From positions 1-28,835 of IMG/VR virus record IMGVR_UViG_3300042376_001191: DNA of 28,835 bases; one strand, written 5' to 3'. The translations under genes and the position numbers were made by a program. This document shows, one piece after another, positions 1 through 28,835 of the stretch (positions within the stretch are counted from its first letter, which is position 1; the number at the start of each line of letters is the position of its first letter). Source of the stretch: a virus. The notes under the pieces are model-generated. The model did not search any database. It was not told the DNA's origin and worked only from the letters and a program-made list of their open reading frames with translations.

Positions 1-73
1 GTGTAGTCCTCAATGTGTCTAAGATTTATACAACCCCCACCCTAATAGCCATTTCGTATAAATATTATACACC
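1..73. other. AT-rich non-coding left edge with TATACA repeats
   Basis: No gene is seen here. The stretch is much richer in A+T than the rest of the window. TTATACA occurs as direct copies at about 26, 65 and 90 (the last lies inside the end of the HNH gene). An inverted repeat GTATAA-ATA-TTATAC lies at 56-70. It sits just past the stop of the leftward HNH gene, so it could be a terminator-like or regulatory gap before the next gene outside the window. No T-run follows the hairpin, so a classical intrinsic terminator is not shown. Confidence 0.4.
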
Positions 74-424
74 TCAAACTGTATTCTTTTTATACACTTG
101 CGGATACTTCCGCTTATCCTGCTCCGTCTTCAACCCATGGCACGGTCTGCACATTGATACTAGGTTCTCATTATCATGAGTACCACCCGCTGCCAGTGGG
201 ATGAAGTGGTCAACTAGTTCCGCTAGTACCACGCGGCCTGCTTCCTTGCACCACTCGCAGAGCGGGTCACGTGCCCGCTTGATCGCCCGTATCTTCTGCC
301 ATCGTCCGTCATACCCACGCGCTGTAGCGTGTGGCCTATGGTCTATCCGCGGCTGCCGTTGGGGGCAGGCGCCGGCGTGGGCCTCTCGGCATCGGGAGCA
401 CCAGCGGGGCGGTGAGGTTGGCAT
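74..424 (-). CDS. HNH endonuclease
   Basis: The 116-aa protein carries a complete HNH nuclease motif: CEWC around residue 58, VDHFIPLAAGG (the first catalytic His), DNENLVSMC, and CRPCHGLKT at the end. The paired CxxC groups would bind structural zinc. The N-terminus has a further C-x2-C plus Cys (CSRC...C), as in many phage HNH proteins, which supports the ATG at 424 even though it overlaps the upstream gene by about 80 bp. In many tailed phages such a gene lies next to the terminase genes and helps DNA packaging. The neighbouring gene lies beyond the left edge, so that role is inferred. Confidence 0.9.
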   Translation of the reverse strand: MPTSPPRWCSRCREAHAGACPQRQPRIDHRPHATARGYDGRWQKIRAIKRARDPLCEWCKEAGRVVLAELVDHFIPLAAGGTHDNENLVSMCRPCHGLKTEQDKRKYPQVYKKNTV

Positions 425-651
425 AAGCGAACGAACGCCCTTACGATCTCCTCGGCATTTTTTGCGACGGCCTCTTGAATCAAGCCACGAATGGGAAGCA
501 TCAAAGCATTCTCGATAGAGTGCATGTCGTTCACGCTGACGCCGTAATACTTCGCCACCATGCGAACACGTGCCTCATGGTCCTTCTGCTTCGCGTAGTC
601 AGTGCCGTCGATCAGGCTTTGCGCGTAACGCTCGACTTCGTCTTCCATCAC
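343..651 (-). CDS. hypothetical phage protein, Pro-rich tail
   Basis: A 102-aa acidic protein of unknown function. Residues 1-80 look helical; the last 25 residues are rich in Pro and Ala and lie over the start of the HNH gene in another frame. Two starts compete: a GTG at 651 that forms a GTGA overlap with the upstream stop, and the ATG immediately after it. Position just before an HNH gene would suit a small packaging or terminase-associated protein, but no motif shows it. Confidence 0.7.
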   Translation of the reverse strand: MMEDEVERYAQSLIDGTDYAKQKDHEARVRMVAKYYGVSVNDMHSIENALMLPIRGLIQEAVAKNAEEIVRAFVRLCQPHRPAGAPDAERPTPAPAPNGSRG

Positions 652-923
652 AGACCAGCCATCAGCGAAGAGCGGTGGGTGTAGGTATTCGGAAGCACCT
701 TAACCACAGTAGCTTGCGCCGTTATCCGCGTGGCGATCTCGTTTGGTTCAGCCAGCAAAAACACCCGCGTTACCGCTTTATCTTTGCGGCGCTGGATCAG
801 CCGCGCCACGCGGCCGGCGGTTTTGAGGATGCGCAAGGTTGCAAGGCTGATTGCACGCCGCTTACCGCTTGCGTTTTCACAAATCACAGTCGGTCCGGCC
901 AGTTTCAAGGTGTCCAAGCGCAT
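648..923 (-). CDS. hypothetical basic protein
   Basis: A 91-aa basic protein of unknown function, the first gene after a promoter and a structured leader. The ATG at 923 is preceded by GAGGAG, a good ribosome-binding site. The middle (LKTAGRVARLIQRRKDK) is strongly basic and could touch nucleic acid; the rest is beta-rich. It overlaps the next gene by the GTGA junction. It appears to open a separate transcript for the last genes of the leftward block. Confidence 0.75.
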   Translation of the reverse strand: MRLDTLKLAGPTVICENASGKRRAISLATLRILKTAGRVARLIQRRKDKAVTRVFLLAEPNEIATRITAQATVVKVLPNTYTHRSSLMAGL

Positions 924-1014
924 CTCCTCGATTGGGAGCCCGTAAGGGCTGGCGACGTTTACCGCCAGTTCAAACCCCGTCGGAGGTTAAGCAAACAGCT
1001 ATGCTCAATTTCAG
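924..1014 (-). promoter_or_regulatory. structured 5' leader with two tandem hairpins
   Basis: Between the promoter and the start at 923 lies a leader of about 90 nt. Two perfect stems are visible: AGCCC-TTAC-GGGCT (+ strand 937-950) and CTGGCG/CGCCAG (949-968, 8-nt loop). They share two bases, so the outer pairs compete. The first stem ends close before the GAGGAG ribosome-binding site and may set access to it. No known riboswitch class is recognised. Confidence 0.45.
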
Positions 1015-1043
1015 ATCCTACAAGAAGTTTTCCGCAAAGTCAA
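1015..1043 (-). promoter_or_regulatory. sigma70-type promoter, leftward
   Basis: On the minus strand TTGACT and TAGGAT are separated by exactly 17 nt (-35 at 1043-1038, -10 at 1020-1015). It lies in a 116-bp gap, one of the few real gaps in this gene block, and reads into the gene starting at 923. The -35 box reaches into the last codons of the upstream gene. Confidence 0.65.
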
Positions 1044-1213
1044 CGGAAAGTTTTATGTTTTTTCAGCGCTCCTTGAACGCGCAATAATTCCCACACCGCC
1101 GCTTGGTCGGCCGATACTTGCGCAAGACAGCGCTGGAGTAGCGTATTCTGGCGTTGTAAATCCTTTATTTCCATGCGCATAAGCGCCATTAATTGCAATT
1201 GCTCGGGTGTCAT
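1040..1213 (-). CDS. small coiled-coil protein
   Basis: A 57-aa protein. The start ATG at 1213 overlaps the upstream stop as ATGA, which fixes the frame. Residues 5-45 are an uninterrupted heptad-like helix rich in Leu, Met and Gln, so a short coiled coil is likely; the C-terminus is basic (KKHKTFR). Function is unknown. Confidence 0.65.
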   Translation of the reverse strand: MTPEQLQLMALMRMEIKDLQRQNTLLQRCLAQVSADQAAVWELLRVQGALKKHKTFR

Positions 1214-1689
1214 AGCGTGCCCCCAGCGCAGCGACATTTCCCGCTGAACTCGTACGGCTGCTTGAGCTGGTTGCCCTGCTCGTCCACCATGCCCTGCACT
1301 CGCACCCACTTCGTGACGCGGATTTCTCCACCTGCGCATCGTGCCGGGTGGTGGATCTTTTCAAGCCCGCGCGAGTTGGGATCGTAGTCCCAATACGTGA
1401 GCCCAGGCACCTCGCGCCCGCACCCTCCTGTGCTTGCCCTAGGCGCTTCGCTGACCGGCTGCCCATGCTTCGCCTCGTTCAGCGCGTCCGCGATGTCTTG
1501 CGGCCCCGTTGGAAGCGATTTGCGGCCCAGTATGAGATCCACCGCCGCCCGAGCGTGCGTTGCATCGTCGGAATGACTGGCGAGCACGTCAATGAGCGAG
1601 GTGAACGTCTCCGGCGCCATGAATCCAAACCCCTGAAGATTCGACATGCGGTTGAGCTGGGCGGTGGCTGTGCCGCGATTACAAGGCAT
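1210..1689 (-). CDS. hypothetical protein downstream of replication initiator
   Basis: A 159-aa protein of unknown function. The ATG at 1689 overlaps the end of the replication initiator by 11 bp; an internal ATG about 14 codons later is a second possible start. The N-terminal half is helical; the C-terminal half is mixed and ends with Cys residues (CAGG, CRCAGG). In lambda-like phages the gene after the initiator often loads the helicase, but no Walker motif is present here, so that role is not supported. Confidence 0.7.
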   Translation of the reverse strand: MPCNRGTATAQLNRMSNLQGFGFMAPETFTSLIDVLASHSDDATHARAAVDLILGRKSLPTGPQDIADALNEAKHGQPVSEAPRASTGGCGREVPGLTYWDYDPNSRGLEKIHHPARCAGGEIRVTKWVRVQGMVDEQGNQLKQPYEFSGKCRCAGGTL

Positions 1690-2722
1690 CGTCCACCTCC
1701 AGCCCGGCTTTCAAGTCCACCGGCCCAAATCGCCGCGGCGCCCGTGGGGCTGGCGGTGCTTGCGAGTACGTGCCGTCGCGGGTCCACCATTGCGCCTGCT
1801 TCGTCCGCAGATCCGGGTTGGCGTCGTATGCCGCCCGCCACTTGCGGACGCTGGCGGTGAAGCTCAAGCAGAAGCCCGCCGGGTTGCCCTCGAAGCTGGC
1901 CGACTTCTGGAACTCGCTGCGCATGGCCGAAGCTGTGAGCCCGACATCGCCGCCAGCCGGCAAGTGCTCACATGCAAACTTCGCCGCGGTCTGGAAAAGC
2001 TCGTCTGGTTCGGGGCCGTTGTCGTCGATGCGGAGTTGCTGCGGCGGGGGCGGGGCGGGCGTCAGCGCGCCATTCCCCCTTCCCCCTTCCACATTCAACA
2101 TTCCACATTCAACATTCATACCGGGAGACCCCCCTATCATAGAGGCAAATCCTGGGGAACTTTGGGGAAATCGTCTATGATCGGCCAATGATAGAGGCAA
2201 ATCCTGGGGAACTTTGGGGAAATCGTCTATCATTGACGTATCATTGGCCGATGATAGGCCCAAATCCTGGGGAATCCTGGGGAATCCTGGGGAACTTTGG
2301 GGAATCGGCCTATCATTGACGTATGATAGAGGCAAATCCTGGGGAATCCTGGGATTTTGCTCTATCATTGGCCTATCATTGATTTGGCCTGATGGAGGCG
2401 GGTACTCGCTTTCCGGGTCCTTATAATGCGGCCGCTGGTGCTTCAGGAAGTTTACGCACTGGATTACCTCGACAGAACCGACCGGATAAAGGACGATCAG
2501 CCCGGCGTCGTGGAGGTCGTGAACCCATTGCGCGACGTCTTCCACGGTCGCCGGATCGAAGCCGAAGGCGTACTTTTTGAGTCGCGTCGGGCGGTACTCC
2601 AGGCGGCCTTCTTTGTCTGCCAGCGTCCACATGGCGATCCACAGTAGGCGCTGCGGGTATCCGACTTTTGCCGGGTCGTCGGACTCGAAGAATCCCGGCT
2701 TGATGTTACGGGCGCGTGCCAT
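1679..2722 (-). CDS. phage replication initiator / replisome organizer
   Basis: A 347-aa protein. Its N-terminal 110 residues (opening MARARNIKPGFF, then LADKEGRLEYRPTRLK and NFLKHQRPHYKDP) match the winged-helix replisome-organizer proteins of many phages, which bind the origin and recruit helicase. Residues about 115-200 form a low-complexity Pro/Ser/Asp linker encoded by the iteron array described separately. The C-terminal third is a second folded part. The ATG at 2722 shares a base with the upstream TAA (TAATG). An initiator that carries the origin inside its own gene is the lambda O arrangement. Confidence 0.8.
   Translation of the reverse strand: MARARNIKPGFFESDDPAKVGYPQRLLWIAMWTLADKEGRLEYRPTRLKKYAFGFDPATVEDVAQWVHDLHDAGLIVLYPVGSVEVIQCVNFLKHQRPHYKDPESEYPPPSGQINDRPMIEQNPRIPQDLPLSYVNDRPIPQSSPGFPRIPQDLGLSSANDTSMIDDFPKVPQDLPLSLADHRRFPQSSPGFASMIGGSPGMNVECGMLNVEGGRGNGALTPAPPPPQQLRIDDNGPEPDELFQTAAKFACEHLPAGGDVGLTASAMRSEFQKSASFEGNPAGFCLSFTASVRKWRAAYDANPDLRTKQAQWWTRDGTYSQAPPAPRAPRRFGPVDLKAGLEVDDAL
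2087..2385. repeat. iteron array, putative replication origin
   Basis: AATCCTGGG(G/A) occurs seven times, starting at 2148, 2200, 2263, 2273, 2283, 2335 and 2345. The steps (10, 52, 63) are close to whole helical turns. An exact 38-bp repeat occurs at 2141-2178 and 2193-2230. CTTTGGGGAA occurs three times. Palindromic CTATCAT/ATGATAG blocks punctuate the array, for example a 7-bp inverted repeat at 2310-2329. A 14-bp tandem repeat lies at 2087-2114. All of it sits inside the linker of the initiator gene, as in lambda-type origins. Confidence 0.75.
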
Positions 2723-3657
2723 TATGCGCCGCCTTTCACGGCGTAATCCTTGATGACCGCGTTCGGCCCAGTGCCTCGAATCGTTGGCCCCCACCAAAAC
2801 ATCCCCTTATGCCTGCCAAATAACGGCCTCTCGTTGTAATTCTTGAAATGGCCACGGCAGAGGTGCAGCGCGTGCTTCAACTCTAAAACTCCCATCGCCT
2901 TCGTCTCGTTCAAAAGCTTTTTGACTTGGGAAATTTCCAGTGTCTTGAAGGTAGTTAAAGGGCGTCCGTGCCGTTTTTGATGCACTTTGGACAGCTTTTG
3001 GTCCGGTCGGTGATCTACGACGACCGTGTTACGGCAGTTCAAAAACGAGATAGCCAGCAGGGCAGGGTACCCCATTGTCATGTAGTCTTGCTGCTGTGCA
3101 ACAGTAGCTTCAGTTTGCGCGGCGCCGACAGCCGTAAATAGAATCTTTTCTCCGGCACTAGACAGGCTGAATGCCTTACCGGCGCCGTCAACCATCCAAC
3201 AGGCGTGCATCGAAGGGCCGAGCAATCGCCCATTCTGCTCTAGGAATACCTGCATCATTTGCGCTCGGAACTCCACATCTGGATGCAATGGGTGTCCTTT
3301 GCGTGGTTCTGACGTCTGAATGGAAATTCCGGTTTTCAACTGCAATCCGCCAGTGTTAAACGGCTTAATATTCCCATTGCTTCTCACTGTTGGCGGAGGC
3401 GTGTATTCCATCCAAAGATTGTCATAAGGTGGCAGTAGCGAAGGAAAGTCATGAAATACATCCCACTCCTCTTGGTCTGTTCCTGCGTAAAAATATTCAG
3501 CAGTTGGCGTGATCTCAAATACTTGAGCGTCTCGCATGTTGCCCTTCCATATCTGAGCAACTTCCTTTCCGGTGATGTTAGCCGCCGGGTTTCGCGTGTA
3601 AAGCGGAGAAAACTCTTCCGCAGACATAACGCGATCAAACAGTCTCTTCCCTATCAT
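2722..3657 (-). CDS. conserved phage protein of unknown function (311 aa)
   Basis: The 311-aa protein has a C-terminal block (HLCRGHFKNYNERPLFG followed by HKGMFWWGPTIRG) that recurs in phage and mobile-element proteins; I know of no proven activity. It contains an H-x-C-R-G-H segment that could bind metal. The ATG at 3657 lies 3 nt after GGGAG and directly behind one of the UGCCGAC-loop hairpins. Codon use includes more A/T-rich stretches than its neighbours, which may mean later arrival. Its stop overlaps the start of the replication initiator. Confidence 0.8.
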   Translation of the reverse strand: MIGKRLFDRVMSAEEFSPLYTRNPAANITGKEVAQIWKGNMRDAQVFEITPTAEYFYAGTDQEEWDVFHDFPSLLPPYDNLWMEYTPPPTVRSNGNIKPFNTGGLQLKTGISIQTSEPRKGHPLHPDVEFRAQMMQVFLEQNGRLLGPSMHACWMVDGAGKAFSLSSAGEKILFTAVGAAQTEATVAQQQDYMTMGYPALLAISFLNCRNTVVVDHRPDQKLSKVHQKRHGRPLTTFKTLEISQVKKLLNETKAMGVLELKHALHLCRGHFKNYNERPLFGRHKGMFWWGPTIRGTGPNAVIKDYAVKGGA

Positions 3658-3692
3658 TGCTCCCTCTTTCCGGCCGCGTCGGCATAGCGGCC
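3658..3692 (-). promoter_or_regulatory. UGCCGAC-loop hairpin plus RBS (copy 1)
   Basis: On the minus strand a perfect 6-bp stem GGCCGC/GCGGCC (3692-3672) encloses the loop TATGCCGAC and is followed by AAAGAGGGAGCA and the ATG at 3657. It starts just after the upstream stop at 3696. It is one of five such elements in the window. Confidence 0.65.
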
Positions 3693-3695
3693 CGT

Positions 3696-3869
3696 CTACT
3701 TCGCCCGCATCAGCCGTTTGAGCACGGCCGCCTGATTCCTACCCGCCCGCCCATCGCTGGGCGTCTGTGCCATGACGTAGCGCCGCCCGTTCGGCAACCG
3801 CCACACCTGATGATTCTTCGCCCGCACCAGCACGGCGCCGGCGCGTTTGAGTTGTTCGAGGATGGTCAT
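3696..3869 (-). CDS. HicA-like dsRBD-fold protein
   Basis: A 57-aa protein: helix (MTILEQLKRAG), then strands with R-A-K-N-H-Q-V-W-R-L-P-N-G-R, then a C-terminal helix. This order and the central His resemble the HicA mRNA-interferase fold, in which that His is catalytic. The N-H replaces the usual S-H of HicA. No HicB partner lies next to it, and phages carry many stand-alone proteins of this fold, so toxin activity is uncertain. The start overlaps the rusA stop as ATGA. Confidence 0.65.
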   Translation of the reverse strand: MTILEQLKRAGAVLVRAKNHQVWRLPNGRRYVMAQTPSDGRAGRNQAAVLKRLMRAK

Positions 3870-4291
3870 GGGACGGCCCGCCATATCCGGATCGCGGCGC
3901 CGCTCGTAATTGAGCCAGGTGGCATCTCATCGGCGTACCGCTTGCATGTGGTCACGTACTCCACAACCCGCGCGTCGTCCGCCCAGGCCCCTCCCGTGGT
4001 CAGCGCGTCTTCTGTTGACCGGATGAGCTTGGACAGATCCGGCTTGCGGTCATGCAGCGCCGTCCGCTTGCGGGACTTCGGCCGCGGAAATACGAACACC
4101 ATCTGGCACCGCACCGGCCCGTCAATCGGTGGCCGGCCCGCCATCGCCTCCCGCGCAGCCCAAGCCACGGAATCGCGCCATGGGGCAACCTTCTTTGACG
4201 ATTCGATCATGCGCCCGCCGCCTACGTACCGCTTCGAGCCTTGCGGCCCCGGCACGCCAAGCACGACGAGTTCGACGTCGGGCGGCCTCAC
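3866..4291 (-). CDS. rusA: RusA-family Holliday junction resolvase
   Basis: A 141-aa protein. The N-terminus has GVPGPQGSKRYVGGG, and the middle has KPDLSKLIRSTEDALTTGG then AWADDARV, the acidic signature of RusA nucleases (the Asp residues bind Mg2+). RusA resolves four-way junctions and branched DNA before packaging. The GTG at 4291, forming GTGA with the upstream stop and preceded by GGAGGG, is preferred over an upstream start that would add a Gly-rich stretch lying over the previous gene. Confidence 0.88.
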   Translation of the reverse strand: MRPPDVELVVLGVPGPQGSKRYVGGGRMIESSKKVAPWRDSVAWAAREAMAGRPPIDGPVRCQMVFVFPRPKSRKRTALHDRKPDLSKLIRSTEDALTTGGAWADDARVVEYVTTCKRYADEMPPGSITSGAAIRIWRAVP

Positions 4292-4602
4292 CCCTCCACC
4301 GCCGCCAAAACCGCCAGCATCACGGCCTCGCTCCACACCGGCGCGTTGCCCTCAGCCGCGGCCTTTGTGATCGGGTGCCGCAGCCGCACGCAAAACGTAT
4401 GGCTGGCCGCGGTCCACCAGCCATCAACACACCACCCGTCCATCTGAATCGCCGCCAGCACCTCGCCCGCGTCAGTATGTGGCCAGTCTGGAACCATTCC
4501 GCCATCGACGCGGACCAGCCGCCCACGAAACTCAAATACCTCCCACTCCATCACCCGTTCGGCGATGGTGCGGGATTTGGCTAGGGTCCATTGGCGGGTC
4601 AT
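4288..4602 (-). CDS. phage ABA-sandwich-like small protein
   Basis: A 104-aa protein with an alternating helix/strand pattern and several Trp, ending WSEAVMLAVLAAVEG. The general pattern (conserved W near the N-terminus, a W-x-A repeat in the middle, a C-terminal amphipathic helix) is that of the small phage ABA-sandwich proteins of unknown function. ATGA overlap upstream, GTGA overlap with rusA downstream. Confidence 0.65.
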   Translation of the reverse strand: MTRQWTLAKSRTIAERVMEWEVFEFRGRLVRVDGGMVPDWPHTDAGEVLAAIQMDGWCVDGWWTAASHTFCVRLRHPITKAAAEGNAPVWSEAVMLAVLAAVEG

Positions 4603-4751
4603 AGCTGGGCCTCCTGGGTGAGAATGAACTCCTCCGCGAACCAGTCGCCCATGCCCAGCTCCGCCATCGGGTGCCCGTCCGCGATGTACCGCGCCGCCGC
4701 TTCCCGCTGCTCGCGCTGGGCGGTGGCTATGGGGTTGTCAGTCGATTGCAT
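4599..4751 (-). CDS. small acidic hypothetical protein
   Basis: A 50-aa protein starting MQSTDNPIATAQREQREA; mainly helical with an acidic C-terminal half (MGDWFAEEFILTQEAQL). The ATG at 4751 overlaps the end of the upstream methyltransferase gene by 14 bp, and the stop overlaps the next start as ATGA. Function is unknown. Confidence 0.6.
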   Translation of the reverse strand: MQSTDNPIATAQREQREAAARYIADGHPMAELGMGDWFAEEFILTQEAQL

Positions 4752-5730
4752 CGAATAACCCTCCCTGCGCGCCGGCATATGCCTCCGCGCTCTCCAGGTG
4801 CTTGATGGCCGTCGAAAAATACCCCGGCTTGAGTTCGATGCCAATGAACTTGCGGCCCTCGTCCAGCGCGGCAAACCCCTCCGAGCCAACACCGGCGAAC
4901 GGCGATAGCACGACGTCGCCCGGCGAGGACCACAGTTCCAGGCACCGGCGAATCAACCCGAGCTGCAGCGGGCAGATATGCTTCTCGTCCTTTTCGTCGC
5001 GGGCGATGCGGAAGTTCAGCACGTCCGTCTGATCGATGTCCCACCACACCGGCTCCGCGTACCGCCGCCAAATCTCCACGCTCGTCCGTCCGTCGCGACC
5101 CTTGCGCGCGTATTTCGACGGGTGTTGGTCAGTCTCGCGCGGGTCGAGCTCCAGATCGCCGATGTATCGCTCGAACCCGTTCGGCCGCTCGATTGGCTTT
5201 GTGCTGAGATTGTCACCGGGCGGCGTCTTGCGGAACGCCAGCACGTAGTCAGCCATGCCCTGCCGGATCTGCGAGGAGTCGCGCATCACGGTTTTATGGA
5301 GTAGCCCGTTGTTATTGGTCCGTTCCCGCTCCGTCACCGGGCACTTCCACACCGTAACGCGGCTATGGAACGTCCACCCGGCGCGCTCCATAGCGGCGAT
5401 GCACTGGCCTGGAAAGTCCCGCAATCCGCTCGCCCCGTCGCTGTTCCGGTACGTCGGCAGGTCTTTGACGTGCATCACACACAACCGGCCCGTCGTCGTC
5501 ACGCGAAGCAGTTCCGGCGCGAGGAATCCGAAGTGCGCAAAGAACTCCTCATCGCTTGCGCAGTTGCCCATATCGGCCTCGGAATCCGAGTAGGTGTACA
5601 GGCTGGAGAACGGCGGAGAAAACACCGTCAGGTCTACTGACTCGTCGGGTATACCCTTGATGACTTCGCAGCAGTCGCCGTTGTAGAGCGCCCAGTTGCG
5701 GCCGTGCCGCTCGTCTAAAATCACGTTCAT
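4738..5730 (-). CDS. DNA methyltransferase, N4-cytosine/N6-adenine type
   Basis: A 330-aa protein with the catalytic motif SPPF at residues 38-41 and, near the C-terminus (from about 276), SPFAGVGSEGFAAL followed by GRKFIGIELKPGY, the AdoMet-binding motif I. Motif IV before motif I is the beta-class order. SPPF rather than DPPY points to N4-cytosine methylation, but N6-adenine is possible. The ATG at 5730 has GAGGTGG upstream and shares a base with the helicase stop (TAATG). Likely role: protecting phage DNA from host restriction. Confidence 0.88.
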   Translation of the reverse strand: MNVILDERHGRNWALYNGDCCEVIKGIPDESVDLTVFSPPFSSLYTYSDSEADMGNCASDEEFFAHFGFLAPELLRVTTTGRLCVMHVKDLPTYRNSDGASGLRDFPGQCIAAMERAGWTFHSRVTVWKCPVTERERTNNNGLLHKTVMRDSSQIRQGMADYVLAFRKTPPGDNLSTKPIERPNGFERYIGDLELDPRETDQHPSKYARKGRDGRTSVEIWRRYAEPVWWDIDQTDVLNFRIARDEKDEKHICPLQLGLIRRCLELWSSPGDVVLSPFAGVGSEGFAALDEGRKFIGIELKPGYFSTAIKHLESAEAYAGAQGGLFDAID

Positions 5731-7100
5731 TAGATCCACCTCGGAAGATTCATTTGCTTCGTGCCAACGGCTGAAGCAAGCTGACGCCGCCCGGTACCGT
5801 TTTGAATTGCCGCCATCGCATGAACCATGGCCGCTTTCATTTCTTCATGCTTCTTCTGCTTCTCGCGAATGGTCTTTAGGACCGGGCCCTCTGTTTCCGC
5901 GATGACCATGTAGGCATCAACCGGCCGCGTTTGGCCGAAGCGCCACGACCGACGCACTGCCTGATAAAACTGTTCGTAGGAGTAGGACAGCCCGCAAAAG
6001 ATATGCTTATTGCAGTGCTGCCAGTTCATGCCAAACCCCGCGATTGATGGCTTCGTGACGATGCGCTGGAACGCGCCGTGCGTGAACCCAAGTAGCTTTT
6101 CTTCCTTCGCCTCCGTCCGCTCGTCGCCGCGGACTTCCACTGCGCCGTCGATCACCCGCATAAGTTCGTCGGCTTCGTAGTTGGTGTTGCACCAGATACA
6201 CCACGGCTCTTTCGAGTCGCCGATGATCTCGGCAACGCGCGCTGCCCTCGCCGGCGCCGTAAGCCGCATCTCCCGATGTAGGCCTGTTGCCGAAACGTCC
6301 GCCACCCGGAACAGTTGACCGTTGGCGTTGATGGATTGATCGACGGCGACGATCTCCTCATGGATATTCAACGCGGGCATATTCCATCCGTCATCGGAAA
6401 ACCCAAGGTCTGACGGTTTCTCCATGCACACCGACCACGACGCCACCCACCGCCAGTAATCAGCCTCAGCGTGGCCCTTTAGCCGGTAGCCGCCCGCCTT
6501 CATCGTGTCGTTTAGAAACCACCGCATCAGCATTTGCCCGCCGCTCATGATGTCCAGGAACTCAGAGTGGTTGCCGAGCTCCATGTGGTCATTGGGAGAC
6601 GGAGTAGCCGAGCAACAGAGCTTGTATGGCGTGCTGGCAAACGAGTCTTGCAGTAGCCTCCGCGTGGCCCCGGTGAAGTTCTTGAGGATGCTCGACTCGT
6701 CCAAAACAACGGCGTCGAAGTGGCCCGCGTCGAAGTGCGTCAGCATGTCGTAGTTGGCGACATTGACGCCCCGGCGCACGTCCTTCTGGCTTCGGCACTG
6801 CGTTATTTCTACGCCGAACTTCGCGCCCTCTGCTACGGTTTGCGCCGTCACTGCTAGTGGTGCCAGAATCAGCGCGTCGCCGCCAGTATGTTGGCAGACC
6901 TGCCGCGCCCATTCCGCTTGCATTGCCGTCTTGCCGCTCCCGCACTCTGTGAACAGCGCGAACTTGCCAGCGTTCAACGCCCGCGTGATGCTTTGCCGCT
7001 GGAAGCCGAATAGCTTGCCGTTCAGGTCGAACTCTCCGGTAATCCCGGATGGTTGCGGCTGCACGTGCTTGCCGTCGAGAAACGCCCGGTATCCGCTCAT
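5730..7100 (-). CDS. SNF2/DEAD-box-type helicase
   Basis: A 456-aa superfamily 2 ATPase. Walker A-like ECGSGKT is at residues 52-58, the DExx box is DESS at 134-137, SATPSPND (motif III) is at 164-171, and QAVRRSWRFGQTRPV near residue 390 is the motif VI typical of SWI2/SNF2 proteins. Such phage enzymes translocate on double-stranded DNA in replication or recombination. ATGA overlap with the zinc-ribbon gene upstream and TAATG with the methyltransferase downstream suggest coordinated production of the three. Confidence 0.9.
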   Translation of the reverse strand: MSGYRAFLDGKHVQPQPSGITGEFDLNGKLFGFQRQSITRALNAGKFALFTECGSGKTAMQAEWARQVCQHTGGDALILAPLAVTAQTVAEGAKFGVEITQCRSQKDVRRGVNVANYDMLTHFDAGHFDAVVLDESSILKNFTGATRRLLQDSFASTPYKLCCSATPSPNDHMELGNHSEFLDIMSGGQMLMRWFLNDTMKAGGYRLKGHAEADYWRWVASWSVCMEKPSDLGFSDDGWNMPALNIHEEIVAVDQSINANGQLFRVADVSATGLHREMRLTAPARAARVAEIIGDSKEPWCIWCNTNYEADELMRVIDGAVEVRGDERTEAKEEKLLGFTHGAFQRIVTKPSIAGFGMNWQHCNKHIFCGLSYSYEQFYQAVRRSWRFGQTRPVDAYMVIAETEGPVLKTIREKQKKHEEMKAAMVHAMAAIQNGTGRRQLASAVGTKQMNLPRWI

Positions 7101-7735
7101 ACCCGCACCCCCACCCGCCGCGCACACACCGAGTCAATCCACGCCGACCGCGCCGGGTCATCGTTCACCCGATCCTGCGCCAGCGCTTCCGCCCGCGTCA
7201 TCGGCGGACGATACTCGCCCGTATTCATCGGCGCCTGAACGGCGTGCGTTGCCATCGGGTAACTGTTGCCCAGCATCGTCCGCATGGTTGCGGCTCCCCT
7301 GCGCCCGGCTTCCGTGCGTGCCTTTGTTGCGCACTTTGCGCACATCTTGGCGTAACGGCGCTTTTGCTCGATCTGGCCGCCACAGCCGCACCAGCGGATC
7401 TCCTTACGTTCAGCGCGCGTTGTCTTGCGGCATAGAGCACAGCGGGCGTAACGCATATCGCTCTGTAGCAGCACGGACCCGCACGCACAGCGCTTGTCTG
7501 CCCGGCACGCTTTGCACGTTCCGCGCCGGCGCTCGGTCCATGTGAGCATCATGCGCTGACACTGCGTACATGGCACTGCGGCTTTAGCGCGTAGCGCGTC
7601 TCTTTTGACCGCTTGCCGCGCGTTACCGCATGGCTTGCAGATACTGTTGCGCGGCTGGAATTTATCAGCCAGCGTCGGTATAGGCGTACCACACCGCTTG
7701 CACGGATCGTGCGGCACCCATGGTTTGTTTCTCAT
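7097..7735 (-). CDS. Cys-rich multi-zinc-ribbon protein
   Basis: A 212-aa basic protein with a chain of Cys pairs: CKRC, CKPC, CTQC, CKAC, CACG, CALC, CGCG and CAKC in the first 140 residues, enough for about four zinc ribbons. The last 70 residues lack Cys. Multi-ribbon proteins of this kind often bind nucleic acid, and position before the helicase agrees, but no known family is assigned. The ATG at 7735 follows GGGAGCAA and a UGCCGAC-loop hairpin. Confidence 0.8.
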   Translation of the reverse strand: MRNKPWVPHDPCKRCGTPIPTLADKFQPRNSICKPCGNARQAVKRDALRAKAAVPCTQCQRMMLTWTERRRGTCKACRADKRCACGSVLLQSDMRYARCALCRKTTRAERKEIRWCGCGGQIEQKRRYAKMCAKCATKARTEAGRRGAATMRTMLGNSYPMATHAVQAPMNTGEYRPPMTRAEALAQDRVNDDPARSAWIDSVCARRVGVRV

Positions 7736-7771
7736 TTGCTCCCTTTCGTTCAGGCCGTCGGCATTGGCCTG
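7736..7771 (-). promoter_or_regulatory. UGCCGAC-loop hairpin plus RBS (copy 2)
   Basis: Minus-strand stem CAGGCC/GGCCTG (6 bp, 7771-7751) with loop AATGCCGAC, then GAAAGGGAGCAA before the ATG at 7735. It begins 3 nt after the dcm stop codon. Confidence 0.65.
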
Positions 7772-7774
7772 GTG

Positions 7775-8776
7775 TTAGAATTTCAGCCCCGCGCGTTCAG
7801 CAAGGACTCTAAACGCATACGCACCCTGGAGTACCACCACGCCGTTTCCACCGGCGCGTAGTCGGTCCACCCTGGAGGCAGCGACATCAGCCAGTCCACG
7901 AAGTTCGGATTCAACCGCCGGCGCGAGGTCGGGGAAGTCGGCAAGGATTCGCTGCCATGCGGCGGCGTCTCCGGGGCCGGGTGGAAATAATCCGATGTCC
8001 GCGCCTGCTGATCCAACCCCATCTCGTTCTTCCGGTCCCCGCCCCGACATCGGAAGCTGTCCGTAGCTGGCGTCTGCCACCACGCCGCCTGCTCGTTCAG
8101 GTCGATGGTCCAGCCCTGCTCCAACTTCCGCTGCGTCCGTGGTGAGTCCGGCGTTGACGGGTTGTGGTCGTCCCGGCAATTCGGCGTAGCCCACTGCCGC
8201 GTCGCTCCCGTCAGCGAATCCACCGCCCCTGGATGGTTCCCGCAACTCTCCGAGTCCTCGCTTCTGGGCGTGGGCCAGGATGAACGCCCGGTCCCGTCGA
8301 TGCGGGGCGCCAACATCGGACGCTCGAATAGTTCCCCATTCCGCATCGAACCCGAGCGTGGCAAGTTCTCCGAGTACGGTTCCTCCTGTTGGAAAAGCGA
8401 GAACTGGCGGGACGTTTTCAATAAAGACCCATCGGGGCTGAACTTCGCGAATGATTCGCACGTACTCGAAATACAGTCCGCTGGCGGCTCCGTCGAGCCC
8501 GACTTGTCTCCCGGCCACACTGAGGTCGGTGCATGGGAAGCCGCCAATGATTCCGTCCACTCGGCCATGCAACGGGCGGCCGTCGAAGGTTCCAATGTCG
8601 GACCAGATAGGAGCCTTACACAAGCTGCCGTCTTCCATACGCGCCGCCAGGATTGCTGCCGCTGGAGCTTCCCTCTCCACGAAACAGATAGTGCGAGCGA
8701 CTGGAACTGCGCATCGCACGGCAGCGTCGAGCATTCCAGCCCCGCTGAATAAACTGATGATGGTATGTGTAGCCAC
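7775..8776 (-). CDS. dcm: C5-cytosine DNA methyltransferase (Dcm type)
   Basis: A 333-aa protein with C5-methyltransferase motifs in order: FSGAGMLD (I, residues 10-17), GGFPCTDLS (IV, catalytic Cys near 82), ENVPP (VI, 120-124), RRDRAF (VIII, 160-165) and, near the C-terminus, RVDRLRAGGNGVV (IX/X). The region between VIII and IX is short and Gly-rich, so the target-recognition part is unusual. The start is a GTG inside GTGTGG, 10 nt after GGGAG. The gene lies fully over a second reading frame. Likely role: anti-restriction methylation. Confidence 0.85.
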   Translation of the reverse strand: MATHTIISLFSGAGMLDAAVRCAVPVARTICFVEREAPAAAILAARMEDGSLCKAPIWSDIGTFDGRPLHGRVDGIIGGFPCTDLSVAGRQVGLDGAASGLYFEYVRIIREVQPRWVFIENVPPVLAFPTGGTVLGELATLGFDAEWGTIRASDVGAPHRRDRAFILAHAQKRGLGELREPSRGGGFADGSDAAVGYAELPGRPQPVNAGLTTDAAEVGAGLDHRPERAGGVVADASYGQLPMSGRGPEERDGVGSAGADIGLFPPGPGDAAAWQRILADFPDLAPAVESELRGLADVAASRVDRLRAGGNGVVVLQGAYAFRVLAERAGLKF

Positions 8777-8778
8777 AC
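7783..8778 (-). CDS. second reading frame inside dcm (WPTP/LNPxFVxWLM protein)
   Basis: A 331-aa frame, open over almost the whole dcm gene. It starts at a GTG 2 bp upstream of the dcm GTG in the same GTGTGG, 8 nt after GGGAG. It carries features I recognise from phage methylase-associated proteins: SLLKTSRQFSLF, LPRSGSMRNGELFE, WPTPRSED, WATPNCRDD, WQTPATD and near the end RRLNPNFVDWLMSLPPGWTD. Chance would not be expected to give that ordered set. It may be a separate protein or the remains of a methylase C-terminal domain in another frame. Both frames look intact. Confidence 0.6.
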   Translation of the reverse strand: MWLHIPSSVYSAGLECSTLPCDAQFQSLALSVSWRGKLQRQQSWRRVWKTAACVRLLSGPTLEPSTAARCMAEWTESLAASHAPTSVWPGDKSGSTEPPADCISSTCESFAKFSPDGSLLKTSRQFSLFQQEEPYSENLPRSGSMRNGELFERPMLAPRIDGTGRSSWPTPRSEDSESCGNHPGAVDSLTGATRQWATPNCRDDHNPSTPDSPRTQRKLEQGWTIDLNEQAAWWQTPATDSFRCRGGDRKNEMGLDQQARTSDYFHPAPETPPHGSESLPTSPTSRRRLNPNFVDWLMSLPPGWTDYAPVETAWWYSRVRMRLESLLNARG

Positions 8779-8818
8779 CGTTCTTGCTCCCTCTCGTCCC
8801 CGTGTCGGCAAACCAGGG
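8779..8818 (-). promoter_or_regulatory. UGCCGAC-loop hairpin plus RBS (copy 3)
   Basis: Minus-strand stem CCCTG/CGGGG (one G-U pair; 8818-8798) with loop GTTTGCCGACA, followed by GAGAGGGAGCAAG before the overlapping GTG starts of dcm and its inner frame. It begins directly after the stop at 8819. This is the most divergent of the five copies. Confidence 0.55.
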
Positions 8819-8992
8819 TTACTGCTCTTTTATTTCCGCTTCGTGCTCGATGTTGTACCGCTCGATGGCGTCGTATGTAGCACCTTCCACCGCCCAGCGC
8901 TTGCGCTGCGCACGCGGCGTCGTCGGGTACTCGTCGGCGTAGACGCGCTCCAGTTCGGCGATGCGGGCGGGGGCCGGCGGTTGGCGGGTCAT
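8819..8992 (-). CDS. small hypothetical protein
   Basis: A 57-aa protein starting MTRQPPAPARIAELERV; a Pro-rich N-terminus, then helix. The segment TTPRAQRKRWAVEGATYDAIERY could bind nucleic acid, but no family is recognised. The ATG at 8992 forms ATGA with the upstream stop. It is the last gene before the hairpin that precedes dcm. Confidence 0.65.
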   Translation of the reverse strand: MTRQPPAPARIAELERVYADEYPTTPRAQRKRWAVEGATYDAIERYNIEHEAEIKEQ

Positions 8993-9324
8993 GCCCCCAC
9001 CTCCACAACCCAGCCCCAGCGCCCGCCGCGCTGCTCGACGGTGATGGCGGAGATCATAAACACGCCCTCGACCACTTCGCCACCGGACAGCTTCACCAAA
9101 TCGCCGGGCTGGCCGTAGGGACAGCGCCGGGTAATCCGGTACATGCAGCTTGGAGTAAGCGGAATGATGTCTCCCTTGTCCTCCCAAACCAAATACTCCG
9201 GGTGGATGATCGAGCCGTCGCCACGGATTCCGACGCGCGGCTGCTTCCGCATCGCCCGCCAGATCCGCCGCTCGCCGTTGGTGTAGGCGGCGGATTCGGC
9301 GCGAGTTAGTCGGAGGGTATTCAT
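8989..9324 (-). CDS. ASCH-like phage protein
   Basis: A 111-aa protein. RRIWRAMRKQPR near the N-terminus and CPYGQPGDLVKL in the middle are the hallmarks of small phage proteins related to the ASCH/PUA fold, proposed to bind RNA or modified bases. It adjoins a second ASCH-superfamily gene by an ATGA-type overlap. No enzymatic residue set is evident. Confidence 0.65.
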   Translation of the reverse strand: MNTLRLTRAESAAYTNGERRIWRAMRKQPRVGIRGDGSIIHPEYLVWEDKGDIIPLTPSCMYRITRRCPYGQPGDLVKLSGGEVVEGVFMISAITVEQRGGRWGWVVEVGA

Positions 9325-9563
9325 ACCTCCCCCAGCCCCATCACCACGTACCCCGGTTCAATGCCAAACTTGCCACCAGACAGAACGTAGGTTACGGCCA
9401 ACTCCATGAACTCCGCGCCGTAGAAGTCGGCATCTACCGATCGGTACAGGTGAAGGATGTCGCCAACCTTGAAATCTCGGTCGTTCGTGCGAACCTCGAA
9501 TGGCTTCGCCCCGCTGTTTACCGCATCCCAGTATTCTGGTAGGGTTTTCAGTTCGTGAATCAC
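9321..9563 (-). CDS. DUF3850 / ASCH-domain protein
   Basis: An 80-aa protein. IHELKTLPEYWDAVNSGAKP, FEVRTNDRDFKVGDILHL and the end GYVVMGL match the DUF3850 branch of the ASCH superfamily (a PUA-like fold thought to bind RNA). I prefer the GTG at 9563, which makes a GTGA overlap and sits 8 nt after GGAG; an earlier GTG at 9572 would add three residues. Confidence 0.8.
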   Translation of the reverse strand: MIHELKTLPEYWDAVNSGAKPFEVRTNDRDFKVGDILHLYRSVDADFYGAEFMELAVTYVLSGGKFGIEPGYVVMGLGEV

Positions 9564-9682
9564 AGTTTCCACTCCTCTCCTTTACGCACAATTGACAGCC
9601 CCGCAAACCACCGCTGCTTGTACCACAGGCCCCAGCAGCGCCATGGGCCTACCTGCGAGTTCCAAAACCACATGGTCTTCAT
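9560..9682 (-). CDS. Trp-rich 40-aa protein
   Basis: A 40-aa protein with eight Trp residues (MWFWNSQVGPWRCWGLWYK...RWF...EEWKL). It is bounded by ATGA at its start and GTGA at its end and keeps the coupling of the operon intact, which is the main reason to call it. No function is known. Confidence 0.55.
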   Translation of the reverse strand: MKTMWFWNSQVGPWRCWGLWYKQRWFAGLSIVRKGEEWKL

Positions 9683-10020
9683 GCTGGCCCTCCGGTGGCG
9701 CGGTATAGTGCTTGGGCGAGGGCGGATGGACCGTCCGCGCTGCCAAACTTCGCAAACGAGGAAAAGCAAACCGCGTGTTCTTGGAACAATATGCCGCCGT
9801 CGTTTTGCTCTGACCTAAAGCTGTAATACCGCCCTTCGCCTTTCTTCCGCCACGCCTCAGCCGCGCGGATGCAGGCGGCTGGGTCGGTGTTGTAGGTGGC
9901 GACGGGCTTCCACGGCCCGTTAAAACGGATCTCGTGCGGCTCCGCGGCAAACTCGGTCGATACCTCCAGTCCCTCGCAATGCTCGGCAATCCATACGTCG
10001 TGCGCTCTTGTCCAATTCAT
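9679..10020 (-). CDS. phage ABA-sandwich domain protein
   Basis: A 113-aa protein. It opens MNWTRAHDVWIAEHC and continues with WKPVATYNTDPAACIRAAEA and YYSFRSEQ, the typical layout of the phage ABA-sandwich family (DUF2591-like), whose function is unknown. The ATG at 10020 overlaps the upstream stop (ATGA) and AAGAGAGG lies just before it. Confidence 0.7.
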   Translation of the reverse strand: MNWTRAHDVWIAEHCEGLEVSTEFAAEPHEIRFNGPWKPVATYNTDPAACIRAAEAWRKKGEGRYYSFRSEQNDGGILFQEHAVCFSSFAKFGSADGPSALAQALYRATGGPA

Positions 10021-10196
10021 GCAATCCTCTCTTTCCTGCGAACCACAGCCCATGCCTGATTCATGCGCCGCTCTTTTTTCCAGTACACTCGCTGCCGTTC
10101 TCCGCTTGGCAGTGAATAGTAACGCTGGAGAGTTGCTTTCGCCTGCTCCCGCGCAATCGCCAGCCGCTTGCGGGCCATGCGGACGCGGCGGATCAT
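10017..10196 (-). CDS. small, highly basic protein
   Basis: A 59-aa protein with about a third Arg+Lys, starting MIRRVRMARKRLAIAREQAK; likely one or two long helices. It is joined at both ends by ATGA overlaps, which fixes start and stop. The charge suggests nucleic-acid contact; this is inference only. Confidence 0.65.
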   Translation of the reverse strand: MIRRVRMARKRLAIAREQAKATLQRYYSLPSGERQRVYWKKERRMNQAWAVVRRKERIA

Positions 10197-10384
10197 TCCG
10201 CACCGCCTAGGTACTCGGCGTTCGCGGCCCAGCGGCGGAACCTATCCGCGTACACCGAGCTGTCCGTGTTGAAAAACACAATTCGCTCATCTTCTATTTT
10301 CGTCACGTACCGCTCTACGCCTTTTTTGTTTGTCCAACGATCCCCAGCCATCGGCTTCGCCAGCGCCTCAGCCTTTGTTCGCAT
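10193..10384 (-). CDS. small hypothetical protein
   Basis: A 63-aa protein with the pattern GDRWTNKKGVERYVTKIE followed by FNTDSSVYADRFRRW, a short beta-barrel-like pattern seen in small phage proteins of unknown role. The ATG at 10384 lies inside the end of the upstream gene. Confidence 0.65.
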   Translation of the reverse strand: MRTKAEALAKPMAGDRWTNKKGVERYVTKIEDERIVFFNTDSSVYADRFRRWAANAEYLGGAE

Positions 10385-10658
10385 CAGTCACCTCCTGCGC
10401 GGCTTCGACAGCGGCGATGGCGGTGTCGCCGCTACCAGTAGATCGGCCACCTGGCCGAAAATACCACTTAGCCCCTTGCGGCCAGTTCCGGCGTTCAATC
10501 ATCGGGTTGATACTCCGCTCCACCTTCGCCCAAGCCGCAGCGCAGCGGGCTAGGTCGGCGATGTCCTCCGTTTGTAGAAAGTTGTCCAGCCAATACTCAG
10601 GCGACTCTATTGCTTCCTTGCACTTCTGCGCCAACTCCTCCAGCCGTTTAGCGTCCAT
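10368..10658 (-). CDS. hypothetical protein
   Basis: A 96-aa protein of unknown function; two helices (MDAKRLEELAQKCKEAIES and ADLARCAAAWAKVE) followed by a Gly/Ser-rich bend (RPGGRSTGSGD) and a last helix. It overlaps both neighbours by 11-17 bp. Confidence 0.65.
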   Translation of the reverse strand: MDAKRLEELAQKCKEAIESPEYWLDNFLQTEDIADLARCAAAWAKVERSINPMIERRNWPQGAKWYFRPGGRSTGSGDTAIAAVEAAQEVTDANKG

Positions 10659-11271
10659 CGGTGGCCTCCAGTCGGTCGGCTTCGGCTTCTAGTGCGTCAC
10701 CGGCAGCAGGCCCGAATAACGCAACGAACGCTGTTATTTCCTCCCGCAACGCCTCCGCCTTAATCCGTCCCAGCGACTGCGCCGGGGTGCGGGCGAGGGC
10801 GGCTTTAGACCTCTCTGTCACGCAATGCGGGCACATGCAGCGCTTGACGTGTGGGGCTTGGCATGGTCCATAAGCACGCGCCCAACTCAGCTCGTCACTC
10901 AGCGCCCCGCAAAGGTCTTCGGCGTGGGCCCTGGCCTCGTCTCGCTCCCGCTCCATCGCGTTCCGACTGATGACCGCTTGGTTTCGGTAGTCAATGTACT
11001 CCACGCATTCCCGCTCGGCGACTTCGGCTCTGGCGGTGGCAGAGTCACGCAGCTTCAACGCTTCGCTCCATCCGTCCTGCGACTGCTTCGCGTTCAACAG
11101 CGCCGCCTTGGATTGTCCCCGCAGCCGCTCCACCTCGGCGCGGAGTTGGTCGCGCTCGGCTTCATGCTCACGCCAATACTGACCCAACTGCCGCTCAACG
11201 GCCTCCGATTGTTCCAGGAATTGGTGGATCATTTGCAGATCACCGGCGAGTTCTTTGAGTGTTTCACGCAT
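10648..11271 (-). CDS. long coiled-coil protein with a Cys knuckle
   Basis: A 207-aa protein. Residues 1-115 are an almost unbroken helix rich in Glu, Arg, Gln and Ala, so a long coiled coil is expected. A short metal-binding-like knuckle follows (HVKRCMCPHC near residue 143), then more helix. It could be a scaffold or DNA-associated accessory protein; no family is recognised. Confidence 0.7.
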   Translation of the reverse strand: MRETLKELAGDLQMIHQFLEQSEAVERQLGQYWREHEAERDQLRAEVERLRGQSKAALLNAKQSQDGWSEALKLRDSATARAEVAERECVEYIDYRNQAVISRNAMERERDEARAHAEDLCGALSDELSWARAYGPCQAPHVKRCMCPHCVTERSKAALARTPAQSLGRIKAEALREEITAFVALFGPAAGDALEAEADRLEATDGR

Positions 11272-11833
11272 TGTGTGCCTCTTTCCATTTGGCGATTGCG
11301 GCGAAAGCGGCGGCCATCATTTCCCTCTCATCTGAAGTAAAATGCTCCCACTTCCCACACCGCAGCGCCCGCTCCGCCGCCGCGATCACCTCCGCCGCCG
11401 TGATCTCCTCATGCTTCGACACCACCACCCCGGCGCAGGCTTCCCGCAGTCCGGCGATGGTTTCGGAGAGCGTGAGGGTACCCGTGCCGGTTGCAGCTGA
11501 CGGCCCGCGCTTCACCCCACGCCGCAAGTCCTCAGCCCGGTTGCGGCAGATACGCCGGATGTCATCGCGGGCGTCGTCTGGTCCGATGTACTGCTGGATA
11601 TGAGCGGCCAGCATGTCCAGCTCGTCCGCCACAGCAAGGTCCGCCGCCGTGGGCACGCTGGCCTCGCGGGCTTCGGCTTCGGCGAGAAGGGTTTTCAGTT
11701 CCTCCGCGCGCTCACACAAGGCCATGCGAGTGATGTGCGGCTCGCCACGAAATACCACGTCGCATTCCCCTTCTAGGCGGCGAACCTCTTCGCGGGCACC
11801 TCTCAACCACTCCGCGCTACGCTCCTGCGACAT
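11264..11833 (-). CDS. hypothetical helical protein
   Basis: A 189-aa, mostly helical acidic protein of unknown function (MSQERSAEWLRGAREEVRRL at the N-terminus). The layout, coiled-coil start and central segment RDDIRRICRNRAEDLRRG, resembles accessory phage proteins but gives no activity. It overlaps the next gene by 8 bp. Confidence 0.7.
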   Translation of the reverse strand: MSQERSAEWLRGAREEVRRLEGECDVVFRGEPHITRMALCERAEELKTLLAEAEAREASVPTAADLAVADELDMLAAHIQQYIGPDDARDDIRRICRNRAEDLRRGVKRGPSAATGTGTLTLSETIAGLREACAGVVVSKHEEITAAEVIAAAERALRCGKWEHFTSDEREMMAAAFAAIAKWKEAHNA

Positions 11834-12023
11834 ACAGCACCTCGTCGCTCTCCGATGTCTCGATCCACCACGAGAGAGACATGTCCATTCCTAGACCAGT
11901 GCCGACAATGAAACTGACGATATCCCCGTCGCGATTTGTCACTCGGATAATCGACTCGCCAAACATGCTCTTTTCTTTCGTTACATCCCCCGGCCTCGGG
12001 TCGTTCCTCGGGTCACGCTCCAC
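11817..12023 (-). CDS. RDPRxDPRPGD protein, paralog 2
   Basis: A 68-aa protein starting MERDPRNDPRPGDV and ending ESDEVLYVAGA. It is clearly related to the gene at 14314-14526, which shares the N-terminal RDPRxDPRPGDVT and the C-terminal SDEVL/TDEVLHV. Between them lie beta strands. It looks like a small barrel-like phage protein of unknown role. The start lies inside the end of the upstream gene. Confidence 0.7.
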   Translation of the reverse strand: MERDPRNDPRPGDVTKEKSMFGESIIRVTNRDGDIVSFIVGTGLGMDMSLSWWIETSESDEVLYVAGA

Positions 12024-12195
12024 GCTTCACCTCCGCTTCCAAATACTCCCGCATCTTCGCTTCCCGCGTTATCGCCGCGTCCCGATTCGCCGCCGCCCAG
12101 GCCGCGATGTAGTTCCACGCCTGCGCCCGCGTTGGCTTCCAGCGCAGGTAGGCGCCGCCGCCCAGCAAAAACAGTCCGATCGTTGCTATTTCCAT
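12013..12195 (-). CDS. small single-pass membrane protein
   Basis: A 60-aa protein. Residues 3-18 are hydrophobic (IATIGLFLLGGGAYL) and could cross the inner membrane; the rest is a charged helix. The ATG at 12195 has GGAGAGGG just upstream. Function is unknown. Confidence 0.65.
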   Translation of the reverse strand: MEIATIGLFLLGGGAYLRWKPTRAQAWNYIAAWAAANRDAAITREAKMREYLEAEVKRGA

Positions 12196-12204
12196 GTCCC
12201 TCTC

Positions 12205-12423
12205 CTATTCCGCCGCCGGCCGCGTCGTCTTGCGGCCAAACTCGTATTTGGCCATCTCTGCCAACGGGCAGATGTAGCGTTGCAACTGCCAGTCTTCCGT
12301 CGGCGCTTGCGCCGCCCATGCTGCAGGTAGCGGCCCGCGGATCTTCCGCCATCGCCACGCGGCCATATACGCGCGTCGGTGGCACCGTTGGCACTCTCCG
12401 CAATGGCATGTTTCGCGTGGCAT
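12205..12423 (-). CDS. small zinc-finger-like phage protein
   Basis: A 72-aa protein. The N-terminus CHCGECQRCHRRAYMAAWR has four Cys in ten residues plus basic and aromatic residues, a zinc-knuckle type widespread in phages. The ATG at 12423 follows AAAGGAGAG. A 7-bp hairpin lies just upstream (12442-12466). Confidence 0.7.
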   Translation of the reverse strand: MPRETCHCGECQRCHRRAYMAAWRWRKIRGPLPAAWAAQAPTEDWQLQRYICPLAEMAKYEFGRKTTRPAAE

Positions 12424-12617
12424 AACTCTCCTTTGTTTTCAGCGGGCCAGTGTCTCCCCGGCCCGCCTCAAGAATCCAAATCCAACAGGTTTTCAGTGGT
12501 TCGTGACGGACTACCTCTTTTCCGGGAGCTTTTCGCGCCCGGTCTGCCGTCCCGCGCGGATTTCCGAGATCGTGCGCTGATTTGGAACGGCAGGCCGCGG
12601 GCGGTTGCCCGCGGAGA
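12424..12617 (-). promoter_or_regulatory. gap after ssb with two strong hairpins
   Basis: This 194-bp gap between ssb and the zinc-finger gene holds no gene I can support. It has a perfect 8-bp stem with a 4-nt loop, CCGCGGGC-ggtt-GCCCGCGG, at 12595-12614, 3 nt past the ssb stop, and a 7-bp stem GCGGGCC/GGCCCGC at 12442-12466, 18 nt before the next start. Neither is followed by a T-run on the minus strand, so they are not classical terminators. I see no clear -35/-10 pair. Confidence 0.45.
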
Positions 12618-13046
12618 TCAGAAGGGAACGTCGTCGTCTGAGATACCGCTGTCGATGGGCGGTCGCTGTGCCGTGCGCGGCTGGCTCACCAGCCCGCCTC
12701 CGTCCTGCTTCTCGCCACCGCCGCCCAGCAGAATCACCTCGTCCGCCACCACTTCCGTCGAATACCGCTTTTCCCCGTCCTTGTCATAGCTGCGAGTTTG
12801 CAAACGCCCTTCAACGTAGACCTGCTTCCCCTTGGTGAGATACGGCACAAGGTTTTCAGAGCGCCATAGGGATACGTTCGTCCACTCCGTCTCCTCTTTC
12901 CACTCGTCCGAGCCCTTGTCTTTCCACCGACGGCTGGTCGCCACTGAAAACCGCGCCACATGCACGCCGGACGGCGTGAACTTCCCCTCCGCGTCTTTTC
13001 CCAGGTGCCCGATGAGGGTTACTTTGTTTATGCTTCGTGATGCCAT
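12618..13046 (-). CDS. ssb: single-stranded DNA-binding protein
   Basis: A 142-aa SSB. It opens MASRSINKVTLIGHLGKDAE and continues with VARFSVATSRRWKD, TEWTNVSLW and LTKGKQVYVEGRLQTRSY, the OB-fold of bacterial-type SSB. A short Gly/Pro linker leads to the acidic tip DDDVPF, which recruits partner proteins. It directly follows the RecA/Sak4-like gene (TAA then ATG), a usual pairing in phage recombination modules. Confidence 0.95.
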   Translation of the reverse strand: MASRSINKVTLIGHLGKDAEGKFTPSGVHVARFSVATSRRWKDKGSDEWKEETEWTNVSLWRSENLVPYLTKGKQVYVEGRLQTRSYDKDGEKRYSTEVVADEVILLGGGGEKQDGGGLVSQPRTAQRPPIDSGISDDDVPF

Positions 13047-13934
13047 TTATTGGGCCTTTCCGGCTTTCGCCATGAGCGCCTTATAGCAGGCGGTTGCTTG
13101 TGCTTTTTCTGTGAAGTCCTGCGGCCGCGCCACGCCGAAGTCGTTCAATGTCGCCATCACATCATCGGCAGATAGCTCTTTGGCCGCTTCCGTGAACGCC
13201 GCAATCATCGGCTCATTCGGTGCCCACGCTGGCGGCTCAGGCCGGTCGTCCGGCGCCCCTTGCAGCCACTCGCGCAGCGTTTCCGCCATCTCCACCCCAG
13301 GCCGATTGATAACCGCGCCGCTCAACTTCGGGCAGCGCGACTTGGTGACCGTGAGGGTGTTGTCCTGGTCGATCTCCCCGCACACGTCAAACTCGAACTC
13401 AATGCCGTCGCGCATGACTGGCGCAAGTCCGACCTTGCGCGGTGCCCGCTTGCCGTTCACTTCCTCTATCACCCATTCGGTTTTCGTCCGCATGGAAACG
13501 AGGACGTGAATCTTCGCGGATAGAATCTTGTCCACTAGCGCCTGATGGTATGGCGTGACGTTCTTCCATGCGGCAAATGTATTCCCGCCGCTCGACCGCT
13601 TCGCCGCCGCGTCCACCATGTCCAGTTCGCCGCCCTTGCCCATCCAGTAATGGGATAGCGAATCCACGACGATGACCGCATAGCCGCCCTCCACGGCTGC
13701 GTCAAGGGTTTTGACGAGTTCGCGCGGGTCAAATGTGGACGGCTCCACCACGTCGAACTCAAACAGATCCGCGTACTTGCTGGCGGAGCCGTGTTCCGTG
13801 TCGATCACGGCCACCTTCCCGCCGCCAGCCAGGTTCTTCGCCAATTCAAGCAGGGAATAGGTCTTGCCCCCGCCCGCCGGCCCGCAAATCGCAAACCGTA
13901 GTTTTGCGTTCCTCTTTACTGCTCGCTCAAACAT
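13047..13934 (-). CDS. RecA/Sak4-like ATPase (recombination)
   Basis: A 295-aa P-loop protein. Walker A is GPAGGGKT at residues 18-25, DTEHGSASKYAD follows, and Walker B is AVIVVDSLSHYW near 88. This is the AAA_24/Sak4 type, single-strand annealing or RecA-core proteins of phages that work with SSB. The C-terminal 70 residues look like a separate helical part. The ATG at 13934 has GGAGGA 4 nt upstream; an earlier TTG lies before this ribosome-binding site and is less likely. Confidence 0.85.
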   Translation of the reverse strand: MFERAVKRNAKLRFAICGPAGGGKTYSLLELAKNLAGGGKVAVIDTEHGSASKYADLFEFDVVEPSTFDPRELVKTLDAAVEGGYAVIVVDSLSHYWMGKGGELDMVDAAAKRSSGGNTFAAWKNVTPYHQALVDKILSAKIHVLVSMRTKTEWVIEEVNGKRAPRKVGLAPVMRDGIEFEFDVCGEIDQDNTLTVTKSRCPKLSGAVINRPGVEMAETLREWLQGAPDDRPEPPAWAPNEPMIAAFTEAAKELSADDVMATLNDFGVARPQDFTEKAQATACYKALMAKAGKAQ

Positions 13935-14134
13935 GATTCCTCCGTTGTTGTCTTGCAATCTTCAACCGCCTGCTGGAACGCCGCGTCCAGCTTTTCCACT
14001 AGCGCTAGTAGCCCGGCGTTTCGCGCATCGTGCATCAGTTGGTCAAGCGCCGCCGCCGCTATCATTGCGGTGTTCTCTGGACTGCCAATTGTCGGCACTC
14101 CGAGCTCGCGCCGTTGGTCATTAACCGCGCCCAT
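13916..14134 (-). CDS. small acidic helical protein
   Basis: A 72-aa protein of unknown function, mainly helical (NTAMIAAAALDQLMHDARNA) with an acidic, Thr/Glu-rich C-terminus. It overlaps the start of the RecA/Sak4-like gene by 19 bp and carries that gene's ribosome-binding site inside its coding region. Confidence 0.65.
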   Translation of the reverse strand: MGAVNDQRRELGVPTIGSPENTAMIAAAALDQLMHDARNAGLLALVEKLDAAFQQAVEDCKTTTEESCLSEQ

Positions 14135-14327
14135 CTTCGCGCTCCTTCACCGCTTGCGCCAACGCCTTTTTAAGCAGCGCGGCCACTTCCACCCGTCCAC
14201 GGTCCTTCGCTATGGAAATAAGCTGGTCGATTTCGTACACCAGCTCATCGGCTCCGCAGTCCGGCACATGCGCCGCCAACGCGTCGAAGCGGGGGGCGTT
14301 GATGAATGTGGCGTCAGCTTTCGACAT
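14121..14327 (-). CDS. small helical protein
   Basis: A 68-aa protein starting MSKADATFINAPRFDALAAH; the C-terminal half is a helix with alternating charge. The ATG at 14327 gives a 14-bp overlap with the upstream gene. The last 55 residues share a loose pattern with the next gene (a helical 'LxALVxKLDAA/VAALLKKALAQAV' block), so a distant duplication is possible. Confidence 0.65.
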   Translation of the reverse strand: MSKADATFINAPRFDALAAHVPDCGADELVYEIDQLISIAKDRGRVEVAALLKKALAQAVKEREDGRG

Positions 14328-14526
14328 GCAGCACCTCGTCAGTTTCTGAGCCAACAATCCAATCTTCTACATAGGTATCGTGCTCGGTGGTTGCGCCATT
14401 GATCGTCTCGAAAAAGTAGACCAGGCGTCCCTGTAGGCGTGTCACGCGGTAAAGAATCGTCAGCCCCGGTTCGCTGTACGTCGTGACATCCCCCGGCCTC
14501 GGGTCTTTCCTCGGGTCTCTCACCAT
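14314..14526 (-). CDS. RDPRxDPRPGD protein, paralog 1
   Basis: A 70-aa protein starting MVRDPRKDPRPGDVTTY and ending ETDEVLHVES; beta-rich in between (LTILYRVTRLQGRLVYFF). It is a paralog of the gene at 11817-12023. The DNA coding for the shared N-terminus is also very similar in both genes. Function is unknown. Confidence 0.7.
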   Translation of the reverse strand: MVRDPRKDPRPGDVTTYSEPGLTILYRVTRLQGRLVYFFETINGATTEHDTYVEDWIVGSETDEVLHVES

Positions 14527-14624
14527 GCCAGCACCTCCAAACCCCACGAGCCAATCGCCAGCGCAAAGCACAGCCAGAGCGCGAGCATGAGAGTCTCCGG
14601 CGTATCGTCGCGGCGCCGGCTCAT
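14520..14624 (-). CDS. 34-aa single-pass membrane microprotein
   Basis: MSRRRDDTPETL followed by a 21-residue hydrophobic helix (MLALWLCFALAIGSWGLEVLA). The stop overlaps the next gene and the start makes an ATGA-type junction with the upstream gene, which supports translation despite the small size. It belongs to a cluster of four tiny membrane proteins. Confidence 0.6.
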   Translation of the reverse strand: MSRRRDDTPETLMLALWLCFALAIGSWGLEVLAW

Positions 14625-14803
14625 CGCTTCACCGCCGATTTAAAGCAGTGGATCGTAGCCGCCGCTGTGACCGCAAGCGCAAAAGCGGCCAAGGCGTTCA
14701 ACCACCACGGCGTGTTATTCGCGATCCCCCAAGCCAGAGATCGCCGGTTCAGTACAACGCAGATGGCGTTCGCGGCTGCAAGTACCCCATACAGCGCTTT
14801 CAT
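14621..14803 (-). CDS. small two-pass membrane protein
   Basis: A 60-aa protein with two hydrophobic stretches (residues 3-18 YGVLAAANAICVVL and about 35-53 LNALAAFALAVTAAATI) separated by a polar turn and ended by a basic KSAVKR. The hairpin shape is holin-like, but it sits in the early block, so another membrane role is equally possible. ATGA overlaps on both sides. Confidence 0.65.
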   Translation of the reverse strand: MKALYGVLAAANAICVVLNRRSLAWGIANNTPWWLNALAAFALAVTAAATIHCFKSAVKR

Positions 14804-15045
14804 CGGGACACCGCCACCGCGACAATCACCAGCAAGAGGCTGATAGCTAAACCGAGGAGCGAAAACCGTAGCCGGCGCAGATTGGACTGCACATCAACAA
14901 GACTGAGTAACTTTCCGTCTTGCGCAAGCGCCAGTGCCTCCACACGCATTTCCAGCGCTTCAATCCGTCGCATCAGCCGATCTTCCACGTCGCGGCCAAT
15001 TCCTTCTGCTTCCGCCCGCCAATTCGCCCGCCGTTGGCCGCTCAT
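14800..15045 (-). CDS. coiled-coil protein with C-terminal membrane anchor
   Basis: An 81-aa protein. A basic start (MSGQRRANWR), a helix of heptad type over residues 12-45, then a hydrophobic segment near the C-terminus (SLLGLAISLLLVIVAVAV). The layout matches XhlA-type membrane-anchored coiled coils. ATGA overlap with the XRE regulator upstream. Confidence 0.65.
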   Translation of the reverse strand: MSGQRRANWRAEAEGIGRDVEDRLMRRIEALEMRVEALALAQDGKLLSLVDVQSNLRRLRFSLLGLAISLLLVIVAVAVSR

Positions 15046-15260
15046 CGCGTCACCTCGCAAATAGGGCAGGTGTAGACGATGTGATATGCCGCGCAATGTC
15101 CGTACAGTTGCCGCTCGCGTTTCAGAGATGGCTGAGTCTCACCGGCCTCCCATCTCGAGACCGTCTTGATAGACCCGCCAAGGCTTTTTGCAAACTCTTC
15201 CTGCGTCATGCCTGCCGCCAAGCGGTAAATCAGCGGCAATGATTCCTTGTGCTTCTTCAT
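15042..15260 (-). CDS. XRE/Cro-type transcription regulator
   Basis: A 72-aa protein with a helix-turn-helix at residues about 18-45: AAGMTQEEFAKSLGGSIKTV then SRWEAGETQPS, a textbook Cro/CI pattern. The C-terminus has H-C...H...CPIC, which could bind zinc. It lacks any peptidase or dimerisation domain of CI, so a Cro-like or small repressor role is more likely. It lies inside the early operon rather than next to a divergent promoter. Confidence 0.85.
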   Translation of the reverse strand: MKKHKESLPLIYRLAAGMTQEEFAKSLGGSIKTVSRWEAGETQPSLKRERQLYGHCAAYHIVYTCPICEVTR

Positions 15261-15370
15261 CGCGTCACCGCCCAAGCCACCACCCACACCAGCGCAGCCG
15301 CCGCCGCGATCCAATCCGAGCGCCGCTGCAGCATGCGCAGGTCTTCCGGCCCGCCGCCCCAGCCGATCAT
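15257..15370 (-). CDS. 37-aa membrane microprotein
   Basis: The start MIGWGGGPEDLRMLQRR is followed by a hydrophobic helix (SDWIAAAAALVWVVAWAVT). The ATG at 15370 and the stop each form ATGA junctions with neighbours. Inner-membrane location is predicted; function unknown. Confidence 0.6.
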   Translation of the reverse strand: MIGWGGGPEDLRMLQRRSDWIAAAAALVWVVAWAVTR

Positions 15371-15504
15371 GCCGCACCGCCAGCCGCCAGCAGCGCGGCA
15401 ATAACCGCATGCCAGCTCGCGCCCGTGCGCCGCTTCATCGAGCGCATGGCGCCCCAATAGTCACCGCAGCGAGCGGCCTTGAGTTCGTCGGCGTTCGGCT
15501 TCAC
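15367..15504 (-). CDS. 45-aa microprotein
   Basis: VKPNADELKAARCGDYWGAM, then basic MKRRTGASW and a mildly hydrophobic Ala/Leu C-terminus. The GTG at 15504 forms GTGA with the upstream stop and the end forms ATGA with the next gene. Function is unknown. Confidence 0.6.
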   Translation of the reverse strand: MKPNADELKAARCGDYWGAMRSMKRRTGASWHAVIAALLAAGGAA

Positions 15505-15737
15505 AGTGCGCCTCCGTTAGCCTGAACCATGGCGCGCGCCTCTTCAAGTAGCACCTCAACCGCGTCAAAGTCGCCGCGATCGTTGGCGCGAATGGCCCGC
15601 GTCCAGAGGTCGTGATACGCCGGACCGGCGTCCATTTGCTTCATCAAGCGGTCGTTCAGCTCCCCCGCGCGCTTTGCCCCGGCTGGCAGCGGTAGCGCGG
15701 CGGCGTTTGATGGGCAGCGTGTGGCTCCGAGGCTCAT
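15501..15737 (-). CDS. small hypothetical protein
   Basis: A 78-aa protein of unknown function; helical, with LNDRLMKQMDAGPAYHDLW and AVEVLLEEARAMVQA. ATGA overlap with the upstream gene, GTGA with the downstream one. Confidence 0.65.
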   Translation of the reverse strand: MSLGATRCPSNAAALPLPAGAKRAGELNDRLMKQMDAGPAYHDLWTRAIRANDRGDFDAVEVLLEEARAMVQANGGAL

Positions 15738-15970
15738 GCGGTCCTCCAGATGCCGAGTCGGCCGTCTGACACCTTCCGCACGGTCAACGTGCGTTGGCTC
15801 TTCTTCCTTACAATTGACGCTAGGTTGCGGTTGGATGCCGTGTCCTCCACCTCAATCATTCCGCCCAGTGGCAGGGCCTCTAACGCTAGGCGGAAGGCAC
15901 CTTTTGGCGCTCCGTTAGCCGGGCGTATTCCTGGCAATGGCACGCCCATCTTGACCTCGTAGGTCGTCAT
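15734..15970 (-). CDS. small conserved phage protein (VRKV...WR type)
   Basis: A 78-aa protein. It has a short N-terminal strand (MTTYEVKMGVPLPG), ALPLGGMIEVED and the ending LTVRKVSDGRLGIWR. This layout is common among small phage proteins (DUF7303-like), with unknown function. The ATG at 15970 follows GAGAGGGAGCAACT and a UGCCGAC-loop hairpin. Confidence 0.7.
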   Translation of the reverse strand: MTTYEVKMGVPLPGIRPANGAPKGAFRLALEALPLGGMIEVEDTASNRNLASIVRKKSQRTLTVRKVSDGRLGIWRTA

Positions 15971-16009
15971 AGTTGCTCCCTCTCTTTTGTGCGCCCGTCG
16001 GCATGGGCG
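15971..16009 (-). promoter_or_regulatory. UGCCGAC-loop hairpin plus RBS (copy 4)
   Basis: Minus-strand stem CGCCC/GGGCG (16009-15992) with loop ATGCCGAC, then AAAAGAGAGGGAGCAACT before the ATG at 15970. It lies in the 59-bp gap after the gene ending at 16030. Confidence 0.65.
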
Positions 16010-16029
16010 GTTGTGTTGTGTGGTTACGG

Positions 16030-16299
16030 CTAGATCGCCGATGCTCGATTGAACTCGGCCTCTAGCCGCTGTGATGCCTCTATGCGCGCTTCTAGATCGC
16101 GCTGCCATTCAAGCGACAGAAACACTTCCACGTCCTGCACGCACGCGGAAAGGTACTCAGGCAGTGATAGCTTCTCATCGCCCATCGCCAGATACCTCTT
16201 TTCGTGCCAAAAACGATGGAAGCTCGCCACGTTCTCCAAGACGGCTTTTCGTGCCTTGATTCGAGCGTCAAGGCGTTCACTGTCTGACATCTTTTGCAT
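16030..16299 (-). CDS. hypothetical helical protein
   Basis: An 89-aa protein starting MQKMSDSERLDARIKARKA; helical throughout, with LEWQRDLEARIEASQRLEAE at the end. The ATG at 16299 lies 8 nt after GGGAG; longer versions would begin inside the regulatory hairpin. Function is unknown. Confidence 0.7.
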   Translation of the reverse strand: MQKMSDSERLDARIKARKAVLENVASFHRFWHEKRYLAMGDEKLSLPEYLSACVQDVEVFLSLEWQRDLEARIEASQRLEAEFNRASAI

Positions 16300-16339
16300 A
16301 GTATTTGCTCCCTCTCTTTCCCACGTCGGCATTGCGTGG
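16300..16339 (-). promoter_or_regulatory. UGCCGAC-loop hairpin plus RBS (copy 5)
   Basis: Minus-strand stem CCACG/CGTGG (16339-16321) with loop CAATGCCGA, then GAAAGAGAGGGAGCAAATACT before the ATG at 16299. It follows the stop of the RHH-like gene (16345) by 5 nt. Confidence 0.65.
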
Positions 16340-16344
16340 TCTGT

Positions 16345-16524
16345 TTACTTAGCGCGTTCCGTCTCCGGTTTGCGCTTGCTTGCAACACCCCACGCCCACT
16401 CCACCAGCCGCCCGGGGTGCTGTCCACGCTCCTCGGCCCGTTCAATAATGTCCTTGTGAACGCTTGGCAGTATCGTGATTTGTACCGCTTTCCGCCGCTC
16501 TTGTGTGGTTCCTGTGTTGCTCAC
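16345..16524 (-). CDS. ribbon-helix-helix-like small protein
   Basis: A 59-aa protein: basic start (VSNTGTTQERRKAVQ), a strand (VQITILPSV), then two helices (HKDIIERAEERG and PGRLVEWAWGVASKR). Strand-helix-helix in this order suggests a ribbon-helix-helix DNA-binding protein, in this case probably a regulator. It is the first gene of the leftward early block. The GTG start lies 6 nt after the -10 box, so its mRNA is probably leaderless. Confidence 0.65.
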   Translation of the reverse strand: MSNTGTTQERRKAVQITILPSVHKDIIERAEERGQHPGRLVEWAWGVASKRKPETERAK

Positions 16525-16559
16525 AACCCAACCTTAACCCAGCCCGCCGCGCCGGTCAA
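16525..16559 (-). promoter_or_regulatory. early leftward promoter, leaderless type
   Basis: On the minus strand TTGACC (16559-16554), a 17-nt spacer and TAAGGT (16536-16531) are followed by TGGGTT and the GTG at 16524. The start codon sits where transcription should begin. It lies between the late terminator and the first early gene. Confidence 0.7.
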
Positions 16560-16609
16560 CACTAAACCTCACGCGCCGCAAACAAACCGCTATATAGCAC
16601 TTGAGACGC

Positions 16610-16646
16610 AAAAAAGCCGCCCCACCTGTTATGGAGGAGCGGCTTT
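16610..16646 (-). terminator. intrinsic terminator of the late leftward operon
   Basis: On the minus strand AAAGCCGC pairs with GCGGCTTT; the arms extend inward with CC/GG pairs around an ATAACA loop, and six T follow. It ends the late gene block and separates it from the early promoter at 16559. Confidence 0.85.
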
Positions 16647-16802
16647 GATGTCGTGAAATGTGGTTCCGGGCGGAGCTCTCTCCAACCCCCGCACCAGCCC
16701 CCAGCCAGTGCCGGTGATCGTCGGATCAGGCACCCCTTCAGGCCAATAGAACGTGTCGCCTTTGCGGCCGTAGCGGCCGACGAAGCCATCGGGGACGATC
16801 AG
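16629..16802 (-). CDS. in-frame extension after the FN3 stop codon
   Basis: Directly after the UGA of the FN3 gene, and in the same frame, 57 open codons run to a TAA in the terminator loop. The predicted peptide looks natural: IVPDGFVGRYGRKGDTFYWP then TITGTGWGLVRGLERAPPG. No ATG, GTG or TTG lies near its beginning; the first would be a GTG 24 codons in. It may be made by read-through of UGA (the next base is C, a leaky context), from a CTG start, or be the cut-off end of the FN3 protein after a point mutation or sequencing error. Confidence 0.5.
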   Translation of the reverse strand: MIVPDGFVGRYGRKGDTFYWPEGVPDPTITGTGWGLVRGLERAPPGTTFHDIKAAPP

Positions 16803-17108
16803 TCACGGCGGTGATGCTGCGGCGACGGCGGGCGTGGCTGTAAGCCCAGTTGCAGCCATGGGCGCAACGATCATGCCCACCGCTGCCGATGGTGGCGATT
16901 CCAGCCCGCCAGATAGGGCCGTGACGCGGTAGCACCAGTTACCCGGCCCAGGCGAATCCCGGTAGGTTTTGACGGCCACAGGGTCCACTGTGACGCGATC
17001 AAACCGGGATGTGGTGGCACAGACACCCGCGGCCCGGTAGACGTGGTAGGTCGTCGCAGGCGGGTTGATGGCGTCGAGCCAGACGAGGAGGACGGTGGCA
17101 AGTAGCAT
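16803..17108 (-). CDS. fibronectin type III domain protein
   Basis: A 101-aa protein that is almost only one FN3 domain: strand LLVWLDAINPP, then TTYHVYRAAG and WCYRVTALSGGLESPPS, the usual YxVYR / YRVTA signature. A Pro/Ala-rich tail follows. FN3 domains decorate phage tails and capsids and bind host surfaces weakly. AGGAGTGA precedes the ATG at 17108. It follows the fibre gene and may be a separate fibre module or chaperone. Confidence 0.75.
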   Translation of the reverse strand: MLLATVLLVWLDAINPPATTYHVYRAAGVCATTSRFDRVTVDPVAVKTYRDSPGPGNWCYRVTALSGGLESPPSAAVGMIVAPMAATGLTATPAVAAASPP

Positions 17109-17135
17109 TACTCACTCCTGGCGGCGATGCCGCGT

Positions 17136-18905
17136 TTACTGCGCATACAGGCCCTCTACTACTAATGCGGCGGTTCCACTTACCCCCGCCATATTACAGC
17201 CATAGCCATAGTGCGTTGCCGTCAAAAAATCGGTTCGTGTATGTTGGGCTACTTGCGTCCAATTGATTCGATCAACAGACGTGGACCAAGTTCGATTCGT
17301 ATTATCGTCTACCAGTTTGAAGGAAATCTTGCCCCTCGGCGTAGAAGTTGCATAGTCGAAATAAGCCGAGTTCCCGGTCGTAGCGTTAGTATACTTCGCC
17401 ATTCCGAGTTTCGCATTAGTATAGTGAAGACCAATAGCTTTGTTGGAGGCTGCTGTTGTACCCTCCGTTATGAAGAATCCACACGCATTAGACGCCGTTG
17501 ATGCAAGTTGGATGTCCAGGTCAATGATGATCGTGTATGGCGCGGTAGGAATAGCCTTGATATACAACCGCAGCGCATCAGATCCAGCCGCAGATCCCCC
17601 ATCGTATAGAACTGATCCAGTTGTCGCCGTTACAGATGCGCCAGAACCATAGGCTGTTCCGTTCGACCAGGGCAGCGTTGGGATGTACTTCTGCCCAGAC
17701 CAATAAGCGTACGAAGTCCCATTGCAGTGCGCGCTGTAAATCGAATCCGTCAGCACGTATTGGTAATTGGTGTTGCTCCCACCGCACGCCGGAAGCGAGG
17801 CGTAGGTGGTGCGCAGCACGCTCCCGCCAGACGCCGCTCCCTGCGCCACCCAGGTATTCGTGGACTCGCACAGGTACCAGCGCGAGCCCGTCGTCGCGTC
17901 CGTGTCCATATACGCGTCGCCGACGGTGCAGGCGCCGGGAAGGAAGATGCCGTTGGGAACGCGGAGGGTTTTCGAGCTGAGGTTGACCGTCGAAGGTAGC
18001 GACAACGTTACCGCGCCCGTACTCGCCGACGCCGTGATTTCATTGGCCGTTCCGCTGATCGTGGTTGGGAGGGCTGTGCAGGTTTCGGAGGCCCCGGAGG
18101 CATCGACGCCCAGCGGGAAGCTTCCCGCGGAACAGTTTGCGCCGTTGGCGGCCAGCGCCGTGGCTGTCGCTGCATTGCCGCTTGTGTTTGCGGCGTTGGC
18201 CGGGATGTCGGCCGATGCCAGCGCGCGGAACGTCGGAGTCGCGGCACCGCCAGAGGTTGGCCCGGCGAAAACTTGGTTGGCCGTCTGCGTTGCGAGCGAA
18301 AACGCCAGGGTACCACTGGAGGTGATTGGCGAGCCCGTCACGGCGAGGATAGACGGCACGGTTGCCGCCACGCTCGTGACAGTGCCAGAGCCGCCGCCAG
18401 AGGCGCAGGCCGCGGGCTCCCAGGTGGTGCCGTCGTACACTAGGCAGTTGCCGTTAGAGGCTCCGCCCGCCGTCAATTGAGACGGCTGGAACATGACTGT
18501 TGGAGAAGGTACGGCGGTGGCGCGGATCTGGTAGAGCTTCGTGTCAGCCGCCTCGACCGTCCACACCTCAGACCATGCGGCACCCTTTGCCGGCTGGAAC
18601 CGCGCGGAGTAGCTGGTGCCCGCCGGTGTGATGGTGCTGTTGGCAAACAGCGTCGCCGCAAAAGTGCCCGCGCTGGTCGTCGTCGTGCAATCCGCGCCCG
18701 TGACGCCGATACAGTAGACGGCTTGCCAACCGGTCAGGCTGGTGGTCGAGTAGTAAAGCGGCGAAGCGCTGCCGGGAGCGTTGAGGGTTACCGTCACGCG
18801 CCCGGTGAATGAGCCCCCGCCAACCGCGTTGGTGAGCGTGTCGGACAGGCTCACGGTTTGGCCGTAGGCGGCAAGCGCGCCAAGGAAAAGTAGTAGTTTT
18901 TTCAT
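17136..18905 (-). CDS. tail fibre-like protein with signal peptide
   Basis: A 589-aa protein. Residues 1-16 (MKKLLLFLGALAAYGQ) are a Sec-type signal. The N-terminal 180 residues form beta-rich modules; a Thr/Ser/Ala/Gly-rich shaft follows (SGTVTSVAATVPSILAVTGS and the typical fibre phrase LASADIPANAANTSGNAATA); the last 180 residues look like a lectin/concanavalin-like sandwich ending VVEGLYAQ and probably bind the target. I use the ATG at 18905; no clear ribosome-binding site is seen. It starts 24 bp from a divergent promoter. Confidence 0.8.
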   Translation of the reverse strand: MKKLLLFLGALAAYGQTVSLSDTLTNAVGGGSFTGRVTVTLNAPGSASPLYYSTTSLTGWQAVYCIGVTGADCTTTTSAGTFAATLFANSTITPAGTSYSARFQPAKGAAWSEVWTVEAADTKLYQIRATAVPSPTVMFQPSQLTAGGASNGNCLVYDGTTWEPAACASGGGSGTVTSVAATVPSILAVTGSPITSSGTLAFSLATQTANQVFAGPTSGGAATPTFRALASADIPANAANTSGNAATATALAANGANCSAGSFPLGVDASGASETCTALPTTISGTANEITASASTGAVTLSLPSTVNLSSKTLRVPNGIFLPGACTVGDAYMDTDATTGSRWYLCESTNTWVAQGAASGGSVLRTTYASLPACGGSNTNYQYVLTDSIYSAHCNGTSYAYWSGQKYIPTLPWSNGTAYGSGASVTATTGSVLYDGGSAAGSDALRLYIKAIPTAPYTIIIDLDIQLASTASNACGFFITEGTTAASNKAIGLHYTNAKLGMAKYTNATTGNSAYFDYATSTPRGKISFKLVDDNTNRTWSTSVDRINWTQVAQHTRTDFLTATHYGYGCNMAGVSGTAALVVEGLYAQ

Positions 18906-18928
18906 GGTGTTTTTTTTCAAAAAAAGAC

Positions 18929-18963
18929 TTGACGCTAGAACGTTAAGCGCTTATAGTTAAAGT
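18929..18963 (+). promoter_or_regulatory. rightward promoter/operator of cassette A, leaderless type
   Basis: TTGACG (18929-18934), 17-nt spacer, TATAGT (18952-18957), then TAAAGT and the ATG at 18964. The spacer/-10 region holds TTAAGCGCTTAT, which matches ATAAGCGGTTAT in the cassette B promoter and is palindromic, a likely operator shared by both cassettes. Confidence 0.75.
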
Positions 18964-19296
18964 ATGAACAGCGCACACAACACCAACCGACGGACCAAGA
19001 CAAATTTCAAGAGTTTCATCAAGAAAAACGCAGCTAACCTGCTCGTGAAAGTAAACGCCGAATTTGACAGCATGTCCGATTGCGTGCGCATCGCTGACGG
19101 CGCATGGCGCATGGTCGATCAAAATGCTATTCAGATTGAAACGCCATACACGATGGGAATTGAAGGCGTTTGGCTGGTCGGTGGTGGGCGTGACTGGTTC
19201 GAGCACTACGAAACGGCAAACGCGATCGGCATTCGCGGCTTCAACTGCTGCGGCTCTTTTACGGTGGCGGTAGCCAAGCAGCAACACGCCGCCTAA
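18964..19296 (+). CDS. cassette A first gene, unknown function
   Basis: A 110-aa protein starting MNSAHNTNRRTKTNFKSF. The C-terminal half (GVWLVGGGRDWFEHYETANA and IRGFNCCGSFTVAVA) has the look of a small domain found in phage and plasmid proteins where a W/RLVG...YE...G...NxCGxF pattern recurs; its role is not known to me. The start codon lies 6 nt after the -10 box, with no ribosome-binding site. It runs opposite to the surrounding late genes. Confidence 0.75.
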   Translation: MNSAHNTNRRTKTNFKSFIKKNAANLLVKVNAEFDSMSDCVRIADGAWRMVDQNAIQIETPYTMGIEGVWLVGGGRDWFEHYETANAIGIRGFNCCGSFTVAVAKQQHAA

Positions 19297-19304
19297 CCCC
19301 CACC

Positions 19305-19345
19305 CCAACGCCAGCGGGCGGCATAGCCCGCAGAGGAGATGAGAG
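19305..19345 (+). promoter_or_regulatory. hairpin-RBS element, cassette A
   Basis: GCGGGC-GGCATA-GCCCGC is followed directly by AGAGGAGATGAGAG and the ATG at 19346. The same block, including the preceding CAACGCCA, is repeated at 20153-20195. Confidence 0.65.
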
Positions 19346-19615
19346 ATGCGAGTAAGCACTGAAATGATTCCCGCTGAAATCGCCGCTGAATGCGCGGAAA
19401 TCGGCAAGACGTGGGCCGCGCATGAGTTTGACGTGGCGGCGGATGAGGGCCGTAAGCGGCATAATTGGGGGCGCGGAGACTATTGCGGAAATTACCCCGA
19501 AGTGCCAGCTTTCCCGGAAGACGAACAACCGCACTACGAACTCGACCAGATGATTGATGATGCGGCGATCCCGGTTTGGGAAGCGCTGTGGGATGCCAAA
19601 GAGGCCACCCGATGA
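19346..19615 (+). CDS. cassette A second gene, acidic protein
   Basis: An 89-aa acidic protein of unknown function (MRVSTEMIPAEIAAECAEIG; many Asp, Glu and Trp; ends VWEALWDAKEATR). GAGGAG lies 7 nt before the ATG. The high negative charge could suit a DNA-mimic or binding-inhibitor role, but this is only a possibility. It ends EATR, and the matching gene of cassette B ends EATQ. ATGA overlap with the next gene. Confidence 0.7.
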   Translation: MRVSTEMIPAEIAAECAEIGKTWAAHEFDVAADEGRKRHNWGRGDYCGNYPEVPAFPEDEQPHYELDQMIDDAAIPVWEALWDAKEATR

Positions 19616-19803
19616 CCACACCGAAAAACCCCGCCGCCGTCGCCCTCGGACGGCGCGGCGGGCGCGCGAAAGTCTCCAAGGGCCCCAACGCCGCCAAGAC
19701 GCCGGAACAGCGCGCGGAGTGGGCTGCAAAAATGGTGGCGGCGCGACGGGCGAAGGCTACCGCAAACGCTCCCACTCTCGCGCCACCGCCCGCCACTGCT
19801 TGA
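19612..19803 (+). CDS. cassette A third gene, PKNPAAVALGRRGG protein
   Basis: A 63-aa basic protein opening MTTPKNPAAVALGRRGG with a middle TPEQRAEWAAKMVAARRA. This Ala/Arg/Gly-rich type is common in mobile elements and phages and resembles small DNA-associated proteins; no activity is proven to my knowledge. It is a paralog of the last gene of cassette B. Its 3' end overlaps the leftward gene at 19757-19939 by 47 bp. Confidence 0.75.
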   Translation: MTTPKNPAAVALGRRGGRAKVSKGPNAAKTPEQRAEWAAKMVAARRAKATANAPTLAPPPATA

Positions 19804-19939
19804 GGTCGATAACGCCGACCTTCAGGCGTTCGACGTATTCATTCCAGAGCCCGGCGAAGCGGTTCATGGCCTGTTCGCTGACGGGTGGCGGTTTGTCCGG
19901 TTCAGCGGCGGCCAGAAAAAATAATGCGCGGCGGGTCAT
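19757..19939 (-). CDS. small protein between the cassettes
   Basis: A 60-aa protein starting MTRRALFFLAAAEPDKPPP, a short hydrophobic start that may be a signal or a weak anchor, then a helical part NRFAGLWNEYVERLKVGVID and LKQWRAVAREWERL. It is the only late-strand gene between the two rightward cassettes and overlaps the end of cassette A. Function is unknown; the coding call rests on the protein-like helical pattern. Confidence 0.55.
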   Translation of the reverse strand: MTRRALFFLAAAEPDKPPPVSEQAMNRFAGLWNEYVERLKVGVIDLKQWRAVAREWERLR

Positions 19940-19946
19940 TTTGTTG

Positions 19947-19980
19947 TTGACAGCATAAGCGGTTATGCTAATATTGAATT
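19947..19980 (+). promoter_or_regulatory. rightward promoter/operator of cassette B, leaderless type
   Basis: TTGACA (19947-19952), a 16-nt spacer that is itself a palindrome (GCATAAGC-GGTTATGC), TAATAT (19969-19974), then TGAATT and the ATG at 19981. The palindrome fills the whole spacer, a typical place for a repressor site. Confidence 0.8.
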
Positions 19981-20142
19981 ATGAACAGCGCACAACAAAC
20001 CGACATGACCACCGCCCAGGCAATGCGGAGACTTTTCGAGATGTGGCAAACCACGACAAACCACTTCGCCGCGCAGGGCCTTACTGGCGAGGCGCTGGAA
20101 GCGACCGTAACGGCCTTCCTGATCGCCAAGGCAACCCGCTAA
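19981..20142 (+). CDS. cassette B first gene, small helical protein
   Basis: A 53-aa protein starting MNSAQQTDMTTAQAMRRLFE and ending EATVTAFLIAKATR; one or two helices, function unknown. Its first 14 nt match the start of the cassette A first gene, but the proteins then differ. It begins 6 nt after the -10 box with no ribosome-binding site, so leaderless translation is likely. Confidence 0.7.
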   Translation: MNSAQQTDMTTAQAMRRLFEMWQTTTNHFAAQGLTGEALEATVTAFLIAKATR

Positions 20143-20152
20143 CCCATACCAC

Positions 20153-20195
20153 CAACGCCAGCGGGCGGCGTGAAGCCCGCAGAGGAGATGAGACT
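20153..20195 (+). promoter_or_regulatory. hairpin-RBS element, cassette B
   Basis: GCGGGC-GGCGTGAA-GCCCGC followed by AGAGGAGATGAGACT and the ATG at 20196. It is the second copy of the element at 19305-19345; the stem is kept and the loop differs. Confidence 0.65.
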
Positions 20196-20378
20196 ATGAT
20201 CCGACTTGAGTTTTTCCGCTACTACGCCCCGCAAAAAGGCTGGGTGGACACAGGCAAAAGCTACGACAACATCGCCGCTGCAAAATACGCAGCCAATATG
20301 GGACGCACTAACTTCCGAATTGTTCAAGACGGCAAGGTGATCTGGTATCAGGACGAACCCAAAGAGGCCACCCAATGA
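20196..20378 (+). CDS. cassette B second gene, small beta protein
   Basis: A 60-aa protein: MIRLEFFRYYAPQKGWVDTG, a helix (YDNIAAAKYAANMG), then strands FRIVQDGKVIWYQDE. A strand-helix-strand small domain of unknown role. It occupies the same slot as the acidic gene of cassette A; the last residues (EATQ/EATR) and the ATGA junction are shared. Confidence 0.7.
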   Translation: MIRLEFFRYYAPQKGWVDTGKSYDNIAAAKYAANMGRTNFRIVQDGKVIWYQDEPKEATQ

Positions 20379-20641
20379 CCACCCCCAAAAACCCCGCCGC
20401 CGTCGAAATCGGGAGGCGTGGCGGGGTTGTCAAAAACCCTCGCAAGGGATTCGGCTCGATGTCGCCAGAACGCCGAGCTGAAGCAATGGCAAAGTCGCTT
20501 GCTACGCGGCGGGCAAATATAAGCCAGAACAAGAAACCTAGCCGAAAAGGCCCGCCGCTGCGTTACCCGCGCTGCCCCTGCGGGCTTATGACAGCCGCGC
20601 GGGCGTTGCAGCGGAACCATAAGTGCCAGCCCGCCGCTTAA
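20375..20641 (+). CDS. cassette B third gene, PKNPAAV protein with zinc-finger tail
   Basis: An 88-aa paralog of the cassette A third gene (opens MTTPKNPAAVEIGRRGG; middle SPERRAEAMAKSLATRRA). It has an added C-terminal tail CPCGLMTAARALQRNHKC, a C-x-C...H-x-C zinc-finger-like motif. The basic body plus zinc knuckle points to nucleic-acid binding. Its 3' end overlaps the leftward HExxH gene by 56 bp. Confidence 0.75.
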   Translation: MTTPKNPAAVEIGRRGGVVKNPRKGFGSMSPERRAEAMAKSLATRRANISQNKKPSRKGPPLRYPRCPCGLMTAARALQRNHKCQPAA

Positions 20642-20927
20642 GCGCCACCAGCGCCGCCGCCACGTCACAGATCCATGCCTCATGCGTGGCATCGGTGAGC
20701 CCGGTGCGGACATGTAGCAGCTCGTGGCAGATGATGAGGTCGGGGTCTTTGTGCAGGCCGCGGCGGATCTTAACTGTCCACTGCGTCGCCCGGCAGTCGT
20801 CGAAGTCGGCGCGCGCGTCATCGCCTGGAATTTCGGACGCCGGGACGATCAGGAGGCGCGGGCGCTCGGTGATGCCGAGAATTGCGGCCCACTCGCCGGC
20901 TAACAGGTGCCAGGCTTCGCGGGTCAT
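20586..20927 (-). CDS. HExxH metallopeptidase-like protein
   Basis: A 113-aa protein with LIICHELLHVRTG around residue 66; HELLH is a zincin HExxH site. A third ligand could be the later His or Glu in TDATHEAWICDVAAAL (glu-zincin pattern). It resembles small phage IrrE/SprT-like peptidase domains. Substrate is unknown. The ATG at 20927 makes an ATGA junction with the phosphoesterase gene. Confidence 0.75.
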   Translation of the reverse strand: MTREAWHLLAGEWAAILGITERPRLLIVPASEIPGDDARADFDDCRATQWTVKIRRGLHKDPDLIICHELLHVRTGLTDATHEAWICDVAAALVALKRRAGTYGSAATPARLS

Positions 20928-21790
20928 GCCGCAATTGCCTCCAGCCGGAAGTCAGGCGAGTTTTGCCCGTGCCGCGATCCTGGCGTTACGCGCAGCCACC
21001 AGCCGCCCTTTGGCCGTGCCGCGCGCCCGCGCTCCACGTGCCATCCGCCGTCGCCGTCCTCGTCTTTGTAGCAGGAGCCGCGCAGCATGAGCTGGTGGCG
21101 CCGCTCACAGGTGCCCTTGGCGGATACGCCGACGATGATATTCTCGTCCATGTTGCGCCGGTGGATGTGCCCGGCATAGTAGACATCAGCCGAGTACATC
21201 CCGCGCGTCCGGTTCCAGTCGATAAAGCCGCGCGTGACTTCGCCGCCCCCGCCACTGCCGTGGTGGAAATGGAGTAGAATCGTGCGGATTGTGTTTCCGT
21301 ACTGGCAATTGATGCGGACGAATCCGGTGTAGCCGAGCTTCTGGACCGGGCTCCCAGCTTGCCGTAGGCGGTCTACAAGGCGCTCTACCAAGTCAGTCTG
21401 GTGGTGGTTTTGGATGCTGGTTTCGTGGTTGCCGTAGCCGATGGCGGCGATGGTCGCGGCATACGGCAAATATAGGCCAGCGTGGAAGCGTACCAGCTCG
21501 TCCAGGTAGTTCGCCCCGCGCAACTCCTCGCGCAACTGGCTCGGGTCCGCGCGCTTGTCCCAACGGCCCTGCATGGCACAGAAGGTGTCGCCAAACTTCA
21601 GAACTGGTGCGCCGCGCTCGACGGCTTCCGCCATGTGCCGGCGGATGAGGTCGAGGTCGGAGTGCTGGTTGTCGGCGTGCTCGTCGGATTGCAGGAGCAC
21701 CCAGCGCTCATCATTGACCGAGGCGAACTTTTCCAGGCGGAGGGTTGCCACCATGTCGGAATCGCGCGTGATCGACCATTTCTGAGTCAT
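20924..21790 (-). CDS. calcineurin-like metallophosphoesterase
   Basis: A 288-aa protein with the metal-binding motifs of the family in order: SDEHADNQ (residues 35-42), KFGDTF, YGNHE, LLHFHHGSG and YAGHIHRR. Position within a late gene block next to lysis-like genes is frequent in phages; the substrate may be a nucleotide or nucleic acid end. The ATG at 21790 gives an ATGA overlap; an upstream extension would run over the previous gene and is rejected. Confidence 0.88.
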   Translation of the reverse strand: MTQKWSITRDSDMVATLRLEKFASVNDERWVLLQSDEHADNQHSDLDLIRRHMAEAVERGAPVLKFGDTFCAMQGRWDKRADPSQLREELRGANYLDELVRFHAGLYLPYAATIAAIGYGNHETSIQNHHQTDLVERLVDRLRQAGSPVQKLGYTGFVRINCQYGNTIRTILLHFHHGSGGGGEVTRGFIDWNRTRGMYSADVYYAGHIHRRNMDENIIVGVSAKGTCERRHQLMLRGSCYKDEDGDGGWHVERGRAARPKGGWWLRVTPGSRHGQNSPDFRLEAIAA

Positions 21791-22098
21791 TTGCCCCCGT
21801 GATTCGCCAGCCAGGTGAAGATCGACGCCACTAGCGCGGCTGGTATCGACGCGATAAGCGCGACAAACTTCCACGCCCCGCGCTGTTCGGCCCGGTCGTT
21901 TTCGAGCGATGAGAGGCGGTCTTCGGACTTGCCGAGCCGCCCGTTAACCCGCGCCAGGTGGTCTAAAATGTGCTTGATGTCCGAGGTCTGGACAGCTTGG
22001 GACGTGGTGAGAGCACTCACGTCCTCGCGCATATTATCGAGGGTCCCCGCAATACGTTCGAGTTGTTCCAATTCATTCTCCGGCATTGGAGTTTTCAC
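21787..22098 (-). CDS. XhlA-like coiled-coil membrane protein
   Basis: A 103-aa protein. Residues 8-70 form a coiled coil (LEQLERIAGTLDNMREDVSA ... LGKSEDRLSSLEND), followed by one membrane segment (AWKFVALIASIPAALVASIF) and a short tail NHGGK. This is the layout of XhlA/haemolysin-type phage lysis accessory proteins. A GTG at 22098 makes a GTGA overlap with the upstream gene. Confidence 0.75.
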   Translation of the reverse strand: MKTPMPENELEQLERIAGTLDNMREDVSALTTSQAVQTSDIKHILDHLARVNGRLGKSEDRLSSLENDRAEQRGAWKFVALIASIPAALVASIFTWLANHGGK

Positions 22099-22292
22099 TT
22101 CTCGGGCGGTGGTGCCTCGGGCTTGATCGGTGACTGTTTGAGGTACCCAGCAACGGCCACAGCGGCCCCAATGGCGGCCTTGGCGGCAAGTTGCTTGGGG
22201 TGAGTGGTGCCGTCGAACATGAGCGCGTCAGATGCTGCCGTAGCGGCCCCACCGAGCGCGGCGGCGAGAATGGCTTTCCATGCGGTACGCAT
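22095..22292 (-). CDS. small two-helix membrane protein, holin candidate
   Basis: A 65-aa protein with two hydrophobic helices (WKAILAAALGGAATAASDAL and LAAKAAIGAAVAVAGYL) joined by a polar turn, and a charged Pro-rich C-terminus. Size, shape and the XhlA-like neighbour suit a class II holin. No endolysin gene is recognised nearby, so the role stays inferred. Confidence 0.6.
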   Translation of the reverse strand: MRTAWKAILAAALGGAATAASDALMFDGTTHPKQLAAKAAIGAAVAVAGYLKQSPIKPEAPPPEK

Positions 22293-22295
22293 CGC

Positions 22296-22661
22296 TTATG
22301 CCTTCTCGATCAGTTTTTCGATAGCCTTTGCGGCGCCGGGGATGTTCAGGATTGCCGATCGCCAATCGGTCGCCAGATCGGCCGCGATGCGCTTAAACTC
22401 CTCGACACTGCCGCCGCCGAACATCTGCGCCAGCATGGCCAGGTTGTGCCAATCACCACCGGCGAAAGCGACGAGGTTGTATTTCTCGCCCGGTTCCAGC
22501 GCCAGTTCTTCGACGGGCACGTAGTCCGCCGCTTCCGAGGCCGCCATTCCGTTTGCGTGCAACTTGCCCACCGGGAAGCCGAGCGCGCGGAGTTTGGCGA
22601 CGAACTTCTCAGCGGCTTCGACGGTCATGTTGTGCGCACTGTTGGTTGCCTTGTAGGTCAT
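22296..22661 (-). CDS. hypothetical protein
   Basis: A 121-aa protein of unknown function; opens MTYKATNSAHNMTVEAAEKF, then a helix-rich body with WHNLAMLAQMFGGGSVEEF. No catalytic pattern of a lysin is visible. ATGA overlap with the upstream gene. Confidence 0.7.
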   Translation of the reverse strand: MTYKATNSAHNMTVEAAEKFVAKLRALGFPVGKLHANGMAASEAADYVPVEELALEPGEKYNLVAFAGGDWHNLAMLAQMFGGGSVEEFKRIAADLATDWRSAILNIPGAAKAIEKLIEKA

Positions 22662-22819
22662 AGTTTTTGCTCCGGTTTCTTGATGTCCAGCGGCCCGTAT
22701 TCGCGGGCGAGTTCTTTTATTTCCTGTTTTGCGGGTTGGTCCAGCGGGAGGAAGTACGGCCCGCCGATCTTGTCGCCGTTGTCGGTGGTGGCCACTACGG
22801 CAGCGGTGCGGAGTTTCAC
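22658..22819 (-). CDS. 53-aa hypothetical protein
   Basis: Starts VKLRTAAVVATTDNGDKIGG and continues YFLPLDQPAKQEIKELA; a strand pair then a helix. The GTG at 22819 forms GTGA with the upstream stop and the end forms ATGA. Function is unknown. Confidence 0.6.
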   Translation of the reverse strand: MKLRTAAVVATTDNGDKIGGPYFLPLDQPAKQEIKELAREYGPLDIKKPEQKL

Positions 22820-23175
22820 TCCTCCACCGCCCGGTACACCTTGACGGTCACCGCCTTGTAGTCCACGCCGTCGAATTGGACGAGCGCAATCAGCCGGCCC
22901 CAAGCGTCACGAATGAGATCGGCGAATTTCTGCACGCCATCGACTGTCACGCGCACGGCGTCGCCTTCGCGGATATGAACGAGGACCTGCGTCACCTTGC
23001 CCACCGGCCACGGGAAGTCCGGCGCCTGCGCGCGGAGCCGGTCGAAGTCGATGCAGGACACCTGGACGAGATCGACGTTCGGCGTGGGGTTGCGGTCGTC
23101 CTTGCCGCAGATCGACTCGCCCCGCAGCGCCACGACAGCCAGCAGAATAGCCGGGATCAGCTTTGCGGAGATCAC
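22816..23175 (-). CDS. exported hypothetical protein
   Basis: A 119-aa protein. Residues 1-18 (VISAKLIPAILLAVVAL) are a likely signal or anchor. The body has two Cys (SICGKDD, SCIDFD) that could pair, and beta strands (VLVHIREGDAVRVTVDG, AVTVKVYRA). The GTG at 23175 gives a GTGA overlap. Position before lysis-like genes could fit a spanin or periplasmic helper; no lipobox is seen. Confidence 0.6.
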   Translation of the reverse strand: MISAKLIPAILLAVVALRGESICGKDDRNPTPNVDLVQVSCIDFDRLRAQAPDFPWPVGKVTQVLVHIREGDAVRVTVDGVQKFADLIRDAWGRLIALVQFDGVDYKAVTVKVYRAVEE

Positions 23176-23432
23176 TTTTTCGACTCCGGTTTCGGCGGTT
23201 CCGGCAGCGTCAGAAACGTGCCGTCCTGTTGCAACCGGCAGCGATCCTTGGGGATGCTGCGGTCGGCGCAAGCCTCGGTGAGGATGACGTCGATTTGCTT
23301 GTTGAGTTCGGCGACTTTGGCGGAAAGCTCCGACAGCGCCATACGTTCGGCGGTCTTCAGGGGGGCGGGGGGTTTCGGCGCTTCGGCCGCCCCGGCCATG
23401 CCCATGGCCAGGAGTGCGAGTAGGGTACGCAT
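23172..23432 (-). CDS. exported coiled-coil protein
   Basis: An 86-aa protein with an N-terminal signal (MRTLLALLAMGMAGAAEAPK), a helix (TAERMALSELSAKVAELNKQ) and two Cys (EACADRSIPKDRC), ending with Pro/Lys-rich sequence. Size and build suit a spanin-like or periplasmic protein. The ATG at 23432 has no ribosome-binding site; TATTCT lies 6 nt before it, a possible but weak leaderless promoter. Confidence 0.6.
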   Translation of the reverse strand: MRTLLALLAMGMAGAAEAPKPPAPLKTAERMALSELSAKVAELNKQIDVILTEACADRSIPKDRCRLQQDGTFLTLPEPPKPESKK

Positions 23433-23578
23433 AAATTGAGAATACCAAGGAGTCTGGCGGCGCATAACGCCGCCGTTACTGTTTCCGCGCGTGGCGGATC
23501 AGATAGCAGGGTGTTTTCGCACACCCCGCGAAGCACCCGCGCGGGAGAGGGCACGCGGGGAGGGCGTAGAATTAAAGC
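23433..23578. promoter_or_regulatory. divergent gap with two hairpins and a weak rightward promoter
   Basis: The gap separates the leftward gene starting at 23432 from the rightward microgene at 23579. It contains GGCGGCG-CATAA-CGCCGCC (23456-23474) and GGGTGT-TTTCGC-ACACCC (23509-23526). TAGAAT at 23567-23572 lies 6 nt before the ATG, and the following TAAAG matches cassette A, but no good -35 box is present. Confidence 0.4.
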
Positions 23579-23716
23579 ATGACCGTCAAGGAACTCATCG
23601 AAAGATTACAGGCGATGCCGCCCGATGCCCCGGTGTTTGTCGCGCAAGGTGAATACCCTGACGAGGAAGCTGTTGAAATAGTGTTACTCGGCGGTGAGAC
23701 AGTGGCGATCTATTAG
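23579..23716 (+). CDS. 45-aa conserved-type phage microprotein
   Basis: Starts MTVKELIERLQAMPPDAPVF and continues VAQGEYPDEEAVEIVLLGGE. The opening 'M-T-V-K-E-L-I-x-x-L-Q-x-[ML]-P-x-D-A-x-V' is a pattern seen in many small phage proteins of unknown function, which makes a chance frame unlikely. It runs opposite to its neighbours; its stop overlaps the stop of the giant fibre gene by 4 bp (convergent). Confidence 0.7.
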   Translation: MTVKELIERLQAMPPDAPVFVAQGEYPDEEAVEIVLLGGETVAIY

Positions 23717-26700
23717 CAGGTGCCGCCGGTCAGGATGCCGCCGCTGAAGATCAGCGTGCAGGTGCCGGTACCGGCGGAGTCGCGCACGGTCTTTGTCGAC
23801 GTGATGCCCGCGGAACCGGACGGGGTGGTGATGGTCCCGGAGATGTTGACGTTCGTGGTAGCAACGGTGGACCAGCGGAAGGATGTATTCCCAAGCGCGT
23901 AAAAGTTGTTGGTCGTTGGGACGAGCGTGCCGGATAGCGATGTGCCGGAACTCAATGCGATATCCCCGTCAATATCGACATGAAAGGTCGAGACCTTGCC
24001 CCACCGGTACGTGTTGGACCCGCTTACGTATGCGCCAGTCGTAGTGGGGAGCACGTCGCCAGTGATGCTGCCTCCCAGGGTCACAGTGCCAGACGCATTC
24101 AGATCGATGGCGTAGATCGTGCTGGGGCGAAAGCTGGGATGGCCGAAGGTGTAGGCGTTATTTGAATCTGGAACGAGATTACCGCCGGCTGATATATCCC
24201 AGCGGACGACGTTGTTAGTCTTGAAATACACGGGGAAGTTGTCGGAAGTCCCAAGTATCGCGGCCGTTCCGAATGAATTTCCGGATTGAACGTAGCAGGT
24301 TGGGCACGCGGCCGCAGCTTGCCATGAACCAGCGCCGCCCGTGGATGTCGCGGTCCAGACATAGCCTACGGTCGTGGTATCGGTAAGGATGAAGCCAGAG
24401 GCAGAGAAGTAGCCAGCCCCATACGAATAGCCAGAGTCGCCGATTGAGCCAGTTCCGCCGAATAGCGGCTTCATTGTGCCCGCCATCGTCCCGCTGTTGA
24501 AGCTGAACGTAGCCGAGCCAGTGGCGGCGATGCTTCCGAGGATCGTCACCGCTTGATTCTTGATCGTGATAGCGTCCTGATACGTTCCCGAGCCAGTTGC
24601 TGTTTGGATGGCAAATTTCTCATCTGTGAATGCTGCCGACTCGTACCCAGAGCACACCCGCGCGGCTCCATAGATAGTGCTGGTGACGGTATCGGTAGAG
24701 GCAAGCACAAGGCACGCCGGATCATAAAACCCGCTGTTGTTGGTCTGCGATAAGGTGAGCTGGTTCTGGACGCTAGCGATAGCCACCGTTTGCGGATTGA
24801 CGAAGGTCTGATTGATGTTGAGCCCGGCGAGCGTATGATCTCCGTCCTGCACTGTGAGCACGCGCGTCGTTCCGGTAGTCAGCCCGTCCACCTCAAACCG
24901 CACGATCTTGCTGGCGTCACTGGAGCCCTTTGCGATGCCGGTAGTATCGACGACAGGCAGCGATGAGCCGCCGCTGGCGGCCTGCCAGGAGCCGGCCCCG
25001 CCCGTACTCGTGGCCGTCCAGACGTGCCCAACCGTGGCCGCCCCCGTGTTGATCGTAAGCCCAACGGTGGAAAGTGTTCCGCTATAGTCACCATCGACAC
25101 TGTAGACATTCGACCAGCGCTTTGAGGAGTCGCCAAATTGCGCTCCGCCGTTTACTTTAGGCTCAATAATCGATGTGGCGGTTATGGAACCGACGAACAA
25201 CTCGTTCCACTCATTGCCAGTTGCGCCTATATCGCGCGTGCCAGATGGGACCACGTTTCCGGCTATTGTCACTTGTCCGCTGGAATTGATTTGCAGGTAG
25301 GAGACGTTGTTGGTTTCGAGGGATAGCGTTTGCGCGTCATTCGTGCCAATCGTCAGCATCGCTCCGGTGGTGTTTCCACCGTTGACGATACAAGTCGAAC
25401 ACGGCGCGGGGGCGGCCCATGAAGCATTTCCGCTTGCGTCTGAAGTCAGGATGTAGTTATTTGTTGCCCCCGTGCGAATGGTAATGGTGTTGGTGTCTAA
25501 AATACTTCCAAACACGTACGACCAGCGGTTTGACAGGTTCCCAATGGTTGGAAGTGTTCCGTCGTCCACAGCGTCACCGCCCGCAATGGTGCGGCCAGCT
25601 GGCAGCCAGTTGGCGTATACAAACGTGTCATTCGAAGGCAACGACGATAGCGCCCGATAGCCGCGAATCCAACGAGAGCCAGAGTTATCAAGGATGTTAA
25701 TGGACGATGTGCCAGTGGTGGCGTTGGCCGATAGATACCAAAAGCCAGTAGCGCCGCCTGTGTCGGCAAGTTGCAGCTTTCGCGTCTGCATGTAATCGCC
25801 GGTACCGCCAGCCAGCGCCGTGTCCACGATTTTGCTATACACCCCACGCACGCGAAGAGGCGTTGTTAGGTCGCCAATGTTGTAGGTGTCCGTAGCCATC
25901 GGCACATACATGCCCGCCGCCGTCCACTGCCACCGCGCCGCGGAGTCGGTGTAGATCGTGACAGGATGCAACGAGAACGCCCCCAGCCCAACGCCGCTGG
26001 ATAGACCGGCCCCTAAGCGCCCCGTGATGGTGCCGGAAAGGGAGTACAAGGAACCGTAGGAAATGAAATTTTTGTCTTTATCGAACGACGCGGCAATCGT
26101 CTGCCCGCTGTTGTTTTTAGATATCAACACATCGAAGCGCGGATAACGGTTGGCCGCGGTCGAATCCTCCCAGAGCACCTGCCAGCCGCCGGCAATAATG
26201 CCGGTTCCAGCGTCATCCTCCAGTGTCACGGCTTGCTGCACGCCGAAGCCGGTTGCGGTGGTGCCGGTCGAATGGCGCTCAATTGATCCCACCGACGCGG
26301 TGTTATTGGTGCCAGAATCTTTGAGGTACGTGCTGGACTGCACCCCGTCGCGGATCGTGCCCGACGTGCTAACACGCGTGGACGGAGCGCCTACTACCGC
26401 CGCCATGGTGGCCGTTGTGCCGCTTCCCCCGTTGAATCCCGTCGTGCAGGCCGTGCCGAGATCAACGCCCACGAACGTGATGTTCGTTCCCGCCGCCGCG
26501 TCTACAGCCGTGCCGCTGGTCGCGCAGGTAATCTCTCCCCCGTTGATCGCCACGCGGTCAGTGGATGCCCCGCTGATGGAGACGGCGGTGGAATAGTTGC
26601 GAATTTTGTTGCTGGTGACATTGGCGCCAATGGCGTTTGCCAGCTTGACTCCCTGTGTGCCCGCTTCGCCCGCGCCGTAAAACTCGTTATCACTGATTTG

Positions 26701-28335
26701 CGCTCCCGTGCTAGAGCCGTCCAGGTCGAGGTGTAGGCTGTATTTATGCGCTCGAAACGTGTTGCCTGAAATCTTGATATCCGGGCCCGCGTGGTCTGCG
26801 TAGATGCCCGTGTGGTCGTAGGTGACGCCCGACAGGTTCGCCATCCGATTGTCGAGTATGTCGAACTGGGCAAAGCGCGGCCCGGTCAGCTTGATGGCGG
26901 TGTATGCTTCGGCGTTGAAAAAGTTGCTAAATGAATTGTTGTGGATCTGCGCGCCAGCAAATGGCACCTTGCTATCGAACCAAACGCCCGTGCGGTTCTG
27001 ATTGTCGAAATTGTTCCCGTAGAAGTGGAATTGACCGGTCGATTGTCCCACCTTTGCGCCGGTCAGCGTGCCAAGGTTATCGGCAAGGGTGACATGGGTT
27101 GCGTCGGTATACGCTGCAATTGTCGTGAGATTGCCGTCCACGTAGACAGCCAATCCGACTTGTATCGGCCAGAAGCGGCCCGTGGTGGCGGTGGCGGCTG
27201 TGCCGGATACATTAACAGTGGCAAAAGCCAGATCGGCATAGAAGCTGTCCCGGCAACCAAGAAAGTAATTATTGGCAAATGTTGCCGCGCCTGGCGAGTG
27301 AAAAAACACGCCTTTAGAGTCGGTATCTGACGTGCAGACGAAGTTGTTTTCAAGCGCCGTCAATCCGCCTTGATCGGAGTTGATTTCGTTGGCCACCTCA
27401 AACCCAACGCGCGTAGAGTAGAACCGATTGCCGATCACATACAATTCCGTCGCGGTCCGGTGGTTGATGCCTACCGCGTGATTTTGCAAGAAATTGTCAA
27501 TAAAGCGGTCGGACCCACCGTTACTTACCAGCGCTTGCGCATAGATTCCCGTGGTGGTGGTGTCACCCACAATCGACATCCGTATCACGTCGAGCGTGTT
27601 GTTCGAGTTTTTGCAGATGCCTTGCTGGTTTGGCGTGGTTAGGTAGATTGCCGATCCGGTTCCCTGCCCCAAGAACGTCACGTTTTTGCCGTTAGTGCAG
27701 GCGCGCGTCTTCCACGACGGGTTACCGATGGGATACGAGAGCGTCACCGAGCTAGACGCCGCGTTGATTGCTTCCTGTGCACCGACGCTGCCGCTGGCAA
27801 TGGTCGTGGTGCCCGTGTGGCTGTTGGCCGTCGTGACTTCGATAGTGCAAGACGTTTGCCCGGTGCCGTCACAGGTGCCAGTGCCGGTCGATGTCACCGC
27901 CTCAGACGAGCCCGGCGTGCCAACGAGCCAATACTGGCTTGCAGTATCGGTCGCGATGACGCCCAGCGGTCCAGGGGTCAGTGTAATGGTGCGGGTACCA
28001 GCCGCGCCCGGAGCGGTGATGGTTTGAGACCAATCGTAGTCGCCAGGATTGACGTTACCGCCAGCTCCGCACGTGCTCCAACCCCACTGGCCAGCGCCGT
28101 CGGTCGAGAGGCATTGGTTGGCGGTGCCGTCGGCGGTGGGAAGCGTCCAGACGGTATTTGCCGCCACGGATTGCGGCGCCTTGATGCCGACGTAGTTTGT
28201 CCCGTTCGTGCGCCGCTCCTGCATCCGCAGTTCGCCCGTAGCGCTTCCGGCGCTTTGGGTGATGGTAAGAGGCGTCTGTGACTGCCCGAACGCCGCCAGG
28301 GCGGCCAGGGCGCAAAGGATGATGGGTTTATTCAT
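23713..28335 (-). CDS. giant beta-helix tail fibre/tailspike-like protein
   Basis: A 1540-aa protein. Residues 1-20 (MNKPIILCALAALAAFGQSQ) form a signal peptide. Residues 45-75 hold a common fibre phrase (ANTVWTLPTADGTANQCLS). Residues about 180-650 alternate short strands with Asn/Gly turns (LYVIGNRFYSTRVGFEVANE, AQIHNNSFSNFF, KISGNTFRAHKYS), the right-handed beta-helix pattern of pectate-lyase-like tailspikes. The last third is made of repeats with G-x-x-x-x-R-W-x-x-V and two nearly equal copies of WTATSTGGAGSWQAA. Likely binds or cuts surface polysaccharide. Its ATG overlaps the upstream stop by 8 bp. Confidence 0.85.
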   Translation of the reverse strand: MNKPIILCALAALAAFGQSQTPLTITQSAGSATGELRMQERRTNGTNYVGIKAPQSVAANTVWTLPTADGTANQCLSTDGAGQWGWSTCGAGGNVNPGDYDWSQTITAPGAAGTRTITLTPGPLGVIATDTASQYWLVGTPGSSEAVTSTGTGTCDGTGQTSCTIEVTTANSHTGTTTIASGSVGAQEAINAASSSVTLSYPIGNPSWKTRACTNGKNVTFLGQGTGSAIYLTTPNQQGICKNSNNTLDVIRMSIVGDTTTTGIYAQALVSNGGSDRFIDNFLQNHAVGINHRTATELYVIGNRFYSTRVGFEVANEINSDQGGLTALENNFVCTSDTDSKGVFFHSPGAATFANNYFLGCRDSFYADLAFATVNVSGTAATATTGRFWPIQVGLAVYVDGNLTTIAAYTDATHVTLADNLGTLTGAKVGQSTGQFHFYGNNFDNQNRTGVWFDSKVPFAGAQIHNNSFSNFFNAEAYTAIKLTGPRFAQFDILDNRMANLSGVTYDHTGIYADHAGPDIKISGNTFRAHKYSLHLDLDGSSTGAQISDNEFYGAGEAGTQGVKLANAIGANVTSNKIRNYSTAVSISGASTDRVAINGGEITCATSGTAVDAAAGTNITFVGVDLGTACTTGFNGGSGTTATMAAVVGAPSTRVSTSGTIRDGVQSSTYLKDSGTNNTASVGSIERHSTGTTATGFGVQQAVTLEDDAGTGIIAGGWQVLWEDSTAANRYPRFDVLISKNNSGQTIAASFDKDKNFISYGSLYSLSGTITGRLGAGLSSGVGLGAFSLHPVTIYTDSAARWQWTAAGMYVPMATDTYNIGDLTTPLRVRGVYSKIVDTALAGGTGDYMQTRKLQLADTGGATGFWYLSANATTGTSSINILDNSGSRWIRGYRALSSLPSNDTFVYANWLPAGRTIAGGDAVDDGTLPTIGNLSNRWSYVFGSILDTNTITIRTGATNNYILTSDASGNASWAAPAPCSTCIVNGGNTTGAMLTIGTNDAQTLSLETNNVSYLQINSSGQVTIAGNVVPSGTRDIGATGNEWNELFVGSITATSIIEPKVNGGAQFGDSSKRWSNVYSVDGDYSGTLSTVGLTINTGAATVGHVWTATSTGGAGSWQAASGGSSLPVVDTTGIAKGSSDASKIVRFEVDGLTTGTTRVLTVQDGDHTLAGLNINQTFVNPQTVAIASVQNQLTLSQTNNSGFYDPACLVLASTDTVTSTIYGAARVCSGYESAAFTDEKFAIQTATGSGTYQDAITIKNQAVTILGSIAATGSATFSFNSGTMAGTMKPLFGGTGSIGDSGYSYGAGYFSASGFILTDTTTVGYVWTATSTGGAGSWQAAAACPTCYVQSGNSFGTAAILGTSDNFPVYFKTNNVVRWDISAGGNLVPDSNNAYTFGHPSFRPSTIYAIDLNASGTVTLGGSITGDVLPTTTGAYVSGSNTYRWGKVSTFHVDIDGDIALSSGTSLSGTLVPTTNNFYALGNTSFRWSTVATTNVNISGTITTPSGSAGITSTKTVRDSAGTGTCTLIFSGGILTGGTC

Positions 28336-28835
28336 AGAGAACCGAATAGGGCGCGCATACCGCCCACCACTTGCCGTCGGCACGCCCGCGGAACTGGAAG
28401 CACGTCACCGAGCCATTTTTTCCAGGGAGCGTAGAGCCGAAATTTGTATTGAAATCGGAATCGAAGCTGATCGTGTACGGCCCAGCTCCCTGCGTCACGT
28501 AGACCGTCAGCAGGTCGGCCGCCGTGGGCGTATACGGGCTAGCGATGGTGGTATTGGCCGTCAGCGTAATTTCGATGGGCGTTGAACTGCCGCCAGTGCC
28601 GGTCGAGCCGCCGGCCACAAACGAGCCGGTGGCACCGCCGCCAGACGAGCCGCCCGCAATGGCCCTCCAGAACTCGACCGCGCCGCCCAGCCGGTTTGTG
28701 CTGATGGCTTTGACGGTGAACTGCAACCACTGCCCATAGACATCGCGAAGGGAAACTTCGCGGATCAAATATGTGCCGCTGGAGACGTTGAAGTAGCTAT
28801 TAGCGATGGTCTGAAGTTGCCCAGGCCGCAGCGTG
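28328..28835 (-). CDS. tail protein, truncated by the window edge
   Basis: The frame is open to the right edge, so only the last 168 residues are present. It begins TLRPGQLQTIANSYFNVSSG and has a flexible Gly/Ser linker (GGSSGGGATGSFVAGGSTGT) before a beta-rich end domain (ITLTANTTIASPYTPTAADL ... SVTCFQFRGRADGKWWAVC). That last domain resembles trimeric tail-fibre modules. An internal TTG at 28768 could be mistaken for a start. It is the gene directly before the giant fibre and probably a minor tail or hub-associated protein. Confidence 0.7.
   Translation of the reverse strand, partial: TLRPGQLQTIANSYFNVSSGTYLIREVSLRDVYGQWLQFTVKAISTNRLGGAVEFWRAIAGGSSGGGATGSFVAGGSTGTGGSSTPIEITLTANTTIASPYTPTAADLLTVYVTQGAGPYTISFDSDFNTNFGSTLPGKNGSVTCFQFRGRADGKWWAVCAPYSVLYE

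Follow-up and report, generated by a model that had tools for sequence, protein, structure and literature searches.

A probable bipartite replication origin within the linker codons of a phage initiator gene

In phage lambda, iterons and an AT-rich tract are located in the middle of the O gene; O protein bound to the iterons causes the A+T-rich DNA beside them to open (PMC7466680, PMC5043065). In the rep gene of pSK41, the Rep boxes are central and are bound by the N-domain of the protein, the central peptide is a dispensable linker, and the C-domain is conserved; between the pPR9 chimera and pSK41, the N-domain and the origin are swapped and the C-domain stays constant (PMC5703833). A handful of models such as these represent origins nested in initiator genes. 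Here, we describe phage initiator genes in which dozens of natural variants, i.e., three-frame reading, inverted cassettes, domain swaps, stop-dodging repeats and relocated arrays, separate selection on DNA from selection on protein.

The window, i.e., the whole 28,835-nt stretch of viral DNA that was analysed (IMG/VR record IMGVR_UViG_3300042376_001191), contains an initiator gene with two repeat modules in the codons of its linker. The anatomy, conservation, co-variation and relocation of the array are direct observations. From the sequences we infer that the replication start site very probably lies inside the gene of the initiator that recognizes it, and that the linker DNA is highly likely to function as a bipartite theta origin, composed of iterons (module 1) and an unwinding element (module 2). 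The features are as follows.

1679..2722, minus strand: replication initiator gene encoding 347 aa, with its ATG at 2722 and a final stop codon (from the PHROG match and translation)
2393..2722, minus strand: N-terminal winged-helix domain, aa 1-110 (from AlphaFold2 and a pN/pS of 0.08), putatively origin-binding
2133..2382, unstranded: module 1, iteron/palindrome array within the linker codons, conserved in about 40 related contigs
2148..2167, plus strand: decamer cluster 1, AATCCTGGGG AACTTTGGGG
2175..2194, unstranded: 20-bp imperfect palindrome CTATGATCGGCCAATGATAG
2200..2219, plus strand: decamer cluster 2, AATCCTGGGG AACTTTGGGG, 52 bp from cluster 1
2227..2257, unstranded: overlapping CTATCAT/ATGATAG palindromes
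2263..2302, plus strand: decamer cluster 3, three AATCCTGGGG and AACTTTGGGG, 63 bp from cluster 2
2310..2329, unstranded: palindrome CTATCATTGACGTATGATAG
2335..2354, plus strand: decamer cluster 4, AATCCTGGGG AATCCTGGGA, 72 bp from cluster 3
2362..2381, unstranded: CTATCATTGGCCTATCATTG element
2084..2118, minus strand: module 2, heptads TGAATGT TGAATGT GGAATGT TGAATGT GGAAGGG, putative unwinding element
1682..2011, minus strand: C-terminal helical domain, aa 238-347 (from the comparison of L086, L088 and L137 and from AlphaFold2)

Compared with lambda O and its origin, the locus likewise has iterons and a low-stability tract inside the initiator gene (modules 1 and 2), and a homologue of the window protein holds the O position in phage HK639. 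However, lambda has four 19-bp iterons where we find 10-bp direct units and palindromes, and the putative unwinding tract is built from a repeated 7-nt unit and is not simply A+T-rich. With the RepA_N system of pSK41, the locus shares origin repeats central in the gene and an N-domain and array that are exchanged against a constant C-domain; it differs in belonging to a phage, in the repeats themselves, in having a heptad element and in matching no Pfam RepA_N profile. A Pfam search with the window initiator returned no family at E ≤ 0.01, lambda O (Phage_rep_O) and RepA_N included. The lambda-O-like design that had been proposed for this locus is supported as a way of working and not as membership of the Pfam lambda O family, and our comparison supports a system that appears to work like lambda O and pSK41 RepA_N and by Pfam belongs to neither. 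The closest proteins are those of PHROG 16167 and PHROG 12556 in phages F10, JBD44, Louie and HK639, which share the N-domain and a linker with repeats of 11-bp period followed by TGATTCC-type heptads. In the window lineage, by contrast, the array of decamers and palindromes is a distinct one, the heptads are TGAATGT and the C-domain differs.

The repeats of module 1 described in an earlier note are present. AATCCTGGG occurs seven times (at 2148, 2200, 2263, 2273, 2283, 2335 and 2345, with spacings of 52, 63, 10, 10, 52 and 10), CTTTGGGGAA three times (at 2160, 2212 and 2295), and the array also holds five CTATCAT and three ATGATAG. AATCCTGGG, CTTTGGGGAA and AACTTTGGGG are variants of a common decamer, AAYYYTGGGG. 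It occurs nine times exactly in the window, where 0.37 copies would be expected and 100 shuffles gave at most two; a tenth copy carries one change, at the last base. The ten decamers form four clusters (2, 2, 4 and 2 units) lying 52, 63 and 72 bp apart, with 10-bp spacing within clusters. Interspersed among them are CTATCAT/ATGATAG elements, which make up imperfect palindromes of 20 bp. The array is well beyond chance: in synonymous-codon shuffles that keep the peptide, the decamer core occurs 0.5 times on average and at most four times (10 observed), and the longest exact repeat in the gene reaches at most 14 nt (40 nt observed). The exact copies, at 2139-2178 and 2191-2230, are indeed 52 bp apart, as had been noted, but are 40 bp long instead of 38 bp. 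Translation reproduces the peptides quoted for them, IDDFPKVPQDLPL and RRFPQSSPGFAS, and identical DNA is read in differing protein frames; the frames are not two, however, as the decamers occupy all three (5/3/2). Likewise, the array does lie in the region 2087-2385 first assigned to it, but its extent is 2133-2382, and 2084-2118 is a separate 7-nt repeat that had been passed over.

The proposal that the gene encodes an initiator is borne out by its N-domain and by the surroundings of its homologues. The N-domain of the window protein (P0001, aa 26-142) matches the replication initiation profiles PHROG 16167 (E=1.4e-33) and PHROG 12556 (E=1e-30), and the NIKPGFF motif is invariant. The homologue precedes genes for a DnaC-like loader and DnaB helicase in F10, a DnaC-like loader gene in Louie and a DnaB gene in JBD44; in HK639, it stands where O stands in lambda, behind cII and ahead of a replication protein and ren. 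In the window itself, no helicase loader gene is recognizable adjacent to the initiator gene, and RusA-like, SSB, helicase and Sak4-like genes all lie at a distance from it. AlphaFold2 predicts a confident winged helix (pLDDT about 90 across aa 20-98), a disordered linker (aa 115-219) and, with moderate confidence, three helices in the C-domain (aa 239-301). A sequence search of the PDB with the N-domain found no relative. In a fold comparison of aa 1-91, PDB entries 4pql ("N-Terminal domain of DNA binding protein") and 4pt7 ("Structure of initiator"), which we take to be staphylococcal RepA N-domains, scored Z 7.0-7.6, tied with unrelated winged helices. Among annotated phages, the sole DNA match was 71% to the N-domain, in F10 and LESphi2, and a search of a genome collection returned five bacterial homologues only. 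Elsewhere in the window, 4738-8776 (minus strand) holds a cluster of N6/N4 DNA methyltransferase, SNF2-like helicase and C5-cytosine methyltransferase genes, and 23713-28383 (minus strand) is a 1556-aa open frame matching neither Pfam nor PHROG. A Louie-like phage recorded as a plasmid (E. coli NZ_CP081778, 39,448 bp, circular) carries the initiator with heptads and is possibly an extrachromosomal prophage.

We suggest that the winged-helix N-domain would bind module 1, in which the spacings are near whole helical turns. The bound DNA would be bent, placing strain on the adjacent low-stability heptads of module 2; module 2 would then open, with the initiator, or a partner, holding one strand, and the C-domain would recruit the helicase or its loader. 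Because the linker peptide is mostly a disordered tether, the DNA can be selected and the peptide can drift, bounded by the rule that no stop codon may arise. The linker peptide is presumably dispensable, as it is in pSK41, judging from its pN/pS and from the array-free linkers of relatives.

Module 2 coincides with the 30-nt duplex of lowest stability in the initiator gene. Searched against 2.9 million viral contigs, GAATGTTGAATGTGGAATG gave 19 matches, all 19 within contigs of this initiator family, and the repeat encoding NVECGMLNVE, also considered as a dispersed genomic element, was rejected as such on account of this confinement. Across 51 non-redundant family members, TGATTCC-type heptads are usual at the place of module 2. 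TGATTC occurs 136 times on the coding strand and 16 times on the template strand (synonymous null, 24±4), with successive heptads spaced 7 nt (n=57) or 8 nt (n=32) apart; it is found in the linker in 37 of the 51 genes and elsewhere in the gene in two. A period of 11 and 22 nt, clearly exceeding the synonymous null, is seen upstream of the heptads in 26 linkers. The instability of the heptad module lies on average at the 96th percentile, against 69 for random positions scored alike. Two actinophages, Mycobacterium phage Charlie (L316) and Streptomyces phage Austintatious (L321), carry GGAACAG(G) repeats of 7/8 nt at the site of the TGATTCC heptads; the 7/8-nt period may thus be kept even where the sequence is not. 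In Myxococcus phage Mx8 (L315), heptads are absent from the initiator gene and the linker region seemingly holds an inserted domain (YFVRAESGGPVKIGTAANVEHRL), which presumably resembles GIY-YIG/T5orf172.

We give even chances to a more specific reading, in which, across a large and widespread phage initiator family, the heptads form a strand-oriented unwinding or strand-capture element that dodges stop codons, belongs with the N-domain and the iterons to a swappable cassette and is perfect outside the gene; this element, TGATTCC in many phages of proteobacteria and TGAATGT in the window lineage, would be previously undescribed. A less probable but serious alternative, which is compatible with the origin reading, is that the heptads are a duplex site for the initiator, the loader or a host factor and not a melting element. 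The specific heptad sequence is also present in AT-rich genomes (L178, 36% GC), and low stability alone therefore does not explain it; on the other hand, their duplex stability is consistently among the lowest in the gene, and they are placed like the AT-rich tract of lambda. How a phage initiator melts DNA becomes a question open to direct tests in the laboratory phages Louie, HK639, F10 and JBD44, and the heptad element would provide a sequence by which to locate replication origins in many phages that lack annotation. The location of an origin in an initiator gene is a known design; the heptad element, the stop-dodging and the relocation appear to be undescribed in the open-licence literature that we searched, in which neither the heptad strings nor their peptides were found.

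The coding arrays bear the mark of the reading frame. TGATTC is barred from frame 0 because it starts with the stop codon TGA, and since a 7-nt repeat shifts through the frames, the third unit would be a stop. Accordingly, coding arrays alternate 7- and 8-nt spacing or swap the third unit (GGATTC, CTTAAC). In 36 cases, the next TGATTC lies at +7, in frame 2, and in module 2 of the window, GGAATGT sits exactly in frame 0, with GGA instead of TGA. A scan of viral contigs for long heptad arrays returned 68 loci, 27 inside this initiator gene, 36 intergenic, one after a truncated initiator (L289) and four unrelated. The intergenic loci are iteron-plus-heptad arrays whose flanks are of the same kind; a family initiator is present in the fetched DNA of 22 and absent from that of 14. 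The 37 non-coding arrays consist of 5-9 uninterrupted heptads. The initiators from loci with relocated arrays (n=20) have a short acidic linker without an array, and TGATTC is absent from the whole gene in 19 of them and present as a single copy in one. When the site leaves the gene, the interruptions vanish and the linker shrinks, providing a natural control; because the phages with intergenic arrays are closely related to each other, this control represents one or a few events and not 36. In L289, the initiator gene ends just before a pure heptad array (at roughly 7645-7710 of the reverse-complemented locus). Outside the initiator family, heptad-like TGATTC arrays occur in L228, L270, L284 and L286, the one in L270 being long, irregular and located in short frames.

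Exchange of domains among relatives links the array to the N-domain. L086 has 49% identity in the N-domain and 76% in the C-domain, L088 has 45% and 87%, and in both the linker repeats are wholly different and include 20-bp palindromes at 42, 63 or 84 bp, i.e., 4, 6 or 8 helical turns. In L137, about 88% of the C-domain is kept and the N-domain is unrelated, with GCAACA repeats and a purine-rich tract. The constant C-domain combined with a changed N-domain and array indicates that N-domain and array travel together, as would be expected if the N-domain reads the array. N-domain identity is also higher within iteron classes than between them (0.588 vs 0.544; 0 of 2000 permutations), a correlation based on crude classes that hints at co-change and is confounded by shared descent, as phylogeny was not removed.

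The earlier note had also predicted that cumulative GC skew would turn at the array. It does not: the window curve turns near 16.7 kb (reversing at 16500-17000), in a contig that is a linear fragment, for which circular detrending is unsafe. Nor is an origin at the array supported by skew in G001 and G003, which are relatives of the window, or in Bordetella phage IFTN1. In complete genomes, the detrended skew minimum lies 484 bp from the linker in F10, 1595 bp in Louie and 1146 bp in HK639, i.e., within 1.6 kb in three of four complete named phages, with IFTN1 as the exception; these minima are consistent with an origin but are confounded by gene orientation and a lambda-like transcription layout. 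It is quite unlikely that the array serves as an operator, or binds a protein for autoregulation, partition or packaging in some other way, rather than being an origin. Palindromes and decamers could bind a regulator, and the relocated intergenic arrays adjoin a repressor gene; however, the position in the initiator linker, the adjacent low-stability heptads and the co-change of the N-domain fit an origin better, as do the replication-gene context and the nearby skew minimum in the three complete phages.

Our data uphold the earlier proposal that selection has kept the DNA and not the peptide. First, pN/pS is 0.87 in the linker compared to 0.08 in the N-domain and 0.10 in the C-domain (14-15 alleles; simple counts, phylogeny uncorrected), and the array is nevertheless conserved, in the same or a variant form, in about 40 related viral contigs. 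Second, polymorphic linker sites are depleted in the repeat elements (decamers 17/109 and ATGATA/TATCAT elements 5/61, together 22/170) compared to elsewhere in the linker (45/103; Fisher p=2e-8, phylogeny uncorrected). Third, in one lineage (L043, L067 and L073-L083) a cassette is inverted, and the complementary strand is therefore translated (IEANPGESWGNGLS). Fourth, arrays have relocated to intergenic DNA. A neutral minisatellite, expanded by slippage or recombination in an unconstrained disordered linker, would account for the disorder, for the drift of amino acids and for the perfect tandem copies in L092 and L095. We consider it very unlikely, as the repeat elements are less polymorphic than the adjoining linker, the same heptad sequence occurs on one strand in distant genomes, and perfect arrays persist outside the gene. 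Finally, although the short motifs IPQDL and SSPGF recur, it is extremely improbable that the repeats encode a Pro-rich peptide selected as protein, given that the same DNA is translated in each of the three frames and, in some relatives, from the other strand, that linker pN/pS is high, and that initiators with relocated arrays do without the peptide.

Follow-up and report, generated by a model that had tools for sequence, protein, structure and literature searches.

The minus strand of the window, by which we mean the whole 28,835-nt stretch of viral DNA analysed here, carries a gene of 63% GC in which two frames are open over almost the same nucleotides. The alpha frame encodes 333 residues from a GTG start at 8776-8774 to a TAA stop at 7777-7775. 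The beta frame, in +1 relative to alpha, encodes 331 residues from GTG 8778-8776 to a TGA stop at 7785-7783 and stays open upstream as far as TTG 8811. The two GTG codons overlap inside GTGTGG, with the starts 2 nt apart, and the third frame of the gene contains 8 stops. The features of the locus are:

7775..8776, minus strand: alpha, the C5-cytosine methyltransferase frame with motifs I-VIII and X (PF00145, phrog_29583, phrog_363)
7783..8778, minus strand: beta, the second (+1) frame with the WPTP modules and motif IX (open frame, phrog_1008, homologs open in the same frame)
8774..8778, minus strand: overlapping start codons GTGTG, beta GTG 8778-8776 and alpha GTG 8776-8774 (sequence)
8787..8793, minus strand: Shine-Dalgarno-like GAGGGAG, common to both frames (read from the sequence)
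8273..8758, minus strand: alpha-frame motifs I to VIII, ISLFSGAGML ... GGFPCTDLS ... FIENVP ... DVGAPHRRDRAFILA (invariant columns, wobble pattern in 68/68 pairs)
8266..8433, minus strand: conserved N-terminal segment of beta, DGSLLKTSRQ...PRSGSMRNGELFERPM...SSWPTP (alignment of homologs)
8002..8277, minus strand: three beta-frame modules WPTP/WATP/WQTP with limits 8194-8277, 8080-8193 and 8002-8079, presumed target-recognition region (coordinates, second-frame wobble, hhalign to single-chain methylases)
7970..7990, minus strand: alpha-frame LFPPGPG, conserved start of the alpha C-terminal segment (conserved columns: F264 invariant; P266, G267 and P268 at 90% or more)
7861..7914, minus strand: beta-frame motif IX, LNPNFVDWLMSLPPGWTD (M.HhaI motif IX position via single-chain relatives; wobble bin Z02)
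7811..7873, minus strand: alpha-frame motif X, RVDRLRAGGNGVVVLQGAYAF (invariant columns; methylase wobble, bin Z04)

The alpha frame matches PF00145 (E 5e-32) as well as phrog_29583 and phrog_363 and, with motifs I, IV (PC), VI (ENV) and VIII in one chain, meets the criterion for a C5-cytosine DNA methyltransferase. It does not meet that for a single-chain enzyme, in which motif IX lies between the recognition region and motif X of the same chain; where motif IX would be, alpha reads a EPELRGLADGLA-type sequence. Beta matches phrog_1008 (E 8e-23), a family labelled 'DNA methyltransferase' although the beta frame has no catalytic motifs. Beta had no match in Pfam or NCBIfam, its search in PDB and Pfam gave nothing usable, and the whole 28,835-nt window had no match in Rfam. 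The original prediction had placed here two same-strand frames open for about 1 kb, overlapping GTG starts in GTGTGG behind one ribosome-binding site, and WPTP, WATP and WQTP blocks together with LNPNFVDWLMSLPPGWTD in the second frame. All of this held: both frames lie exactly where they had been placed, and GAGGGAG is found at 8787-8793.

Homologs were sought by tblastn and pattern scans over phages, IMG/VR and GTDB genomes, which yielded several hundred candidate loci, the best of which were read. In the first ~20 diverged homologs the +1 frame is open across nearly the whole methylase gene, for up to 677 codons, and between 5 and 31 stops interrupt the third frame. In all 77 newly fetched viral loci found by methylase patterns only, no less than 93% of the gene is open in the second frame, and profiles of the second protein match at both its ends. 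This set (best 80 of 559 candidates) was not chosen on the second frame, although part of its seed alignment was built from dual-frame loci. Among loci found by a second-frame motif, and thus biased towards that frame, the same two features are present in 69/76 viral and 76/80 genomic cases, the hosts in the genome set including Alphaproteobacteria, Chloroflexi, Acidobacteria, Verrucomicrobia and Planctomycetes. Every beta-frame protein tested (60/60) matches phrog_1008. Dual-frame members include Salmonella phage S9-5, Acinetobacter phage ABMM1 and Pseudomonas phage phPA-G, and relatives of the S9-5 gene are present in 4 of 5,426 E. coli genomes. The annotated CDS is the second frame in Acidovorax phage Alfacinha3 and Synechococcus phage Ssp-JY39 and the methylase frame in Yong-M2-251. 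The layout explains such uneven annotation: records pick either frame, and the 'DNA methyltransferase' label is found on both. As a separate observation, one E. coli locus (L285 1501-2262, PCP07014) has been called a pseudogene because of an internal stop, and the same place carries a stop in both frames.

Selection keeps both frames open. For the gene of the window alone, synonymous shuffling produces a mean of 5.3 second-frame stops, and the probability of none is 0.001. The stop test was applied to 76 thinned genes (mean GC 63%), with codons shuffled synonymously in the opposing frame. Over motifs I-VIII, 2 second-frame stops were observed vs 130 expected when the methylase codons were shuffled, and in the region between motif VIII and FPPGP, hereafter T, 0 methylase-frame stops were observed vs 209 expected when the second-frame codons were shuffled. 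The result for T is partly by construction, since genes had to carry I-VIII and X in one ORF. Third-frame stops were 299 observed vs 389 expected and 309 vs 298. As a control, 22 single-frame relatives from the same collection have 66 +1 stops vs 78 expected over I-VIII and 48 vs 51 in T, and only 2/22 have the +1 frame open over I-VIII. Since these relatives show no avoidance, stop avoidance is a trait neither of the protein family at large nor of phage DNA rich in GC.

Substitutions tell which frame is constrained where. We compared 68 disjoint pairs of 78-97% nucleotide identity, which are not fully independent phylogenetically. Over I-VIII the differences gather at methylase position 3 in 68/68 pairs, whereas in T they gather at methylase position 1, the wobble position of the second frame, in 64/67. 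The synonymous fraction of codon differences is correspondingly 0.67 in the methylase frame vs 0.17 in the second frame over I-VIII, and 0.10 vs 0.66 in T. In the bin of motif IX (Z02) substitutions follow the second frame, with 68% at the beta wobble, and in that of motif X (Z04) the methylase pattern is found, with 80% at position 3. For the window gene's own comparisons in T, the second frame is clearly favoured against three homologs (L011, L017, L023) and hardly against a fourth (L015). The amino-acid constraint thus changes frame at motif VIII and returns before motif X. Over I-VIII (8273..8758) the beta frame reads as mostly open filler that seems constrained mainly to remain open. Both frames look constrained in bin N08, close to motif VIII; the beta segment 8266..8433, which overlaps alpha motifs VI-VIII and is seen too in the beta ORFs of split relatives, may be a double-constrained stretch, the wobble rate of N08 being the lowest among the N bins. 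Simultaneous constraint on both frames is mostly absent, and truly double-constrained stretches are short. GC by codon position is not decisive: position 1 is highest in T of 74/76 genes, as the beta wobble would predict, and is also highest in 60/76 genes over I-VIII and in 76/76 at the C end.

These data support the dual-coding interpretation of the original prediction with one correction, namely that constraint passes from alpha (I-VIII) to beta (recognition, IX) and back to alpha (X), mostly without being simultaneous. Two outcomes had been named that would refute it. Scattered second-frame stops in dcm homologs were looked for and not seen, and constraint in only one frame is contradicted by the codon-position substitutions. 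The arrangement had been called rare, which is right for genes in general; within this methylase clade dual open frames are the rule.

The start region is similarly arranged in homologs. An NTGTGG overlap is present in 45/76 diverse genes (25 ATGTG, 16 GTGTG, 4 TTGTG), many of the remaining genes have, for example, ATGACATGG or ATGGCTTGG with the methylase NTG 5 nt further on, and in the Salmonella/E. coli type the second start is 4 nt past the first. With starts this close or overlapping, a single ribosome-binding site could serve both frames.

In single-chain methylases, the counterpart homologous to beta is the recognition region together with motif IX. In hhalign comparisons with one single-chain relative, the alpha alignment covers residues 1-182 (probability 100, E 3e-56) and the beta alignment residues 219-319 (probability 97.7, E 2e-12), the latter stretch comprising the recognition region and motif IX. 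Motif IX of the single-chain form (FPEWMMGYPSGW) aligns with RVMGYPDSYK of M.HhaI just before GNSVV, at sub-significant scores (-1.3 to -3.6 bits); because this direct alignment is below significance, motif IX is assigned from its position and through the single-chain family. A predicted structure of a single-chain relative resembles M.HhaI over its length and matched M.HhaI and M.HaeIII. Its module region is modelled with low confidence and does not settle the role of the modules, and AlphaFold gave a poor model of beta alone (59 homologs, pLDDT 60, pTM 0.24). WPTP modules are missing from some single-chain relatives, so it is possible that they are not the whole recognition domain. Single-chain C5 methyltransferases of the mycobacteriophages Tweety (gp72), JoeyJr (gp71) and ShiLan (gp70) and of Gordonia phage Derg (gp4) have homologous motifs I-VIII, LPTP modules, a FPEWMMGWPAGWV motif IX and motif X. 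They differ from the locus described here in carrying everything in one frame, and the single-frame set as a whole is without second-frame stop avoidance.

Two-polypeptide C5 methyltransferases also offer a close comparison. M.EcoHK31I (YGGCCR) has motifs I-VIII and X on its larger subunit and motif IX on its smaller subunit (PMC3404938). In M.EcoHK31I the small ORF lies inside the large one, in a different frame. Alpha of the window has I-VIII and X, and motif IX lies on beta, in another frame of the alpha gene. The window differs in that its ORFs overlap almost end to end, with starts 2 nt apart, in that the region between VIII and IX is constrained in the beta frame whereas the recognition domain of M.EcoHK31I is assigned to alpha, and in that the arrangement is widespread, in hundreds of phages and prophages. 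By analogy, the window enzyme would work like M.EcoHK31I, without our claiming membership of that system. M.AquI (CYCGRG) has I-VIII on one chain and the distal recognition region and IX on another, a layout shared by 19 of our relatives, in which one ORF has I-VIII and the +1 ORF carries the recognition region, IX and X. The window departs from this type, whose second chain has both IX and X, in that its motif X is in the alpha frame; moreover, the window genes overlap almost completely. A published phage C5 methylase gene with a hidden coding frame differs in that the frame belongs to a homing endonuclease insert; the sections bearing on that insert report no second frame of the methylase itself, and we found no earlier description of the present overlapping arrangement in the open-access literature searched.

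Based on the above data, we propose that the locus likely encodes a two-polypeptide C5-cytosine methyltransferase, with I-VIII and X on alpha and the recognition region and IX on beta, although there are no expression, complex or activity data. Ribosomes at one Shine-Dalgarno site would start on either of the two overlapping NTG codons. The alpha frame would provide SAM binding and catalysis (I-VIII) plus motif X, and the +1 frame would give beta, with the WPTP-module region where target-recognition domains sit, plus motif IX. Each chain would read the other's coding part as open filler. Joined in a single enzyme, alpha and beta would then methylate the phage DNA, probably as protection from host restriction. 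Production of both chains, complex formation, activity and the setting of specificity by the WPTP modules are all inferred.

Several other readings must be weighed against this proposal. Alpha might be complete without beta, having a degenerate motif IX (EPELRGLADGLA) of its own, in which case beta would be a non-essential accessory that changes or adds specificity. Conservation of EPxLRGLADGLA, where IX would be, and of FPPGP in the alpha frame does suggest that alpha might be self-sufficient. However, EPxLRGLADGLA shadows LNPxFVEWLMGWP of the other frame, and it is beta that the substitutions at this place follow (bin Z02). Moreover, the alpha-frame reading of T is unconstrained filler: loci L236, L251 and L274 have several methylase-frame stops across T only, leaving I-VIII and X as separate ORFs and the second frame intact, and in L065 and L118 the methylase frame is also broken between VIII and X while the second frame is open. 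We thus regard a self-sufficient alpha as unlikely. Programmed frameshifting could instead yield one chain, reading the methylase frame to VIII, the +1 frame for the recognition region and IX, and the methylase frame again for X, which would match the domain order of single-chain relatives. Yet this requires two opposite shifts, it would not need alpha to be open across T or beta across I-VIII, both of which are kept stop-free, and the beta start is conserved; we give it very little weight.

We consider it even less probable that beta is an inhibitor, a toxin partner or an unrelated overprinted protein. All that speaks for this is that the frame is separate and conserved and has no Pfam family. 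Against it stand the match of beta to that part of single-chain methylases which holds the recognition region and IX, and the split relatives, whose second ORF has IX as well as X. Of the roles first suggested for the second product (partner, inhibitor or target-recognition piece), a target-recognition/motif IX subunit is therefore favoured and an inhibitor is without support. That the second frame is merely a non-coding shadow of a GC-rich methylase gene is all but excluded: 63% GC does raise the odds of long chance ORFs relative to AT-rich DNA, but the stop counts, the wobble switch and the single-frame controls contradict it. A shadow ORF and a relic of an old frameshift were also rejected because pairs of 90-97% identity still show second-frame constraint.

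Returning to the two-chain enzyme, a bolder reading, to which we give slightly less than even odds, is that of a widespread phage methyltransferase class with catalytic and recognition subunits in two frames behind one start site. In such a class small frame shifts would change the layout (one chain, two chains, full overlap or three pieces), and the frame could store or swap recognition modules. It is very unusual for two conserved genes to overlap almost completely on the same strand, and since this arrangement spans phages and bacteria of several phyla it constitutes a large natural data set on dual coding. If the proposal is correct, the locus illustrates how the parts of a single enzyme can be distributed over two frames that come under constraint in turn, and it provides natural examples of the split methyltransferases employed in targeted methylation (PMC3439449).

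Some further loci display unusual layouts. In the three-piece arrangement of L236, L251 and L274, the motif X ORF has a shared in-frame ATG (GMGDA/GMGNT) soon after a stop. In L093 and L227, three different frames hold, respectively, motifs I-VIII, motif X with the N half of the second frame, and motif IX, which is either a true layout or an assembly indel. In actinophage relatives (L276 1847-2245, L279 2676-3134, L304 2341-3612, L333 2341-3315) the LPTP array begins in the +1 frame; it then goes on in the methylase frame (Tweety, ShiLan), and L304 and L333 stay in +1 through IX and X. Possibly, small indels shift modules between frames in these arrays. The dual-frame methylase L023 (1842-3755; also L037) contains an insert throughout which the methylase frame is open and whose second-frame reading is LAGLIDADG endonuclease-like (YAAGLIDGEGCFGV; PF00961, E 0.003, under the curated cut-off); it is comparable to the out-of-frame HNH insert of mycobacteriophage ShiLan (PMC11855218). 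In the window itself, a second DNA methyltransferase (phrog_67, 4738-5739) and a helicase (phrog_62, 5730-7127), both on the minus strand, lie just downstream of the alpha/beta gene, and a 1556-aa ORF at 23713-28383 on the same strand has no PHROG match.
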